Assembly: GCA_020845575.1 (NCBI GenBank) | Contig: JADLFL010000040.1 | Location: forward strand, 124,001 to 188,000 | Origin: Acidobacteriota bacterium | GTDB lineage: Bacteria > Acidobacteriota > Vicinamibacteria > Vicinamibacterales > Vicinamibacteraceae | Length of the DNA stretch: 64,000 nucleotides | Reading direction: 5' to 3' | Part shown: one piece after another, positions 1-64,000 of the stretch | Numbering within the stretch: the first letter of the stretch is position 1 | Layout: every line of letters starts with the position of its first letter | Notes under the pieces: model-generated | The model's database searches: none | What the model was told of the DNA's origin: nothing | Seen by the model: the letters and a program-made list of their open reading frames with translations, nothing else | Position numbers and translations under genes: made by a program

Positions 1-28
1 CCTGCGTGTGGTGTCCCGCGCCCTGTCG
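1..28. other. Window edge, no gene seen
   Basis: These 28 bases lie beyond the argJ stop. They are too short to assign. The next gene of the arginine operon (argF would be expected somewhere, since none is present in this window) may lie beyond the edge. Confidence 0.5.
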
Positions 29-1237
29 TCAGGTCCGATACTCCGCGTTGATCGTCACGTACTCGCGGCTCAGGTCGCAGGTCCACATCGTGGCTTCCTC
101 GCCGCCGCCAGTGCCGAGGTCCACGCTCACGCTGATGTCCTTGTTCCGCAGGTACTCGGCGGCCTGCGGCGCGCGTTCGTCGAACGGACGCCCGCCCTCG
201 AAGAGAACGACATCGCCGATGCGGACGGCTGCACCCTGGAGATCGAAGCCCACGCCTGCGCGTCCTGCCACGGCCACGAGACGACCCCAGTTCGGATCGC
301 CGCCGTGGATGGCGGTCTTCACCAGCAGCGAGTTCGCGATGGCGCGTGCGGCCTGCTTCGCCTCGTCATACGTGCGCGCACCGGTGACGGTCACCGTCAC
401 GAGCTTGGTCGCGCCCTCTCCGCCGCGCACGATCTCGGTGGCGAGGAAGCGCGCGACTTCGTAGAGCGCATCGGAGAGCAGCGGAGCCTCGGCTTCGCCG
501 ATCGTCACGCCGCTGGCACCGTTGGCAAGCAGCGCCACGCAGTCGTTGGTGGAGCACTCGCCGTCGACGGTGATGGCGTTGAACGTGTGGTCGGTCACCT
601 CCGCCAGCACGCGTTGCAGCAATGGCGCGGGCACTGCCGCATCGCACGTCAGCACGCCGAGCATCGTGGCCATGCGGGGCTCGATCATCCCCGAACCCTT
701 GGAGATGCCGCCGACGCGGAACGTGCCCTTCGGGGTGGTCACCTCCACGGCCCGCTCCTTCGGGAACGGGTCGGTGGTCATGATCGCGTGCGCCGCGCGG
801 GCATGGCCGTCGCGCGACAGGTCGTCTGTCGCGGCGATGATGCCCTGCGTCACGGTGCGCGGATCGAGCTGCACGCCGATCACGCCCGTGGACATCACGA
901 GCACCTCCTCGAGGTCGCACTCCACCGCACGCGCCGTTTCGGCGGCCATGAGGTGCGCAACCTGGCGGCCCTGATCGCCCGTGCAGGCGTTGGCGCAGCC
1001 CGAGTTGATCACGACAGCGCGGGCGTGCCCGCCGGACGCGCGCAGGTGCTCGCGAGAGACGACGATCGGCGGCGCGACGGCCAGGTTCGTGGTGAACACG
1101 GCAGCGGCCGTCGCCGGCGTGTCAGACACGACGAGCGCGAGGTCGAGCCTCTCGGGATTGGCCTTGATGCCGCAGTGCACGCCGGCGGCCCGGAAGCCGG
1201 CCGGCGCGGTGATGCCACCTTCAATGGTCGTGATCAT
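29..1237 (-). CDS. argJ: Bifunctional ornithine acetyltransferase / N-acetylglutamate synthase ArgJ
   Basis: ArgJ moves the acetyl group from N-acetylornithine to glutamate (steps 1 and 5 of the cyclic arginine pathway) and is normally self-cleaved into two chains. The 402-residue product starts MITTIEGG and has the usual family length. A longer upstream reading exists, but it lies inside the preceding GNAT gene in another frame. The ATG at 1237 overlaps that gene's TGA in an ATGA junction, so I chose it. The region after GANDCV-type residues (STNDCVALLANG) and the C-terminal GDPNWGR block are family hallmarks. The nearby GTC-like self-cleavage site reads ATMLGVLTCDAAV. It is the last gene of the minus-strand argC-B-D-A-J run. 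Since ArgJ can start and recycle acetyl groups, the neighbouring GNAT is probably anaplerotic. Confidence 0.93.
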   Translation of the reverse strand: MITTIEGGITAPAGFRAAGVHCGIKANPERLDLALVVSDTPATAAAVFTTNLAVAPPIVVSREHLRASGGHARAVVINSGCANACTGDQGRQVAHLMAAETARAVECDLEEVLVMSTGVIGVQLDPRTVTQGIIAATDDLSRDGHARAAHAIMTTDPFPKERAVEVTTPKGTFRVGGISKGSGMIEPRMATMLGVLTCDAAVPAPLLQRVLAEVTDHTFNAITVDGECSTNDCVALLANGASGVTIGEAEAPLLSDALYEVARFLATEIVRGGEGATKLVTVTVTGARTYDEAKQAARAIANSLLVKTAIHGGDPNWGRLVAVAGRAGVGFDLQGAAVRIGDVVLFEGGRPFDERAPQAAEYLRNKDISVSVDLGTGGGEEATMWTCDLSREYVTINAEYRT

Positions 1238-1839
1238 CGATGCAGGACGAGGACGGAGGACTCCGCGGTGCGGGGTTGAGCCGCGCGACGGCTGGTGCGC
1301 ACGGCAGACATGCTGCCGACCTGCGTGCCTCGCAGCGGCAGCGCGACGGCGTACTGCCCGCACGTCCGGAACTTCGGACACGCCACGCAGTCTGTCGCAA
1401 TCTTCTCGGGCAGCCACGTGTGCGGCACGATCGTGAAGCCGAGGCGCACGAAATGCGCGGCTTCGTGCGTGAACGCGCACAGCGTGCCGAACTGCTCACG
1501 GCGCGCCGTGGCGCCGAGCGACTCGATCAACGCCGGGCCGAGCCGCTTGCCGCGGTGCGCGGCGTCGATCACCAGCGAACGCACCTCGGCGACGGTGCCG
1601 CTCAGCGGCGCCAGTTCCGCGCAGCCGACGAGCGCATCGCCCGCCACGATCACGAGGAAGCGCTCGGCATGACGGCGCAGGTCGTCGAGCGTGCGCGGCA
1701 GCAGGTGTCCTTCCTCGAGGCTCGCCGTGATCAGGGCCAGCATCGCCTCGGCCTGCGCCGGCGTACCGCGCTGGATCGCGTACCCATCCGGCAACGCGTG
1801 TGCCGGCGCCACCTCGATGGGTGCCAGGGGGACGGGCAT
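1234..1839 (-). CDS. argA: GNAT N-acetyltransferase, ArgA-like N-acetylglutamate synthase
   Basis: This 201-residue single-domain GNAT carries an acetyl-CoA-binding A-motif (VRSLVIDAAHRGKRLGPAL, roughly residues 87-105; the RGKRLG part corresponds to Q/RxxGxG/A). It resembles the short, stand-alone N-acetylglutamate synthases that lack the amino-acid-kinase domain of E. coli ArgA. A Cys-containing stretch near residues 150-163 (DCVACPKFRTCGQYAV) is typical of these short ArgA proteins. Position between argD and argJ, with a 1-nt gap on one side and an ATGA overlap on the other, supports glutamate acetylation as its role. The last 25 residues are poorly conserved-looking and basic. Another acetyltransferase function is possible but less likely in this context. 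Confidence 0.78.
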   Translation of the reverse strand: MPVPLAPIEVAPAHALPDGYAIQRGTPAQAEAMLALITASLEEGHLLPRTLDDLRRHAERFLVIVAGDALVGCAELAPLSGTVAEVRSLVIDAAHRGKRLGPALIESLGATARREQFGTLCAFTHEAAHFVRLGFTIVPHTWLPEKIATDCVACPKFRTCGQYAVALPLRGTQVGSMSAVRTSRRAAQPRTAESSVLVLHR

Positions 1840-1840
1840 G

Positions 1841-3052
1841 TCAGGCTCCTTCGACGGCCGTGAGCGCGGCGTCGAGGCGCGAGATCGCCTCGGCGATCTC
1901 CGCTTCGGTGATCACGTATGGCGGCAGCAGGCGCACCACGCGCTCGGCCGTGCGATTCACGATCAATCCGCGTTCGAGCGCGGCGGGTACCACGGGAGCG
2001 GCGTCGCGGTCGAGCACGAGTCCCTGGATGAGGCCCGCGCCGCGCACGCCGACGACGCTCGGATGCCGATCCGCCAGCGATCGCAACGCGTCGGCGAAAA
2101 TCGGGCCCATGCGCCGCACGTGATCGAGCAGGCCGCCTTCGAGCGCGTCGAGCACCGCGAGCGCCGCACGGCACGCCAGCAGGTTGCCGCCGTACGTCGT
2201 GCCGTGGTCGCCCGCGCTGATCGCATTCGCGACACGCGACGACACGAGTACCGCGCCGACGGGCACGCCGGCGCCGAGTGCCTTGCCGACCGAGATCAGA
2301 TCCGGCGACAGGCCGAGCGTGCGCGAGTGGAACATCTGTCCGGTGCGGCCGAGGCCCGACTGCACCTCGTCGGCGATGTAGAGCGCGCCCGTCTGCTCGC
2401 AGGCGGTGTTGATCGCCGCGACGATCTGCGGCGGCAGCGGACGTACGCCGCCCTCGCCCTGGATCGGCTCGGCGATGATCGCGGCCGTCCTGTCGCTCAC
2501 GGCCGCGAGCAGGTCGGCGGGATCCTCGTTCGACACGAAGCGCACTTCGGGCACCAGGGGCTCGAACGGCGTCCTGTAGTGCTCGTCCCACGTCGTCGAC
2601 AGCGCACCCATCGTCCGGCCGGAGAAGCCACGCTCGAACGCGATGAACTGTGGGCGCGGCGTGCCGGCCGTGTACCAGTACCGTCGCGCGAACTTCAGGC
2701 AGCCTTCGACGGCCTCGGTGCCGCTGTTGCAGAAGAACGCACGCGCGAGGCCCGACGCCTTCGCGAGACGCTCGGCCACCACGCCCTGGTACGGGTGGAA
2801 GAACAGATTCGACGTGTGGACCAGTTCACCGACCTGCTCGCGCACGGCAGCAACCAGTGCGGGATGCGTGTGCCCGAGCACGTTCACCCCGATGCCCGAC
2901 AGCATGTCGAGATAGCGCGTGCCGTCGTCGGCCACGAGCCATACGCCCTCGCCACGCACGAACACCACCGGCTGACGCCTGTACGTCTGGAGGACGTAGG
3001 CGGCTTCAGTGGCCTGGACGGTGGTGGCAGCGGTGGCGGAAGCAGATGACAT
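1841..3052 (-). CDS. argD: Acetylornithine aminotransferase ArgD
   Basis: ArgD is a class-III PLP aminotransferase converting N-acetylglutamate semialdehyde to N-acetylornithine, with glutamate as amino donor. The 403-residue product has family-standard length. Visible motifs are FFCNSGTEAVEG (PLP phosphate binding), IIAEPIQGEGGV, LYIADEVQSGLGRTG (the Asp that contacts the pyridine nitrogen), and VGKALGAGVP with the Schiff-base Lys. The C-terminal half ends in RLLPPYVITEAEI. The start at 3052 gives a short polar leader before AYVLQTYRRQPV. A 59-bp gap separates it from argB upstream, and only 1 nt separates it from the GNAT gene downstream, which suggests one transcript. Confidence 0.95.
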   Translation of the reverse strand: MSSASATAATTVQATEAAYVLQTYRRQPVVFVRGEGVWLVADDGTRYLDMLSGIGVNVLGHTHPALVAAVREQVGELVHTSNLFFHPYQGVVAERLAKASGLARAFFCNSGTEAVEGCLKFARRYWYTAGTPRPQFIAFERGFSGRTMGALSTTWDEHYRTPFEPLVPEVRFVSNEDPADLLAAVSDRTAAIIAEPIQGEGGVRPLPPQIVAAINTACEQTGALYIADEVQSGLGRTGQMFHSRTLGLSPDLISVGKALGAGVPVGAVLVSSRVANAISAGDHGTTYGGNLLACRAALAVLDALEGGLLDHVRRMGPIFADALRSLADRHPSVVGVRGAGLIQGLVLDRDAAPVVPAALERGLIVNRTAERVVRLLPPYVITEAEIAEAISRLDAALTAVEGA

Positions 3053-3111
3053 GGGAACCTCGGGAATGTCAGGATTTCAAGAGTTCAGGATTTCACGATT
3101 GCAGGGAAGGT

Positions 3112-3900
3112 TCAGCGGATGCTGGTGCCGCGGCGTTCGACGATCGACGGGGCCGTCCGGCCGTCGACGATGGTGACGGTGGCGACGCCACGGGCATGAG
3201 CCGTGGTGGCGGCGCGGAGTTTGGCGATCATGCCTGCCGACGCCGTGCCGTCCTGCATCAGCGCGTCGGCCTGCGCCGGCGTCAGCGATGCGATGGTCTG
3301 TCCCGCGCCGTCGAGTACGCCGGCCGTGCCGCCGACGAGCAGCAACTCACGTGCACCGATGGCGGCGGCCACGTGCGCGGCGAGCGTGTCGGCATTCACG
3401 TTCAGCACGCCATCGCCTGCGGACACGCCGAGACTGGCAATCACGGGCACGTAGCCTCCTGCGACCAGGTGCGACACGACGTTGGCGTCGGCCGTGGCGT
3501 CGGGTTCGCCGACCAGTTCGAGATCCACCTGTTCACCGGCGGCGGTCACGTGTGCCGCCACGCGCGTCGATCGCGCGAGCGCCGCATCGACGCCCGTCAG
3601 GCCGACAGCCTTCAGACCGAGACCGACAAGGTGCGCCACGAGCCGCGTGTTGATCGTGCCCGCGAGCACCGCGACCACGGCGTCGAGCGTGCGCGCGTCG
3701 GTGATGCGCAAGCCATCCACCGATCGCTTCGCCACGCCGCGACGCGCGAGCTCCGCGTCGATCTCGCGCCCGCCGCCGTGCACGACCACGAGCGGGCCCT
3801 GCGCGGCGATGGTCACGAGCGCCTCGCCGACCGCGGCGATCCGCTCCGGCGTCTCGACGAGTTCGCCGCCGAACTTCACGAGCACCGGCGCGGTGCTCAC
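3112..3900 (-). CDS. argB: Acetylglutamate kinase ArgB
   Basis: ArgB phosphorylates N-acetylglutamate, the second step of arginine synthesis, and belongs to the amino-acid-kinase fold. The 262-residue chain begins with VLVKFGGELVE (ATP phosphate-binding KxGG), followed by VVVHGGGREID and the substrate-binding region. A later NVNADTLAAHVA segment and the GTASAGMIAKLRAA segment match the Mn/MK-containing nucleotide-binding C-lobe of the family. The N-terminal helix that allows hexamer formation and arginine feedback inhibition in some ArgB enzymes is absent, so feedback control may sit elsewhere. It overlaps the 3' end of argC by 4 nt. Confidence 0.94.
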   Translation of the reverse strand: MSTAPVLVKFGGELVETPERIAAVGEALVTIAAQGPLVVVHGGGREIDAELARRGVAKRSVDGLRITDARTLDAVVAVLAGTINTRLVAHLVGLGLKAVGLTGVDAALARSTRVAAHVTAAGEQVDLELVGEPDATADANVVSHLVAGGYVPVIASLGVSAGDGVLNVNADTLAAHVAAAIGARELLLVGGTAGVLDGAGQTIASLTPAQADALMQDGTASAGMIAKLRAATTAHARGVATVTIVDGRTAPSIVERRGTSIR

Positions 3901-4898
3901 AGCAGCCCTTCCTCGATCGGCAGGCCGTACATCAGGTTGAACTGCTGGACGGCCTGACCGGCCGCGCCCTTCAGCAGGTTGTCGAGCACAGCCACGACGA
4001 TCAGGCGGCCCGTCACTTCATCCACCTTCCAGCCGATGTCGCAGAAGTTCGTGTGCGCGACGTGCTTGATCTCGGGCAGTCGATCGCCGGTGAGCCGCAC
4101 GAAGAACGCGTCGGCGTACGCGGCGGTCATCGCCTCCTGCACCTGTGCGGCCGTGACGCCCGGCGTCAACCGCGCATACGTCGTCGACAGGATGCCGCGA
4201 TCGAGGGGCACGAGGTGCGGCGTGAACGTGACGCGCAGGCCGAGCGCCTGTTCCATCTCCGGCGTGTGCCTGTGACCGAACAGCGCGTACGCCGCCACGC
4301 TGCCGTGGTTCTCCGAGAAATGCGTGCGCTCGCTCGCACCCTTGCCGGCCCCGGAGACGCCGGACTTGGCGTCGACGATGACGTCGCCCTGCAGCAGGTT
4401 CGCCTGCGTGAGCGGCAGGAGTGACAACAGGGCGGCAGTCGGGTAGCAGCCAGGGCAGGACACCAGTCGCGCCGACGGCAGGAGCGCCGCGTCGAACTCC
4501 GGCAGGCTGTACACGGTGCCGTCGGGCATCGGGTCCGGCGTGGACGGATAGAACCGCGACCGCAGGGCCGGATCCTTCAGGCGGAAGGCACCCGACATGT
4601 CGATCACGCGATGCCCGCGCGCCAGCAGTTCGGTCGCGCTCGTAGCCGCGAAGGCTTCCGGGGTTCCGAGGAACACGACGTCGCAGCCTGCGAGCGCGTC
4701 GGGGCTGTAAGCCGTGACCTGTCCGTCCCAGATGCGCGCCAGGCCCGGCAGGGTGCGGGGCTGATCGGCTTGACTCGATCCGAGCGCGACCTTCAGGTCG
4801 GCCGCCGGGTGTCTGGCGAGGAGTCGCACGAGTTCCTGGCCGCCGTATCCCGTGGCGCCCACCACTCCGACTCCGATGCGTTGCGTCCCCTCAGTCAT
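3897..4898 (-). CDS. argC: N-acetyl-gamma-glutamyl-phosphate reductase ArgC
   Basis: ArgC performs the NADPH-dependent reduction of N-acetylglutamyl phosphate to the semialdehyde. The 333-residue product has the N-terminal dinucleotide loop VGVVGATGYGGQELVRLL and the active-site cysteine motif SCPGCYPTA. The C-terminal half carries HRHTPEMEQ and VTFTPHLVPLDRGILST, which are typical of type-1 ArgC. I chose the ATG at 4898 because an ARG-box-like palindrome lies directly before it. An in-frame ATG at 4925 would add nine residues and would put the operator inside the gene. It is the first gene of the minus-strand biosynthetic run and divergent from argR. Confidence 0.94.
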   Translation of the reverse strand: MTEGTQRIGVGVVGATGYGGQELVRLLARHPAADLKVALGSSQADQPRTLPGLARIWDGQVTAYSPDALAGCDVVFLGTPEAFAATSATELLARGHRVIDMSGAFRLKDPALRSRFYPSTPDPMPDGTVYSLPEFDAALLPSARLVSCPGCYPTAALLSLLPLTQANLLQGDVIVDAKSGVSGAGKGASERTHFSENHGSVAAYALFGHRHTPEMEQALGLRVTFTPHLVPLDRGILSTTYARLTPGVTAAQVQEAMTAAYADAFFVRLTGDRLPEIKHVAHTNFCDIGWKVDEVTGRLIVVAVLDNLLKGAAGQAVQQFNLMYGLPIEEGLL

Positions 4899-4915
4899 GT
4901 GAATACTTATGCAGA
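4898..4915. promoter_or_regulatory. ARG-box-like operator before argC
   Basis: The 18-mer TGTGAATACTTATGCAGA matches the ArgR/AhrC operator plan (two TGAAT-type half-sites in inverted order with a 4-bp spacer) except for one base in the second half-site and one in the spacer. It touches the argC start codon. ArgR is encoded 120 bp away. Binding is inferred from pattern only. Confidence 0.6.
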
Positions 4916-5016
4916 AAGACGCCAAGTATGGCGCTGTGGTCAGACAACTGCAAGAGAAATCTTTCAGGTGATTACAGCGGCATACGCGCAGGGCTGGCGC
5001 GGCCGCCCCGTCGTGC

Positions 5017-5037
5017 TAGACTGCATATCTCTGCATA
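5017..5037 (+). promoter_or_regulatory. argR promoter -10 (TAGACT) overlapped by a second ARG-box-like palindrome
   Basis: A TAGACT hexamer at 5017-5022 fits a -10 element. From 5020 to 5037 runs a TGCAT-ATCT-CTGCA palindrome with the same half-site layout as the box in front of argC. It ends at the base before the argR ATG. The arrangement is what an autoregulated argR promoter would look like. Confidence 0.55.
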
Positions 5038-5520
5038 ATGATGAAAGGCACGAGACACGGCGTCATCCGTGACGTCATCCAGCGTGAGAGCATCACCAGC
5101 CAGGAGATGCTGCGGCAGCGGTTGCGGGCCGAGGGCGTCGAGGTCACGCAGGCGACGCTGTCGCGCGACTTGCGCGAGATGGGCGTCGTCAAGCGGGCCA
5201 GCGACGGGGCGTATCAGCGGCTCGTGGCGGGCAGCCTGTCGGCGGGCGATGCGATCGGTGCGCTCCAGCGCACCACCGCAGAGTTCCTGCTGCGCGTGGA
5301 TCGGTCCGAGCAGCTCGTGGTGCTGCGGACCGACTCCGGGCAGGCGGCATTGCTGGCCATCGCGATCGATCGTGCGGCGCTGACCGAGGTGCTCGGCACC
5401 GTGGCTGGCGACGACACCATCCTGGTGATCTGCCGAGGCGCGGAGGCGGCCGAGGCGTTCCTGCAACGACTCGAGACGTGGCGCTCCGGCGCATCGCTTC
5501 GCGTGGCGGCGTTCCGGTAA
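5038..5520 (+). CDS. argR: Arginine repressor ArgR
   Basis: ArgR is the hexameric arginine-sensing regulator of arginine genes. The 160-residue product has the N-terminal winged helix-turn-helix with the family signature VTQATLSRDLREMGVVK (residues about 36-52), then the C-terminal oligomerisation and arginine-binding domain with LLRVDRSEQLVVLRT and IAIDRA. The C-terminal segment GTVAGDDTILVICRG corresponds to the GT(I/V)AGDDTI/L motif, whose adjacent Asp residues bind arginine. Two ATGs occur in tandem (5038 and 5041). It is divergent from argC and is followed after 15 bp by the argG-like gene. Confidence 0.94.
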   Translation: MMKGTRHGVIRDVIQRESITSQEMLRQRLRAEGVEVTQATLSRDLREMGVVKRASDGAYQRLVAGSLSAGDAIGALQRTTAEFLLRVDRSEQLVVLRTDSGQAALLAIAIDRAALTEVLGTVAGDDTILVICRGAEAAEAFLQRLETWRSGASLRVAAFR

Positions 5521-5535
5521 GGACGGAAACGACAC

Positions 5536-6564
5536 ATGACACAGCAACGGGTGGTGCTCGCCCATGCGGGCGATGCCGCCACGCTCTGCGCGATTCCCTG
5601 GCTCGCGCGAGAGGCGGAAGTGGTCACCGTGACGGTGGACGTCGGGCAGGGCGAGAGCCTGCTGGCCGTGCGCGAACGTGCGCTCGAAGCGGGCGCGGTC
5701 CGCGCGCACGTGCTCGACGCGCGCGACGCCTTCGCGCAGGACGCCGTGCTCCCGGCGCTGCGCGCGGGCGCGATCGGTTTCGACGGCGATCCGCACGCCG
5801 CGGTACTCGCGCTCCCCATCGTGGCGTCGCAGGTGGCCATCGTGGCAGCGATGGAGCAGGCCGACGCGCTCGCGCATGGCGGCAGCGGCCAGGCGGCCGC
5901 ACGCATGTCTCGATTGCTGGCGGCCGTGTCGCGCATCCCGGTGCTGCCGGGCGTGGAGACGATGCCGGTCGACGCGCGGCAGGCGGCAGTCAGAGTGCTG
6001 CAACTCGATACGGAGGCGGGACCCGTCGCCCGCGCCACGCTCTGGGGCCGCTCGATCGCCGTCGACGGATCGCTCGACGCCCCGCTGGACGAGGCGAAGT
6101 TCTCGCAGACGCGTGCGGCACTCCGTGCCTCGGAGGCTCCGGCCACCGTGGAGATCGGCTTCGACGCCGGCACGCCGCGTCGCGTGAACGGCGTGACGAT
6201 GTCGCTCGTCGAGTTGCTGAGCAGTCTCGATACGATCGCGGCGGCGCACGGCGTGGGCCGCGTGGACGTGCTCGTGCCCGAAGGCAATGGCGTGCGACGG
6301 GAAGTGGCCGAAGCGCCGGCTGCGACCGTGCTCCAGATCGCCTTCCGCGAACTCGAATCCCTCACGATGCCCTGGTCGCTCCGCACGCTCCGTCGTCGTC
6401 TCGCCGAAACGTACGTCGACCTGCTGCGCACCGGCGACTGGCACGGCGCCACGCGCGACGCCATCGACGCCCTCGCCGACAGGGCCCTGCGTCACGCCAC
6501 GGCCACGATCCGCTTACGCTTCTACAAAGGCAGCGTGCAGGTGGTGGGGCGGAATGCCGAATGA
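5536..6564 (+). CDS. argG: Argininosuccinate synthase-like protein with degenerate ATP loop
   Basis: The 342-residue product aligns in order with argininosuccinate synthase: VVLAHAGDAATLCAIPWL at the N-terminus, VTVDVGQGE, then LWGRSIAVDGSLD. The C-terminal half follows with RRVNGVTMSLVELLSSLD, AHGVGRVDV, ELESLTMPWS and RLRFYKGSVQVVGR. It is about 60 residues shorter than the usual 400. The PP-loop SGGLDTS reads AGDAATL (residues 11-17), the ATGKGNDQVRFE block reads GGSGQAAARMS, and the REWDL region is gone. By family knowledge these changes should abolish citrulline adenylation, so catalytic activity is doubtful. Position between argR and argH nevertheless marks it as the cluster's argG. Its stop codon lies inside a heptamer array. 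It could be a regulatory or structural paralogue, or a divergent enzyme with a different activation mechanism. Confidence 0.72.
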   Translation: MTQQRVVLAHAGDAATLCAIPWLAREAEVVTVTVDVGQGESLLAVRERALEAGAVRAHVLDARDAFAQDAVLPALRAGAIGFDGDPHAAVLALPIVASQVAIVAAMEQADALAHGGSGQAAARMSRLLAAVSRIPVLPGVETMPVDARQAAVRVLQLDTEAGPVARATLWGRSIAVDGSLDAPLDEAKFSQTRAALRASEAPATVEIGFDAGTPRRVNGVTMSLVELLSSLDTIAAAHGVGRVDVLVPEGNGVRREVAEAPAATVLQIAFRELESLTMPWSLRTLRRRLAETYVDLLRTGDWHGATRDAIDALADRALRHATATIRLRFYKGSVQVVGRNAE

Positions 6565-6586
6565 CGAATGCCGAATGGCGAATGCC
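6552..6586 (+). repeat. Five tandem heptamers (GAATGCC family)
   Basis: Five consecutive 7-bp units read GAATGCC, GAATGAC, GAATGCC, GAATGGC, GAATGCC. The second unit supplies the TGA stop of the argG-like gene. Related arrays occur at 22028-22055 (inverted) and 22468-22495. Confidence 0.9.
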
Positions 6587-6623
6587 GGGAACGTCCTTCA
6601 AGCCGTAAGCTGTGACTGAATCA

Positions 6624-8003
6624 ATGTCGAATCTGTGGTCGGGTCGTTTTGCCAGTGCTCCGGATCAGGACGTGTTCGCGTTCGGGGCGTCGTTTGCCTT
6701 CGACCGTCGTCTCTTCGACGACGATGTGGAGGGGAGTCGGGCGTGGTCGGAGGCGTTGCTGCGGGCGGGTGTCCTGTCCGCCGACGAGCAGCGCGCGCTC
6801 GACGAGGCGCTGACGGCGCTGCGCGAGGCGGCCGCCGCCGATCCCGCGTTCGTGTCGGGAGACGATGAGGACGTCCACGCGTTCGTCGAACGTCAGCTCG
6901 TGGCGCGTGTCGGCGCAACGGGCAAGCGTCTGCATACTGGACGTTCGCGCAACGAACAGGTGTCCCTCGACCTGCGCCTCTATCTCCGTCGCCGCATACG
7001 TGATCTGCAACGGCGCCTGCTGTCGCTCGTCGAGGCGTTCTGCGCGCGTGCGGCCGAAGCCGGAGACGCGCCGCTGCCGGCGTACACGCACCTGCGCCGC
7101 GCGCAGCCCGTGCTCGAAGCGCACTACTGGCTCGCGCACGCGTCGGCGTTCCGACGTGCGTGCGAGCGGTTCGATGCCGTCTACGCCGAAGCCGACGCGT
7201 TGCCGCTCGGCTCTGGCGCCATCGCCGGCAACTCCTTCCCGATCGACGTCGAGTTCCTTCGCACGCGTCTCGGGTTCTCGCGCGTCGTGGCCAACAGCAT
7301 GGACACGGTGGCCGATCGCGACTTCGTGTCGAGCTTCCTCCACGCGTGCGCGCTCGTGATGATTCACGTCAGCCGCCTGGCCGAGGACGTGATCGTGTAC
7401 GGCTCGGAGGAGTTCGGGTTCTTCGAGCTCGACGACTCGGTGACGACGGGCAGCAGCCTGATGCCACAGAAGAAGAATCCGGATCCGATGGAGCTCGTGC
7501 GCGGCAAGACCGGACGCGTGATCGGGCGGCACACGGGGTGGCTCGTGTCGATGAAGGGCCTGCCGAGCGGATACAACAAGGATCTGCAGGAAGACAAGGA
7601 AGCGGTGTTCGACACCGAAGACACGGTGGCCGGCAGCCTCATGTCGTGCGAGGCCGTGGTGCGGACGCTGCGCGTGCGCCGCGACGTCACGCAGCGCGCG
7701 GCCGGCGGCTTCATGCTGGCCACCGACGTGGCGGACTACCTCGTGCGCAAGGGCCTGCCGTTCCGCGACGCGCACGAACTGGTCGGTGGCATGGTGCGTA
7801 CACTAATCGAGCAGCGGCGCGACATCGAATCGCTCACGCCGGACGACTGGCGCTCCTTCTCGCCGCTGTTTGCCGACGATGTGGTGGAGACCGTGACGCC
7901 GCTGGCCTCGATCGGCGCGCGCCGGACGCCGCAGAGCACCGCGCCCGCCGCCGTGGCGGCTCGCCTGGCCGAGATGCAGGAGTGGATTGCGCGGCAGGGA
8001 TGA
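6624..8003 (+). CDS. argH: Argininosuccinate lyase ArgH
   Basis: ArgH releases arginine and fumarate from argininosuccinate, the last step of the pathway, and belongs to the fumarase/aspartase superfamily. The 459-residue product starts MSNLWSGRF. Hallmarks are GKRLHTGRSRNEQV, the catalytic-loop signature GSSLMPQKKNPDPMELVRGK, LPSGYNKDLQEDKEAVFD and the C-terminal DVADYLVRKGLPFRDAHE. The GTG at 6612 would add four residues, but ATG at 6624 matches the family start. All catalytic signatures are intact, unlike the upstream argG-like gene. So the pathway is presumably functional, and a working argininosuccinate synthase may be encoded outside the window. Confidence 0.95.
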   Translation: MSNLWSGRFASAPDQDVFAFGASFAFDRRLFDDDVEGSRAWSEALLRAGVLSADEQRALDEALTALREAAAADPAFVSGDDEDVHAFVERQLVARVGATGKRLHTGRSRNEQVSLDLRLYLRRRIRDLQRRLLSLVEAFCARAAEAGDAPLPAYTHLRRAQPVLEAHYWLAHASAFRRACERFDAVYAEADALPLGSGAIAGNSFPIDVEFLRTRLGFSRVVANSMDTVADRDFVSSFLHACALVMIHVSRLAEDVIVYGSEEFGFFELDDSVTTGSSLMPQKKNPDPMELVRGKTGRVIGRHTGWLVSMKGLPSGYNKDLQEDKEAVFDTEDTVAGSLMSCEAVVRTLRVRRDVTQRAAGGFMLATDVADYLVRKGLPFRDAHELVGGMVRTLIEQRRDIESLTPDDWRSFSPLFADDVVETVTPLASIGARRTPQSTAPAAVAARLAEMQEWIARQG

Positions 8004-8087
8004 TGTGTTAGTATCCGGTGACCTCCTTTCCGTTGGGTCTGTCGCGGAGATCCCGACCCCCCTGGGACGTACTTCCGGGAGCTGTTG

Positions 8088-8786
8088 ATGCAAGAACGCC
8101 GGCTTCAGCTGGGTGATGTGCTGGACGACTACTGTCCGCGCGAGAAACGCCTTACCAACCATGTGATCGTCGCGCTCGTCGGCGACGAGGTACGCACGAC
8201 CCGGTGCGCGACCTGTGATTTCGAGCACGTGTACAAGGCAGGCAAGGTGCCTGTGCGCCGCAAGAAGGCCGACCCTCAGGCGGCCTTGTACAAGACCGTG
8301 CTCGACAACATCACCGGTCGCGACAGCGAGACGGGCGAACCCGTCGCGCCCGTGGCGGCTTCGGTCGACGCGCCTGCGAGCCCGCCACGCGTGGTGACTC
8401 CGTCGGCCGGGCCCGGAGGGCCGACCCTGCCAGCGCCGGCCGCGCCTGAAGAGCCGGTTTCGCCGATGGCGGCCGAGGATGATCAGCACGGAGAGCCGGC
8501 GCGCCGCGAGGAACCGGTACACCGCCACACGCTGATTCGCGCCACGCTGCCGAAGGTCGACGGACAGATCCCTGAACGCAAGCCCGCCGACTTCACGCTG
8601 TGGAACGTGTCGCGCCAGCCGCAGGGCCGGCGCGGACGTCCGCGTCCGACGCCGCAGCAGGGTCCGCTGACGTGGAGCGGATACTCGCCGTACGCCAACG
8701 GACATCCGTCGGGCAAGAATCCCCAGCAGGGACAACAGGGCGGACAGCCAGGACGTTCGCGCTCCAATCACCGGCGCGGCCGCTGA
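8088..8786 (+). CDS. Hypothetical protein with CxxC and disordered basic tail
   Basis: I do not recognise this 232-residue protein. The first 80 residues look folded (QLGDVLDDYCPREKRLTNHV) and contain three cysteines, two as CATC. They are followed by KAGKVPVRRKKADPQ. From about residue 80 on, the chain is rich in Pro, Ala, Gly and Gln, and ends in an Arg/Gly-rich segment (GRSRSNHRRGR). Basic disordered tails of this kind often bind RNA, but that is inference only. A TTG codon directly precedes the chosen ATG. A GGGAG Shine-Dalgarno-like element lies 8 nt before it. The gene is followed 22 bp later by fabI. Confidence 0.7.
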   Translation: MQERRLQLGDVLDDYCPREKRLTNHVIVALVGDEVRTTRCATCDFEHVYKAGKVPVRRKKADPQAALYKTVLDNITGRDSETGEPVAPVAASVDAPASPPRVVTPSAGPGGPTLPAPAAPEEPVSPMAAEDDQHGEPARREEPVHRHTLIRATLPKVDGQIPERKPADFTLWNVSRQPQGRRGRPRPTPQQGPLTWSGYSPYANGHPSGKNPQQGQQGGQPGRSRSNHRRGR

Positions 8787-8808
8787 GGCCGCCAGAGGAA
8801 CAGCCCGC

Positions 8809-9585
8809 ATGTCGGACTTCTCGGGACGCACCGGCCTCATCGTCGGTGTCGCCAACAAGCGCTCGCTCGCCTGGGCGATCGCGCAGCAGGTCGACGCCGC
8901 CGGCGCCCGCCTCGTGCTCACCTACCAGAACGATCGACTGAAGGAGAACGTCGACGAACTGGCCGCGCAACTGACCACGCCGCCGATCCTCCTGCCGTGC
9001 GACGTGAGCCGCGACGAGGATCTCGTGAGCCTCGTCGAGGCGCTCGATACGCACGTCGACGGGCTCGACTTCGTCGTCCATGGCGCGTCGTTCGCGCCGC
9101 GTGAAGCGCTCTCGGCACCGTTTGTCGAAACGTCGCGAGAGGCGTTCCGCATGGCGCTCGACATCAGTGCCTACTCGCTCGTCGCCCTCGCACGCGCCAC
9201 CGCACCGCTCATGGTCCGCAAGGGCGGCGGCAGTATCGTCACGCTGTCGTACCTGGGGTCCGATCGCGTGTTCCCGAACTACAACGTGATGGGCGTGGCC
9301 AAGGCGGCGCTCGAGTCGTCGGTGCGCTACCTCGCGGCCGACCTCGGCCCGCAGAACATCCGTGTCAACACGATCTCCGCTGGTCCGGTGAAGACGCTCG
9401 CCGCGTCGGGCATCTCGGGCTTCTCGGGCATCCTGCAGGTATACCGCGACCGCGCCGCGCTCAAGCGCAACATCGACGGCGGCGACGTCGCCGGTGCCGC
9501 GATGTTCCTGCTCTCGGACTGGAGCAAGGGCGTCAGCGGGGAAGTGATCTACGTCGACGGCGGCTACAGACCGATGGGCATGTAA
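8809..9585 (+). CDS. fabI: Enoyl-[acyl-carrier-protein] reductase FabI
   Basis: FabI is the NADH-dependent reductase of the last fatty-acid elongation step and a cytoplasmic tetramer of the SDR superfamily. The 258-residue product has the divergent FabI cofactor loop GLIVGVANKRSLAWAIA rather than the classical GxxxGxG. It also has the catalytic Y-x6-K pair in SYLGSDRVFPNYNVMGVAKA, with the first Tyr of the motif also present. The C-terminal GVSGEVIYVDGGYRPMGM is typical. Length fits the family (about 260). It is likely co-transcribed with the preceding hypothetical gene. Confidence 0.95.
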   Translation: MSDFSGRTGLIVGVANKRSLAWAIAQQVDAAGARLVLTYQNDRLKENVDELAAQLTTPPILLPCDVSRDEDLVSLVEALDTHVDGLDFVVHGASFAPREALSAPFVETSREAFRMALDISAYSLVALARATAPLMVRKGGGSIVTLSYLGSDRVFPNYNVMGVAKAALESSVRYLAADLGPQNIRVNTISAGPVKTLAASGISGFSGILQVYRDRAALKRNIDGGDVAGAAMFLLSDWSKGVSGEVIYVDGGYRPMGM

Positions 9586-9640
9586 CAGGCCGTGTTCGCG
9601 GCGCAGGGCACACGGGCCAGGCAAGCCCTGCCCGCTCGGC

Positions 9641-10360
9641 CTACGTCGCGACGCGCCACTGTTCGGTGCGCAGATGCTCGGCGGGCACGCCGAGCTGCGA
9701 CAACTGGTGTGACAGGTCGTCGACCATCGACGGCGGTCCGCACAGGAACGACAACGGCGTGGCCGGCGTCGTGAATCGACGCAGGAGCGCGGCGTCGATG
9801 CGCCCCACCCGGCCGTGCCAGTCGGTCAGCGCGTGGCGGGTCACCGTGACGATGGCATCGCCGCCATGCGTGTCGTGCCACTGCGCGAGCTCGTCGGCGT
9901 AGGCCACGTCGGCCAACTCCTTCACCGAATAAATCAGATGCCGTGGCGCGCGATGGCCCCGTGCGCGGGCTTCACGTGCGAGCGACCGCAGCGGCGCGAG
10001 ACCCGTGCCGCCGGCGATGAGCAGCATCGGCGTGTCCGGCAGCACCTCGGGCAGCAGGAACTCCCCGAACGGTCCTTCGAAGTCGATGCGCGCACCGACG
10101 GTCACGCCATCGAGATGCCTCCCGAGGCCGCCGCCTGGCTGCGTGCGTACGAGGAACTCGATCGTGCCTTCGGTTGACGTGTCTGACGGTGCTGACGCGA
10201 TCGAGTACGGACGCCTGTCGCGCTGGCCGTGCAGGCCGATCGCCGCGGCCTGTCCTGCCTCGTAAGCGAACGGGATGCCGTCGAGATCGAGCACGAGCCG
10301 CCGCGCGCCCGGCGGCGTGTCGACGAGCGCGCGAACCCTGAGCGTGAGCGCGTCAGGCAC
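9641..10360 (-). CDS. FAD/NAD(P)-binding ferredoxin-reductase-type oxidoreductase
   Basis: The 239-residue product has the two domains of the ferredoxin-NADP reductase superfamily. An FAD-binding barrel carries RRPYSIAS (isoalloxazine/phosphate contact, residues about 49-56). A nucleotide-binding domain carries LLIAGGTGLAPLRS, and the terminal part contains FLCGPPSMVDDL. No [2Fe-2S] cysteine cluster is attached, so an external electron partner is needed. The natural substrate cannot be deduced. Its start overlaps the 3' end of the upstream gene by 8 nt, so the two are probably translated from one message. It converges with fabI across a 55-bp gap. Confidence 0.85.
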   Translation of the reverse strand: MPDALTLRVRALVDTPPGARRLVLDLDGIPFAYEAGQAAAIGLHGQRDRRPYSIASAPSDTSTEGTIEFLVRTQPGGGLGRHLDGVTVGARIDFEGPFGEFLLPEVLPDTPMLLIAGGTGLAPLRSLAREARARGHRAPRHLIYSVKELADVAYADELAQWHDTHGGDAIVTVTRHALTDWHGRVGRIDAALLRRFTTPATPLSFLCGPPSMVDDLSHQLSQLGVPAEHLRTEQWRVAT

Positions 10361-10850
10361 CTGGCCTCTGCTTGTAGTAGTCGGTCTGACAGGCCTCGAT
10401 GAGCGCCTTCATGCGGAGCGCATCCTTCTTCCGATGGCCGGCGCAGCGGATCGGATTGACACCGCCGGTGGTCTCGATGAACACGTCCGAGAAGAACATG
10501 TTGGTGTCGATCCGTACCGACGCGACGTGCGCCATGTGGATCGAGTGTTCGAGTCTGCCCACCCACTGCGGCGTGTAGTGCACCACGCTGGTCGGCGTGA
10601 TGTGCACCTGCACGGGGAGCAGCCGGTTGCCCGCGCTCAGCCGGCTTGCGCGGAACACGTCTCCCGCGGCAAACGGCCGGCCCTTGCGCCAGATGACGAA
10701 GGCGCCGACGGCCGCCACGCCCACCAGGCACCCCACCAGCATTGCCACGAGTCCCGACGCCGTCAGCACCCCGGCAGGATACCGCAGCATCGCCGGCAGA
10801 TCGCCGCGCATGCTCCTGCATTCCCGCCGTCCGGTTTCGACGTCCGGCAT
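10353..10850 (-). CDS. Membrane-anchored PH-like hypothetical protein
   Basis: The 165-residue product has one long hydrophobic segment (residues about 26-54, GVLTASGLVAMLVGCLVGVA and onward). A soluble domain of about 100 residues follows, and its hydrophobic alternation (VQVHITPTSVVHYTP, VASVRIDTNMFFSDVFIET) resembles bacterial pleckstrin-homology/GRAM-like domains. The C-terminal part is helical and basic. In-frame ATGs at 10811 and 10790 are alternative starts. I kept the first because a GGAG lies about 10 nt upstream. Its function is unknown. The coupling to the flavin reductase suggests a shared membrane-associated redox role, which is inference. Confidence 0.6.
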   Translation of the reverse strand: MPDVETGRRECRSMRGDLPAMLRYPAGVLTASGLVAMLVGCLVGVAAVGAFVIWRKGRPFAAGDVFRASRLSAGNRLLPVQVHITPTSVVHYTPQWVGRLEHSIHMAHVASVRIDTNMFFSDVFIETTGGVNPIRCAGHRKKDALRMKALIEACQTDYYKQRPGA

Positions 10851-10907
10851 TCGGTACCGCTCCGTTCTTCCGTTCCTGCCCTCTCGTGCGTATCACCGGG
10901 GGGCGTG

Positions 10908-13900
10908 ATGACCGAGCGACGAATGGGGCGATGGTGGATGACGGCCGGAGCATGCGGCCTGCTGGCGGTGGGGTCGTGGGGTGGACGTGCGATGGCGCCA
11001 GGGGCGCTGCGTGCCTCGTCGGATGTGGAGACGCGTCCCGCGGCCACGGTCGGGAGCGGGCGCGCGCTGCCGACGCAGGAGGCGCTGATGCAGATGGCTG
11101 CCGCGCCGCTGCACTTCGAACGCAACCGTGGCCAGGCACCTGCTGACGCGACATTCGTCGCGCGCGGTGCCGGATACACCGTGCTGTTGTCGGGCTCGGC
11201 GACGACCCTCCTGCTCGAGACTCGAGACGCCGGTTCTCCGGACGACGGACGTTCGCGCTCCACCGTCGTGCGCACGCGACTGGTCGGGGCCGACACACCC
11301 GCCTCGGTCGACGGTGAGGCGGTACTTCCCGGTACGGTCAACTACTTCCGCGGCAACGATCCCGCGCGGTGGCAGCGCGACGTCCCGACCTTCGAACGCG
11401 TCCGCGCCGAGGCCGTGTATCCCGGAATCGACGTCGTGTACTACGGCAACCAGCGGCAGTTGCAGTATGACTTCCGCCTGGCCGCGGGTGCGCGTCCCGA
11501 CCGGATCGGGCTGGCATTCGACGGTGTCGACGATATGTCGATCGACGCCAGCGGCGATCTGGTGCTGCGCGTTGGCGAGCAGGAACTGCGCCAGGAGCAG
11601 CCGTTCACGTACCAGGACGGTCCAGGCGGCCGCGTCGAAATCGCAAGCCGATTCGTGATGACCGGGCCCAACCAGATCGGGTTCGAGGTCGGCGACTACG
11701 ACAGGCATCTGCCTCTGGTCATCGGTCCCGTCGTCACGTACTCCAGTTACTTCGGCGGCGACAGCGAGGAGATCCCGTTCGACGTGGCTGTTGGCCCTGA
11801 CGGCAGCGTGTACGTCACGGGTGTCACGAGCGATCTCGCAGCGTTTCCCACCGTCAACGCGTTCCAGCCGACGAGCGGCTCGCAACCCGACGCGTTCGTG
11901 ACCAGATTCCAGCCCAACGGCAACTCGCTCGCGATCGTGTACTCGACGTACCTCGGAGGGAGCGGAATCGAGAACGTCGTCAGTGGCGTTGGTCACACGG
12001 GTGACGTGGCGGTCGACGCCGCAGGGACGGCGCATGTCACCGGCGTCACGCGGTCCGCCGACTTCCCGGTGACACCAGGCGCGCACGACACGACGTTCGG
12101 CGGCCCCAACCAGTCCGACGCGTTCTACACACGTATCAGCAGCACGGGACAACTGCTGTACTCAACGTACGTCGGAGGTATTGCCACCGACGCGGGGTTC
12201 GGCGTGGCACTCGGCCCGGGCGGCGTCGCGTATGTCGTCGGCTACACGGCATCGGATGCCGTCACCGAACAGGCGCCGGTCACCAGCAACGCCTACGACC
12301 AGATCATGGACGGAGGCAGCGATGCGTTCGTCGCCAGGTTCACGGCCGCCGGTGTCCTCGACTACTTCACCTACCTCGGCGGCACCGGAGGCGAAGCGTC
12401 GTTCTACACAGGGGCCATCGCCGTGGACCAGGCTGGCTACGTCTACGTCGCTACCGACAGCAGCAGTTCGAACAACTACCTGCCGGCCAACGGGTTCGAC
12501 ACCACGGTCGGCAATCTGTCTGCCGGCGGATTCTTCGTCACGCTCGATACGACGCGCATCGGCGCCGCACAGTTGCTCTACTCCACCTACATCACCGGCA
12601 CGAACGGCCAGCTCTGGCCCTATGGGGTGGCGGTCAACAGCGCGGGCATCGCCTACATCGTCGGCGAGACGAGCACGAGCATCGGCTTCCCGATCAAGAA
12701 CGCCGTGCAGCCCACTTACGTCGGTGGCAATCGCGATGGCTGGCTGATGAAGATCGATACGACGAAGACGGGCACCGATTCGCTCCTGTTCTCGACGTAT
12801 CTCGGCGGCGATCAATCGGACGTCGCGCACGACGTTGCCATCGACCACCTCGGACGCGCCGTCGTCGCCGGGACGACGTTCTCGAGCGGAACCGGTGTCG
12901 TGGTCAAGTTCCCGCTCGTCCAGCAGGTGGCCAGTTGTCCGACGTTCGTGCGCATCTCGCCCTTCGTCACGATCTTCAAGGCCGATGGATCCGGGTACGA
13001 CCTGTCGTCGTGCTACGTCGACAGCTATGTGTTCTACGGCGTCGCGACAGGACCCAATGGCGAAATCTGGCTCGTCGGCAACACCAACGACAACCTCACC
13101 AACCCGCCGACGACGGGCGGCGTGCCCATGGTGAACGCCGAGCAGGGGACGTACGGGCGCGACTTCCCCGGTTCCGGCGGCGACATGGACGCGCTCGTCG
13201 TCCGCCTGTCGCCATCCACGGATCTCGCGATTGCCAAGGCCGCTGCGCCCAATCCCGTCCTGCCAGGCGGCACGCTCACATACACGCTCACGGTCACCAA
13301 CGCGGGCGGCGAGACGGCCTCGAGCGTCCAGGTCGCCGATACGTTGCCCGCGACGACAACGTATGCGTCGTGCGTGGCCACCAACGGCGGCGTGTGCGGC
13401 GGCAGCGGCAATGCCAGGACGGTCACCTACGCGACGTTGGCCGCCGGCGCGTCGTCCACCATCACGATCGCGGCGACCGTCAACGCCAGCGTCGGCGCCG
13501 GCGCGACGATCAGCAACACGGCGACGGTGAGCAGTGCGATGCATGACCCGGTGCTGGCCAACAACACGGCGACGGCTGAGGTCTCGACACCCACCCTCGA
13601 TCCCGCGGGAGACGCCGATGGCGACGGGCTGACCAACGAGTTCGAGACGCGGTACGGCCTGAATCCGTTCTCCGGCGGTTCGGGCCATGGTCCCGGTGAC
13701 GACCCTGATGGCGACGGCCGCACCAACACCCAGGAACAGGCAGACGGCACGCATCCACGCGGGTTCGTGATCACCTACCTGGCCGAAGGCGCGACCGGGC
13801 CCTTCTTCGATACACGGCTGGCCATCGCCAATCCGACCTCGTCGCCGGCGCTCGTGCTGACGCGCTTCCAGAAAGGCGACGGGACGACGATTCGTGACTA

Positions 13901-15107
13901 CCGCATCGTGCCGGCGATGCAGCGCGCGACGATTGACGTGGAGACGCTGGCGGGGCTCGACGCGGCGGAGTTCTCGACGCTGATCGAAGCCGACGTCCAG
14001 GTGGTGGCCGACCGCACCATGACGTGGGACGACACGGGGTACGGCAGCCACGCCGAGCGCGGCATCCTGACGCGGACGGCGACGAAGTGGTATTTCGCCG
14101 AAGGCGCCACGTTCGACAGGTTCAACCTGTTCTACCTGATTCAGAACCCGAATACGCAGGCCGCGCAGGTGCGCGTCACCTATCTCCTGCCGTCCGGCAA
14201 TCCGCTCGTCAAGGACTACGTGGTGGCACCGCAGAGCCGATTCAACATCTGGGTGGACAGCGAAGGCCGGAACGATCCGGCGCTCGCGCCACTGGCCAGT
14301 GCTGAGCTGTCGGCGATCGTCGAGTCCACCAACGGCGTCCCGATCATCGCCGAACGCGCGATGTATCTCGATCAACCCGGCCGCCCGCTCGGCGCAGGGC
14401 ATGAGAGTGCCGGCATCACCGCCCCATCCACGCAGTGGTTCCTGGCCGAAGGCGCCACCGGGAGCTACTTCGACATGTTCATCCTGATCGCCAACCCGGA
14501 ACCCACCGACGCGACAGTGCAGGCCGACTTCCTGCTCGGTACCGGCCAGGTCCTCACGAAGACGTACACCGTGGCGGGCAGGAGCCGGTTCAACATCTGG
14601 GTCGATCGCGAGGATCCGCTGCTTGCCGACGCGGCGCTGTCCACGCGCATCACGTCCACCAACGGCGTGCCGCTCATCGTCGAGCGCGCGATGTGGTGGC
14701 CTGGCCCGACGTCGGCGACGTGGCAGGAGGCACACAACAGTCCCGGAGAGACCACGACGGGCACGCGATGGGCGATGGCTGAAGGTGAAGTCGGCGGCGC
14801 ACGCAAGACGGCGACCTACGTGCTGATCGCCAACACGTCACCCTTCGCGGGCATGGCTCGCGCCACGGTGCTGTTCGAGGACGGCAGCGCGCCGATCGCG
14901 AAGGTCTTCCCGCTCGTCGCCAACAGCCGGGCGAACGTGACGCCGGCGGTGGACTTCCCGGAAACGGCAGGCAAGCGCTTCGGCATGCTGATCGAGAGCA
15001 TCGGCGCGACACCGGCACAGATCGTTGTCGAGCGCGCCATGTATTCGGATGCCGGCGGTGTGCGCTGGGCAGCGGGCACGAACGCGCTGGCGACCAAACT
15101 GCAATAG
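10908..15107 (+). CDS. Secreted SBBP-repeat / DUF11 surface protein with C-terminal AEG repeats
   Basis: This is a 1399-residue exported protein. An N-terminal signal/TM segment is followed at about residues 65-290 by a DUF7948-like beta domain (LHFERNRGQAPADATFVARG). SBBP beta-propeller-like repeats span about 290-760, each with a YSTYLGG-type strand and a PDGSVYVTGVT-type strand. A DUF11 Ig-like domain follows (about 770-890, PGGTLTYTLTVTNAGG). A Ca-binding thrombospondin-type-3-like stretch comes next (about 900-945, DADGDGLTNEFETRYG and DPDGDGRTNTQE). Four copies of an AEG repeat (AEGATG...F..LIANP) run from about 955 to the end. No sortase, PEP-CTERM or T9SS signal is visible at the terminus. 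An adhesive or matrix role is likely by family. The open frame extends upstream to 10275, but that part is shadow of the reverse-strand gene. Confidence 0.85.
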   Translation: MTERRMGRWWMTAGACGLLAVGSWGGRAMAPGALRASSDVETRPAATVGSGRALPTQEALMQMAAAPLHFERNRGQAPADATFVARGAGYTVLLSGSATTLLLETRDAGSPDDGRSRSTVVRTRLVGADTPASVDGEAVLPGTVNYFRGNDPARWQRDVPTFERVRAEAVYPGIDVVYYGNQRQLQYDFRLAAGARPDRIGLAFDGVDDMSIDASGDLVLRVGEQELRQEQPFTYQDGPGGRVEIASRFVMTGPNQIGFEVGDYDRHLPLVIGPVVTYSSYFGGDSEEIPFDVAVGPDGSVYVTGVTSDLAAFPTVNAFQPTSGSQPDAFVTRFQPNGNSLAIVYSTYLGGSGIENVVSGVGHTGDVAVDAAGTAHVTGVTRSADFPVTPGAHDTTFGGPNQSDAFYTRISSTGQLLYSTYVGGIATDAGFGVALGPGGVAYVVGYTASDAVTEQAPVTSNAYDQIMDGGSDAFVARFTAAGVLDYFTYLGGTGGEASFYTGAIAVDQAGYVYVATDSSSSNNYLPANGFDTTVGNLSAGGFFVTLDTTRIGAAQLLYSTYITGTNGQLWPYGVAVNSAGIAYIVGETSTSIGFPIKNAVQPTYVGGNRDGWLMKIDTTKTGTDSLLFSTYLGGDQSDVAHDVAIDHLGRAVVAGTTFSSGTGVVVKFPLVQQVASCPTFVRISPFVTIFKADGSGYDLSSCYVDSYVFYGVATGPNGEIWLVGNTNDNLTNPPTTGGVPMVNAEQGTYGRDFPGSGGDMDALVVRLSPSTDLAIAKAAAPNPVLPGGTLTYTLTVTNAGGETASSVQVADTLPATTTYASCVATNGGVCGGSGNARTVTYATLAAGASSTITIAATVNASVGAGATISNTATVSSAMHDPVLANNTATAEVSTPTLDPAGDADGDGLTNEFETRYGLNPFSGGSGHGPGDDPDGDGRTNTQEQADGTHPRGFVITYLAEGATGPFFDTRLAIANPTSSPALVLTRFQKGDGTTIRDYRIVPAMQRATIDVETLAGLDAAEFSTLIEADVQVVADRTMTWDDTGYGSHAERGILTRTATKWYFAEGATFDRFNLFYLIQNPNTQAAQVRVTYLLPSGNPLVKDYVVAPQSRFNIWVDSEGRNDPALAPLASAELSAIVESTNGVPIIAERAMYLDQPGRPLGAGHESAGITAPSTQWFLAEGATGSYFDMFILIANPEPTDATVQADFLLGTGQVLTKTYTVAGRSRFNIWVDREDPLLADAALSTRITSTNGVPLIVERAMWWPGPTSATWQEAHNSPGETTTGTRWAMAEGEVGGARKTATYVLIANTSPFAGMARATVLFEDGSAPIAKVFPLVANSRANVTPAVDFPETAGKRFGMLIESIGATPAQIVVERAMYSDAGGVRWAAGTNALATKLQ

Positions 15108-15113
15108 CACGCG

Positions 15114-15148
15114 GGAGAGCCTGACGCGACGTGTCAGTCGGGCTCTCC
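15114..15148. terminator. Hairpin between convergent genes
   Basis: The arms GGAGAGCC and GGCTCTCC, with an inner CTGAC/GTCAG pairing, form a strong stem between the surface-protein stop and the CHAT-gene stop, and it runs into the last codons of the CHAT gene. There is no clear T-tract, so a terminator role is inferred from position. Confidence 0.45.
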
Positions 15149-17746
15149 GATCAGCGCGAAGCCGGCCCAGAACACGGGATGCTCGGGAATGACCACGACG
15201 CCAGCCGGCGTCGTGGCGTGCACGCGGCCGGCGCGCAGATCGCGCAGCAGACCGAGTTGCGCGTTTCGCAGGGCGCGGCTCTTCGAGGCGCCCGCGAGCC
15301 AGTGCCGATAGAACGCAGGCAGCAGCCGATTCGTCGGTTGGTCGGCCACGTCCCAGAGGCTGGCGACGACCGAAGCGCTTCCCGCGTAGATGAAGGCGCG
15401 TGCGAACGTCGAGATGCCGTCGCCCGGCATGAGGCCGCCTGCCGACCGGCATGCGCTCAGCACGACGAGGTCGGCGTGGAGATCGAGAGCGTAGACCTCC
15501 CGTGCCGTGAGGAGGCCGTTGGCGCCATCGCCTGGCGCTGACGAGGGTGCAAGCGCGAGATAGGACTGGAGCGGATCCTGCTCGCTCACGACGGCGTGCG
15601 TTGCGAAGTGCAGCACGGCCTTGCCGGCGACGGTGTCGCGGAGTGCGGCTTCGGTCGCTTCATGCGCCGCAAGGACGGTGGCCCGACCGCCGGGCATCAC
15701 GCGCGCGATCGTCGCGACCTCGTGGCGCGCGCCGGGCAAACGCGGCAGCGGGCGATCGAGCGTCGGCAGGCGAGGAAGGACGGGGTCGGCGACGAGCAGG
15801 GCCGCACCCGTCCGTGCATCATGCCGTCTCTGACGTGCGGTGAAAGGCAGCACCGCGCCGGCCGGCGCGTAGTGGATGGCGTGGTCTTCCAGCAGATAGC
15901 GGCCGTTGGGACCCTGCAACGCCGCGAAGCTGACACCCAGCAACGGCCCGTGCGCCACGATCGTCAACAACGATCCCGGCCTGCGCGGCAGCACGTCCCG
16001 CACCGGCCGCACGAGCAGATCGTAGAGCTTCGGTCCTGAGTGCCGTGTCGACGCCGATCCTGAGTCGAAGGGGTCGAAGGCCTGTTGCACCAGTGCGCGC
16101 AGCCGTGCGCGGAGTATCGGTACGCGGCGGACGTGTACCGCGCCATCTCTGGTCACCACCCAGATGAACAGTTCGTCGTCGCTCACCCAGTAGACGAGGA
16201 ACGTGGACTGCAGGCGCGCGGCCGCTGCCACGAAGTCGCTCACGGCAGCGGGATCCGGCGTCGCCACGTGGTCGATGGTCGTGTGGTCGGCGGAGGCGTC
16301 GCGGCCGGCGAGCAGGTCGAGCAGCGCACGCGATCTGGCGAGCTCGGCGGTTCCGAGTGACTCACGCGCCAGCCCCTGCTGCACCTGCAAGGCAATCGCC
16401 TCGCTGTATACGCTCGACTGCACGCGACTGAAGTCCTGCCTGAAGGCATCGGTCGGCACGAGGCGTGTCCGGATGTCTTCGAGCCGCGCGAGCGCCGCCT
16501 GCACGTCGGCGAGGGCGGCCGGGACGTTGCCCAGTGCGGCATGCGCACCAGCACGTTGCTGCAAGGCTTCGGGACAGGTATCGGGCCGCGACGCGCACGC
16601 CTCCACGGCGCGCGTCGCCGCGTCGAGGGCCTCGCGCGGCCTGGCCATCTTCCGATAGGCGAAGGACAGACTCGTGTAGCGCTCGGCGGGATAGACGTCG
16701 ACACCGTTGGCGATGACGCGCTCCAGCGCCGCCGCGCCGTCCGCGAACTGTCCCTGGCTCAGCAGCAGGCCGGCGAGATTCGCCCTGACGAGATCCTGCA
16801 CACGCAGCGAGCTCGATTGCTCCGCGAGCACCAGCGCCTGGTCGTAGGCGTCGCGCGCCCCGCGCAGGTCGCCAACACGCTGCCGGGCGGTGGCGACCGC
16901 ATTGAGGCTCTGGATCAGCGCGAACGGGGCGCCGGCCGCCCGGTGCCGCGCGAGCGCTTCGAGCTGGAACTTCAGCGCCTCGTCGAGCCGACCGTGCGCG
17001 CGATAGACCCGGCCGATGCTGTTGTAGACGGTGCCGAGCGCAACGCCGTCGGTGGTGGCCGACAGCACGGTCTCGGCTCGCAGCAGCGCCTCGAGCGATT
17101 CTTCGTACTGTCCCTGCGTGAACAGGTGATCGCCAAGGCTCTGCCACGCGCGTCCTTCGAGGACACGATCCCCAACAGCACGTGCGTCATCGACCACGCG
17201 GGCGAGCAGCGGACGTTTCTCCGCGAGCGTGAGTGGAGCCACCCTGATCAGTTGCAGCGTCGCCACCGCCCGCCCGCGACGATCCTGCGCGGCGGTGAAG
17301 GCGGTCACCGCGCGTTCGGCGCCCTCACGGGCCTCGGCGCGCAGACCCGACACGTACGCGGCCACGCCCGCGAGATGACTGGCGCGCCCGATGCCGCGAT
17401 CGTCGGCGAGGCGCTCGTAGATCGTCAGGGCCAGCAGCGCTTCCTCGCGCGCCGCCGCATACTGCGTCCTGGCATGGAAGATCTCCGCGATCGCGACGCG
17501 CGCGTCGGCTTCTTCGCGCGCAAGTGCGAGGGCGATGGCCCGTGCGCGAGCGGCTTCCAGCAGCTTGAGTGCCGCGTCGCGCGAACCGTCACGCAGCAGT
17601 CGCCCCGCCGTGTCGAGTTGCTCACGAATCGCTGCCGCATCCGGCGTGTTGTCCACCTGCATCTGCGGCGCGGCGCGGACCCATGGGGTCGCGGCCATCG
17701 TCACGATGAGACACAGCGAGGCGACGATCGCGTGCCGGGCGGGCAT
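15134..17746 (-). CDS. TPR-CHAT domain protein (caspase-like protease)
   Basis: The 870-residue product has a signal peptide (VASLCLIVTMAATPWVRA), a long helical TPR array (about 40-480) and a C-terminal CHAT domain (about 560-870). The catalytic dyad is visible as HFATHA (about residue 714) and LSACRSAGG (about 765). They are followed by ASLWDVADQPT and HPVFWAGFALIG, the usual CHAT C-terminus. CHAT proteases cut partner proteins after a sensor is triggered. The signal peptide places this one in the periplasm. It is the last gene of an ECF-sigma/TPR-membrane/CHAT operon with an 8-bp gap. Its substrate is unknown. Confidence 0.88.
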   Translation of the reverse strand: MPARHAIVASLCLIVTMAATPWVRAAPQMQVDNTPDAAAIREQLDTAGRLLRDGSRDAALKLLEAARARAIALALAREEADARVAIAEIFHARTQYAAAREEALLALTIYERLADDRGIGRASHLAGVAAYVSGLRAEAREGAERAVTAFTAAQDRRGRAVATLQLIRVAPLTLAEKRPLLARVVDDARAVGDRVLEGRAWQSLGDHLFTQGQYEESLEALLRAETVLSATTDGVALGTVYNSIGRVYRAHGRLDEALKFQLEALARHRAAGAPFALIQSLNAVATARQRVGDLRGARDAYDQALVLAEQSSSLRVQDLVRANLAGLLLSQGQFADGAAALERVIANGVDVYPAERYTSLSFAYRKMARPREALDAATRAVEACASRPDTCPEALQQRAGAHAALGNVPAALADVQAALARLEDIRTRLVPTDAFRQDFSRVQSSVYSEAIALQVQQGLARESLGTAELARSRALLDLLAGRDASADHTTIDHVATPDPAAVSDFVAAAARLQSTFLVYWVSDDELFIWVVTRDGAVHVRRVPILRARLRALVQQAFDPFDSGSASTRHSGPKLYDLLVRPVRDVLPRRPGSLLTIVAHGPLLGVSFAALQGPNGRYLLEDHAIHYAPAGAVLPFTARQRRHDARTGAALLVADPVLPRLPTLDRPLPRLPGARHEVATIARVMPGGRATVLAAHEATEAALRDTVAGKAVLHFATHAVVSEQDPLQSYLALAPSSAPGDGANGLLTAREVYALDLHADLVVLSACRSAGGLMPGDGISTFARAFIYAGSASVVASLWDVADQPTNRLLPAFYRHWLAGASKSRALRNAQLGLLRDLRAGRVHATTPAGVVVIPEHPVFWAGFALIGEPD

Positions 17747-17754
17747 GTGATGTA

Positions 17755-18699
17755 TCAGCGATGACTGACGGGTTCGTCTGTGAGCCTGTCGAGCGCGTCG
17801 CAGGCGCGCGCGGTCCGCGGCGCGCGTCGATCGCAGAGGGCCTCGAAACGCGTCCGCGCATCAGCGACGTGTCCTGCCCGGTGCTCGGCGATCGCGCGAT
17901 AGAACGCCACATCGTCGGCGAACGTGGGATCGACGACTGCCTCGGCGGCAGTGAATGAGGCGATCGCCCCGCGCGCATCGTCCAGGAACAGGCGGGAGAC
18001 GCCCTGATAGAAGAGGACTTCGATCGAACGCGGATACCGGGGCTCGAGTGCCGTGAGGGCTGCGTTTGCGGCGACGTAGTCGTCTCGTCGGTACGCATCG
18101 AGTCCTGCCGCGAGATCGGTCAGCAGCGGGTTGTCGGCGGCAGCACCACGCCATGTCAATGCCGTGAGGCCGAGACGCACCGGTGGCTTGTCCAGCGGCA
18201 GCACGACCGGCGGGGGAGTGGAAGCCCGCGTGGCATCCGCGTTCGAGGCCGGAGATGTCGACGGTCGGGTCTCTTCGAGCCTGGCAACAGGCGTGTCACC
18301 GCTATCGCCGACGATCACCCACGCGACCAGCACGGCAGCGGCCAGTGCCGGTGCAAGGACCAGCGGCATGAGCCAGCGGCGTCGTGGCTCGACGCGGGAG
18401 GGTGACTGCGATGTGGTTTCGGCCTGGATTCGCGCGAGCAGACGTCGGGCGGCGTCCGCATCGAGCGGAGCGTCGGTTTCACCGAGGCCGTCCGCCAGTG
18501 CACGGCTCCATGGACTCGCCGACAGATGGTCGTCGAGCGCGGCCTGCAGGTCGTCTGGCAGTACACCGGCTTTCGCGGCGCGCAGCAGGTCGATCGGCGG
18601 GTCGTCGCGGTGCCGCGCCCGGATGACGTCGATTTCGTCCTGCGCATCAGCGAGGAACTCGCGCTCCTCGGGGGTCCATCCGTCTCGGGGGAGGCTCAT
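17755..18699 (-). CDS. Single-pass membrane TPR protein, candidate anti-sigma partner
   Basis: This is a 314-residue protein. A cytoplasmic N-terminal helical region (about 1-120, with a repeated acidic-helix pattern) is followed by a TM helix (WLMPLVLAPALAAAVLVAWV, about 125-145). A Ser/Thr/Pro-rich linker and a periplasmic TPR-like domain follow (about 205-300, with AFYRAIAEHRAGHVADARTR-like helices). It starts at an ATGA overlap with the ECF sigma gene. The place and topology are those of an anti-sigma factor, but no HxxxCxxC zinc motif is present. A longer open frame upstream reads through the sigma gene out of frame and is not used. Confidence 0.75.
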   Translation of the reverse strand: MSLPRDGWTPEEREFLADAQDEIDVIRARHRDDPPIDLLRAAKAGVLPDDLQAALDDHLSASPWSRALADGLGETDAPLDADAARRLLARIQAETTSQSPSRVEPRRRWLMPLVLAPALAAAVLVAWVIVGDSGDTPVARLEETRPSTSPASNADATRASTPPPVVLPLDKPPVRLGLTALTWRGAAADNPLLTDLAAGLDAYRRDDYVAANAALTALEPRYPRSIEVLFYQGVSRLFLDDARGAIASFTAAEAVVDPTFADDVAFYRAIAEHRAGHVADARTRFEALCDRRAPRTARACDALDRLTDEPVSHR

Positions 18700-19157
18700 G
18701 TGTCCACCACTCCGTTCGCCCTCCGCAGCAGCGTCAGCGCGTACTGCAGGTATCCCTTCACCTGGTTCTCCGTGAGTCCCGTCTGCGCCGCGATCTCGGC
18801 GCGCGTCATGCCGTGCGCGTAGCGCAGCATGAGGCACGTCCGGTGGACCGGCTTGAGGTCGGCGTCCTCGAGCACCCACTGCTCGAGCGGCGGCGCGGCG
18901 GTGGGCAGGCGCGCGATCGACTCGACGTACCGCTGTTCCACCATGTGCCGGCGCCATCGATCCCTGGCGCGATTGCGGACGACGGCGAACAGCCACGTGG
19001 GCAGCTGCGGCTGGTCGATGGCGTCGAGGTTCCGGTGAAGCGCCATGAATGCCTCGGCGGTCAGATCCTCGGCGACGTCCCGCTTCCCTGACACGCTCAT
19101 GGCGAACCGGAACACCGCCTGCACGTGCTGGTGATACAGCTCCTCGAAAGTCGCCAT
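18696..19157 (-). CDS. ECF-type RNA polymerase sigma factor
   Basis: The 153-residue protein has region 2 (YHQHVQAVFRFAMSVSGKRD, then AEDLTAEAFMALHRN and LPTWLFAVVRNRARDRWRRH). It also has region 4 (CLMLRYAHGMTRAEIAAQTG, then TENQVKGYLQYALTLLRR). Length and domain order are those of a minimal ECF sigma factor. It heads a three-gene operon (sigma, membrane TPR protein, CHAT protease) and presumably recognises its own promoter upstream of 19157. I could not identify the -35/-10 pair. Confidence 0.9.
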   Translation of the reverse strand: MATFEELYHQHVQAVFRFAMSVSGKRDVAEDLTAEAFMALHRNLDAIDQPQLPTWLFAVVRNRARDRWRRHMVEQRYVESIARLPTAAPPLEQWVLEDADLKPVHRTCLMLRYAHGMTRAEIAAQTGLTENQVKGYLQYALTLLRRANGVVDT

Positions 19158-19211
19158 GGACTGGAGTGATGAGGCGAGACATCGAAGACTACCATGCGCC
19201 GAGCGCGCGAG

Positions 19212-19217
19212 TAGAAT
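19212..19217 (+). promoter_or_regulatory. -10-like TAGAAT, 6 nt before GTG start
   Basis: TAGAAT is followed by six bases and then the GTG at 19224. With transcription starting about 7 nt after the -10, the message would begin at the start codon. There is no Shine-Dalgarno sequence in between. Confidence 0.5.
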
Positions 19218-19223
19218 CGGCGC

Positions 19224-20291
19224 GTGCGTCCGCTTCGGGTCGTGGTTGCCTGTCTTGCGCTGCTGTGCAGCGGCGCGTCAGCATCCGCGCATCCGGGCTC
19301 GATGGCATTCTGGAAAGTCACCATAGACGACACCGAGGCCCACAGCCAGATACTGGTGTCGCTGCTCGACTTCGGCTGGACCGACGCGGATCTCGCGCGC
19401 CTCGACGGCGGAGGTGAGCCGTCGCAGGCGCGCCGCCTGACGATCGGCGCGCGGTTGCTGGACCACTTCGTCATCGTGCAAGGCGGTGCGGCCACGCCCG
19501 CACGCGTGGTCGACGCGCGCGTCGTACCGGGAGGATCGCTGGAAGTCGTCGCCGTGCATACGCTGGCCGGCGGCGCGCGTGCGCTCGCGCTCCGTTCCTC
19601 CTTCCACGAACTGACCGACAACAGCCATCGCGTGATCGCGCGTGTGGACCATCTCGCCGACGTGGAGCCGCTGGTGCTCAGCGTGTTCGAGCCTGAGCAT
19701 GTCCTGCCGGATGCCGCGCCGGCATCCCGATTCCACGCCATCGCTCCTGCCGGCTCGTTATTCGCAATGCTGCTGCTCGGCATCGAGCACATCCTCACGG
19801 GCTACGACCATCTCGTGTTCCTGCTCTGCCTGTTGGTGCCGGGCGGCACATGGCGCTCGCGCGTCGCCATCGTCACGGCGTTCACCGTGGCGCACAGTCT
19901 CACGCTCATGCTCGCGGCGGCGGATGTCGTGACGCCTCCCGCGCGCTTTGTCGAGGCGGCCATCGCCGTGAGCATCGGGTATGTCGCCGTCGAGAACCTG
20001 CTGCACGTGGAACCACACACGCGCTGGCCCACGGCCTTCGGCTTCGGGCTGATTCACGGCTTCGGCTTCGCCGGGATGCTGCACGAACTGGACATGCCCC
20101 TGGGCCAGTGGCTGTCATCCGTAGCAGCGTTCAACGTCGGCGTCGAGATCGGCCAGCTCGTCGTCGTGGCGATCGCCGTGCCGCTCATCGCCATCATCGC
20201 CAGGCACTCGTGGCATCGGCGGCTCGTGCAGTCGACCTCCGTCGTCGTGTGTGGCCTGGCGATCGTCTGGCTCGTGGAGCGCCTGTCATGA
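19224..20291 (+). CDS. HupE/UreJ-family membrane protein with periplasmic N-domain
   Basis: This is a 355-residue protein with a cleavable signal (VACLALLCSGASASA) and a periplasmic beta-rich domain of about 130 residues. The C-terminal part holds about six TM helices with HupE/UreJ_2 signatures: EHILTGYDHLVFLL, AFTVAHSLTL, AIAVSIGYVAVENL, FGLIHGFGFAGML and FNVGVEIGQL. The repeated His and acidic residues inside helices suggest a divalent metal path (nickel/cobalt in HupE relatives), but the substrate is not determined. GTG start without Shine-Dalgarno. The stop overlaps the next gene's ATG (ATGA). Confidence 0.85.
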   Translation: MRPLRVVVACLALLCSGASASAHPGSMAFWKVTIDDTEAHSQILVSLLDFGWTDADLARLDGGGEPSQARRLTIGARLLDHFVIVQGGAATPARVVDARVVPGGSLEVVAVHTLAGGARALALRSSFHELTDNSHRVIARVDHLADVEPLVLSVFEPEHVLPDAAPASRFHAIAPAGSLFAMLLLGIEHILTGYDHLVFLLCLLVPGGTWRSRVAIVTAFTVAHSLTLMLAAADVVTPPARFVEAAIAVSIGYVAVENLLHVEPHTRWPTAFGFGLIHGFGFAGMLHELDMPLGQWLSSVAAFNVGVEIGQLVVVAIAVPLIAIIARHSWHRRLVQSTSVVVCGLAIVWLVERLS

Positions 20292-21982
20292 CCGTGTCTT
20301 CGCCATCATCACCGGCCGTCGGCACCTTCCGTCGTCGCGTCGCCGTCCTGATGCCCGCCGCTGCGGCGATCGTGCTGGCTGCGCTCCTGTTCCACACGAC
20401 ACATGCCGCCACCGACGGCACGCTGCAGGTGACGATCGTCGATGCCGCCTCGTCGACGCCGACGCCGGTGCGTGTACGCATCAAGGACGCGGCTGGCACG
20501 CCGATCGGCAAGCCCGTGCGCGGGGCCATCACCGTGCCCGGCGCGGCGCTCGGTATTCCCGCCGAGGCGCTGGCCGTCATGTACGGCCGAGACGACGTGG
20601 CCGATGGCTTCGCCAGTCAGCCAGACGGCGCGTTCTACGTGGATGGCGCGTTCACCGTGGCGCTGCCACCCGGCGACTACGACGTCGAGATAGCCAAGGG
20701 TTACGAGTTCGTGCGCCACCGCGGACGCGTGCAGGTGAGGGCAGGCGGCACAACGGCGGAGCGATACGTGTTGCGCCGCTGGGCCGACATGCCGGCCCGA
20801 GGCTGGTACTCGTCGGACGATCACATCCACCTGCGCCGATCGCCGCGCGAGGATCCGCTGATCCTGCGCTGGATTGCGGCAGAAGACATTCACGTCGGCC
20901 ACCTGCTGCAGATGGGCGACTTCTTCACCACCTTCTTCACGCAGTACGCCTTTGGCGAGAGTGGCCGGTACGAGGAATCGGGCCACATCCTGTCGCCCGG
21001 CCAGGAGGAACCGCGGACGCCGGAGATCGGGCACACGATCTCGCTCGGTGCGTCGGCCTTCGTGCGTCCGCGCGAGCGCGACTACTATCGCTACGACCGC
21101 ACGTTCGATCGCGTACGGGAGCTCGGTGGCGTGTCGGGGTACGCACATCAAGGCGCCACGTTCCACGGCTGGCGCGGCATGACACTCGACGTCCTGCAGC
21201 GCAAGATCGACTTCCTCGAATTGCTGCAGTTCTGCGCGCCGGACGGCCCGCTCGTCACCACCAACTACTACCGCTTCCTCGACCTCGGGTTCCCGTTGAC
21301 GGCGACCGCCGGCTCCGACTTTCCCTGGTGCGGCAGGAACCGGAAGTTCGGTGCTGCCGAGGACGAGGGGCCGCACATCGGCGACGCGCGCTTCTACACG
21401 TACGTCGATGGTCCGCTGACGTTCGATCGATGGCTGGCGGCGTTGAAGGCAGGCCGGACCTTCGTCACGACGGGTCCATTGCTGGAGCTCCTCGTGGACG
21501 AGGCGCTGCCCGGTACGACGCTCGAGCGGAAGGATGGCGATCGCGTACAGGTGGTCGTCGAGGCACGCGGGCACGCCACCGACGTGCCGCTGCGGACGGT
21601 CGAGCTCGTCGTCCACGGCAACGTGATTCGTACGGCGTCGGCGACCGATGCGGGGCAGTCGTCCGAACGCATCAGGCTCACCCATGAACTGCGAATCGAT
21701 GGGCACGGCCTGTGGGTGGCGGCGCGCGCGCACGGCGGGCCGACGCAGGTGGCACACACGACGCCCGTCTACATCCGGGCCAACGGCCGTGGGTTCCACA
21801 ATCCCGCCACGGTGCGGACGCATCTCGAGCAGTCGTCGGCGTATCTCGACGAGATAGAGGCCGCGCTCCTGACGCCAGGCCCGGCCATCGACTATCAGAT
21901 CACCCGGCATCCCGAGGCCCTGCGCGAGCGGGTTGCGGAGGTGCGCGCCATCCTGGAGCGCCTCTCCGACCAGTTGCGCTGA
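20288..21982 (+). CDS. CehA/McbA-like PHP-type metallohydrolase, exported
   Basis: The 564-residue product has an N-terminal TM/signal segment (AVLMPAAAAIVLAALLFHTT). A carboxypeptidase-regulatory-like beta domain follows (about 38-165: LQVTIVDAASSTPTPVRVRI). The hydrolase domain starts with WYSSDDHIHLRRSPREDP, where the DHIHL pattern is the first metal-binding motif of PHP-type CehA/McbA enzymes. GYAHQGATFHGWRG and TAGSDFPWCG supply further His/Asp ligands. A C-terminal helical tail follows. The gene overlaps the hupE-like gene by 4 nt, so a shared transport/processing task is likely. Members of this family hydrolyse varied esters and amides, and the substrate here is unknown. Confidence 0.8.
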   Translation: MTVSSPSSPAVGTFRRRVAVLMPAAAAIVLAALLFHTTHAATDGTLQVTIVDAASSTPTPVRVRIKDAAGTPIGKPVRGAITVPGAALGIPAEALAVMYGRDDVADGFASQPDGAFYVDGAFTVALPPGDYDVEIAKGYEFVRHRGRVQVRAGGTTAERYVLRRWADMPARGWYSSDDHIHLRRSPREDPLILRWIAAEDIHVGHLLQMGDFFTTFFTQYAFGESGRYEESGHILSPGQEEPRTPEIGHTISLGASAFVRPRERDYYRYDRTFDRVRELGGVSGYAHQGATFHGWRGMTLDVLQRKIDFLELLQFCAPDGPLVTTNYYRFLDLGFPLTATAGSDFPWCGRNRKFGAAEDEGPHIGDARFYTYVDGPLTFDRWLAALKAGRTFVTTGPLLELLVDEALPGTTLERKDGDRVQVVVEARGHATDVPLRTVELVVHGNVIRTASATDAGQSSERIRLTHELRIDGHGLWVAARAHGGPTQVAHTTPVYIRANGRGFHNPATVRTHLEQSSAYLDEIEAALLTPGPAIDYQITRHPEALRERVAEVRAILERLSDQLR

Positions 21983-22027
21983 CGGAGGTATCCTCGATGC
22001 CCTGTCCAATTGGCGCCGGCAAGCAAT

Positions 22028-22055
22028 CGTCATTCATCATTCGTCATTGAGCATT
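22028..22055 (-). repeat. Four tandem heptamers, inverted copy of the GAATGAC family
   Basis: Units read CGTCATT, CATCATT, CGTCATT, GAGCATT on the plus strand, i.e. AATGACG-type units on the minus strand. The array lies 5 bp before the DUF5615 gene. The array after that gene is in the opposite direction, so the gene is bracketed by inverted arrays. Confidence 0.85.
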
Positions 22056-22060
22056 CGTCG

Positions 22061-22480
22061 ATGGGGACGCTCTCTTCGGAGCTCGGGCCGCTGCGGGCGG
22101 CACAGGCGCGGGGGCCGTTGATCTACGCCGACGCGAACGTACCGGTCCCGCTCGTGACATTCATGCGCGACAGGCTGGCGTGGGACGTGCTGCACGTCAT
22201 CGACGAACCCGCCTGGCGCCGCGCCACCGACGTCGCGCACTACCACCGCGCACGAGAGCTCCACCGCACGCTCGTCACGCTCGACCACGACTTTCTCGAC
22301 GACCGCCGCTTCCCGCCCGCCGACAGCCCCGGTGTCATCGTCATCGACACGCCCGACGAGCGTCGCCAGCGGAAGATCCTCGCCGCCCTCGACCCGCAGC
22401 TCCGCCCCACCTCCCGCCTCGCCCCACTCGCAGGGAAGAAGCTGCTCGTGCATGGGGACGGACGGAGTAATGCCGAATGA
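22061..22480 (+). CDS. DUF5615 PIN-like protein
   Basis: The 139-residue product has the layout of the DUF5615/Mut7-C PIN-like group. An N-terminal YADANVPVPLVTFMRDR strand-helix carries the acidic D-x-N/D motif. It is followed by AHYHRARELHRTLVTLDHDFLDD, with the second Asp pair (LDHDF) where PIN-like nucleases bind metal. These proteins are usually partners in toxin-antitoxin-like or repair contexts, but no antitoxin-like gene is adjacent here. The stop codon falls in a heptamer array. The start ATG at 22061 follows the array and lacks a good Shine-Dalgarno. Confidence 0.65.
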   Translation: MGTLSSELGPLRAAQARGPLIYADANVPVPLVTFMRDRLAWDVLHVIDEPAWRRATDVAHYHRARELHRTLVTLDHDFLDDRRFPPADSPGVIVIDTPDERRQRKILAALDPQLRPTSRLAPLAGKKLLVHGDGRSNAE

Positions 22481-22495
22481 CGAATGACGAGTGCC
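22468..22495 (+). repeat. Four tandem heptamers (GAATGAC family) over a stop codon
   Basis: Units read TAATGCC, GAATGAC, GAATGAC, GAGTGCC. The TGA of the DUF5615 gene is in the second unit, exactly as in the argG-like gene at 6562-6564. Confidence 0.88.
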
Positions 22496-22555
22496 TGTCG
22501 CGCCGGAGCGCTGCAGGCGCGAAGGCGGGCTGCCCTCTTTTGTCCTGCCATCCGT

Positions 22556-22561
22556 TACTCT
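22556..22561 (+). promoter_or_regulatory. -10-like TACTCT, 6 nt before nagA ATG
   Basis: TACTCT is followed by TCCTGA and then the ATG at 22568. The same 6-nt spacing as at 19212, 25469, 42100 and 57255 suggests a leaderless transcript. It is a weak match to TATAAT. Confidence 0.4.
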
Positions 22562-22567
22562 TCCTGA

Positions 22568-23761
22568 ATGTTGATCCTTGACGGTGCGCATGTGGTCCTG
22601 CCTGACAGGGTGTTGAGCCCGGGGCGGATCGTGATCGAAGGGGACCGCATCACCGATGTGGGACCGGGCAAGGAGGGTGGGGCGTTCGCTGGGCGGTGGA
22701 TCGTGCCGGGATTCATCGACGTGCACGTGCACGGCGTCAACGGCGAGGACGTGCTGGCAGGGCCGGGACGCGTGGCGCGCGTGGCGATGCACCTGCCGCG
22801 GTTCGGCTGCACGTCGTTCACGCCCACCACGTTCGCGTGTCCACCTGCCGAGCTCGAGACGCTCGCGCGCGACATCGAAGCCGCGATGGCGGCACCGGGC
22901 ACCGAGTCCGCGCGCGTGCTGCCGGCGCACCTCGAGAGCAACTTCATGGCGCCCGAGTACCGTGGCGCGCAGCCGCTCGACGCCTTCGTGCTCCCGCCTG
23001 GGGCACCGCCGGAACTGGCGACGCCAGGCACCGCGACGACGTTCACGGCCGACGACATCATGGCCGTGATCAGCGCTCATCGCGGAGCCATCGGCACGCT
23101 GACAGTCGCGCCCGAACTGCCTGAAGGCCTCGCGCTCGTACGGACGCTCGCCTCGCGCGGACACATCGTGTCCCTCGGCCACTCAGGCGCGACGCTGGAG
23201 GAAGCGCGTGCGGCGATCGACGCCGGCGCGCGCCGCGCCACGCACCTCTTCAACCGCATGCCGCCGCTCACGCATCGCGCACCGGGCCTCATCGGCGCCG
23301 TCCTGGACGACGACCGCGTGGACGTGGAGCTCGTGGCCGACGGCTATCACGTGCATCCTGTCGTGATGCGCGCGGCGATTCGCGCCAAGCGTCCCGAGCG
23401 CGTCATGGCCATCACCGACGGACTGGCAGGGGCGGGGCTCCCCGAAGGCTCGCACTTCGAGCTCGGCGGACGCGGCGTGACGGTGCGCGAGCGCGCGTGC
23501 TTCCTCGACGATGGGACCCTGGCGGGCAGCCGGCTGACGATGGATCGCGTGTTCGCGAACCTGGTGGACATGGTGGGCGTGACGCCCCTGGAGGCGGCGA
23601 TGATGACCGCCACGGTGCAGGCGCGGGCGCTCGGGCTCGGCGATCGCGGCAGGATCGCGCCGGGCCTGCTGGCCGACGTCGTGGTCCTCGACGACACGTG
23701 GCGCGTGCAACAGACGCTCCTGGGCGGCGGCGTCGTGTACGCGGCGGACCGTCAGGCCTGA
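22568..23761 (+). CDS. nagA: N-acetylglucosamine-6-phosphate deacetylase NagA
   Basis: NagA removes the acetyl group of GlcNAc-6-phosphate in amino-sugar and peptidoglycan recycling and is an amidohydrolase-fold metalloenzyme. The 397-residue product has the metal-binding PGFIDVHVHG (about residues 48-57), HLESNFM with the bridging Glu, LGHSGATLEEA, THLFNRMPPLTHRAPG (substrate loop) and the catalytic Asp in AITDGLAGAG. The family more often has THLFNAM and TDAM, so two substrate-loop positions differ. Length is normal. No nagB, nagE or other amino-sugar gene is nearby, so it stands alone. Confidence 0.93.
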   Translation: MLILDGAHVVLPDRVLSPGRIVIEGDRITDVGPGKEGGAFAGRWIVPGFIDVHVHGVNGEDVLAGPGRVARVAMHLPRFGCTSFTPTTFACPPAELETLARDIEAAMAAPGTESARVLPAHLESNFMAPEYRGAQPLDAFVLPPGAPPELATPGTATTFTADDIMAVISAHRGAIGTLTVAPELPEGLALVRTLASRGHIVSLGHSGATLEEARAAIDAGARRATHLFNRMPPLTHRAPGLIGAVLDDDRVDVELVADGYHVHPVVMRAAIRAKRPERVMAITDGLAGAGLPEGSHFELGGRGVTVRERACFLDDGTLAGSRLTMDRVFANLVDMVGVTPLEAAMMTATVQARALGLGDRGRIAPGLLADVVVLDDTWRVQQTLLGGGVVYAADRQA

Positions 23762-23807
23762 CGCGGTGAAACCCGGGTACCGAACCGTCCGTCTACTTCT
23801 GACAGCC

Positions 23808-24710
23808 ATGCGACGCCCGCGCATCACCCCGCTGGCCCTGGCCGGACTGCCCCTCATGCTGGCCGGCTGCATCGTCCATGTCGATTCGGGAGGCTTCACG
23901 TCGCGCGACCAGGTGCGCGTGGCCGTCGAGGGTGTGCCGACGGTCGATCTGTCGACCTTCGACGGGGCCATCGAAGTGCGGTCGTGGAGCAAGGCCGAAG
24001 TGCTCGTGGAGATCGAGTCGCGGGCCTCGTCTCGCGACCTGCTCGATACCATCGACATCGACAGTCGCGGCGACAAGTCCGGCGCCGTGGTCCACGTCAC
24101 GCTGAAGGACACGGATGGCTGGCGATTCTCGAAGCACGCGGTGAGCCGGTCGGCGCGGCTGATCGCGACGGTGCCGGCGGAGAGCCGCCTGCGTGTCAAC
24201 AGCGGCGACGGCTCGGTGCGCGTGGTGCGCGTGCGCGGCACCATCGAGGCACGCACGGACGATGGGCGCATCGTGATGCGCGAGGTGGGCGGCGACGTCG
24301 TGGCCCATACCGGCGACGGGAGCGTACAGGTCGAGGATGTCGACGGCCGGTGCCGCGTGAGCACGCGCGATGGCAGCGTGCTCGTGGCGGGCCGGTTGCA
24401 GGGCGGTATCGAAGCCCGCAGCGGTGATGGCAGCGTCACCATCCGCGCGGCGTCAGGCACCATCGTCGACGAGGACTGGCACATCGAGACGGGCGACGGA
24501 GGCGTGGTGCTCACGCTGCCGGATCCCGTCGACGCGCGGCTCGATCTCGAAACGGGCGATGGCCGCATCGCCCTGGCTGGATTCCCGGAGCTTTCGGTTG
24601 CCCGCGATGGCGAGCGTCGCCGACGCCTCCAGGCAGTGCTGGGCGACGGTCAGGCCACCCTGCGCGTCCGCACCTCCGACGGCACCATCAGCCTCAAACG
24701 CACGCCATAG
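23808..24710 (+). CDS. DUF4097-family beta-repeat lipoprotein
   Basis: The 300-residue product begins with a lipoprotein signal ending in the lipobox LMLAGC. The mature part is a right-handed beta-repeat of the DUF4097/adhesin type with short periodic strands such as VDLSTFDGAIEVRSW, INSGDGSVRVVRV-like turns, DDGRIVMREVGGDV and GDGSVTIRAASG. It ends with VRTSDGTISLKR. GTG at 23766 would put 14 residues before the signal, so the ATG at 23808 is preferred. It lies 46 bp after nagA on the same strand. Function of the family is unknown. An envelope location follows from the lipobox. Confidence 0.85.
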   Translation: MRRPRITPLALAGLPLMLAGCIVHVDSGGFTSRDQVRVAVEGVPTVDLSTFDGAIEVRSWSKAEVLVEIESRASSRDLLDTIDIDSRGDKSGAVVHVTLKDTDGWRFSKHAVSRSARLIATVPAESRLRVNSGDGSVRVVRVRGTIEARTDDGRIVMREVGGDVVAHTGDGSVQVEDVDGRCRVSTRDGSVLVAGRLQGGIEARSGDGSVTIRAASGTIVDEDWHIETGDGGVVLTLPDPVDARLDLETGDGRIALAGFPELSVARDGERRRRLQAVLGDGQATLRVRTSDGTISLKRTP

Positions 24711-24725
24711 TCGGCCGTCCTGGCA

Positions 24726-24757
24726 CTGACGAACGGGCTGAAGCCCGTTCGCTCCAT
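24726..24757 (+). repeat. 32-bp dispersed repeat, copy 1
   Basis: It begins CTGACGAA, contains the palindromic core GGGCTGAAGCCC and ends TCGCTCCAT. A second copy with the same ends and core is at 43821-43852. The core with its flanks forms a hairpin. It lies just after the DUF4097 gene and may act as a terminator or as a target for small mobile repeats. Confidence 0.8.
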
Positions 24758-24792
24758 CCGATGCGGGATGGAACAGCCTGATGCAGATGGAG

Positions 24793-24814
24793 GCCAGGGG
24801 TTTCAACCCCTGGC
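24793..24814 (-). repeat. Inverted repeat at the queC stop
   Basis: GCCAGGGGTTTC then the complementary GAAACCCCTGGC-type arm make a near-perfect 9-bp palindromic stem. The TGA stop of queC is formed in this element, and its last residues (VARG) are encoded by it. Confidence 0.75.
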
Positions 24815-25456
24815 TACGTACTCCGTCGGATCTGATCCAATCGCTTCGACGAAGGCGTCGTGGCGCTCGCGGCATTTGCTGCACGCGCCGCAGTGCAGGT
24901 CGCCGACCGGATTCATGCACGACAGCGTGAGCGCCATCGGCGCGCCGACCACCTGACCCCGACGGATCACGTCGGCCTTCGTCCATTCGCGGTACGGCGT
25001 TTCGATCGCGATGCGGTGCGCGAGACCGATCGACAGCGCCGTTGCCATGGCGTCATAGAACGCAGGCGTCGCATCGGGAAATGGGTTGCCACCGAGTGGC
25101 GCCAGCGCGATGCGGGAGATGCCGTTGATCGCGCAGAAGACGGCGGTCTTGCCGAGCAGCACGATGTTCCGTCCCACGAGGTACACGTCCTCGTCGGGCG
25201 TCTCCCAGGCCGGCGGCGTCCCAGCGATCGACCAGTGCCCGGGGGCGTACACGTCGCGCACGGATGCGTCGATCAGGTGGAGCGGATCGAGCTGCGCCGC
25301 CGCGGGAAACGCCGCGAGCGCGCGTGCGAGCATCGCCCGTTCGCCAGCCTCCCAGGCGAGGCCGGACGCCACGTAGATCGGCTGTACGCGGGCGTGCGCC
25401 GTGAGATCCGCGGCAAGGACGATGCTGTCGAGGCCGCCGGAACACAACACGGCCAC
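24803..25456 (-). CDS. queC: 7-cyano-7-deazaguanine synthase QueC-like
   Basis: QueC makes preQ0 from carboxydeazaguanine with ATP and ammonia and is a PP-loop ATPase. The 217-residue product has the loop VAVLCSGGLDSIVLAADL at its start. APLGGNPFPDATPAFYDAMA lies in the middle, and ETPYREWTKADVI follows. The zinc-binding cysteine set LSCMNPVGDLHCGACSKCRERHDAF is at the end. I chose the GTG at 25456, which makes the start like other QueC. A GTG at 25495 adds 13 residues but would overlap the divergent HAD gene by 15 nt. QueD, QueE and FolE2 are not in the window, so it may work with enzymes encoded elsewhere or belong to another deazapurine pathway. Confidence 0.82.
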   Translation of the reverse strand: MAVLCSGGLDSIVLAADLTAHARVQPIYVASGLAWEAGERAMLARALAAFPAAAQLDPLHLIDASVRDVYAPGHWSIAGTPPAWETPDEDVYLVGRNIVLLGKTAVFCAINGISRIALAPLGGNPFPDATPAFYDAMATALSIGLAHRIAIETPYREWTKADVIRRGQVVGAPMALTLSCMNPVGDLHCGACSKCRERHDAFVEAIGSDPTEYVARG

Positions 25457-25468
25457 GCGATCGGCGTG

Positions 25469-25474
25469 TAAGGT
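25469..25474 (+). promoter_or_regulatory. -10-like TAAGGT, 6 nt before GTG start of the HAD gene
   Basis: TAAGGT is followed by GGTGGG and then the GTG at 25481. GGTGGG is not a clear Shine-Dalgarno sequence at this distance. The element lies only about 13 bp from the divergent queC start. Confidence 0.4.
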
Positions 25475-25480
25475 GGTGGG

Positions 25481-26146
25481 GTGTTCTACAGGCACTTCGT
25501 CTTCGACCTCGATGGCACGTTGATCGACTCGCGTCAGGATCTCGTGGATGCCGCCAACGCGATGCTCGCCACCTATGATGCACCGCCCCTCCCGTCGCAG
25601 GCCGTCGTGGCGATGGTGGGCGAGGGCGCCCGCATGCTTGTGACGCGTGCGCTGGCCGCGGCGCGCGTCGACGCCGACGTCGACGAGGCGCTCGCCCGGT
25701 TCATCGACGCCTATGACGCGCGGCTCACGGCCACCACGCACCTCTACGACGGCGTGGCCGAGACGTTGCGCCGGCTCCACGCCGGAGCCCACGTGTCGGT
25801 GCTCACCAACAAGCCGCAGCGGCCGACCGACGCCATCCTGGCATCGTTGGGCGTCGCGCCGTTCGTCCATGCGGCTATCGGTGGCGATTCGTCGTACGGC
25901 AGGAAGCCCGCGCCCGACGCCCTGCGCGCGCTGATCGATCGCGCCGGCGCGACTGTGGAAGAGACCCTGATGGTCGGCGACTCGTGGGTGGACGTGGCGA
26001 CCGCCGTGGCCGCCGGTGTCGACGCGTGTCTGGTCACTTACGGGTTCGGTTTCGCCGCCGTCGACGCCGAGCACCGCGCGCGGGCCCGCTGGTCCATCGA
26101 TGCGATCGACAGCCTGCTCCCGCTGATGTCGGCGCATCAGCGCTGA
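25481..26146 (+). CDS. gph: HAD-family phosphatase, phosphoglycolate phosphatase-like
   Basis: The 221-residue product has HAD motif I FDLDGTLIDS (about residues 8-17), motif II VLTNKPQRP, motif III lysine in GRKPAPDAL and motif IV MVGDSWVDVATA. The helical cap after motif I fits the Gph/PGPase subclass that removes 2-phosphoglycolate. Exact substrate cannot be told from sequence. The gene ends at 26146 and the reverse gene's stop begins at 26147, so the two stops abut as TGATCA. Confidence 0.88.
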   Translation: MFYRHFVFDLDGTLIDSRQDLVDAANAMLATYDAPPLPSQAVVAMVGEGARMLVTRALAAARVDADVDEALARFIDAYDARLTATTHLYDGVAETLRRLHAGAHVSVLTNKPQRPTDAILASLGVAPFVHAAIGGDSSYGRKPAPDALRALIDRAGATVEETLMVGDSWVDVATAVAAGVDACLVTYGFGFAAVDAEHRARARWSIDAIDSLLPLMSAHQR

Positions 26147-26827
26147 TCACCGCGCGGGCGTCGTGTCGACGAGCACCTTCGACGCCGCGCGCGCGCCGAT
26201 CACCAGCTGTGGCGCGTCGGTCCCCTGCACGGCCACGCTGTCGGCAGCCGTGTCTCGCGACAGCACCACGAGCACCTGGCCGGGTACCAGGGCACTCTGT
26301 TCCAGGAAGCGGAGGAAATCCGCGTTCTGATCGGCGATGCGCGCCACGCGCACCGGCACGCCGAGCGGGCAGTCGGCGAGCGAGTGGTAGCTGCGCTCGT
26401 GGACGCCGCCGTCGGCATTCGGGATGGGGTCGCCGTGCGGGTCGACGGACGGGAAGCCGAGCATCTCGTCCATCCTGCCGATCAGCCGATCGGAGACGGC
26501 ATGCTCCAGGTGTTCGGCCTCGTCGTGGACCTCGGCCCAGCTCATGCCCATGACCTCGACGAGGAACAACTCGATGAGGCGATGCCGCCGCAGGACGAGT
26601 CCCGCGAGCCTGTCGCCGGCGGGTGTCAGGCGCACGCCCGCGTACGGCTCGTAGCGCACGAGTCCGGACTCGGCGAGGGCCTTCACCATCGTGGTGGCCG
26701 TGCCGGGCACCACGTCGAGCGCGGCGGCGAGCTGGCCCATGGGCACGAGCGCGTCAGCCGCGATCGCACGCTGCGCGGCGTGGATGGCCTTGAGGTAATT
26801 CTCGACGGTGCTGGACGGCAGCATCAA
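26147..26827 (-). CDS. DtxR/MntR-family metal-dependent transcriptional regulator
   Basis: The 226-residue product has an N-terminal winged helix (VENYLKAIHAAQRA, then DVVPGTATTMVKALAESGLV). The metal-sensing and dimer domain follows (HRLIELFLVEVMGMSWAEVH, then DEAEHLEHAVSD, with the His/Glu ligands). The C-terminal SH3-like FeoA domain is present (about 150-225). That domain is typical of DtxR/IdeR, while many MntR lack it. Whether it senses manganese or iron is undecided. It starts at an ATGA overlap with the upstream glycosyltransferase, an unusual operon partner. No metal-uptake gene is adjacent. Confidence 0.87.
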   Translation of the reverse strand: MMLPSSTVENYLKAIHAAQRAIAADALVPMGQLAAALDVVPGTATTMVKALAESGLVRYEPYAGVRLTPAGDRLAGLVLRRHRLIELFLVEVMGMSWAEVHDEAEHLEHAVSDRLIGRMDEMLGFPSVDPHGDPIPNADGGVHERSYHSLADCPLGVPVRVARIADQNADFLRFLEQSALVPGQVLVVLSRDTAADSVAVQGTDAPQLVIGARAASKVLVDTTPAR

Positions 26828-27969
26828 CCGTCATATGGTACCTGCGGCGAGGTGCGACAGGCGTCGGCATGGATCGCCTCGAGCCGATCGACCATCGTCT
26901 CGACGCCGTACTCGCGACGTGCGGCGGCTTCGACGGCGGCACCCATCTCGACCCTGTCGTCCCGCGTGATGGCTCGCACAAGCGCTGCTGCCAGCGTGTC
27001 GACGGACGCTTCCGTCTGTGCGTCCGGTGAGTCGAGATCCACTACCTCACCGGCGTTCGCCTTCTCGATCATCTCGGGGATCCCACCCACGCGCGTCGAC
27101 ACGATGGGAAGGCCCGCCAGCATCGCCTCGACGATCGCCACGGGCTGGTTGTCGGATCGGGACGGAAGGCAGAACACGTCGGCGGAGAGGAGGATGTCCC
27201 ACGGGCGCGCGACGTGCCCGAGGAGGCGGATGCGCTGGCCGGTGGGATCGGTGCGGCTCGCGAGCGCGCGAAGTTCAGCCGCCATGTCGCCGTCGCCGGC
27301 CAGATCCAGCGTCGCACCGGGACACTGCTCCCACACGAGCGGCATCGCGGCCACGAGGAGATCCTGCCCCTTGCGCATCGTGATCTCGCCGACGCAGATG
27401 ATGCGGGTGTCGCGCGAACCGGCGCGCGCGGCCGTGCGGGCGGGGTAGCGCGAGAGATCGAAGCCGTTAGGAATCACGTACACGTGTGGGACACCGGGAA
27501 GCGCGGCCACGCGTTGGGCCCAGTCGGTCGACGGCGAGATCACGGCCTTCGCCGTGGACATCGCGAGCGCGTCCTGGAGGTCGTAGGCCGCCGGTCGTTC
27601 GAGGTTCCAGCCGTGGCATGTCACGACGATGGCTGGCGCGCCGGACCAGTGCGCCACGGCGCCAGCCACGGCGGTATGCGCGTGCGCGACGTCGCCCGGC
27701 GACCAGGCTCCCACCAACGCGCGCAGGCCGTCGGCCGCGCGTCCGAGGCCCGCCGTGTCGCGATGGAATGTATCTCCGACGACCTGCGTGACGATGCCTC
27801 TCCGCTCCAGTTCCGCGACCTGCGCCGGATCGGACGCCCAGGGGCCTTCGGCATCGGTCGAGAGCGCCACGAGCACGGTGTGTCCACGTTTCGCCTGCTC
27901 CGTACACAGATCGACGATGGCGCGGCCGGCCCCGAGGCGGAGATGCGTCACGACATGGACGATGCGCAT
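26824..27969 (-). CDS. GT4-type glycosyltransferase
   Basis: The 381-residue product has the two-Rossmann GT-B fold of GT family 4. Its N-terminus is MRIVHVVTHLRLGAGRAIVD, followed by the middle strand VYVIPNGFDLSRY and the C-terminal donor-binding domain. There, RIICVGEITMRKGQDLLV and VFCLPSRSDNQPVAIVEAML hold the E-x7-E pair, and GGIPEMI follows. The acceptor cannot be predicted. It is followed without a gap by the DtxR-type regulator gene. Confidence 0.88.
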   Translation of the reverse strand: MRIVHVVTHLRLGAGRAIVDLCTEQAKRGHTVLVALSTDAEGPWASDPAQVAELERRGIVTQVVGDTFHRDTAGLGRAADGLRALVGAWSPGDVAHAHTAVAGAVAHWSGAPAIVVTCHGWNLERPAAYDLQDALAMSTAKAVISPSTDWAQRVAALPGVPHVYVIPNGFDLSRYPARTAARAGSRDTRIICVGEITMRKGQDLLVAAMPLVWEQCPGATLDLAGDGDMAAELRALASRTDPTGQRIRLLGHVARPWDILLSADVFCLPSRSDNQPVAIVEAMLAGLPIVSTRVGGIPEMIEKANAGEVVDLDSPDAQTEASVDTLAAALVRAITRDDRVEMGAAVEAAARREYGVETMVDRLEAIHADACRTSPQVPYDG

Positions 27970-28044
27970 GAGCGGCGTCAGTCTCTCACGGCGGCCCGAT
28001 GCCCGGCGGCCTGGCGGTGCCCGGTGCTGCTATTCTTCTCGGCT

Positions 28045-28476
28045 ATGCTCGAGACGGCTGAGGTCCGCAGGCAGCTCACCCATCGGCTCGCCGAGCTCCG
28101 CAAGGCGCAGACCCTGCGCCGGACGGCGATCGACGCCGCGCGCGGTGCGTTCGACGCGGTGCTGGAGCGCGAGATCGCGCCGACCGTGCGTCAGCTCGCG
28201 CAGGCGCTGAAGGCCGAGGGCTTCGGGTTCTCCGTGCAGACGCCAGCGTCGGCCGTCAGGCTCATCTCGGATCGCTCCAGCGACAACATGATCGAGGTCG
28301 TACTGGAACTGGGCGGCGCGCAGCCGGCAGTCGTCGTGCGCAGCGCGTTCGTGCGCGGCCGCCGGCAGATCGAGGACGAGCGCGCGCTGGCAGAGGGCGA
28401 CGCCATCGCCTCGCTCGACGGCGAGCGCGTGCTGGCCGTGCTGCTCGACGTCATCGAGCCCTTCATCGAGCGATAG
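28045..28476 (+). CDS. Hypothetical protein with N-terminal coiled region
   Basis: The 143-residue product starts with a long amphipathic helix (TAEVRRQLTHRLAELRKAQT). A small alpha/beta domain follows (GFGFSVQTPASAVRLIS, then DDNMIEVVLELGG-like strand). I recognise no family. A TATTCT box lies 8 nt before the ATG. It is followed by 229 bp without a convincing gene. It runs divergently from the glycosyltransferase gene. Confidence 0.6.
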   Translation: MLETAEVRRQLTHRLAELRKAQTLRRTAIDAARGAFDAVLEREIAPTVRQLAQALKAEGFGFSVQTPASAVRLISDRSSDNMIEVVLELGGAQPAVVVRSAFVRGRRQIEDERALAEGDAIASLDGERVLAVLLDVIEPFIER

Positions 28477-28705
28477 GACGCGCGGTCCGGCTCCCTGGCC
28501 GCACACAGCATCAGGCCGTGTGACGGCAGCAGCGCGTCACCTGTTCGGCGGCGCGGCAGACGATTCACAAGCGGTCGAGGCTGCCGAGGGACCCTCATCC
28601 CCGTGGTGCGGAAGGCCGACCCGCCCGGCCACGCGTCGACTTCCGCGGCGCCGTCGGCGTCACAATGACTGCGCGCCGGCGTCCCGGGCGCCTGGAGGTT
28701 CACTC
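28477..28705. other. Intergenic region without a convincing gene
   Basis: Frames here give only biased Pro/Arg-rich readings with no start in good context. A GGAGG at about 28694-28698 is the ribosome binding site of the next gene. Confidence 0.5.
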
Positions 28706-29446
28706 GTGCGTCATCTGATCCCCTCGCTTTACGCCATCACCTGCCTCGCGTCCGTTGCTTCTCCGGCGAGTGCCGATCAGTCACCGTACGCTCCCGACCA
28801 GGCCGCCGTACGTACCGTTGGCGACATCGCGATCGCGTCGGGCGAGGGCCGCGTGACGCGCGCGGCGGATCAGGCGTTCGTCACGGTCGCCTCCGAAGCG
28901 CGCTCGCGTCAGCCGCGTGAGGCGCAGGCGCAGAACGCCACCGTGGCCGAGGCCATCCGTACGCGTCTCCAGGCCTTCGCACTGCCCGCCGACGCCATCC
29001 GCACGCTCAGCGTGAGCATGCAGCCACAGTTCGACTGGGCCAACGGCAGGCAGACGCTGCGCGGCTACGTCGCCACCAACATGATCGAAGTCCGACTGGA
29101 CGATGTGACGAAGGTGGGGGAGGTGGTGGACGCGGTCGTGGCGGCGGGGGCAACGCGCGTGACGGGCGTGCGCTTCACGCTGAAGGACATGGCGGGAGCG
29201 CAGCGCGAGGCGCTCGCGCTGGCATCGGCCAGCGCGCTCGACCGTGCGCGAGCGATGGCCAGGGGCGTGGGGCGTGACGTCGACCGCGTGATTCGCCTCG
29301 ACGAGACGGGCAGCAGCCCGATGCCGCCTCCGCCCGTGATGATGCGCATGGCCGAAGCCGTCAGCGCCGACGCCCCGACAACGCCCGTCACCGCCGGCGA
29401 CATCGAAGTCCGCGTGTCGGTCACGGTCCACGCTGTCATGCGCTGA
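28706..29446 (+). CDS. SIMPL-domain (DUF541) exported protein
   Basis: The 246-residue product has a signal peptide (YAITCLASVASPASA) and one SIMPL domain. It shows the family's GEGRVTRAADQAFVTV start, an RTLSVSMQPQFDW middle strand, and a conserved YVATNMIEVRLDDVTKVGE segment. GGATRVTGVRFTL-like and LASASALDRARAMA helices follow. SIMPL proteins are periplasmic or outer-membrane associated, with poorly known roles in stress. GTG start at 28706 follows a GGAGG Shine-Dalgarno by about 7 nt. The frame open to 28520 is not used because it precedes the signal. Confidence 0.85.
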   Translation: MRHLIPSLYAITCLASVASPASADQSPYAPDQAAVRTVGDIAIASGEGRVTRAADQAFVTVASEARSRQPREAQAQNATVAEAIRTRLQAFALPADAIRTLSVSMQPQFDWANGRQTLRGYVATNMIEVRLDDVTKVGEVVDAVVAAGATRVTGVRFTLKDMAGAQREALALASASALDRARAMARGVGRDVDRVIRLDETGSSPMPPPPVMMRMAEAVSADAPTTPVTAGDIEVRVSVTVHAVMR

Positions 29447-29548
29447 CGTATGACACGAGCCGGCCCGAGTCCTGCCGGGGGTTCGCTATGATCGACCGGA
29501 TGGTCGATCCGGGGCGTTGCGCCGCGGACGCCCGTGCAAGGAGTTTCC

Positions 29549-30997
29549 GTGTCGCATACCGTTCACATCCCCACGCCCCTTCGCCAATACACCGACAAGC
29601 TGGACACGGTGCAGGTCGGCGGTGCCACCGTCGGTGACGCGCTCGCGCAGCTGACTGCCGCGTATCCGGACCTGCAGAAGCACCTCTACAACGAGCAGGG
29701 GAAGCTCCGGCACTTCGTCAACATCTACGTGAACGACGAGGACATCCGGTATCTCCAGAAGGAGCAGACGCCGCTCGGCGAGCAGGACACCATCAGCATC
29801 ATCCCGTCGGTGGCCGGCGGCAGTGCAGCGACGGCGGAACTGCCCGCGCTCGAACAGGAGGAAGTGGCGCGCTACAGCCGTCACCTGATCCTTCCGGAAG
29901 TCGGGGTCGAGGGGCAGAAGAAGCTGAAGGCCGCGAGCGTGCTGTGCGTGGGCGCAGGCGGACTCGGCTCGCCCGTCCTCCTGTATCTCGCCGCTGCCGG
30001 CATCGGCCGCATCGGCATCGTCGACTTCGACGTGGTGGACCTGAGCAACCTGCAGCGACAGGTGGCGCACGGCACCTCCGACGTCGGCCGCCGCAAGCTC
30101 GACTCGGCGCACGACGCGATCAGGGCGATCAACCCGCACGTGCAGGTCGACCTGTACGAAACGGCGCTGTCATCGCAGAACGCGCTCGACCTGTTCAGGC
30201 CGTACGACATCATCATCGACGGCACCGACAACTTCCCGACGCGCTATCTCGTGAACGACGCGTGCGTGCTGATCGGCAAGCCGAACGCGTACGGCAGCAT
30301 CTTCCGGTTCGAAGGACAGGCGTCGGTGTTCGCCACCAAGGGCGGCCCGTGCTATCGCTGCCTTTATCCCGAACCGCCGCCGCCGGGGCTCGTCCCGAGC
30401 TGCGCTGAAGGCGGCGTGCTCGGCGTGCTGCCGGGCATGGTCGGGATGATTCAGGCCACCGAGGCGATCAAGCTGATTCTCGGCGCGGGCGAGCCGCTCG
30501 TCGGCAGGTTCCTCATCTACGACGCGCTCCGCATGAAGTTCCGCGAGCTGAAGCTGCGCCGCGATCCCGAGTGCCCCGTGTGCGGCGACAACCCGACGGT
30601 CAAGGCGCTCATCGACTACGAGCAGTTCTGCGGCCTCAAGCCCGCCGCCGGTGCCGCACCCGCCGCCGCCCCGCAGGAGATCCCCGCCGTCACCGTCGAG
30701 GAGCTCAAGCAGCGTCTCGATCGCGGCGACGACATCGTCGTGCTCGACGTGCGCGAGCCGCACGAAGTGGACATCGTCCGCATCGACGGCACGACGGTGA
30801 TCCCGCTCGGCGACCTGCCCAACCGGCTCGACGAGCTCGATCGCTCGCGCGACATGCTCGTCCACTGCAAGATGGGCGGCCGCAGCGCGAAAGCCGTCGC
30901 GCTGCTGCGCGAGAAGGGCTTCGACAGGGCTTACAACGTCACGGGCGGCATCCTCGCCTGGGTCGATCGAATCGAGCCGCAGAAATCGAAGTACTGA
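29549..30997 (+). CDS. moeB: MoaD/ThiS - MoeB adenylyltransferase - rhodanese fusion
   Basis: The 482-residue protein has three domains. Residues about 1-90 are a ubiquitin-like MoaD/ThiS domain ending in SIIPSVAGG. Residues about 105-360 are an E1-like MoeB/ThiF domain with GAGGLGSPVLLYLAAAGIG (ATP loop), FDVVDLSNLQRQV, the acceptor cysteine region LVPSCAEGGVLGV and two CxxC zinc pairs (CYRC, CPVC). Residues about 385-482 are a rhodanese domain with active loop CKMGGRSAKA. Activation and sulfur transfer to the MoaD glycine would normally need a free C-terminal GG, which here is internal. I prefer GTG at 29549 because AAGGAG lies 6 nt upstream. GTG at 29534 is also open. Confidence 0.88.
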   Translation: MSHTVHIPTPLRQYTDKLDTVQVGGATVGDALAQLTAAYPDLQKHLYNEQGKLRHFVNIYVNDEDIRYLQKEQTPLGEQDTISIIPSVAGGSAATAELPALEQEEVARYSRHLILPEVGVEGQKKLKAASVLCVGAGGLGSPVLLYLAAAGIGRIGIVDFDVVDLSNLQRQVAHGTSDVGRRKLDSAHDAIRAINPHVQVDLYETALSSQNALDLFRPYDIIIDGTDNFPTRYLVNDACVLIGKPNAYGSIFRFEGQASVFATKGGPCYRCLYPEPPPPGLVPSCAEGGVLGVLPGMVGMIQATEAIKLILGAGEPLVGRFLIYDALRMKFRELKLRRDPECPVCGDNPTVKALIDYEQFCGLKPAAGAAPAAAPQEIPAVTVEELKQRLDRGDDIVVLDVREPHEVDIVRIDGTTVIPLGDLPNRLDELDRSRDMLVHCKMGGRSAKAVALLREKGFDRAYNVTGGILAWVDRIEPQKSKY

Positions 30998-31089
30998 TGG
31001 GAAGGGTGCTCGACGTCCGTGTCGAGAGTGCTGGGCTAGAATTCAATCACCTCGGGGACGAGGTGATGAAGGTGTTCAGGGTGGACTGA
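30997..31089 (+). CDS. Very small ORF, 30 residues
   Basis: It starts in a TGATG junction with the fusion gene and ends at TGA 31089. It has mixed composition (EFNHLGDEVMKVFRVD) without a recognisable family. It might be a coupling leader or a remnant of the mobile-looking region to its right. Low confidence. Confidence 0.25.
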   Translation: MGRVLDVRVESAGLEFNHLGDEVMKVFRVD

Positions 31090-31092
31090 CTC

Positions 31093-31245
31093 GTGGCCTC
31101 TACCCCTCCATCCGTCGTCGTCCTTGGTGGGCCAAATGGAGCCGGCAAGTGGCCGCAACTGGTCGCTACCGGTGGGACGGGCGTGGCGACACGCGTCCGC
31201 CTGCCGCAGGCCTGGCGGGCAGCTTCAGAGGGATACGACCAATGA
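31093..31245 (+). pseudogene. Truncated zeta-toxin-like P-loop kinase remnant
   Basis: The 50-codon reading starts with VVVLGGPNGAGK, the Walker A strand-loop of zeta-toxin/COG4185-type ATPases, where the next residue should be Ser/Thr. The frame then continues with unrelated-looking residues and ends in QAWRAASEGYDQ. A complete toxin has about 190-200 residues, so roughly 150 are missing. The stop overlaps the next ATG (ATGA), as in intact loci, so the two outer ends of the gene are kept and the middle is lost. It probably has no kinase activity. Confidence 0.55.
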
Positions 31246-31457
31246 GTAGTACGGAGTCGACCGTCACGGAATTGTTCGACGAGGGAACGGCCATCGACCA
31301 GGCACTTCGCGAGGCCGCCAGGGATGCCAGACGCTTCCACAAGGCGATCGGCAATCCGATGGCCACGTGGAGGGACGGCAAGGTGGTGTGGGTACAGCCG
31401 GAGGACATCGTCGTCGATACTCCGGCTGAGGCAAGCGACCGTCCCGACCGGCAGTAA
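31242..31457 (+). CDS. Small partner protein of zeta-type toxin (antitoxin-like)
   Basis: The 71-residue product carries AIDQALREAARDARRFHKAI, then GNPMATWRDGKVVWVQPEDIVV. This helix plus WRDGKVVWV strand pattern is the one I know from small proteins encoded next to zeta-like toxins, so I call it the partner. It retains an intact frame, though the toxin upstream is deleted. Whether it acts as an antitoxin is inference. Its start is coupled by ATGA overlap. Confidence 0.6.
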   Translation: MSSTESTVTELFDEGTAIDQALREAARDARRFHKAIGNPMATWRDGKVVWVQPEDIVVDTPAEASDRPDRQ

Positions 31458-31471
31458 GTCCAGGTACTGAG

Positions 31472-31493
31472 CAGGGCGGAGGACGCCGCCCTG
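31472..31493. terminator. GC hairpin between convergent genes
   Basis: CAGGGCGG and CCGCCCTG form an 8-bp stem with a 6-nt loop between the zeta partner (+) and the kinase gene (-). There is no T-tract. A terminator role is inferred from position. Confidence 0.45.
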
Positions 31494-31502
31494 AAGGGCC
31501 TG

Positions 31503-36294
<4,792 letters not shown>

Positions 36295-36302
<8 letters not shown>

Positions 36303-36630
36303 GGAGAGGGACCACGGACGGAGTCTCAGCCGCGAGATCGGCCGCAAGGCAGCGCGCCGGTTGCGCGCACGCGGGCGGGCGGGCCCGACGTGGGCCGGCC
36401 TGGGCGCCTATGGCGTGGTCGGCTGGTCCATCGTCATCCCGACGCTCGCGGGGATTGCGCTGGGCGTGTGGGTGGACGACAGGTGGCCGAGCCGTTTCTC
36501 GTGGACGCTGATGCTGATCACGGCAGGCCTGCTCATCGGATGCTGGAATGCGTGGCGCTGGGTGACGAGCGAGCAGCGCGCGATTCGGGACGCAGACGGC
36601 AGCGTGCCCCGGGAGGACGAGGATGACTGA
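36295..36630 (+). CDS. atpQ: N-ATPase AtpQ/AtpI-like membrane protein
   Basis: This is a 111-residue basic N-terminus plus two TM helices. The signature GVVGWSIVIPTLAGIALGVW in the first helix, followed by VDDRWPSR in the loop, matches the AtpI/AtpQ gene that follows atpC in N-ATPase operons. It is thought to help rotor assembly. The GTG at 36295 is chosen since the open frame upstream lies inside atpC. The gene overlaps atpC and the following atpR by 8 nt each. Confidence 0.82.
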
Positions 36631-36916
36631 GGAACTCGGCCCGTGGAGCCTCGCGATCGGCGGCGGGGCCGCGGTGGCAGTGCTGTATCTCACGAGCCTG
36701 TGGTGGACGGTCGCGCGCGTCGCGCGCACGCGGCATCCGGCGCGCCTCGTTGCTGTGAGCTATCTACTGCGGGCGCCGATCGCCGCGCTTGCGCTGTTCG
36801 CCGTTGCCGCCGGCGATGCGCCGCGTCTGCTGGCGGCGCTCGCCTCGTTTCTCGCTGTCCGTACGGTGGTCGTCCGGTCGGTGCGCAGCGGTGGGTATTC
36901 GGCGTCGACGAGATGA
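36623..36916 (+). CDS. atpR: N-ATPase membrane subunit AtpR
   Basis: This is a 97-residue protein of about three TM segments (LAIGGGAAVAVLYLTSLWWT first). An internal positively charged segment RVARTRHPARLVAV and LRAPIAAL follow, with further arginines near the end. AtpR is found only in N-ATPase operons, and its role is not well defined. The place between atpQ and atpB is diagnostic. Overlap with atpQ is 8 nt. Confidence 0.8.
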   Translation: MTEELGPWSLAIGGGAAVAVLYLTSLWWTVARVARTRHPARLVAVSYLLRAPIAALALFAVAAGDAPRLLAALASFLAVRTVVVRSVRSGGYSASTR

Positions 36917-36932
36917 TGCACGCAAGGGAACG

Positions 36933-37634
36933 ATGATGGTGGAGATCACGCCGGACCAGATCGTGTACGTGCAGTGGGGTGCCGTCGCGCTCAACGCCAC
37001 GGTCGTGTGGACGTGGGTGGTGATGGCGCTGCTGGTCGCCGGGTCGTGGGCCTTGACCCGGGCGATGGAGACGAGCGATACGCCCTCGCGCGGTCAGCAC
37101 GTGATCGAGGCGATCGTCGCGCTGATCCTGGGCCAGATCCGCGACGTCAGCGGGCGTTCGCCGGAGACCCTCCTGCCGTTCGCGGGCACCCTGTTCCTGT
37201 TCATCGTCACCTCGAACTCGCTCACGATCGTGCCCGGCTTCCACGCGCCCACCAGTTCGTTGTCCACCACCACCGCCCTGGCGCTGTGCGTGTTCATCGC
37301 CGTGCCGGTGTTCGGGATCCGCGAGCAGGGCCTGCGGGGCTACCTCCGGCACTATGCGCAGCCGTCGGTGTTCATGGTGCCGCTGACATTCATCGGAGAA
37401 GTGTCGCGGACGGTGGCGCTCGCGCTCCGGCTTTTCGGCAACATGATGAGCGGCGTCGTGATGGCTGCCGTCTTCGTCGGCCTGGCGCCGTTGTTTTTCC
37501 CGGCCGTCCTCCAGGCCTTCGGCCTGGTCATCGGCGTGATTCAGGCCTACATCTTCTCCGTTCTGGCCACGGTCTACATCGCCTCGGCGACGCAGGTCCA
37601 CACCGGAGCGGCAGACACCAGGGAGGGGACATGA
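36933..37634 (+). CDS. atpB: N-type ATPase subunit a (AtpB)
   Basis: The 233-residue a subunit forms the ion half-channels. The essential stator arginine is R166 in EVSRTVALALRLFGNMMSG. The N-terminal region contains VYVQWGAVALNATVVWTWVV. The C-terminal helix VIQAYIFSVLATVYIASA carries the conserved Gln and Tyr. Tandem ATGs occur at 36933 and 36936 with an AAGGGA ribosome site. It overlaps the c-subunit gene by 4 nt. Confidence 0.92.
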   Translation: MMVEITPDQIVYVQWGAVALNATVVWTWVVMALLVAGSWALTRAMETSDTPSRGQHVIEAIVALILGQIRDVSGRSPETLLPFAGTLFLFIVTSNSLTIVPGFHAPTSSLSTTTALALCVFIAVPVFGIREQGLRGYLRHYAQPSVFMVPLTFIGEVSRTVALALRLFGNMMSGVVMAAVFVGLAPLFFPAVLQAFGLVIGVIQAYIFSVLATVYIASATQVHTGAADTREGT

Positions 37635-37912
37635 ACGAACTCGTGTGGGTGGGCGTCGCGTCCATTGTCATGGCCGGCGTGGCGGTGAGCGTCGGCTCGA
37701 TTGCGCCGGCGCTGGCCGAAGGCCGTGCGGTGGCGCAGGCGCTGGCCTCGATCGCCCAACAGCCCGACGAAGCGAACGGCATCAGCCGGACGCTGTTCAT
37801 CGGCCTGGCGATCATCGAGACGTCGGGCATCTATTGCTTCGTTATCGCCATCATTCTGCTGTTCGCCAACCCGGTCTGGACCACGATGCTGGCGCGCGCC
37901 TCCGGGCAGTGA
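37631..37912 (+). CDS. atpE: N-type ATPase rotor subunit c (AtpE)
   Basis: This is a 93-residue two-helix c subunit. TM2 carries ETSGIY, with the ion-carrying E63, T64, S65 and Y68. TM1 carries E30 in PALAEGRAVAQAL, where Ilyobacter tartaricus has Gln32. So there are two carboxylates per subunit, the hallmark of N-ATPase rotors. The GxGxGxG packing motif of ordinary rotors is partly replaced by Ala, which is compatible with a large ring. Whether the ion is sodium or proton cannot be settled from sequence: the two-carboxylate rotor of Burkholderia was proposed to be proton-specific. The ATPase's reported direction in this class may be ion pumping. Confidence 0.93.
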   Translation: MNELVWVGVASIVMAGVAVSVGSIAPALAEGRAVAQALASIAQQPDEANGISRTLFIGLAIIETSGIYCFVIAIILLFANPVWTTMLARASGQ

Positions 37913-37913
37913 G

Positions 37914-38699
37914 ATGCTGCTCGACCCGTTCACCATCGCCGCCCAGATCGTCAACTTCCTGCTGCTCCTCTGGTTGTTGCGGCGCGTCCTCTACGGGCCC
38001 GTCACGCGCGCGATGCTCGCGCGCGAGGCGCGCGTGCGCGCCGAACTTGACGACGCCAGGCGACAGCGTGCCGAGGCGGAGCGCGAGCGCGCACAACACG
38101 AGGAGGAACTGGCCGCCTTCACGGCCGGGCAGGAGGCGCGCATGGGAGTCGCGCGCGCAGAGGTCGAGCAGTGGCGTCACGCGCAGATGGAGGCCGCGCG
38201 CCTCGAAGTGGACGCCAGGCGCGAGCGCTGGCAAGGCGCGCTGGCGCAGGAGCAGCAGGCCGTCGTCCGCGAGGTGCGGCGCCGCGTCGGTCACGAAATC
38301 CTCGTGCTGACGCGTCAGGCGCTCCGCGATCTGGCCGGCAGCGCACTCGAAGACCGTATCATCGCGCGGTTCCTCGAACGACTCCACGAGCTGCCGGCCT
38401 CTGCGCGCGACCGCCTGGCCACCGCCGCACACGAGGACGGCGCGCGGGTCCATCTCCGCACCGCCTGCCCGCTGGTGGACGAGGAGCGCGCGCGCCTGAG
38501 CGAGGCCGTGAGTGATGCGCTCGGCGGGCGGCTCGCCGCGTCGTTCGAGACGACGCCAGACCTCGGCAGCGGCGTGGAGATGCGTGCGGGAGGGTTGACG
38601 GTGGCGTGGTCGCTGAACGAATACCTGGCTTCGCTCGAAGAGCGGCTGGGTGCCGCATTCGGTGACGACCTGCGGGTCGACGACGGTGGACATGGCTGA
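37914..38699 (+). CDS. atpF: N-type ATPase subunit b with delta-like C-terminal domain
   Basis: The 261-residue product has an N-terminal TM helix ([20 protein letters not shown]). A long charged coiled coil follows (about 35-130, [20 protein letters not shown] and onward). The C-terminal domain is about 80 residues with [20 protein letters not shown] and [20 protein letters not shown]. The last segment resembles the C-terminal part of delta/OSCP. An ordinary b subunit has about 160 residues. There is no atpH in the operon, so this extension probably takes over delta's contact with the alpha-subunit crown. This is known for N-ATPases only in outline, and my domain call is pattern-based. It starts 1 nt after the atpE stop and overlaps atpA by 8 nt. 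Confidence 0.85.
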
Positions 38700-40236
38700 C
38701 CGCCCGCTGGTTGCCGAGATCGACCGGGCGCTCGACCGCCTCGCCGCGCTGGCCGGCCACGACGAACCTGGGCTGACGATCCGGGAAGTCGGCACCGTCG
38801 AGTCCGTCGGCCATGGCACCGCCGTGCTGTCCGGCCTGCCGGGCGTGCGGTCCGACGAACTGGTCGAGTTCGCCGGCGGCGTCCTCGGGATGGCGTTCAA
38901 CCTGGACGATCGCGAGGTCGGCGCGATCCTCCTGGGCGAGAGCCGAGCACTGAAAGCGGGCGACCAGGTGCGCCGCACGGGGCGCGTCACCGACGTGCCC
39001 GTTGGCCATGGGCTGCTCGGGCGCGTCGTCGATCCCACCGGCCGGCCGCTCGATCGGCACGGTCCGCTCCAGGCCTCCGTGCGCTGGCCGGTCGAGCGCG
39101 ATGCCCCGGCCATCCTCGACCGTGCCCCCGTCAGCGTACCGCTCCAGACCGGCCTCAAGGTCGTCGATGCGTTGGTGCCCATCGGGCGCGGTCAGCGGGA
39201 GCTGATCCTGGGCGATCGCCAGACGGGGAAGTCCACCGTGGCGGTGGACACCATCCTGAACCAACGCGGTCAGGACGTCATCTGCGTCTACTGCGCGGTC
39301 GGCCAGCGCAGCGCGGCCGTGGCCCACGTGCTGGCCGAACTCGGCCGACATGGCGCGCTCGCCTACACCGTCGTGGTCGTCGCGTCGGGCGAGCAGGCGC
39401 CAGGCCTGCAGTTCATCGCGCCCTACGCCGCGACGAGCATCGCCGAGTTCTTCATGGAGGAAGGACGCGACGTCCTGATCGTCTACGACGACCTCACCAA
39501 GCACGCACGCGCATACCGGGAGCTCTCGCTGCTGCTGCGGCGACCGCCCGGGCGCGAAGCGTTTCCGGGAGACATCTTCTACGTCCATTCGCGGCTGCTC
39601 GAGCGCGCCACGCACCTCCGGCCCGGGCTCGGCGGCGGATCGCTCACCGCGTTGCCCATCGTCGAGACGGAGGCGCAGAACCTGGCTGCCTACATCCCCA
39701 CCAACCTCATCTCCATTACGGACGGCCAGATCTATCTTTCGCCGGAGCTCTTCCAGAAGGCGGTCCTGCCTGCCGTCCATGCCGGGCTGTCGGTGTCACG
39801 AGTGGGCGGCAAGACGCAGTTGCCGGCCTACCGGGCGATCGCCGCGGACCTGCGCCTCACCTACTCGCAGTTCGAGGAACTCGAAGGTTTCGCGCGCTTC
39901 GGCACGCGCCTGGATGAGGACACGCGGCGCACGCTGGCTCGCGGCCGGCGGATCCGGGAGGTGCTGAAGCAACCGCCGCACGCGACGCTCGCCGCGCCGG
40001 CACAGATCGTCACGCTGCTTGCGGTGACGGCAGGCCTGTTCGATCCGATCGCGCTCGATCGCGTCGCCGAGGCCGAACAAGTCGTGCGCGACACCGTCCA
40101 GGGCAGCCTCCCCGAGATCTGGCGCGCCATCGAACGTGGCGATCGCATGACCGACCAACAGCGCGACACCGTCATTGCCACCGTCCGTGCGCGTCTCGAT
40201 TCCACGTTCGAGCACCGGGCCGATGCCGACGACTGA
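38692..40236 (+). CDS. atpA: N-type ATPase alpha subunit AtpA
   Basis: The 514-residue non-catalytic nucleotide-binding subunit has a Walker A variant [16 protein letters not shown] and Walker B region [19 protein letters not shown]. It also has the arginine-finger segment [12 protein letters not shown]. The N-terminal crown and C-terminal helical domain are complete. The first ~25 residues, normally contacted by delta, are present. It overlaps atpF (8 nt) and atpG (14 nt). Confidence 0.94.
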
Positions 40237-41125
40237 CGCCATTGAACGCCGCCTCGATACGGCCGGCGATCTGCGCTCCATCGTTCGGACGATGAAGGCC
40301 CTCGCGGCCGTGAACATCCGTCAGTACGAAGAGGCGGCGGTCTCCATCGCGGACTACGCCCGCACCGTCGAGCTCGGCTTCCAGGCGCTGCTGCGCGTTC
40401 GGCCCGGCACGCTGGATGTCCCGGCCGTCCGGTCTTCGCCGCCCTGCATCGGCGCCATCGTCCTGGGATCGGATCACGGGCTGTGCGGCGCGTTCAACGA
40501 GCAGGTGGCGGCGTTCTATTTCGAACGGCGCGCGGCCGACCAGCGAACCGAGGGCGAGCGGTTGATGGCGCTCGGGCTCCGGGCGGCCGGCCGGCTCGAG
40601 GACCTGAAGCAACGGCCGGCGGTGGTGCTCACGCTGCCGGCGTCGGCGGTGCGGATAGCCACGCTCGTTCGCGAGGTGCTCGAGCACGTCGCCGCGTGGC
40701 GCGAAGCCGGGGCCGTGGACACCGTGCGGGTGTACTTCAACGCGCCGCACGGCCAGGCCGGGAGCCAGCCGCGCGAGGAGCAGTTGCTCCCGCTTGATGG
40801 CGCACGCCTGCGCGCGCTTGCGGCCCGTCCGTGGCGGCCGCGGGCGACGCCGGCGCTCGCGGGCGACTGGGACTCGCTCTTCGCGGCGATCGTCCGGCAA
40901 CACCTGTTCGTGACCGTCCACCGAGCCATCACGCTGTCGCTCGCCAGCGAGAACGCGAGTCGCCTGGCAGCGATGCACGCCGCCGAACGGAGTATCGACG
41001 AACGCCTCCACAGCTTGCGCGGCCAGTTCAATCGCGAGCGACAGGCGTCGATTACGACCGAACTGCTCGACATCGTGTCCGGCTATGAGACGCTGGCCGC
41101 CCGCGCGCGACCGCCCGTGCGATGA
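40223..41125 (+). CDS. atpG: N-type ATPase gamma subunit AtpG
   Basis: The 300-residue rotary-shaft subunit has an N-terminal helix [20 protein letters not shown]. The Rossmann-like domain carries [14 protein letters not shown], the family signature. The C-terminal helix contains [20 protein letters not shown]. It is the last gene of the operon. A 111-bp gap then separates it from a convergent gene. ATG at 40223 is the first in-frame start not deep in atpA. Confidence 0.92.
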
Positions 41126-41236
41126 GTCACCGACCCCAACGCCGCGCGATGGCGAGTTGTTGACGCAAGCCTGAACGGTACGGAGCTGGTGACATCCGCT
41201 CCGGCGGTGCGTCTGACTCAGCCTGATGAATGCCGC

Positions 41237-41830
41237 TCAGACGGTCAGCGCGCCACGGAACGCGCGCGCGGCGTAGTAGGACTCCGCGCCGTTGTGGTAC
41301 GTGAAGACGTGGCCGTAGCGGCGATCGCAGAAGATGGCGCCGCCGCGTGCACGGATGTCGGCGGGTGTCTGCACCCAGCTCGACGTCTTCGTGTCGAAAT
41401 CACCCAGCGTCTGCAGCTTTCGATACTGCGCTTCGGTGAGAATCTCGATCCCCATCGCGGCCGCCATCTCCATCGCGCTGGTCTTCGGCTTGTGTTCCTT
41501 TCTCGCCTCCAGCGCATCCCCGTCGTAGCACACGCTGCGGCGGTCCCTGGGACTCTCCGCCGAGCAGTCGTAGAAGACGTATTCGCCCGTCTTCGTGTCG
41601 TGGCCCACGACGTCGGGTTCGCCGCCCGTCCGTTCCATCTCGTGGAGCGACCACAGCTTGTCAGGATTGGCGGCAAGTCTTTCCTGAATGGCGGTCCATC
41701 CGAGACCGCGATGACGGCTCATGTTCTGCTCGAAACGCACGCTCAACGTTCCAAACAGCGCTGCCCGTTGTTCCGGCGACAGTGCCTGTCGCGTCTCGCT
41801 GCCACGCTTCTGCGTTCGCTGTGTCGGCAT
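41237..41830 (-). CDS. DUF4256 family protein
   Basis: This is a 197-residue protein with the DUF4256 pattern: SPEQRAALFGTLSVRFEQNM, then MERTGGEPDVVGHDTKTGEY, DCSAESPRDRRSVCYDGDAL, GIEILTEAQYRKLQTLGDFD and a C-terminal IFCDRRYGHVFTYHNGAESY. The function of the family is not known. It converges with atpG. The ATG at 41830 is preferred over an open frame that extends 43 residues upstream through the region of the opposite-strand small gene. Confidence 0.82.
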   Translation of the reverse strand: MPTQRTQKRGSETRQALSPEQRAALFGTLSVRFEQNMSRHRGLGWTAIQERLAANPDKLWSLHEMERTGGEPDVVGHDTKTGEYVFYDCSAESPRDRRSVCYDGDALEARKEHKPKTSAMEMAAAMGIEILTEAQYRKLQTLGDFDTKTSSWVQTPADIRARGGAIFCDRRYGHVFTYHNGAESYYAARAFRGALTV

Positions 41831-41896
41831 GTGGACTTGATCCGATTCGGTGAGTGGGTTGATTATGCGGGCTGATCGGGCCCCAGGAGACCAACG

Positions 41897-42070
41897 ATGC
41901 ATCACAAACGACGTCGTCCCAAGCACCAGCGCGCGGGCTGTCTCTGGTGCAAGCCGCACAAGGACGAACGGCTGCCGAAGTTCGTCCGACTGAAGGGGCT
42001 CACGGCACCGCGTCGTCTCAGCAGCGCGGCGGGGTGCGCCGGGAACGGGCCTGGCACCTGTCCGCCGTAG
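41897..42070 (+). CDS. Small CxxC protein, 57 residues
   Basis: This short gene begins MHHKRRRPKHQRAGCLWCKP, then HKDERLPKFVRLKG. The N-terminal half has a basic block, a CLWC pair and KPHK. This resembles small basic CxxC proteins found in many bacteria, usually unannotated. Strong support for translation is AGGAG at about 41885-41889, 7-8 nt before the ATG. The C-terminal half is low-complexity. The gene ends 41 bp before the Rrf2 start, on the same strand. Nucleic-acid or zinc binding is suggested by composition only. Confidence 0.6.
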   Translation: MHHKRRRPKHQRAGCLWCKPHKDERLPKFVRLKGLTAPRRLSSAAGCAGNGPGTCPP

Positions 42071-42099
42071 CCTCTTTCCTCCGTCCTCCCTCCTTCGGC

Positions 42100-42105
42100 T
42101 ACAAT
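42100..42105 (+). promoter_or_regulatory. -10-like TACAAT, 6 nt before the Rrf2 GTG
   Basis: TACAAT, one base from TATAAT, is followed by six bases and GTG at 42112. This is the best of the window's candidates for a leaderless promoter. The Rrf2-type product may bind here itself. Confidence 0.55.
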
Positions 42106-42111
42106 GGACAG

Positions 42112-42600
42112 GTGCTCCGCCTCTCCAAGAAGACCGACTACGCCCTGATCGCGATGAAGCACCTCGCGCTGAACGGGGACCGTGGTGCGTCGAGTGCGCG
42201 AGAGATTGCCGAGCAGTACGACATTCCCGCCGAATTGATGGCCAAGGTGCTGCAACGCCTCGTGCGGCGCCAGCTCCTGGTGTCGCACCAGGGGACGCGC
42301 GGGGGCTATCAGCTCGCGCGGCCGTCCGTGATGATTTCCGTGGCGGACGTGATCCAGGCCGTCGATGGTCCGCTCACCGTGACGGCCTGCTCCACAGACG
42401 ACCACGCGTGCGAGCAGTTCACCAAGTGCAACGTGCGCGATCCGCTGTGGCGCATCAAGGATCGCGTCCTCACGGCGCTCGCGAGCTGCACGCTCGCCGA
42501 GATCGTCGACGAGTCGAGCGCGCCGACGATGCCCGTGTCGCTGTCGCGGCGCACGGACGGCAAGCCGGCCTCGCCGGCCGCCGAACCCGTCAAGCCGTAA
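42112..42600 (+). CDS. Rrf2-family transcriptional regulator (Fe-S sensing candidate)
   Basis: The 162-residue product has the Rrf2 winged helix (LRLSKKTDYALIAMKHLALN, then AREIAEQYDIPAELMAKVLQ and QGTRGGYQLARP). The [2Fe-2S] cysteine set is in CSTDDHACEQFTKCNV (spacing CX6CX5C). The set and the following cysteine desulfurase and A-type carrier genes point to an IscR/SufR-like regulator of iron-sulfur assembly. The C-terminal ~30 residues are Pro/Ala-rich. GTG start with a -10 at 6 nt suggests leaderless expression. Confidence 0.9.
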   Translation: MLRLSKKTDYALIAMKHLALNGDRGASSAREIAEQYDIPAELMAKVLQRLVRRQLLVSHQGTRGGYQLARPSVMISVADVIQAVDGPLTVTACSTDDHACEQFTKCNVRDPLWRIKDRVLTALASCTLAEIVDESSAPTMPVSLSRRTDGKPASPAAEPVKP

Positions 42601-42615
42601 GCGCTCGACAGCCCG

Positions 42616-43824
42616 ATGTCCCTGGGCACCGCTCCACTCCCCACGTCGTCACCGCTCTTCTTCGACGCTCACTCCACCACGCCGTGCGATCCGGCGGTGG
42701 TCGAGGCGATGCTGCCGTACTTCACCGCGCGCTTCGGCAACGCCGCGAGCCTGCAGCACCGCTTCGGCTGGGAAGCGCAGGAGGCTGTCGAGGAGGCGCG
42801 CCAGCATGTCGCGACACTCGTCGGCGCTCGCTTACGCGACGTGATCTTCACCAGCGGGGCGACCGAAGCCAACAACCTCGCGCTCGTCGGCACGATCGAA
42901 GGCGTGCGGCAGGCTCGCGGAAGAGACGATGCGGCCGTTCCGCACGTGGTGACGCTGGCGACCGAGCATCCCGCCGTGCTCGATCCGTGCGCCTGGCTGG
43001 AGACGCAGGGCGTACGCGTGACGCGCGTGCCGGTGCGGCCGGACGGACTCGTGGATCTGGACACGCTCGCGGCGGCGACCGTGCCCGGTACCACGCTCGT
43101 CTCCGTGATGGCGGCCAACAACGAAATCGGCGTGCTGCAGCCGCTGGACGCGATCGCCAGGCTCGCGCACGACGCAGGCGCGTTCATGCACACCGATGCG
43201 TCGCAGGCTGCCGCGTTCGTGCCGATCGACATGGCGGCGCTGGGCATCGACATGCTCTCGTACACGGCGCACAAGCTGTATGGCCCGAAAGGTGGCGGCG
43301 CATTGGTCGTGCGTCGTGCGTCGAAGGTGCCCATCGCGCCGCTCCATCACGGTGGCGGCCACGAGCGGGGGTTGCGATCGGGCACACTCAACGTCCCGGC
43401 CATCGTCGGCTTCGGACATGCGGCGAAGCTGTCGCGCGAGCGGCGAGACGAAGATGTCCCGCGCATCAGCGCGTTGCGCGACAGGCTGTGGACGCGTCTG
43501 CGCGAGGCGCTGCCGGGCGTGCACCTGCGAGGGGCCGCCGAGCCGAGGCTCCCGCACAACCTCAACGTCGGCTTCGACGGGCTGTCGGGGCGCGATCTCG
43601 TGATGGGGCTGACCGACGTCGCCGTGTCGCCGGGCGCCGCGTGCGCCTCGACGTCGGCCGCGCCGTCGCACGTCCTCCTCGCCATCGGCCTCACGGAAGC
43701 CGAGGCGAAGAGCTCGCTCCGCTTCGGCCTGCTGCGCACCACCACCGAAGCCGAGGTCGACATGCTGGCGGACCGCCTCAGCAACCTCGTGTCAGCACTC
43801 CGGTCGCAGCGGTCGTTGCGCTGA
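42616..43824 (+). CDS. iscS: Cysteine desulfurase (IscS/NifS type)
   Basis: This is a 402-residue PLP enzyme that takes sulfur from cysteine for Fe-S assembly. Visible motifs are FFDAHSTTPCDPAVVEAM, TSGATEANNLAL and HTDASQAAAFVPID. TAHKLYGPKGGGALVV has the Schiff-base Lys, and ASTSAAPSHVL follows the mobile active-site cysteine in GAACAS. The first Ser/Thr after CAS is typical of group I desulfurases. It starts 15 bp after the Rrf2 stop. The stop codon is inside a dispersed repeat. Confidence 0.92.
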   Translation: MSLGTAPLPTSSPLFFDAHSTTPCDPAVVEAMLPYFTARFGNAASLQHRFGWEAQEAVEEARQHVATLVGARLRDVIFTSGATEANNLALVGTIEGVRQARGRDDAAVPHVVTLATEHPAVLDPCAWLETQGVRVTRVPVRPDGLVDLDTLAAATVPGTTLVSVMAANNEIGVLQPLDAIARLAHDAGAFMHTDASQAAAFVPIDMAALGIDMLSYTAHKLYGPKGGGALVVRRASKVPIAPLHHGGGHERGLRSGTLNVPAIVGFGHAAKLSRERRDEDVPRISALRDRLWTRLREALPGVHLRGAAEPRLPHNLNVGFDGLSGRDLVMGLTDVAVSPGAACASTSAAPSHVLLAIGLTEAEAKSSLRFGLLRTTTEAEVDMLADRLSNLVSALRSQRSLR

Positions 43825-43852
43825 CGAAGGGGCTGAAGCCCCCTCGCTCCAT
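43821..43852 (+). repeat. 32-bp dispersed repeat, copy 2
   Basis: It has the same CTGACGAA start, GGGCTGAAGCCC core and TCGCTCCAT end as copy 1 at 24726-24757. The TGA stop of the cysteine desulfurase gene is supplied by CTGAC at its left end. The hairpin may also separate the desulfurase from the following carrier gene. Confidence 0.8.
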
Positions 43853-43912
43853 AGGGGACGGCGTCCGCAAGCCGTACGCCGTGCGCCCCTGCTACACTCA
43901 CGAGAGGGACCT

Positions 43913-44239
43913 ATGTACATCACGCTCGATGCCGGACGACAGATCACCAAGCTGCTGGACAAGCAGGGCCTCCAGGGCGGCGGCCTGCGCGTGGGGGTCA
44001 AGGCCGGTGGCTGCAGCGGACTGAGCTACATCTTCGAATGGGCCGCCGAGCCGGCCGAGAAGGACCAGGTGTTCCAGGGGCCCGACGACTCGCGGATCTT
44101 CGTCGATCCCAAGAGCTACCGCTTCCTCGAAGGCACGCAGCTCGACTACGACACCAGCCTCCTCAGCAAGGGCTTCATCGTCGTCAATCCGAAGGCCAAG
44201 TCCACCTGCGGCTGCGGCACGTCGTTCTCCCTCAGCTAG
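43913..44239 (+). CDS. A-type iron-sulfur carrier (IscA/SufA/HesB family)
   Basis: The 108-residue product has the A-type fold and three conserved cysteines: GLRVGVKAGGCSGLSY (first Cys) and STCGCGTSF (the C-terminal pair). It also has the PKSYRFLEGTQLDYDTSLLSKGF stretch, broken in the middle by nothing unusual. It shuttles or delivers Fe-S clusters. IscU, HscA/B and ferredoxin genes are absent from the neighbourhood. The gene follows the cysteine desulfurase across an 88-bp gap with the repeat. A TACACT box and GAGAGG precede its ATG. Confidence 0.9.
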   Translation: MYITLDAGRQITKLLDKQGLQGGGLRVGVKAGGCSGLSYIFEWAAEPAEKDQVFQGPDDSRIFVDPKSYRFLEGTQLDYDTSLLSKGFIVVNPKAKSTCGCGTSFSLS

Positions 44240-44370
44240 CCTTCGATGCGGCTACGGCCGTGCGTCGACGCACACCACGCGCATCCCGGCCTGTCGCAGC
44301 AGGATGCTCGCAGCAAGTGCCCCGCGATGCCGGCGCCGATGATGGCCACGTCGTGGCGCTGGCCGTTCAT
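44236..44370 (-). pseudogene. Truncated, frameshifted FAD-dependent oxidoreductase stub
   Basis: It starts at an ATGA overlap with the antiporter gene and reads HDVAIIGAGIAG, a dinucleotide-binding loop. The frame then becomes nonsense. One reading frame over, the same DNA gives ALAASILLRQAGMRVVCVDA, the expected next helix and strand of such a protein, then a stop. So one base is missing and all of the remaining ~300 residues are deleted. The stub ends inside the last codons of the Fe-S carrier gene (overlap 44236-44239), so the deletion breakpoint lies against that gene. Confidence 0.65.
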
Positions 44371-45686
44371 GGCGAAGCGCCGGCGTGTCCCTGAAGGTCC
44401 ATGCGCCCGACCTCGCCTGCCTTCGTCAGGGCCGACCGGAACAGGATCGGACCGATTGTTTCGTGGATCGTGATCATCGCGAGCACGAGCGCGTAGAGGC
44501 GTCCGCCCCAGTCGGGGAACTCGGCGTTGATCAGGATCACCAGGCCGAGCGTCACGCCCGCCTGCGACACCAGTCCCATCCACGCGAGGCTCGGCGGTTC
44601 ACCGGTCAAGCCGGCCACGCGGGCGCCGATGCGGGCGGTCCGGCGAATCAGCAGCAGGCGCACCACGGACACGGCCAGCGCGAAGAGACCGACCTGCGCG
44701 AGCGCGTCGAGGTGCAGGTTCGCGCCGGCGGCGGCAAAGAACAGCACCAGCACGGGCAGCGCACCGCGCTCCACGGCATGGCGCAGCGCATCGCCTTCGG
44801 GCGGTGCGATGTTCTCCACGACGAGGCCCGTGGCCAGCGCCGCGAGTAACGGCTCGAAGTGCAGTGACGCGCCGACGTGGCTCAGCACCACCGCCACGCC
44901 GAGGAGCACCACCGTCACCTCGCGTCCGATATAGCGCAGGTAGAACGCGAAGCCCGCGCCGACGATGCCGCCGAAGGCGAAGGATCCGAAGATCTCCCAC
45001 GCGAGGCCCGACAGCATGCCGTGCCCGCCCTGCGCGCCGCCGACGGCGAACCGCACGCCTTCCATCGACAGCGTGAAGAGCAGGATCAGCATCAGGTCGG
45101 CCAGCACGACCAGCGCCAGCACGAGTTCGGTGAGCGGGCCTCGTGCGCGGCTCTCCGTGATCACCGCGATGCTGACGGTGGGCGAGAAACTGACGATCAC
45201 CGTTGCCGCGAGCGCCGACATCGCCGCGCGCGGCACGCCGGTGGCGTCAGGCGCGATCGGCAGCCACGGCCACGTCATGAAGAACAGCAGCGACAGGGCC
45301 GTCCACATCAGCACCAGCATCACGCCGCCCATCGTGAGCATCGCGCGCAACTGTGGACGCAGCCTGGCGAAGTTGATCTCGAGGCCGGCGATGAGCGCGA
45401 TGAGCGCGATCGCCAGGCCGTTGATCACCTGGAGTTCGCGCGCCATCACGGGCGTGAGGATGGCTCCGGCGTACGGGCCGCACGCGACGCCGAAGAACAG
45501 GTAACCCGAGATACGCGGAAGTCTGAAGCGCTCGAACAGCTCGCCCGTCAACGACGCCGCGATCAGCGCGAAGCCGATCGCGAGCGCCGTGCCGGCGCCC
45601 GCACCGGCGACGGCGTCGCCCGCGGCGGGCGTTCCGGTGACGAGCCAGGCCGTCGCGAGGATGATGACGAGCGCGAGCAGGCGCAT
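44367..45686 (-). CDS. CPA-type cation:proton antiporter
   Basis: This is a 439-residue integral membrane protein of about 12 helices. It has the pattern of sodium/proton exchangers and KefB-like proteins: GFALIAASLTGELFERFRLP, ISGYLFFGVACGPYAGAI, NGLAIALIALIAGLEINF and a core with TVIVSFSPTVSIAVITES. The conserved polar segments lie within helices. C-terminal TM segments include WMGLVSQAGVTLGLVILINA. The ion cannot be stated. Its start codon shares 1 nt with the next upstream gene's stop. It belongs to the long riboswitch-headed unit. Confidence 0.8.
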   Translation of the reverse strand: MRLLALVIILATAWLVTGTPAAGDAVAGAGAGTALAIGFALIAASLTGELFERFRLPRISGYLFFGVACGPYAGAILTPVMARELQVINGLAIALIALIAGLEINFARLRPQLRAMLTMGGVMLVLMWTALSLLFFMTWPWLPIAPDATGVPRAAMSALAATVIVSFSPTVSIAVITESRARGPLTELVLALVVLADLMLILLFTLSMEGVRFAVGGAQGGHGMLSGLAWEIFGSFAFGGIVGAGFAFYLRYIGREVTVVLLGVAVVLSHVGASLHFEPLLAALATGLVVENIAPPEGDALRHAVERGALPVLVLFFAAAGANLHLDALAQVGLFALAVSVVRLLLIRRTARIGARVAGLTGEPPSLAWMGLVSQAGVTLGLVILINAEFPDWGGRLYALVLAMITIHETIGPILFRSALTKAGEVGRMDLQGHAGASP

Positions 45687-46864
45687 CAGCGATCGTCCGT
45701 CGGGCGCAGGACGAGCGACAGCGCTTCCGACGCGAGAGTGGCGATGACGACCGCCGTGAGCAGCGTGACGGCCGCTTGCGTGCGAACGGCCTGAGCCAGA
45801 TGGAGGGCCACGGCGATGCCGAGAAGGCCGGGGGCCGTGAGCTGGAGACCGAGCTCACTCGCCGTCACGAGGCCCTGCACGCGCATCGCCAGCCACCCAC
45901 CCATCAGCTTCCCCGTGAACCTGAAGAGTACGAGCGGTGCCGCGATCCACACCGCCTGCACGGATGCCTCGCATGACGCACCCGCGACGAGCAGCAGGAC
46001 CACGATGAGCGGATGCTGCACGCGCCGCAGATCCGTACGCACCACGCGATCGGCGTGGCCGGGCAGCCAGACCCAGACGAGTCCCGCCATCAGACCCGCC
46101 AGCAGCGGAGAGAGTCCGAGGAACGCCGACGTGCCGCCGATCAATGCGGCGGATCCCGCGATGAACAGGTTGCGCTCGGCCTGCGAGTGCGCGCGCTCGA
46201 ACAGCAGCCAGCCTGCCGTCCCGACGGCGGCGCCGAGCAGCAGCGTGCGCAGCAGCCACGTCAGTGCCGTCCACAGTGGCACCGGGGCCGCACTCCCCAG
46301 GATCACGACGACCACGCCGCTCACCACGACCGGCACCACATCGTCCAGATCGGCGATCCGCACGGCCATGCCATGCGTCGGCGACGACTCTTCGGCGCCG
46401 CCCGCAGACGACACCGACGCGCAGAGGCCCAGCGTGAGCGCGAGCAGGCCCGCAGGCAGAGCGATCGGCAGGTCCCAGGCGGGCAGCAGGAACAGGAATG
46501 CTCCCGCCACGACACCCATCGTGACGAGCGCTTCGACACTGGCCGCCACGAACAGCCGTCGATCCTGTCGCTCGCGCAGATCGAGCGCGAGGCCCGCGAA
46601 GATGCCGAGCACCGCCAGCGCGATGGTGACGACGGCGTCGAGCGAGCCGAGCACCGGTGCGCTGAGCACGTTGCCGAACGACGGGCCGAGCGCCACGCCA
46701 ATAGGCACGAAGAGCACGGCGGGTGCCACGACAGGCGTCATGCCGAGCATCGCGCGCGTGCGCAACGACCGCAGCCAGGGCAGGGCAGGAGCCGTGGGCG
46801 TCGGCAGGGCGGCGTCGATCGCGTCGAGGCCGCCGACTTCGCGCCAGTCGTCGCGCCGGCTCAT
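45686..46864 (-). CDS. Second antiporter-like membrane protein
   Basis: This is a 392-residue protein of about 10-11 TM helices with partial similarity in layout to CPA transporters. After a soluble N-terminus come helices such as APAVLFVPIGVALGPSFGNV and LDAVVTIALAVLGIFAGLAL. NLFIAGSAALIGGTSAFLGL and ELGLQLTAPGLLGIAVALHL follow. Compared with its neighbour it lacks the acidic pair in the middle helices. It may be a subunit that works with the neighbouring antiporter, since the two genes are translationally coupled (1-nt overlap below, 4-nt overlap above). Confidence 0.68.
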   Translation of the reverse strand: MSRRDDWREVGGLDAIDAALPTPTAPALPWLRSLRTRAMLGMTPVVAPAVLFVPIGVALGPSFGNVLSAPVLGSLDAVVTIALAVLGIFAGLALDLRERQDRRLFVAASVEALVTMGVVAGAFLFLLPAWDLPIALPAGLLALTLGLCASVSSAGGAEESSPTHGMAVRIADLDDVVPVVVSGVVVVILGSAAPVPLWTALTWLLRTLLLGAAVGTAGWLLFERAHSQAERNLFIAGSAALIGGTSAFLGLSPLLAGLMAGLVWVWLPGHADRVVRTDLRRVQHPLIVVLLLVAGASCEASVQAVWIAAPLVLFRFTGKLMGGWLAMRVQGLVTASELGLQLTAPGLLGIAVALHLAQAVRTQAAVTLLTAVVIATLASEALSLVLRPTDDR

Positions 46865-48201
46865 CGCACCACGGCCACGAGGCGCGTGCGGGCCTCGTGT
46901 TCGACAGACAGCACGAGCGCCGCGCGCGGTGCGAGTGCCGCGAACGCCGCCGTCACGTCGCGGGGTTGCGGCGCGGGCGTGCGGCCGATCGCCACGATGC
47001 GGTCGCCGGCGACGAGGCCGCCGCGCGCCGCTGCCGAATCGGGCTGCACGGAGACGACGGTTGACCCGACGCGAGGCGCCGCGCGCATCGTGAGACCCAG
47101 CGGCAGGCCGCTGCTGTCGGATGCGGCACCTGTCGTGGCCGACGAACCGGGGAGAGCCCGCACGACGACAGCCTGCAAGACGTAGTCACCGTCGCGCCTC
47201 ACCCTCATGGTGAGCGTCGTCCCGGGCGCCGTACGCGAGACGCGCTGGCGGAAGGCGCGCGCGTCGACGATCGGTTGATTGTTGATGGCCGTCACCACGT
47301 CGCCCGGCCCGAACGCCGCCGCCGTGGGACCACCCGCATCGACCGACACGATCGCCGCACCTGTCGCCACGCCGATGGCCCTGGCCAGTCGCGCGTCCAG
47401 GTCGTGCGTCACGAGGCCGACGTCGCCGGCGGCAGGCGACCCGGTGCGCAACAACTGATGCGCGCGATCGAGCAGCACCGCCGCCGGCACGAGCAGCGGC
47501 ACATCGTCTCCGGGGGTCAGTATGCCGGCAAGACGTCCATCGAGTGCGAACACGGGTGCGCCTGCGTCGGCACCCACGCCGCGACCGATCGCCAGCAACG
47601 GGCTGTCCCATCGCGGGTCGCTCACCGTGTCGCTGCGGCTCACGAACACAGGTCGCAGACCCGCCCCGCCTGCGCTCGCTTCGACCACGACCATGTAGTC
47701 GGGCGCGGGCACGGGCTGTCCGCTCTCCCGGACCTGCATCACGGGCGCGGGCGCCGGCGGCACGCGCACCACGGTGATGCCGCGCACGGGATCGCTGGCC
47801 AGGACGGCGACAGGACCCTGGACACCGGCCACCGCCTCCACCGACATGCCCTCCCCGCTCATCACCACCGCCGCGTCGTCTCGCACGCGCAGCGCCGCGG
47901 CGAAACGTCGCGTCCGGGACGCGGCGGGGCGGTCGGCCGCGAGGTTCGGCGCGATCTCCACGACGACGAGCGATCCGGCCACGCGCGTCTGGAGTTCCCT
48001 GACCGTCAGGGAGAGGTCGTCGAATGCCGCGCGCGCGGCCAGGCGCGCGAGTGGCTGCGTGGCGCTGCTGTCGCGCGACTCGGCCGATGAGGCGGGAAAC
48101 CGAAACCGTGACAGCACGAGCAACACGGCAACGGACACGACGATCGTGGCGACGAGGAGGCGAACCTCACGCGACGGCCTGGGCATGCCGGCCAACTGCA
48201 T
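46861..48201 (-). CDS. PDZ-domain protein, HtrA-like but without catalytic triad
   Basis: The 446-residue product has one TM/signal-anchor segment (LLVATIVVSVAVLLVLSRF). A trypsin-like beta-barrel follows (about 60-240). Two PDZ domains close the chain (about 255-345 with VTAINNQPIVDARAFRQRV and about 360-440 with GGLVAGDRIVAIGRTP). The usual catalytic Ser motif GNSGGP appears as GADAGAPVFA, and no TNxHV-type His motif is visible. It thus looks like a non-catalytic HtrA relative, possibly a scaffold or sensor. It begins 22 nt after the btuF stop and overlaps the next gene by 4 nt. Confidence 0.78.
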   Translation of the reverse strand: MQLAGMPRPSREVRLLVATIVVSVAVLLVLSRFRFPASSAESRDSSATQPLARLAARAAFDDLSLTVRELQTRVAGSLVVVEIAPNLAADRPAASRTRRFAAALRVRDDAAVVMSGEGMSVEAVAGVQGPVAVLASDPVRGITVVRVPPAPAPVMQVRESGQPVPAPDYMVVVEASAGGAGLRPVFVSRSDTVSDPRWDSPLLAIGRGVGADAGAPVFALDGRLAGILTPGDDVPLLVPAAVLLDRAHQLLRTGSPAAGDVGLVTHDLDARLARAIGVATGAAIVSVDAGGPTAAAFGPGDVVTAINNQPIVDARAFRQRVSRTAPGTTLTMRVRRDGDYVLQAVVVRALPGSSATTGAASDSSGLPLGLTMRAAPRVGSTVVSVQPDSAAARGGLVAGDRIVAIGRTPAPQPRDVTAAFAALAPRAALVLSVEHEARTRLVAVVR

Positions 48202-48223
48202 CAGCTAGGTATACCACCTCGGA

Positions 48224-49090
48224 TCACCATGCCGACGGGTGCAGGGCTCTCGCGAGTGCCTCGGCTGCTTCGGCGAGCCGGGGGCCGGGCTGCACGAAGT
48301 GGTCGCCCTCGAACGTGAGGATCCGGCCTGATTTCACCGCAGGAATGCCGGGCAACGCCAGCCACGGCGATGGCGATTCGGGCGATCGTGCCTCGGCACG
48401 CAACTCGACGATCACGTCGGGGGCGCGTGTCAGCAGCAGTTCGGTGGTGGCCTGCACGTTCTCGCGATCGACGTCGGCCAGGACGTTGTCGGCGCCCACG
48501 ACGTCGAGCAGTTCGTGCAGGAAGCCCACGCCACCACTCGCCCACACCTGGCGGATCGTCCCGGGCTCACGACCGAACACCAGCAGGACTTTCGGCCGGG
48601 GCTGTCCCTCGACGCGCGAGCGCACGCCGATCAGCTGCGCGCGCAGCAGTTGCGCGGCCTGTCGGCCCGCCTCGGGATGACCCGTCTGCACGCCGAGGGC
48701 CTCGAACGTCTCGAGCGTCGCACCGATGCCGCCATGCCGATACGGGAACGCGGCGATACCGGCGCGCGCCAGCTGCTCGTGCAGCGTCTCCTGTGAGCCG
48801 TACGTGACGACGAGGTCGGGCTTCAACGACAGGATGCGCTCGACGTCCGGATCGAGGAGCGCGCCCACGCGCGGTCGCGACGCGACCTCCGCGGGCACCT
48901 TGTCGAAGCTGCTCACGCCGACCACCTGCGGTCCCGCGCCGACGGCGAACAGCATCTCGGTGGCCGACGGCACCAGCGACACCACACGCGGACCGACGAT
49001 GGCGTCCGACGTGTCGACGCGCTCGCGCGGACGGCAGGCGCCCGAGACCGTGAGGATGACGAGGAGCGCCAACAGGGTACGTCGAGTCAT
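48224..49090 (-). CDS. btuF: Cobalamin ABC transporter substrate-binding lipoprotein BtuF
   Basis: The 288-residue product has a lipoprotein signal (LALLVILTVSGAC) and the two-lobed BtuF/FhuD fold. Its landmarks are VSLVPSATEMLFAVGAGPQV, the helical backbone crossing the lobes, and TVEFPLKPD-like LKPDLVVTYGSQETLHEQLA. The C-lobe has FLHELLDVVGADNVLADVDR and PGIPAVKSGRILTFEGDHFV. It binds corrinoid in the periplasm and passes it to BtuCD. The ATG at 49090 overlaps the btuC stop. The longer upstream frame reads through btuC and is not used. Confidence 0.9.
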   Translation of the reverse strand: MTRRTLLALLVILTVSGACRPRERVDTSDAIVGPRVVSLVPSATEMLFAVGAGPQVVGVSSFDKVPAEVASRPRVGALLDPDVERILSLKPDLVVTYGSQETLHEQLARAGIAAFPYRHGGIGATLETFEALGVQTGHPEAGRQAAQLLRAQLIGVRSRVEGQPRPKVLLVFGREPGTIRQVWASGGVGFLHELLDVVGADNVLADVDRENVQATTELLLTRAPDVIVELRAEARSPESPSPWLALPGIPAVKSGRILTFEGDHFVQPGPRLAEAAEALARALHPSAW

Positions 49091-50142
49091 GGCCTGCGAA
49101 TCAGCAACCAGAGGAAGAAGGGGGCGCCGAGCACGGCGGTTACGACACCGACGGGCAGTTCGACCGGCGCGAGAACGACCCGGGCGATCGCATCGCAGGC
49201 CATGAGAAACGCCGCACCGAACAACGCCGACGCCGGCATCACGATGCGATGATCGGCGCCGACGAGCAGGCGGACGAGGTGCGGCACGATGATGCCCACG
49301 AACCCGATGGGCCCCGCGATCGCCACGGCCACGCCCGTGGCAATCGACGCCGCGAAGAACGCCAGCCGTTGCACGGCCACCACGGGCACGCCGCGCGCGC
49401 CGGCCTGTTCCGCGCCGAGCGCCAGGGCGTCGAGGCTGCGCGGCAGCCACGCGAACGCGATCGCGGCAGGCACCAGCAGCAGCGCCGCCACGGCCAGGGG
49501 ACTGTAGCCGGCCACGTCGAGATCGCCCATCAGCCATCGCATCGTGCGCATGGCCTGCGTGAAGTCCGAGAGGTACTGCACGAGGAGGATCAGCGCGGAG
49601 AAGAACGCGTTGAGCGTGACGCCGGCGAGCAGCAGGACGTCTGTGGAGAACCCGCGATGCCGCACCTGGGCGAGGGCGTACACGATCGCCACGGCGCCGA
49701 TCGCTCCGGCAAGGCTCGCGAGCGGCACCGCGGTGAGACCCGCGACGGCCCATGCCGGCATGAACGTGAGCGCCAGCATGGCACCCAGTGCCGCCCCCGA
49801 CGAGACGCCGAGCGTGAACGGCGTGGCGAGCGGATTGCGCAGCAGCGCCTGCGTCACCACGCCCGCCACGGCGAGCGTCGCGCCCACGAGGCCCGCGGCC
49901 AGCACGCGCGGGAGGCGGGCGATGAAGAAGATCTGCGCGTCGAGGTTGTCGGCAAACGGCAGCGACCGATCGATCACGGCGCGCAGGTCCAGCACCGTCG
50001 ATCCGACCAGCGGCGTGATGACGATCGCGCCGGCGAGGAAGGCCGCGAAGACCGCGTAGGTGCGCAGCGCGCGGCGCCGCCGCGCCACTGCCGTTTCGGC
50101 GGCGCGCCGCGGATCGGCGATGTGGCGCGTGGGGGCGATCAC
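49087..50142 (-). CDS. btuC: Cobalamin ABC transporter permease BtuC
   Basis: This is a 351-residue integral membrane permease of the FecCD family with about 10 TM helices. Signatures are FIARLPRVLAAGLVGATLAV, GVVTQALLRNPLATPFTLGV (with the conserved RNPLA), SGAALGAMLALTF and the C-terminal GFVGIIVPHLVRLLVGADHR, where the ATPase coupling helix lies. It overlaps btuD and btuF by 4 nt each. Family members also carry siderophores, but the B12 riboswitch and btuB upstream favour corrinoids. Confidence 0.9.
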   Translation of the reverse strand: MIAPTRHIADPRRAAETAVARRRRALRTYAVFAAFLAGAIVITPLVGSTVLDLRAVIDRSLPFADNLDAQIFFIARLPRVLAAGLVGATLAVAGVVTQALLRNPLATPFTLGVSSGAALGAMLALTFMPAWAVAGLTAVPLASLAGAIGAVAIVYALAQVRHRGFSTDVLLLAGVTLNAFFSALILLVQYLSDFTQAMRTMRWLMGDLDVAGYSPLAVAALLLVPAAIAFAWLPRSLDALALGAEQAGARGVPVVAVQRLAFFAASIATGVAVAIAGPIGFVGIIVPHLVRLLVGADHRIVMPASALFGAAFLMACDAIARVVLAPVELPVGVVTAVLGAPFFLWLLIRRP

Positions 50143-50945
50143 CGGCGCAGCCTCGACACGGGTGCGGGCACGAGAGAGATCGCGCCGTCGGCGTGCGTCA
50201 TGCGATCGACGCGGAGGCCGTACAGCGTGTGCAGATGCTCGGGCGTGAGTGTCGCGTCGGTCGGCCCGTCGGCGAGGACGCGCCCGTCCTGGAGGAGGAC
50301 GATGCGATCGCAGACCTGCCAGGCGAACTGGATGTCGTGCGTGGTGACGAGCAGCGTCAGCCCGCGTTGGACGGCCAGTGTGCGCAACAGCTGCGCGATC
50401 TCCACCTGATAGTGCAGGTCGAGCGCCGCCGTCGGTTCGTCGAGGACCAGGAGTCGCCCCGCCTCGTCCACGTCTTCATCGAACTGCGCGAGCGCACTCG
50501 CGATCACCACGCGCTGCTTCTCGCCGCCGCTGAGCGTGTCGAAGTGGCGATCCTCGAGATCCGCCGTGCCCGTGGCGGCAAGCGCCCGCCGCACCACGAG
50601 GAGATCGATGGCCGTCTCGAACCCGAACGGGCCGAGGTGCGCGTAGCGGCCCATCAGTGCGAGATCGAGCACCGTGTAGTCGAAGACGGGATGAATCTCC
50701 TGCGGCACCACGGCGAGCCGACGCGCGAGCGCGCGGCTCGGGAGGCGGCCGATCGGCTCGCCGTCGAGCAGGACGCGCCCGCTGGTGGGCGTCAGCGCGC
50801 CCGAGAGCGTGCGCAGCAGTGTCGTCTTGCCAGACCCGTTCGGGCCGAGCACACCGGTGATGCCGCCGCGCGCCACGTCGAGTGACACGCCGTGCAGTAC
50901 GGTGGCCCGCCCGAACCGGCAGGTGACGTCATCGGCTCGTAGCAA
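50139..50945 (-). CDS. btuD: Cobalamin ABC transporter ATPase BtuD
   Basis: This is a 268-residue ABC ATPase with Walker A GVLGPNGSGKTTLLRTL, the Q-loop in VVPQEIHPVFDYTVL, the signature LSGGEKQRVVIASALAQF, Walker B LLVLDEPTAALDL and H-loop TTHDIQFAWQV. The TTG start at 50945 (LLRADDVTCRFG) gives a normal ABC N-terminus and overlaps the btuB 3' end by 17 nt. No ATG or GTG is in frame nearby. A long upstream open frame is shadow of btuB. Confidence 0.88.
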   Translation of the reverse strand: MLRADDVTCRFGRATVLHGVSLDVARGGITGVLGPNGSGKTTLLRTLSGALTPTSGRVLLDGEPIGRLPSRALARRLAVVPQEIHPVFDYTVLDLALMGRYAHLGPFGFETAIDLLVVRRALAATGTADLEDRHFDTLSGGEKQRVVIASALAQFDEDVDEAGRLLVLDEPTAALDLHYQVEIAQLLRTLAVQRGLTLLVTTHDIQFAWQVCDRIVLLQDGRVLADGPTDATLTPEHLHTLYGLRVDRMTHADGAISLVPAPVSRLRR

Positions 50946-53166
50946 CGCGGACCCCGACCATGGCGCTGCGTCCCAGCGCGGGGAAACCGAAGATTTCCTC
51001 GTACGACCGATCGAAGATGTTGAGCACGCGGCCGAAGACCTCCACGCGATCGAGCAGACGCACGGTGACGCCCGCGTCGGCGGTGGTGAAGCCCGGGTTG
51101 GTGAGGATCCCGGCGCTGGCGCCGAAGCTCGGGTCGATGTCCTCCGCGTTGCTCCTGCCGTCGACGCGGAAGAATCCACTGACGCGTCCAGTCGTGGCCA
51201 GCACGTCGACGAACGCGCCGAGATCGGGACGGCGCAGCAGCCGGTCGCCCACCACGAACGGCGTGGGTGCGCCGGAGTCATCGTCATTGGCGAGGATCTC
51301 CGTCCGTTGGCGCACGAGGCCGCCGCGGATCGCGAGCGCAGATACCGGCCTGACCGACACGGACAGTTCCAGGCCGTCGCTGCGCGCGTTGGAGATGTTG
51401 TCGCTGGTGTAGCTGTTGGTACCCACGATGCGCGTGACGGTCACGATCAGATCGTCGTAGCGATTGCGGAAGTACGTGGCGTCTGCCACGATGCGGCCGC
51501 CGAGCCACGCGGCTTCGACACCGCCGTCGAGGCTGCGCGTGCGTTCGGGCTTCAGGCCCGGGTTGTTGGTGAACGCGATCTCGAACGCGCCCGGCGCGCG
51601 CATGCCGCCGCCGTATCCGCCATGCAGGCGAAGCCACGACGCGTCTCCGCCCGTCAGCCGCCAGCTCAGGGCCACGCGCGGGTTGACCACCGAGATGACG
51701 TCCTCGTCGAAAGCCGGCCGCGGACTCCACGCCGAGGCATTGCCTTCGAGCGCGAGCCGCGCCACGCGCTCGTATCGCAGTCCCCCCTGCACGGACAGGC
51801 CGCCTCTGTCGATGCGGCCCTCGCCGAACGCACCCACCTGGCGGCGATCGACGGGGATCTCCTGACCGAGCAGACCGGTGATGAACGCGGACGAGGCGCG
51901 CTCACGCGACACTTCGGCGCCGGCGCTCCACGACGCACCGAGCCACGCGGCGTCCACCTGTCCGCGTCCCGTCACGAGTCGGTTACCGGACTTGGTCGGG
52001 GTGTCCGGCGTGTAGATGCTCAGGAACGTGCTGTCGCGGTCGGCGTACGTGACAGCGCCGCGCGCCTGCCATGCCTGGCCGAACTGCCATGCCGCCGATC
52101 CACCTGCGGCGAAGGTCTCGTTGTCGTTGCGCGAAACACGGTCGACGCCGCCGTAGGTGTGGTTCGGGTCGCTGCCGTACGGGCCCGGCACGCCGCGCTC
52201 GTTGCGGCCGCCGCGCACGAGACCGGTGATCTGTAGTCGCGACGCCTGGTAGCCGAGGCTGGCCATGGCGTCGGTGCGGCGGTAGTCGTCGTTGCTCACG
52301 CGCTCGTCGGTCCCCGGCGCGATGCCCGTGAATCCGTCGGATTCGAGGCGCTCCACTCCGCCGCCCCACTGGAGCAGACCGCTCGTGCCGTTGGCCGCGG
52401 CGTTGGCGCGCCACGTGCCGAACGAACCGGCTTCGAACAGGCCGCTGGCGCGCGTCGTGCCGCCGCGGCGAGTCACCAGTTGCACCACGCCGCCGACGGC
52501 GTCGGACCCGTAGATCGCGCTCTGCGGACCGCGCACCACCTCGATGCGGTCGAGATCGAAGAGCGGCAGGTGCGCGGCATCGTAGGCACCGCCCATGTCG
52601 TTGAGGCGGATGCCATCCACCACCAGCAGCGTGAAGTCGCTCTCGCCGCCGCGCGGGAAGATCGACGTGACGCCGCCCCTGCCGCCGCTGCGCGCGACAG
52701 TGAAGCCCGGCACCGATCGCAGCGCGTCCTGCGACGTCTCGAGCTGGCGCGTGCGCAGTTCCGCCTGATCGAGCACCGTGAGCGCCGTGCCGCTCGCCGA
52801 GCGCGTCAACGGCACGAAGCCCGCCGAGACGACGACGTGGTCGGTCACGGCAGCCAGTCCCATCGTGATGTCGGCCGAGGCGTCTGCCGCATCGCGCAGC
52901 GTGACGGTTCTCGGAGCCGCGTCGAAGCCGTCGGCCACGACGCGCAGCACGTAGTCGCCCTCAGGCGCGTCGATGGTGAAGCGGCCGCTGGTGTCGGTCC
53001 GCGTTGTCGCGACAGGGCCTGTCGTGCCATCGAGCACGACACGGGCGTTGACGATCGGATGTCCGGGGCCGCTGGAAACCACGCCGGCGACGCGGGCCGC
53101 AAGGGCGGGCGTCGACAGCAGGGCCAGCAGCACCCCGGCCACGGGCAGGTGGGGTGTGCGAATCAT
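50929..53166 (-). CDS. btuB: TonB-dependent receptor BtuB-like with N-terminal regulatory domain
   Basis: The 745-residue outer-membrane receptor has a signal peptide (PVAGVLLALLSTPALA). A carboxypeptidase-regulatory-like domain follows (about 24-110, GVVSSGPGHPIVNARVVLDG). The plug has TGVLDQAELRTRQLETSQDA-like and FPRGGESDFTLLVVDGIRLN segments, then IEVVRGPQSAIYGSDAVGGV, the typical plug end. The beta-barrel runs to the C-terminus, and the last strand ends in GVRVATSR rather than a terminal aromatic residue. The B12 riboswitch upstream and btuDCF downstream identify the likely substrate as cobalamin. An upstream ATG at 53211 would precede the signal. Confidence 0.88.
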   Translation of the reverse strand: MIRTPHLPVAGVLLALLSTPALAARVAGVVSSGPGHPIVNARVVLDGTTGPVATTRTDTSGRFTIDAPEGDYVLRVVADGFDAAPRTVTLRDAADASADITMGLAAVTDHVVVSAGFVPLTRSASGTALTVLDQAELRTRQLETSQDALRSVPGFTVARSGGRGGVTSIFPRGGESDFTLLVVDGIRLNDMGGAYDAAHLPLFDLDRIEVVRGPQSAIYGSDAVGGVVQLVTRRGGTTRASGLFEAGSFGTWRANAAANGTSGLLQWGGGVERLESDGFTGIAPGTDERVSNDDYRRTDAMASLGYQASRLQITGLVRGGRNERGVPGPYGSDPNHTYGGVDRVSRNDNETFAAGGSAAWQFGQAWQARGAVTYADRDSTFLSIYTPDTPTKSGNRLVTGRGQVDAAWLGASWSAGAEVSRERASSAFITGLLGQEIPVDRRQVGAFGEGRIDRGGLSVQGGLRYERVARLALEGNASAWSPRPAFDEDVISVVNPRVALSWRLTGGDASWLRLHGGYGGGMRAPGAFEIAFTNNPGLKPERTRSLDGGVEAAWLGGRIVADATYFRNRYDDLIVTVTRIVGTNSYTSDNISNARSDGLELSVSVRPVSALAIRGGLVRQRTEILANDDDSGAPTPFVVGDRLLRRPDLGAFVDVLATTGRVSGFFRVDGRSNAEDIDPSFGASAGILTNPGFTTADAGVTVRLLDRVEVFGRVLNIFDRSYEEIFGFPALGRSAMVGVRVATSR

Positions 53167-53230
53167 GGAGCCTCCTCGGCGTTTCCACGCGCCGACGCCT
53201 CCGCGCGACATGCGCGGCGGCCGAGGACGT

Positions 53231-53425
53231 GCCCGACGGAAGGTTTCCTGACTTGGCGGGGAGAAAACGAGCGGCTTCGACGCCTTCCCACAGCATGACC
53301 TGCAGTGGCGGACGACGGCGGCGGGACCGCCGTCGGACGAAACCGGTTCACCGCTTCACAGTGGCGGGACCGTGCGGGATTTGCACCCGGCTTCCCTTCG
53401 ACAACATCGGGTTGTCGGCGTCGAG
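53231..53425 (-). ncRNA. Cobalamin riboswitch
   Basis: On the minus strand the conserved core reads GAAGCCGGGTGCAAATCCCG-like sequence, then GCACGGTCCCGCCACTGTGA (53354-53399 region). Further on comes AAGTCAGGAAACCTTCCGTC (53237-53256), the B12-box end. An outer stem is possible with ACAACCCGATGTTGT-like sequence near 53400-53425. The element lies 65 nt before the btuB start, so it would control the whole btuB-D-C-F unit. Ligand binding and switching are inferred from family knowledge. Confidence 0.93.
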
Positions 53426-53675
53426 GATAGCACGCGGGTGCCGTGCCACGCCTGCCGTGCCGATTGCCCGGGTGCAAGGCCACGAACGCCGAGCCGGTGC
53501 CTGGCGTGGTCGGTCGCGGGCCGGACGCTGGCCGGATCCCCGACCCGCCGGGGCCGGGCAGGCGGCCGTTGACCCATCAGTTGCGGCCCCGGGACCACTT
53601 GGCATAACATTCCCGTTTCGTGCGTCGTGTGGCTGTGGGTCGCGCAGACGCCTTCTTGTCCTCAACGAGGAGCGC
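53426..53675. other. Divergent intergenic region
   Basis: It must hold the promoter of the riboswitch-controlled unit on one side and that of the YjbQ gene on the other. A TAACAT box lies near 53605. No gene is seen. An AACGAGGAGCGC stretch at about 53664-53675 serves as ribosome site for the YjbQ gene. Confidence 0.45.
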
Positions 53676-54179
53676 ATGAGCAAGAGTTCCACAGTGACCG
53701 TCCGCGAGACGCCGGTTGCGGAAGTGACGACCGCGTCCGCGGGTGCGTTGAAGATTCACGGCGAAACGTTCGTCATCGAGACCGACGAGCGTGTCGACGT
53801 GGTGGACTTGACCGAGCGCATCATGGAGCTCGTCCGTAGTCTGAACGTCCGCGAGGGCATCGTCAGCCTGTGGTCGCTGCACACCACGTGCACGGTGTTC
53901 ATCAACGAATTCCAGACGGCGTTGCTGTCGGACATCAAGCGGTTCCTGGAGAAGATGGTTGCGCGCGACGAAGCCTGGGTGCACAACGACCCCGACTTCA
54001 GCGATTGCGACAGGATGAACGCAGACAGCCACCTGCGCGCCCTGCTCCTCGGGCACAGCCTCACGCTGCAGATCAGCGGTGGCGACGTGGTGCTCGGTCA
54101 GTGGCAGCGCATCCTGATGGGTGAGCTCGACGGCCCGCGCTCCCGCACCCTGCGCGTGCAGGTGTGGGGCATCGCCTAG
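53676..54179 (+). CDS. YjbQ family protein (UPF0047), copy 1
   Basis: The 167-residue product has the YjbQ fold: INEFQTALLSDIKRFLEKMV, then NADSHLRALLLGHSLTLQIS and VLGQWQRILMGELDGPRSR. The family has been linked to thiamin-phosphate synthase side activity, but true function is uncertain. This copy has IVSLWSLHTTCTVFINEFQT, where the paralogue at 57485 has HTSASLLIQENADPD. Thus the two differ at the putative active-site loop. Its 3' end is followed by mqnE after about 50 bp. Confidence 0.85.
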   Translation: MSKSSTVTVRETPVAEVTTASAGALKIHGETFVIETDERVDVVDLTERIMELVRSLNVREGIVSLWSLHTTCTVFINEFQTALLSDIKRFLEKMVARDEAWVHNDPDFSDCDRMNADSHLRALLLGHSLTLQISGGDVVLGQWQRILMGELDGPRSRTLRVQVWGIA

Positions 54180-54232
54180 AGTCGCCGGCACCAGCCGATA
54201 TGCCGGCGTCACCGTCGGCCACGTTCTTCTCC

Positions 54233-55327
54233 ATGCGCACGCGTCTTCGCGCAGCCGGCCTGCTCGACATCGCAGATAGACTCGACGCTCACCAGCGGCT
54301 GTCGGCCGAGGATGGCCTGCGCCTCTTCGAGCATCCCGACCTGCGTCTGGTCGGCTGGCTCGCCAATCGCGAGCGTGAGCGGCGCCACGGCGATCGCGCC
54401 TACTACAACTACAACCTGCGTCTCGAGGTCACCAACGTCTGCCAGGCGTCGTGTCTCTTCTGCTCCTTCGCGCGCCTGCAGGAGGGCGGTCCGGGTGCGT
54501 ACACGATGTCGCTGGAGCAGGCCTGGGACAAGGTGCGCAGCCGGGCGGGGCAGCCCCTCACCGAAGTCCACATCGTCAACGGCCTGCACCCGCATCTGCC
54601 GTTCAGCTACTACAGGGATCTGCTCGCGGGCTTCAAGCGCATCCGTCCGGAGATCACGCTCAAGGCGTTCACGGCCGTGGAGATCGCGTTCTTCGCCGAT
54701 CTCTACGGGATGACCGACGAGCAGGTGCTGCGCGAGCTGATGGCGGTGGGGCTGGAGTCGATTCCCGGCGGCGGCGCCGAGATCTTCGCCGATCGCGTGC
54801 GGCGCAAGATCGCGCACGACAAGGCGGATGCGGACCGGTACCTGGCCATCCACGCCATCGCGCACCGGCTCGGCATGAAGACCAATGTGACGATGTTGTT
54901 CGGGCACATCGAGCGTCTCGACGAACGCGTGGATCACATGGTGCGCGTGCGCGCAGCGCAGGACGAGACAGGCGGTTTCCAGGCGTTCATCCCGCTGACG
55001 TTCCATCCCGACAACAACCAGATGCGGAAGCTGCCGCCCCCGACGGCGGCCGACACGCTGCGCACGATCGCCGTGTCGCGACTGATGCTCGACAACGTCG
55101 AGCACATCAAGGCGTTCTGGATCGCGACGGGCGTGTCAGTGGCACAGGCCGCGCTCTGGTTCGGCGCCGACGACCTCGATGGCACGGTGCAGGAAGAGCG
55201 CATCTACCACATGGCCGGCTCCGATACGCCAGACATCCTCACCACCCCCCAACTCCGTCACCTCGTCGAACGCGCCGGCCGCACCCCCCTCGAACGCGAC
55301 ACGATGTACAACCTCGTAAGCGTCTGA
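54233..55327 (+). CDS. mqnE: Aminofutalosine synthase MqnE (radical SAM)
   Basis: MqnE joins chorismate-derived 3-enolpyruvylbenzoate and SAM into aminofutalosine, an early step of the futalosine menaquinone pathway. The 364-residue product has the radical-SAM cluster motif NVCQASCLFCSFAR (CX3CX2C) and VHIVNGLHPHLPFSYYRD. LKAFTAVEIAFFADLYGM, SIPGGGAEIFADRVR, TMLFGHIERLDERVDHMV and FGADDLDGTVQEERIYHM match this enzyme rather than MqnC. The ATG at 54233 fits the family N-terminus. GTG 54164 and ATG 54200 are also open. No other mqn gene is here. Confidence 0.93.
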   Translation: MRTRLRAAGLLDIADRLDAHQRLSAEDGLRLFEHPDLRLVGWLANRERERRHGDRAYYNYNLRLEVTNVCQASCLFCSFARLQEGGPGAYTMSLEQAWDKVRSRAGQPLTEVHIVNGLHPHLPFSYYRDLLAGFKRIRPEITLKAFTAVEIAFFADLYGMTDEQVLRELMAVGLESIPGGGAEIFADRVRRKIAHDKADADRYLAIHAIAHRLGMKTNVTMLFGHIERLDERVDHMVRVRAAQDETGGFQAFIPLTFHPDNNQMRKLPPPTAADTLRTIAVSRLMLDNVEHIKAFWIATGVSVAQAALWFGADDLDGTVQEERIYHMAGSDTPDILTTPQLRHLVERAGRTPLERDTMYNLVSV

Positions 55328-55330
55328 CGA

Positions 55331-55362
55331 CGGCAACCGGCAACCCGGCACCGGGCAACCGG
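55331..55362 (+). repeat. GGCAACC-type short repeat after mqnE
   Basis: It starts 4 nt after the mqnE stop and contains CGGCAACCGGCAAC, CCGGCACCGGG and CAACCGG units. The same motif family occurs at 60062-60124, 60188-60218 and 63375-63432. Confidence 0.8.
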
Positions 55363-55557
55363 TAGGGCCGGCCGGCCTCCATTCGATTCGCACCCGATGC
55401 GGGCGCGGGTGGCGCCGGACGGGCCCCGCCCGCCCGCAAGCGCGTCTCCCGTACGAGTGCTGTTCGCGCTGCGGACGGGTGGGGCTGTCCGGCGACAGGA
55501 CCCGCGCCCATTCGGACGCTCGGAGTACTCTTGCGTGCATCGACAAGGGAGGACGTC

Positions 55558-56550
55558 ATGGATCGACGCCGGTTTCTGCATGCGACGTGGCCGTTGGGCT
55601 TGATGGGGATGGGTGCCGTACGCGCGCACGCGCAGGTACCAGCGCCTGCGAACGGCCAGCCGTCGGGACCGCCGCTTCGCCAGTTCGACGCGCATCAGCC
55701 GCTGGTCATCGAGCGGCAGCGCGAGGGCAAGCCGCGAGCGGGGCAGGTCGTCGTGGCCATCCAGCCGCACTCCGACGACATTCCTCTCTTTGCCGCCGGC
55801 ATCGTCCTGAAGCTGATCGACGAGGGGGCGACAGGCTACGTGATTCGCGTGACAAACGACGACATGGCCGGCCCCGGATCGTACGCGGAGACGGTCATGG
55901 CCAACTGGCGCGACTCCGAGGCCGTGGGGAAGGCGCTCGGCGTCACGCGCACCTTCGACCTCAACTACAACAACCACATGATGGACAACATCGCGTGGGC
56001 CGAACTGCGCCAGCGATTCATCTTCCTCTTCCGACTGCTCAAGGCCGACATCGTCGTCACCTACGATCCGTGGAGCGCGTATGAGGAGAACCCCGACCAC
56101 GCGGTGACGAGCCGCTGCGTCGAAGCGGCAGCATGGATGGCTGGCGGCAGGAAGGATTACCCGGAGCATTTCGCCGCCGGGCTCGTCCCGCATTCGGTGA
56201 GCGAGAAGTACTACTTCGCCCGCTTCCAGCAGCGCGTCAATCGCATCGTGGACATCGGCCCGTGGGTGGAGCGCAAGATCGACGTGAACCTCGAGAACGC
56301 GGCGCAGGGACCGGCCGGGCAGAGCGGACAACGGCTACGCGCCAGACTCGCGGCCGAAGGGCGACGCCTCCCACTGCTCGGCGACGATGACAGGACCGCC
56401 AACCGCGAGTACATCCGCCAGTTCGTCCTGGACCGCGACCGAGACGCCGGCGCCCCGCACGGCATCGCGTACGCGGAAGCATTCCATTACATTTCCACGC
56501 CACCCGACGCGGTGCAGGAATACCTCCGCCAACACGCGACTCCACGCTGA
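55558..56550 (+). CDS. PIG-L family deacetylase with Tat signal
   Basis: The 330-residue product has a Tat-type signal (DRRRFLHATWPLGLMGMGAV). The PIG-L/LmbE domain follows: VVAIQPHSDDIPLFAAGIV holds the first metal-binding site (usual form AHPDDE), ADIVVTYDPWSAYEENPDHA holds the HPDH-like site, and RCVEAAAWMAGGRKDY follows. The deviations PHSDDI for PHPDDE are unusual. Members remove N-acetyl groups from sugars or related compounds. The Tat signal puts it outside the cytoplasm. A GGAGG Shine-Dalgarno lies 5 nt before the ATG, and a TACTCT box is at about 55525. Confidence 0.84.
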   Translation: MDRRRFLHATWPLGLMGMGAVRAHAQVPAPANGQPSGPPLRQFDAHQPLVIERQREGKPRAGQVVVAIQPHSDDIPLFAAGIVLKLIDEGATGYVIRVTNDDMAGPGSYAETVMANWRDSEAVGKALGVTRTFDLNYNNHMMDNIAWAELRQRFIFLFRLLKADIVVTYDPWSAYEENPDHAVTSRCVEAAAWMAGGRKDYPEHFAAGLVPHSVSEKYYFARFQQRVNRIVDIGPWVERKIDVNLENAAQGPAGQSGQRLRARLAAEGRRLPLLGDDDRTANREYIRQFVLDRDRDAGAPHGIAYAEAFHYISTPPDAVQEYLRQHATPR

Positions 56551-56605
56551 CCTGTCTGCACGAGCATGGACAGCCATGCGACTTCAGATCCGATCGCGTC
56601 TGCCC

Positions 56606-56998
56606 TCAGCACGCGACGAGGTCCAATGACGCATCGATGCGCCCGATGTCGCCCGGATCGCTGGTGACGACCAGAGCCGAGTACCTGCGCGCGACCAGTA
56701 CCACGCTTGCGTCCACGACATCCGACGTGCCCGTCTCACGGCAGAGCACGCCAACGGCTCTTGCCTCATTGCCGTCCAGCGCGGTGATGTTGACGGTATC
56801 CGAGCCCAATAGGCGGGCAATGCGTGCCTGTGTGCGACCGTCGCGCCAAGCCTGGGCGATGACCCCGGCCGGGGCATGTAGCGCGCGATGATGCGCGACC
56901 GCGAGTTCGACCAGCGTTCGGACTCGTCGATCGTTTCGCTCGAAGGCGATGAGCGCACCCGTATCGAGTACTACAGGCCGAGCACGCTCCGCGCCCAT
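56606..56998 (-). CDS. vapC: VapC-type PIN toxin
   Basis: The 130-residue PIN-domain RNase has the first acidic residues in VVLDTGALIAFERND. A helical middle part with APAGVIAQAWRDGR follows. The second set of acidic residues is in GTSDVVDASVVLVARR and VVTSDPGDI. These match the D-E-D-D arrangement of VapC toxins, which cut RNA. The start overlaps the antitoxin gene's 3' end by 28 nt, so the pair is translationally coupled. Confidence 0.85.
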   Translation of the reverse strand: MGAERARPVVLDTGALIAFERNDRRVRTLVELAVAHHRALHAPAGVIAQAWRDGRTQARIARLLGSDTVNITALDGNEARAVGVLCRETGTSDVVDASVVLVARRYSALVVTSDPGDIGRIDASLDLVAC

Positions 56999-57198
56999 GC
57001 TTCCTCCTCTTTCGTGGGCGGACCGTTTTCGGCCCGCATCTCGGCCAAGAGCGTCGTCAGATCTTCGCGCCGTGCCTTCTCCTCCATGGCCGAATCGACC
57101 CAGGCGCTGACGGACTTCGCTTTTCCACGCTTGACCTGGCGCTCGGCGCCCTTCAGAACCTCGCGCCGCACCGTGACGGAGACACGCGTTTTCTGCAT
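56971..57198 (-). CDS. vapB: VapB-type antitoxin (ribbon-helix-helix)
   Basis: The 75-residue product has an N-terminal beta strand TRVSVTVRREVLKGAERQV and an alpha-helical SAWVDSAMEEKARREDLTTL region. This is the ribbon-helix-helix plan of an RNA/DNA-binding antitoxin. The C-terminal part would neutralise the PIN toxin encoded just downstream. It runs divergently from a small gene at 57267. Confidence 0.8.
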   Translation of the reverse strand: MQKTRVSVTVRREVLKGAERQVKRGKAKSVSAWVDSAMEEKARREDLTTLLAEMRAENGPPTKEEEAWARSVLGL

Positions 57199-57254
57199 AC
57201 GAAAATCATACTCTCGCCGGACCTGAACGTCGTTCGGCGCATGCCTGCACCCCG

Positions 57255-57260
57255 TACACT
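57255..57260 (+). promoter_or_regulatory. -10-like TACACT, 6 nt before ATG
   Basis: TACACT is followed by GTTCTC and the ATG at 57267. It is part of the shared 6-nt pattern and supports the small gene as real. Confidence 0.45.
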
Positions 57261-57266
57261 GTTCTC

Positions 57267-57485
57267 ATGACGGCCTCCGAGACCAGGCGCACGAGCAGAC
57301 AGGCGCGCCGACGCTCGACAGATGCAGCCCGCCGCATCGCCGAGAACTTCAGGTTCCGCGCTGCCATGGACGAACTGCAAGGGCCACGCCCGCCCGTCAG
57401 GCGGTTGCGTGCCTGTGCCGGGCCGTTGCCGGACATTCGTGCCAAAGGCGCGGCGGTGTCGCCGATTCCTGAGAGCATCCCCTGA
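57267..57485 (+). CDS. Hypothetical 72-residue basic protein
   Basis: It begins TASETRRTSRQARRRSTDAA, a strongly basic start, then RIAENFRFRAAMDELQGPRP and a Pro-rich end. No family is recognised. Two facts support a real gene: the leaderless-type -10 before it, and the TGATG overlap with the following YjbQ gene, with the stop at 57483-57485 and the next ATG at 57485. Confidence 0.5.
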   Translation: MTASETRRTSRQARRRSTDAARRIAENFRFRAAMDELQGPRPPVRRLRACAGPLPDIRAKGAAVSPIPESIP

Positions 57486-57913
57486 TGGTTCACCAGACAC
57501 TCGAACGGCTGACGGTGGCCACTCGCGGGCGCGGGTTCTACGAGATCACGCGCGACGTGCAGGCGCGCGTCGCGGACGCGGGCATACGCACGGGGCTCTG
57601 CACGCTCCATCTCCAGCACACCTCGGCGTCGCTCCTGATTCAGGAGAACGCCGATCCCGACGTCAGGCGCGACTTCGAGCGGTTCTTCGCGCGTCTGGTG
57701 CCTGACGGCGACGCGCTCTTCGTCCACACGGTCGAGGGCGGCGATGACATGCCGGCGCACATCAGGACCGCGCTCACGACGGTCAACCTGAGCGTGCCGG
57801 TAGCCGACGGGCGACTGTGTCTCGGCACGTGGCAGGACATCTACGTCTGGGAGCACCGGACCTCGCCGCACACACGATCGGTCGTCGTTCACCTCATCGG
57901 CGACGCGCGCTGA
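57485..57913 (+). CDS. yjbQ: YjbQ family protein (UPF0047), copy 2
   Basis: The 142-residue product has the full family pattern: TVATRGRGFYEITRDVQARV, LHLQHTSASLLIQENADPDV, FVHTVEGGDDMPAHIRTALT and a C-terminal RLCLGTWQDIYVWEHRTSP. The HTSASLxIxENADPDV and DDMPAHI segments hold the conserved His and acidic residues of the fold. Family members have been assigned thiamin-phosphate synthase-like activity, not firmly. It is a paralogue of the gene at 53676 and is better conserved at the motif. Confidence 0.9.
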   Translation: MVHQTLERLTVATRGRGFYEITRDVQARVADAGIRTGLCTLHLQHTSASLLIQENADPDVRRDFERFFARLVPDGDALFVHTVEGGDDMPAHIRTALTTVNLSVPVADGRLCLGTWQDIYVWEHRTSPHTRSVVVHLIGDAR

Positions 57914-57954
57914 GCTCTGGTACCATTCGCCCATTCCGCACCGGAGGACGAACG

Positions 57955-58836
57955 ATGGCGCCTTTCACCCGACGCGCATTCCTGAAGACCGGGCTTGCCG
58001 CTGGCACCCTGGCCGCGACCGGCTCGCTGTCGGTCAGCGCCCGGCGGCGGAGTGCGACGGACGCAGTCACGCTCGGTCGATCGGGCGTCACGGTCACGCG
58101 GCTGGCGTTCGGGACCGGCAGCTTCAGCGGACGCGTCCAGCGCGACCTCGGACAGGACGGCTTCACGCGACTGGTGCGCCATGCCTACGACAACGGCATC
58201 CGCTTCTTCGAGACGGCCGAGTCGTATGGCGAGATGCACCGCATGCTCGGCATCGCGTTGAAGGGCATCCCGCGCGACACCTACCAGATCATGTCGAAGG
58301 TGACCACGCGCGACGGCGTCGATCCGCAGCAGAAGTTCGACGAACTCCGTCGTCTCGCCAACACCGAGTACTTCGACATCATGCTGCTGCACTGGCAGCA
58401 CACCGCGACGTGGCCGACAGATACCGCGCGCTGGCAGGACGCGATCCTCGACGTGCAGTCCCGGAAGATCGTGCTCGGCCATGGTGCGTCGGTGCACGGA
58501 TTGCCCGCCTTGCGGCGAGTGCCAGGTAACGCGTGGCTCGACGTCGCGATGATTCGCGTGAACCACACCGGCAAGGCCATGGACGCCGAAGACTACGCGA
58601 CGCAGGGCCTCGGCAACGTCCCCGAGGTCGTCTCGCACGTACACGCCGTCCGGAAGCAGGGGATGGGCGTCGTCGGCATGAAACTGGTGGGCGAAGGCGC
58701 TTTCGGTCGCGAAGACCGCCGCAAGGCCATGCGCTTCGCGTTCCGTGACGCCGGCGTCGATTGCGTCACCGTCGGCTACAAGAGCCCCGCCGAGATCGAC
58801 GAAGCCATCGAGAACCTGAACCTCGCGCTTGCGTGA
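57955..58836 (+). CDS. Aldo/keto reductase with Tat signal
   Basis: The 293-residue product has a Tat signal (TRRAFLKTGLAAGTLAATGS) and then an aldo/keto reductase barrel. The N-terminal strands include SGVTVTRLAFGTGSFSG. The catalytic tetrad region reads GIRFFETAESYGEMHRMLGI, where the usual Asp (FFDTAxxYG) is Glu. The Lys is in YQIMSKVT and the His in MLLHWQHTA. Substrate is unknown. Export by Tat agrees with a folded NADPH-binding periplasmic enzyme. TACCAT and a GGAGG ribosome site precede the ATG. Confidence 0.85.
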   Translation: MAPFTRRAFLKTGLAAGTLAATGSLSVSARRRSATDAVTLGRSGVTVTRLAFGTGSFSGRVQRDLGQDGFTRLVRHAYDNGIRFFETAESYGEMHRMLGIALKGIPRDTYQIMSKVTTRDGVDPQQKFDELRRLANTEYFDIMLLHWQHTATWPTDTARWQDAILDVQSRKIVLGHGASVHGLPALRRVPGNAWLDVAMIRVNHTGKAMDAEDYATQGLGNVPEVVSHVHAVRKQGMGVVGMKLVGEGAFGREDRRKAMRFAFRDAGVDCVTVGYKSPAEIDEAIENLNLALA

Positions 58837-59171
58837 GACGACGTCGATGACTGGTCGCGTGCGAGGAGCGGCGGCGCCAGTCGCGCACGCGGGCCAGCGC
58901 GCTTTCGAGGCCGATCTCACACATCCCTTCCGACCTCACGCGTGCGCACGGAGACCGCGTGGGCAGCGACAGCGTCACCGCGGTGCGTGGTGGGTTGGCG
59001 ACGTCTGAGTCCCGAGCGACGGATAGCCGCAGACGGCGTTCGATAGAACCAGATCTGTCCTCCTGTGGAGACCTGATTGGCGCCAATGTGTCCTCTCGAG
59101 AAGGACACATTGACGGACTCCCACCGGGCACGTGGCGTCGTCGCCGCAGCGGCAGCATCGATGACGTGCGC
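58837..59171. other. 335-bp gap holding one perfect inverted repeat
   Basis: No credible gene is seen. Short frames on both strands lack start context and look random. A perfect 11-bp inverted repeat (CAATGTGTCC...GGACACATTG) stands at 59084-59112. Confidence 0.5.
59084..59112. promoter_or_regulatory. Perfect inverted repeat, operator or hairpin
   Basis: The arms CAATGTGTCCT and AGGACACATTG pair over 11 bp around a 7-nt loop (CTCGAGA). It has lower GC than its surroundings. A terminator for the aldo/keto reductase or a binding site for a dimeric regulator are both possible. No T-tract follows. Confidence 0.45.
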
Positions 59172-60047
59172 CTACTTCATCGTCAGCCGCGTACTGATCT
59201 CGCGCAGTTGGCGTCTGGCGTCGGCGTCGGTGGCCTGCGCGTGCGGCGGTGACACGACCTTGCCGAGGAAGTAGCTGCCGCTCGGCGCGTCGGTGGCGAT
59301 GGCGGCCATCACGGCGTCGGCACCCTCGTCGATGGTGGTCCGTGGCGTCATGCCCACGGACGCGATCATGTTCGTGTCCATGCCCGTGGCAGGGTGGACC
59401 GCCTGCACGACGATGCCTTTGGACTTCAGCTCCTCCGCCAGATCGATGGTGAACATCACCTGGGCGAGTTTGCTCTGGCTGTACGCGCGATAGCCCGTGT
59501 AACCGCGTTCGATCATCACGTCTGTGAAGTCGATCGGCGCCGCGCTGCGCGACGAGACGTTGATGATGCGCGGCGCGCGGCCCTTCTCGAGGAGCGGCAG
59601 GAGTCGATGGGTGAGGATGTAGCCTGCGAGGTAGTTCACGGCGAACGTCAGCTCGTGTCCGTCGGCGCTGACCTGCCGCTCGTCGCGCAGGAAGATGCCG
59701 GCGTTGTTCACGAGCAGGTCGAGGCGCGAGTAGTCGCGGGTGATGGCGTCGGCCAGCGTGCGGACCTCGGCGAGCGACGCGAAGTCGGCGCGATAGAAGC
59801 GTGCCGACCCCTTGCCGGCTTTCTCGATCTCGGCGACGAGCGCCTGCCCGCGTTCGCCGTTGCGGCCGTGCACGATGACGTGCGCACCCTGTGCCGCAAG
59901 CCGGCGTGCCAGCTCACGGCCGAGTCCATCGGTCGAGCCCGTGACAAACGCAACGCGCGCGTCCGGTGCGGGAGCCGCCGCCGGCTGCGCGCCAGCGGAC
60001 AGGCCGGTCATGGCGATCAGCGCGAGAGCCAGGCCCAGTCGATGCAT
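59172..60047 (-). CDS. Exported short-chain dehydrogenase/reductase
   Basis: The 291-residue product has a signal peptide (LGLALALIAMTGLSAGAQ). An SDR domain follows with cofactor loop VAFVTGSTDGLGRELARRLA, structural motif LDLLVNNAGIF, and catalytic Ser and YxxxK in INVSSRSAA and YRAYSQSKLAQ. SDRs are usually cytoplasmic, so an export signal here is unusual. The start ATG at 60047 is confirmed by the signal. An upstream extension to 60185 would translate the tandem repeat. Confidence 0.83.
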   Translation of the reverse strand: MHRLGLALALIAMTGLSAGAQPAAAPAPDARVAFVTGSTDGLGRELARRLAAQGAHVIVHGRNGERGQALVAEIEKAGKGSARFYRADFASLAEVRTLADAITRDYSRLDLLVNNAGIFLRDERQVSADGHELTFAVNYLAGYILTHRLLPLLEKGRAPRIINVSSRSAAPIDFTDVMIERGYTGYRAYSQSKLAQVMFTIDLAEELKSKGIVVQAVHPATGMDTNMIASVGMTPRTTIDEGADAVMAAIATDAPSGSYFLGKVVSPPHAQATDADARRQLREISTRLTMK

Positions 60048-60061
60048 GGCGGGATCATAGC

Positions 60062-60124
60062 GGCAACCGGCAACCGGCAACCGGCAACCGGCAACCGGCA
60101 ACCGGCAACGGGCAACGGGCAACC
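60062..60124 (+). repeat. Nine tandem GGCAACC heptamers
   Basis: There are six GGCAACC, two GGCAACG and one GGCAACC in direct tandem, immediately upstream of the SDR gene. Translated out of frame it would give a LPVAGCR-type repeat, which is not used. Confidence 0.95.
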
Positions 60125-60187
60125 GGCCAACGCGATGGGGCCCCGTGCGCCGGATTGAACGGCGACGCGATGCCGACGGGCCCAACC

Positions 60188-60218
60188 GGTTGCCGGTGTG
60201 CCGGTTGCCCGTTGCCGG
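60188..60218 (-). repeat. GGCAACC repeat in inverted orientation
   Basis: On the plus strand it reads GGTTGCC, GGTGTGCC, GGTTGCC, CGTTGCC. It starts 4 nt beyond the 3' end of the TonB_C gene on the minus strand. It faces the direct array at 60062-60124 across a 63-bp gap, so the pair makes a long potential hairpin. Confidence 0.85.
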
Positions 60219-60222
60219 ATTG

Positions 60223-60825
60223 TCACTCCAGCGTGAAGGCGACCGAAACCGTCATCACGACTTCGATAGGGTTGCGGTTGAGGAGGGTGGGCGAGAAGCG
60301 CCACTGCCTGACGGCGCCGGGTGCGGCTGTCGCAAGCGCGGGATGGACGTCGGGCGAGGTGACGCGGCTCGCGATGACGGCACCATCGCGTGCGATCACC
60401 GCGTCGATGCTCACTGTGCCTTCGTAGCCCGCGTCGCGCGCGGCGTCGGGATAGACGGGCGACACGTCGTGCGTTCTCCGCGGCGGCTTGATGTGACCGC
60501 CCACTCGGACGCGAATCGGACCTGAGGCCGGCGCGACGGCTCCGGAGCCACGCTTCGCCTTCACGGCGAGCGTCTCCTTGATCGCGTCCACCTGCAGCGT
60601 GACGATGCGCGTCCAGTCAGCGAGCTGCGCAAACTGGATGGTCTGGCTGACGGGTACGAAGCCGGGCACGCTCGCGGCCAGCGCGTACCGGCCGTCATCC
60701 ACGCCGGCGAAGAAGAAGCGCCCCTCCGCGTCGGTCGTGGCCTCGGCCGTGCGGCCGTCACCGCAGGTCTGTCGACGGTGCGAGCAGCGCCAGCGATCGT
60801 TCATCGTCGACCGTGGCGTCGTCAT
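60223..60825 (-). CDS. TonB_C-domain protein, likely C-terminal part of a former BlaR1/M56 protein
   Basis: The 200-residue reading has a carboxypeptidase-regulatory-like beta domain (about 30-85, TTDAEGRFFFAGVDDGRYAL). A linker follows, then a TonB C-terminal domain (about 120-200) with VSPVYPDAARDAGYEGTVSI, SRVTSPDVHPALATAAPGAV and a final RQWRFSPTLL. In Acidobacteria such TonB_C ends occur on M56/BlaR1-like sensors. Here the upstream part looks deleted (see 60897-61097). The ATG at 60825 could be used but has no clear ribosome site. Confidence 0.6.
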   Translation of the reverse strand: MTTPRSTMNDRWRCSHRRQTCGDGRTAEATTDAEGRFFFAGVDDGRYALAASVPGFVPVSQTIQFAQLADWTRIVTLQVDAIKETLAVKAKRGSGAVAPASGPIRVRVGGHIKPPRRTHDVSPVYPDAARDAGYEGTVSIDAVIARDGAVIASRVTSPDVHPALATAAPGAVRQWRFSPTLLNRNPIEVVMTVSVAFTLE

Positions 60826-60896
60826 CAGGAAGAGCGTGCGTTGGCGTTCCGACCGAGGTTTTGGAGGGTTCGGCGTCGACTCGCGCTGGTGCGGCA

Positions 60897-61097
60897 GAGC
60901 TTCACGGCGGGCGGCATGCGCACGTCCACCGACGGCAATACGTAACCGATCGGTGCGATCACCGGCGCCGCGCAGAATGTCACGAGAAGCACGGGCGCCT
61001 CGTTGCCTTCGAGCTCCTCGGGCGTGAGCTTGCCCGCGCCGGCGCCGAGGAGCGCCGCCATGACCTTGGCGCGCGAGCCGTCGTAGAACGTGTCCAT
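60897..61097 (-). pseudogene. BlaI C-terminus joined to BlaR1-like fragment, remnant
   Basis: The reading DTFYDGSRAKVMAALLGA then LTPEELEG is the C-terminal end of a BlaI/MecI repressor. The segment VLLVTFCAAPVIAPIGYVL and SVDVRMPPAVKL after it looks like the first membrane part of a BlaR1/M56 sensor. The frame then ends, and the next coding-like part is the TonB_C reading at 60223-60825. This looks like a BlaI-BlaR1 gene pair with internal deletions. The call is pattern-based. Confidence 0.45.
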
Positions 61098-61171
61098 GAG
61101 ATGCCGCAGTGCCGATCAGCCAACCACCACATGAGCGCCGACGTACGGACCGACGCCCGCCAGCGCCATCG

Positions 61172-62482
61172 TCATGGCCCGGATCCGCTGATCGCCTGCG
61201 TATCGGAACGAACGACGTAGAGGTTGAAGTGGCTGCGTTCGTCGTCGGCAGACACAGGTTGTCTCGAGAGGAAGGCGACCACCCGTCCGTCACCGCTGAG
61301 CACCGGCGCTTCGCTCGGGTTCAACCACGGCGGGTGGCCTGACGGCGGCGTGATGCGCGTGATGTGGCGCGTCGAGCGGTCCCAGATGAAGACGTCGGCC
61401 ACGAGATTGATGTCATCGCACCGCGGCACCGAGCGCCCGCACGGGAGGTTCGACGCGGTGGACTGGAACGCGATGCGCGCGCCGTCCGCGCTCATCGAGG
61501 GCAGCAGGCTGTTGCCGTTGGCCGGGCGCCCCGCGGCCGTCGCGGTGACGAGCATGGGACGTCCGTTCGGCAGCGCCTGCACGTAGATCTGTGATGCGCG
61601 GCGACCGTCCGTGCCGGCCGTGCGGCGCGGATACGCGGCGAACGTGAGCCAGCGCCCGTCGGCAGACATCTCCGGCGTGAGCACTTCATCCATCGTGCGC
61701 GAGCCCGGCCCGATACCGTCGAGGCGGAGCGCCGCATTGCGCGTATGCGCATGCAGCCAGATCTCGTGATCGGCCGGCTGCGACCTTGCGAGCCGTCGCA
61801 GGTAGACGATCGTGGAACCATCGGCCGAGAGACCGGGACGTGTCGCGTGTACCGCGTCGCGGTGTTCGTTGTCGGGAACGCATGACACGCATTGCCGTGT
61901 GCCGGTATCGACCTCGACGCGTATCACCTCGACGCAGCCTGCATGGGCGCCGGCAGCTCCTGCAGCCATCTGATAGGCCACGATACGGCCGTCGGCGGAG
62001 ATGCGCGGCGCATGGCTCTCGGTCGGCACGATCGACGCGACGCTGTCCCCGGAGAGCAGCGTGACGCGCCGGCTGCTCCGCTCGAACACGAACACGTGTG
62101 AGCGCTGGCCCCGATCGCCTTGCGCGAGATCCGGCGCGGCCGATGTGAACGCGACACGGGCGCCGTCGGCCGAGATGCTCGGCGTATGGCTCGGGCCGTT
62201 GCCGGCCCGGCCGTCGGGTGTTCGCGACACGAGGACGATCTCGGACGTTGCCAGATCGGCAAGATAGACGTCGCGCGTGCCGTTGCGATCCTCCGGTACC
62301 AGTGCCGCGAACGACTCGAACGCGATGACCAGACCGTTGGCCGCCATGCTGGCCGCGGCGTGTACTCGAGTGGCGTCACGTCGCTCCTGTACCGGCAGAA
62401 CGCTGAACGACGGCAGTGCGGGCTTCGGCAGCACGACGGCGGCAAGCACTGCCGCCGTCATCCGCGGTGAACGGGCTCTCAT
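61172..62482 (-). CDS. Secreted TolB/PD40 beta-propeller protein
   Basis: The 436-residue product has a signal segment (MTAAVLAAVVLPKPALPSFS) and then repeated WD40-like/PD40 blades. The tell-tale pattern SADGARVAFTS, SADGRIVAYQM, SADGSTIVYLR, SADGRWLTFAA, SADGARIAFQS and SGDGRVVAFLS repeats about every 50-60 residues, giving a propeller. Such proteins bind partners rather than catalyse. It overlaps the upstream gene by 4 nt (ATGA), so both are on one message. Confidence 0.85.
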   Translation of the reverse strand: MRARSPRMTAAVLAAVVLPKPALPSFSVLPVQERRDATRVHAAASMAANGLVIAFESFAALVPEDRNGTRDVYLADLATSEIVLVSRTPDGRAGNGPSHTPSISADGARVAFTSAAPDLAQGDRGQRSHVFVFERSSRRVTLLSGDSVASIVPTESHAPRISADGRIVAYQMAAGAAGAHAGCVEVIRVEVDTGTRQCVSCVPDNEHRDAVHATRPGLSADGSTIVYLRRLARSQPADHEIWLHAHTRNAALRLDGIGPGSRTMDEVLTPEMSADGRWLTFAAYPRRTAGTDGRRASQIYVQALPNGRPMLVTATAAGRPANGNSLLPSMSADGARIAFQSTASNLPCGRSVPRCDDINLVADVFIWDRSTRHITRITPPSGHPPWLNPSEAPVLSGDGRVVAFLSRQPVSADDERSHFNLYVVRSDTQAISGSGP

Positions 62483-63078
62483 GTCGTGCCCCGGGTACGG
62501 TTGGTCCAGCACTCGGACTCGACGATGCGGCCGGCGTGGATCGCGCGGTCGGTCTCGTACGCGTGTGACGTCGATGACCAGCGTACCGTCCGGTCGCCCG
62601 CGCCGAGGCGGTCGCGGAGACGCACGCCGTCGAGCACTTCGATGATGTGCTCGAGCTCGTGCCCGAGGCGTTCGTTCAGGCTGACGGACGCCGTGACCTC
62701 CATTGCCGCGTGCAGGCCGTCCGGCGTGGTGGTGAACCTCGTGTACGCATTGGCACCGGGGAGTAACGACCGATGCGCGACACGGACGGACACCGTCAGC
62801 CGCGGTGTGCGGGCGATCCGCACCAACTGTTGGCGCAGGAACGGCGAGCACCGTCGGACCCGCGCGAGCACGCGCCGTGCATCCGCGTCGAGCAGTTGCA
62901 GCCACCTGGTGTCGTCTTCGGCGTCGGCGCCGCTGGACTGCGCGACGCGCGCCATCCAGGCGGGTGTGCCGATGGCGTCGGCCGCGAACGTCGAGGTGGC
63001 GTGGGTGTTCGGTAGCGCAAGCATGGCGATGCCAAGCACCGCGCGGCGTACGGAGCGATGTCTGTGGATGGGAAGCAC
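62479..63078 (-). CDS. Exported hypothetical protein with HExxH-like motif
   Basis: The 199-residue product has a signal peptide (AVLGIAMLALPNTHATSTFA). Its single catalytic-looking motif is GHELEHIIEVLDG (HExxH, about residues 139-143). That would fit a small zinc peptidase, but no family can be assigned and the third ligand is not obvious. It precedes the beta-propeller gene on the same message. It may be an inactive relative. Confidence 0.6.
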   Translation of the reverse strand: MLPIHRHRSVRRAVLGIAMLALPNTHATSTFAADAIGTPAWMARVAQSSGADAEDDTRWLQLLDADARRVLARVRRCSPFLRQQLVRIARTPRLTVSVRVAHRSLLPGANAYTRFTTTPDGLHAAMEVTASVSLNERLGHELEHIIEVLDGVRLRDRLGAGDRTVRWSSTSHAYETDRAIHAGRIVESECWTNRTRGTT

Positions 63079-63091
63079 GTCCGCCTCCTGC

Positions 63092-63211
63092 TCACCGCGT
63101 GACGACGACTGCGGGGGCGTCGGCCGTCACCACGAGCGTGCTGGCCGTGCCAGTGGGGGTGGCGCCCGTTGTCGTGGACGTGTGGATGGCGTGCCTCTTT
63201 GTGCCGTGCAT
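63092..63211 (-). CDS. Possible small gene of 39 residues
   Basis: It starts ATG at 63211 with AGGAG 5 nt upstream and reads MHGTKRHAIHTSTTTGATPT, then a Thr/Val-rich part. It ends 13 bp before the ATG of the exported protein. The good ribosome site and the place are the only support, and no family is recognised. Confidence 0.35.
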   Translation of the reverse strand: MHGTKRHAIHTSTTTGATPTGTASTLVVTADAPAVVVTR

Positions 63212-63374
63212 GTCGTGCTCCTGGATGACGTGTCGAGCCTGCGATGCGCGTGACGCAGAACGTCCGCTTCTCGCAGGTAGATCGCAAACCGAGCATGGAA
63301 CACGACACGACGACCGGCGCCCGGCATGAAGCTGTCGTCGAGTCGGCGTGGAAATGCAGGCCCCGACACGTCCG

Positions 63375-63432
63375 GGCACCGGGCACGGGGCGACATTCCG
63401 GGAATCCTGTGTCCGCTGCCCGGTGCCCGGTT
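63375..63432 (-). repeat. GGGCACC/GGTGCCC-type degenerate repeat
   Basis: On the plus strand CACCGGGCACGGGG is followed by CCGCTGCCCGGTGCCCGG near the end. The pieces resemble the GGCAACC heptamer arrays but are more degraded. The element sits 5-60 nt beyond the 3' end of the TonB receptor gene. Confidence 0.55.
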
Positions 63433-63436
63433 GTGC

Positions 63437-64000
63437 TCAGAACCGCAGGCGCAGCCCGAGCCTGATGACGCGGCCGGCGGCGAATCCCTCCACGTTACCG
63501 ACGGTGTCGGCGCCGAGCACGCCCGTCGTGCCGTTGTCGTCGAGGCCGTTGAGCAGGTAGTCGGTGAGATCGACGAATCCGCCGGTGCCGAGACCCGGCA
63601 CGAAGAACTGCGGATGGTTGAACGCGTTGTCGAGCATCGCCGTGAACTGCACCTGGACACCCGATGCGCGGACGATGTCCTTGTAGATCGCGAAGTTCGC
63701 GATCCACGTGCCCGGTCCCTTCAGGCTGCCCTTCTTCGCGTTGCCGAGCGTGCCGTCGGCAGGCAGGCGGTAGGCCGAGACGTCGAAGAAGCGCGCGCGC
63801 GTTCCGCCGGTGTTCGGATCGCCGGTGACGTCCGGACGCCACGACTCGCCGAACTGGCCCACGCCATCGAGCCCCACGCCGGTGTTGGCGGGGTAGAGCG
63901 GGTCGGTCCCCCACACATAGAACGGCGTCAGGTTGGGTCCGGAGCGCGCCTGCACGATCGACGAGAGCGTCCAGCCGCCGACGATCGCGTCGGCCCAGAC
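63437..64000 (-). CDS. TonB-dependent receptor, C-terminal part (runs off the window)
   Basis: The last 188 residues of an outer-membrane beta-barrel are seen. Alternating strands such as GPGTWIANFAIYKDIVRASG and VQVQFTAMLDNAFNHPQFF are the typical end of acidobacterial CarboxypepD_reg-TonB receptors. The protein ends in RLGLRLRF, with the terminal Phe of the BAM signal. The 5' part lies beyond position 64000. The frame is open to the edge. Confidence 0.85.
   Translation of the reverse strand, partial: VWADAIVGGWTLSSIVQARSGPNLTPFYVWGTDPLYPANTGVGLDGVGQFGESWRPDVTGDPNTGGTRARFFDVSAYRLPADGTLGNAKKGSLKGPGTWIANFAIYKDIVRASGVQVQFTAMLDNAFNHPQFFVPGLGTGGFVDLTDYLLNGLDDNGTTGVLGADTVGNVEGFAAGRVIRLGLRLRF

Follow-up and report, generated by a model that had tools for sequence, protein, structure and literature searches.

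The window, a 64,000-nucleotide stretch of a contig from an Acidobacteriota bacterium, contains a minus-strand run of three genes which looks like the transmembrane anti-sigma factor DdvA of Myxococcus xanthus in two pieces. An ECF-type sigma factor (18696-19157) is followed by a membrane protein (17755-18699) and a TPR-CHAT protein (15134-17746). The sigma and membrane protein genes share a 4-bp overlap (ATGA). An 8-bp gap lies between the membrane protein gene and the CHAT gene; these are separate genes, each with a stop codon. The initial annotation had described a sigma factor, a TPR membrane protein and a CHAT protein at 15134-19157 as one coupled operon. The coordinates and the three proteins are right on re-check; as to the coupling, the tight spacing stands, and because of it we infer that the three genes form one operon. 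A divergent HupE/UreJ gene was rejected as a member of the unit: its tblastn matches are limited to the window and to loci L005 and L030 of the same genome, which are copies of the same place.

The sigma factor is short (153 aa) and has sigma2 and sigma4 regions only (Sigma70_r2, 6.6e-14; Sigma70_r4_2, 1.2e-8). Similar short sigmas lead the trio at loci L050/L091, L051, L053/L102 and L090.

The middle protein (314 aa) is, judged by its sequence, a class-I anti-sigma factor, because a profile of its N-domain matches the anti-sigma domains of DdvA (8rlz, 3.8e-4) and ChrR (2q1z, 8.4e-4) in the PDB. The profile, built from 14 sequences including the window copy, also matches 3hug (0.028), and all of these matches fall on the N-domain. 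The NCBIfam 'antisigma' model covers residues 45-140 (3.1e-5), with a score far under its curated cut-off. The predicted topology is a cytoplasmic class-I domain, one transmembrane segment (residues 113-131; 18307-18363; mean hydropathy 2.56 over 19 residues), a Pro-rich linker and a periplasmic TPR domain. The zinc motif is degenerate (H58..S62..S65; 18505-18528): H58 is kept, and Ser62 and Ser65 occupy sites which are Cys in 7/7 of the first homologues. HxxxCxxC, the signature of zinc anti-sigma (ZAS) proteins, is found in 50/56 trios; it is missing from the window copy and also from its nearest orthologues, L090 and L091.

The periplasmic TPR domain (residues 191-307; 17779-18129) is modelled with a pLDDT of 90-98 over residues 191-310, and in structure comparison it resembles the TPR domain of YbgF (Z 17.0, rmsd 1.4, 118 aligned). 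The PDB matches listed for the predicted anti-sigma model are TPR proteins, so they have no bearing on the fold of the N-domain. Directly ahead of the TPR lies a conserved loop with a T-x-R-G element (residues 180-185; 18145-18162), in which Arg184 is present in 36/37 TPR-type homologues. Arg184 is a candidate for the residue that is cut or docked; since Ala299 (36/37) and Gly233 (35/37) are as conserved, it may be structural.

The third protein (870 aa) is a TPR-CHAT caspase-like protease which is predicted to be exported. It matches the CHAT model at 4.4e-66 and several TPR models, and its structure is predicted with a mean pLDDT of 86.4. Hydropathy indicates a signal peptide at about residues 1-26 (17669-17746). 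The domain (PF12770) carries the His/Cys dyad of a CHAT protease, His717 (15596-15598) and Cys766 (15449-15451), both invariant in a 12-row alignment. Among 36 CHAT sequences His is retained in 36/36 and Cys in 35/36 (the sequence of L078 ends early, at a contig end), and catalysis is predicted because of this retention. In 33/36, residues 1-180 of the open frame include a hydrophobic 12-mer (mean of at least 1.6); one more sequence, L052 (the same as L096), shows it when read from the proper start. Two proposals made from the sequence, an anti-sigma factor without a zinc motif and a signal-peptide CHAT protease with an intact His/Cys pair, are thus supported: the former by the PDB profile matches and H58/S62/S65, the latter by hydropathy and the dyad.

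DdvA is the closest known whole. DdvA and DdvS (PDB 8rot, 8rw5, 8rlz) have in common with the trio a class-I anti-sigma domain, a membrane anchor, a TPR-CHAT part and an ECF sigma. When the CHAT model is compared with the PDB using Foldseek, the best matches are DdvA (3.0e-18 and 6.7e-18). The alignments cover model residues 92-867, with 615-624 residues aligned (rmsd 4.8-4.9, Z 24.1-24.5) and 18% identity in the 615-residue alignment. The sequence profile of the CHAT domain also matches DdvA (2.5e-9); this match spans both catalytic motifs, and the aligned DdvA sequence shows both His and Cys. The structure study of DdvA reportedly places the TPR-CHAT part in the periplasm, with an incomplete active site facing the dimer partner, and DdvA is said to control a CBASS-CRISPR island. 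The window trio has the adjacent ECF sigma partner (the 4-bp overlap) and the homologous TPR-CHAT of a DdvA-type system. However, DdvA joins anti-sigma and CHAT in one polypeptide, whereas here they are encoded by two genes as two chains, and the window anti-sigma, unlike DdvA, has a small TPR domain of its own. The single chain of DdvA is a structural precedent for the link between CHAT and anti-sigma.

The type III-E CASP or craspase system (Csx29, Csx30, CASP-sigma) also combines a TPR-CHAT protease, a sigma inhibitor and an ECF sigma. The CHAT model aligns with craspase 8d9f over 584 residues (Z 26.6, rmsd 7.4), and the CHAT sequence profile gives a weak match (0.015). CASP is RNA-triggered and tied to Cas7-11, whereas the window trio has a predicted exported CHAT and a membrane inhibitor. 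No chain named Csx30 occurs among the best 60 of 70 PDB matches to the anti-sigma profile (E up to 1). The scanned neighbours have no Pfam match to a CRISPR protein, Cas7-11 included. A defence island is unsupported: among 10 window proteins compared with PADLOC no defence system was recognised, and the matches are one generic TPR match and matches to QueC/QatC. According to the relevant part of the source, Csx29 cleaves Csx30, the inhibitor of CASP-sigma, and in its authors' model this cleavage relieves the sigma (PMC10028731).

Two further groups are similar by description. ECF54 sigmas have CHAT genes nearby, and proteolytic control has been proposed for them in the pertinent section of PMC8999054; that proposal concerns sigmas without an anti-sigma, whereas the window trio has one, and the likeness is one of description, not of group assignment. 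TRADD-N/EACC2 neighbourhoods, as outlined in part of PMC8195603, contain a caspase-domain protein, a TPR protein (DUF1822) and an ECF sigma, for which a proteolytic switch was proposed. Their caspase and sensor domains belong to other families, and a membrane anti-sigma does not figure in that outline. Searches of open-licence literature listed no paper describing a trio with an exported CHAT and a membrane anti-sigma.

Within a single phylum, the Acidobacteriota, the trio is found across many lineages. A CHAT gene lies beside 34/48 homologous anti-sigma loci (22/29, 11/18 and the window), and the gene orders vary: CHAT may be co-directional, convergent, divergent or upstream. In the CHAT-seeded search, 40/80 loci have a sigma gene, 37 of these with both sigma and anti-sigma; a second profile adds 8 loci with sigma (48/80 in total). 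The expected number of sigma genes per CHAT locus is about 0.065, calculated from sigma density in the bacterium's own genome. Pfam detects 22 sigma genes in that genome, and 2/5 CHAT genes have one at a distance of up to 6 kb; it is at these two loci that a full-length TPR anti-sigma is encoded. Next to a third CHAT gene (L002) is a divergent sigma-like/anti-sigma-like pair that no Pfam model matches. On the linkage seen in both the anti-sigma-seeded and the CHAT-seeded searches, a chance neighbourhood was rejected.

Whether the trio is one signalling unit, a split DdvA/DdvS in which the exported CHAT is a dedicated site-1 protease of the anti-sigma, is in our judgement evenly balanced. Cleavage of the anti-sigma by CHAT appears the best mechanism, and is favoured because of the analogy with DdvA and craspase. 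The cytoplasmic N-domain, homologous to known anti-sigma domains, would hold the ECF sigma. On a cue, the exported TPR-CHAT protein would dock on the periplasmic part of the anti-sigma and cut it, possibly at the conserved Arg184; a membrane M50 protease would then complete the cleavage and free the sigma. Hydropathy puts both proteins in the same compartment, as the CHATs have an export-type segment and the C-domain of the anti-sigma lies beyond one transmembrane segment. Genes for M50 proteases are present in the genome; these, and a membrane anti-sigma with a periplasmic part, are shared with RseA/DegS/RseP-type proteolysis. The site-1 protease here would differ from a serine protease or signal peptidase in being a cysteine protease of caspase fold. 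Docking between the TPRs cannot be general, because in 19/56 trios the periplasmic domain does not match the TPR-type profile. It also speaks against the proposed mechanism that TPR-type anti-sigmas with the Arg motif at L015 and L056-L058 have no CHAT neighbour. Co-variation of tree distances across 56 trios gave weak, uninformative correlations. The partial rho between the periplasmic part and the CHAT domain is 0.14 (16/500 permutations as high), and between the periplasmic part and the TPR of the CHAT protein it is 0.00 (243/500). The cytoplasmic domain gives 0.09 and 0.07 in the same comparisons, so that the periplasmic part is hardly higher.

Secreted repeat proteins would be an alternative substrate; CHAT genes adjoin their family. 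Convergent with the window CHAT gene is the plus-strand gene of a large secreted protein (DUF7948, SBBP, DUF11; 10275-15107, with the true start probably downstream of 10275), which has a C-terminal repeat domain at 13776-15104. CHAT might be a regulon output, a processing enzyme which matures or cuts such a neighbour, while the anti-sigma senses its cue otherwise; this we consider unlikely, though it deserves attention. The repeat domain has 29 matches in the genome, merging to 22 loci, and for 3/5 of the genome's CHAT genes such a locus is no more than 6 kb away (binomial 0.0025). At L098, L101 and L102 repeat-domain proteins are encoded downstream of CHAT on the same strand, and at L002 one follows CHAT, behind the sigma-like/anti-sigma-like pair. 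However, the secreted-protein gene in the window is not co-directional with CHAT, the repeat domain is present in only 4/80 CHAT-seeded loci (the three above and L103) as against 48/80 for a sigma gene, and the fusion partner of CHAT in DdvA is an anti-sigma, not a secreted protein.

CHAT could also be a non-proteolytic co-sensor, half of a DdvA-like receptor, and act in the periplasm by binding the anti-sigma and altering its state. Receptor and CHAT belong to one structure in DdvA, and the anti-sigma and the CHAT protein are both TPR proteins; even so, the near-complete retention of His and Cys predicts catalysis and makes this role distinctly improbable. That the genes are neighbours without a common pathway, with CHAT in an unrelated periplasmic role, is hardly credible: CHAT is missing from the stretch examined at 14/48 anti-sigma loci, and other neighbours occur (a TonB-type outer-membrane protein at L015 and L058, alkaline phosphatase at L056, L057 and L060), but the linkage survives rearranged gene orders and is seen from both search directions.

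If CHAT does cut the anti-sigma, many Acidobacteriota lineages would have a periplasmic caspase-like first cutter of regulated proteolysis. Tentatively, and leaning slightly against it, we raise a phylum-wide class of sigma switch whose membrane anti-sigma has as its site-1 protease a separate protein, an exported protease of caspase fold, which cuts at the near-invariant Arg close to the outer face of the membrane; of this class DdvA would be the one-piece form and craspase a cousin. Two published cases would then be joined into one evolutionary family, and CHAT, anti-sigma and sigma would therefore be a general bacterial signalling unit and not a CRISPR curiosity.

The initial annotation had also suggested a feedback device. 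This is unsupported by the sequence: a promoter element common to the sigma and CHAT genes was looked for upstream of them and none was found. There is a precedent for autoregulation, as the ddvS promoter requires DdvS according to the relevant part of PMC4374960. Sigma-70-like hexamers before the sigma gene are at chance level in the window (298 of 300 shuffles as good), L051 (107), L102 (273), L014 (300) and L018 (299). They are marginal in L090 (18/300), L091 (29/300) and L092 (42/300), and in L093 they beat nearly all shuffles (1/300 as good). In four relatives with a convergent CHAT gene, TATAGT, which is not found before the sigma gene, occurs once per locus, directly before CHAT, in 4/4.

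The window's source genome comprises 4.57 Mb in 78 contigs. Three genes run together on the minus strand of the window. The first (18696-19157) encodes a 153-aa ECF-type sigma factor with Pfam matches to Sigma70_r2 (6.6e-14) and Sigma70_r4_2 (1.2e-8). It overlaps by 4 bp (ATGA) the gene for a 314-aa membrane protein (17755-18699), for which Pfam gives a weak TPR_6 match (0.094) alone; a gap of 8 bp separates this from the gene for an 870-aa TPR-CHAT protein (15134-17746), which matches CHAT (4.4e-66) and TPR models. The initial annotation described the run accurately.

Profile matches identify the membrane protein in the middle as an anti-sigma factor. The NCBIfam 'antisigma' model matches residues 45-140 below threshold (3.1e-5). 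In a search of PDB with a 14-sequence anti-sigma profile, the N-domain matches DdvA (8rlz, 3.8e-4), a transmembrane anti-sigma factor of Myxococcus xanthus, as well as ChrR (2q1z, 8.4e-4) and 3hug (0.028); the C-domain matches TPR proteins. All seven homologues from the same and related genomes have HxxxCxxC ahead of the transmembrane segment; aligned with them, the window protein retains H58 and has Ser62 and Ser65 in place of both cysteines. These serines and the N-domain matches bear out the earlier assignment to an anti-sigma type without a zinc motif. Among 56 trios of sigma factor, anti-sigma factor and CHAT protein (the set after removals), 50 have the motif; those without it are the window's own trio, the two orthologues closest to it (L090, L091), and L077, L083 and L120. 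Zinc loss is described as common in class-I anti-sigma factors (PMC7406223). The predicted structure has N-terminal helices and a confident TPR domain, which superimposes on that of YbgF (Z 17.0, rmsd 1.4, 118 residues aligned); confidence is low near the membrane segment and linker, with pLDDT <50 across most of 100-145.

The CHAT protein is predicted to be exported, and its catalytic dyad is intact, as had been noted at the outset. His717 is kept in 36/36 sequences compared and Cys766 in 35, the lone exception being truncated by a contig end. By hydropathy rather than a trained predictor, 33 of the 36 have a hydrophobic segment close to the N-terminus; some are lipobox-like by eye. The L052 protein is mis-started among the 36, and its segment is visible from the proper start (L096). 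Hydropathy does not reveal such a segment in the CHAT proteins of L013 (the same as L103) and of the sigma-less L003.

The structural model of the CHAT protein is good (mean pLDDT 86.4, pTM 0.80). Its top Foldseek matches in PDB are two DdvA entries (3.0e-18, 6.7e-18), followed by separase and Csx29, the TPR-CHAT protease of type III-E CRISPR. On VIA re-alignment, model residues 92-867 match DdvA 290-991 over 615-624 residues (rmsd 4.8-4.9, Z 24.1-24.5, 18% identity). Csx29-type chains align over 506-584 residues (rmsd 6.7-7.9, Z 23-27), separase 5fby, 5fc2 and 5fc3 over 305-311 (rmsd 3.2-3.4, Z 25-26), and human separase over 745-746 (rmsd ~10, Z 23-24). Ranked by Z alone, DdvA is equalled or exceeded by TPR proteins, Csx29 and separase; it is set apart by how many residues align at a moderate rmsd. 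At the sequence level, too, the CHAT profile matches DdvA (2.5e-9, spanning both catalytic motifs) better than Csx29 (0.015). Since the anti-sigma profile independently matches the DdvA N-domain, two window proteins map to the two ends of DdvA. On one reading the trio is a DdvA divided in two, its second half equipped with a signal peptide; on the other, a trio of this kind would have been fused to give DdvA. Whereas DdvA is one chain, the window version is in two pieces, with an intact dyad in a CHAT protein that is predicted to be exported. It is a new form of a kind known from DdvA, with craspase as an analogue. A link between ECF54 and CHAT is already on record (PMC8999054).

The association of CHAT with sigma and anti-sigma factors is real. 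At 0.001 the anti-sigma profile matches 146/149 genomes of the order Vicinamibacterales, mostly partially; the window protein itself matches in 11. Matches of 1e-15 or better occur in 33/396 Acidobacteriota genomes at 43 places, 14 of them among loci covered earlier and 29 further. A CHAT gene lies in the available stretch beside the anti-sigma gene in 22 of these 29 and in 11 of 18 loci picked from earlier searches, giving 34/48 with the window counted. Four of the 14 CHAT-less loci (L016, L063, L084, L089) are on contigs that stop near the anti-sigma gene, so CHAT may be on the missing side. Sigma factor, anti-sigma factor and CHAT follow in one direction in L050-L055, L061, L062, L064, L066 and L072. 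CHAT is convergent in L001, L014, L017, L018, L079 and L085, divergent upstream in L067, L075, L086 and L088, and upstream in the same direction in L065 and L083. A TonB-type outer-membrane protein occupies the CHAT place after a same-family sigma factor and TPR anti-sigma factor in L015 and L058; in L056, L057 and L060 an alkaline phosphatase-family gene is convergent to such a pair.

All 12 rows of the phylum-search profile had been selected as CHAT-linked, so the reverse search was seeded by the CHAT domain only. It covered 84,980 species, one genome each; 113 stretches matched, 103 were confirmed and the best 80 were kept. Of these best 80, 40 have a sigma gene, and 37 have both sigma and anti-sigma genes, some by weak matches; a second profile finds a sigma gene in 8 more, the one at L134 perhaps by chance. 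Judged by how densely sigma genes occur in the window's genome, about 0.065 per locus would be expected. By record title, in part possibly mis-binned, sigma-bearing loci include ones from Vicinamibacteria, Thermoanaerobaculia, Holophagales, Aminicenantes, Sulfidibacter, Blastocatellia (via the second profile) and, outside the phylum, Ignavibacteriales. L091, titled 'Cyanobacteria', carries proteins of a Vicinamibacterales genome (G030), and L113 (Chloroflexi) and L115 (Gemmatimonadetes) have 227-aa anti-sigma factors with identical beginnings and equal scores; these titles look mis-binned.

Domain homologies, hydropathy topology, catalytic-residue conservation and linkage form the observed basis of a mechanism in which the anti-sigma factor would bind the sigma factor and CHAT would cleave the anti-sigma factor, which would release the sigma factor. 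A second cut could fall to M50 proteases, which the genome encodes. The linker between membrane segment and TPR domain (about 132-178) is variable, and its first half is modelled with low confidence. Of 37 TPR-type homologues, 36 have Arg184, which lies in the modelled loop immediately ahead of the first TPR helix, and the remaining one has a gap there; Gly follows the Arg in 29. Separase, gingipain R and metacaspases cleave after basic residues, which makes Arg plausible at P1. An equivalent Arg also occurs in anti-sigma factors that have no CHAT neighbour and may thus be structural; Ala299 (36/37) and Gly233 (35/37), within the TPR domain, equal its conservation. The periplasmic domain lacks a TPR-type profile match in 19/56 trios, several being beta-rich by eye, which points to CHAT as the more constant part and to a sensor that varies. 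Tree-distance correlations across the 56 trios do not support tight co-evolution.

A secreted repeat protein near CHAT may instead be what the protease cuts, or an output of the regulon. The convergent neighbour of CHAT in the window (10275-15107) carries a C-terminal repeat domain of 443 aa (13776-15104). Many large secreted proteins share this domain, which the genome has at 22 loci after merging; L103 has it as well. Three of the five CHAT genes in the genome lie within 6 kb of a repeat-domain locus, an over-representation, and a secreted repeat protein lies downstream of CHAT on the same strand in L098, L101 and L102. In L002 (1-7501; C12 of the same genome) one strand encodes, in this order, CHAT, a sigma-like protein of divergent sequence (3918-4505), an anti-sigma-like one (3052-3921) and then a secreted repeat protein, the first two genes overlapping. 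Its two regulators have no Pfam match at 0.05; profiles grown from them pick up relatives beside other CHAT genes.

The original proposal, that a periplasmic CHAT protease could cut the anti-sigma factor and free the sigma factor, is of the right kind and stands on firmer ground than before, except for its feedback element, which is unsupported: a promoter search ahead of the sigma and CHAT genes of the window and its relatives gave no evidence that the sigma factor controls CHAT. DdvS, the sigma factor of DdvA, is known to be autoregulated (PMC4374960). TATAGT occurs once per locus, 8-11 nt ahead of the CHAT start codon, in L001, L014, L017 and L018, which suggests a leaderless promoter. Elsewhere in the window, 24806-26137 encodes a QueC-type protein with an N-terminal extension of ~230 aa; it also has a QatC match in PADLOC.
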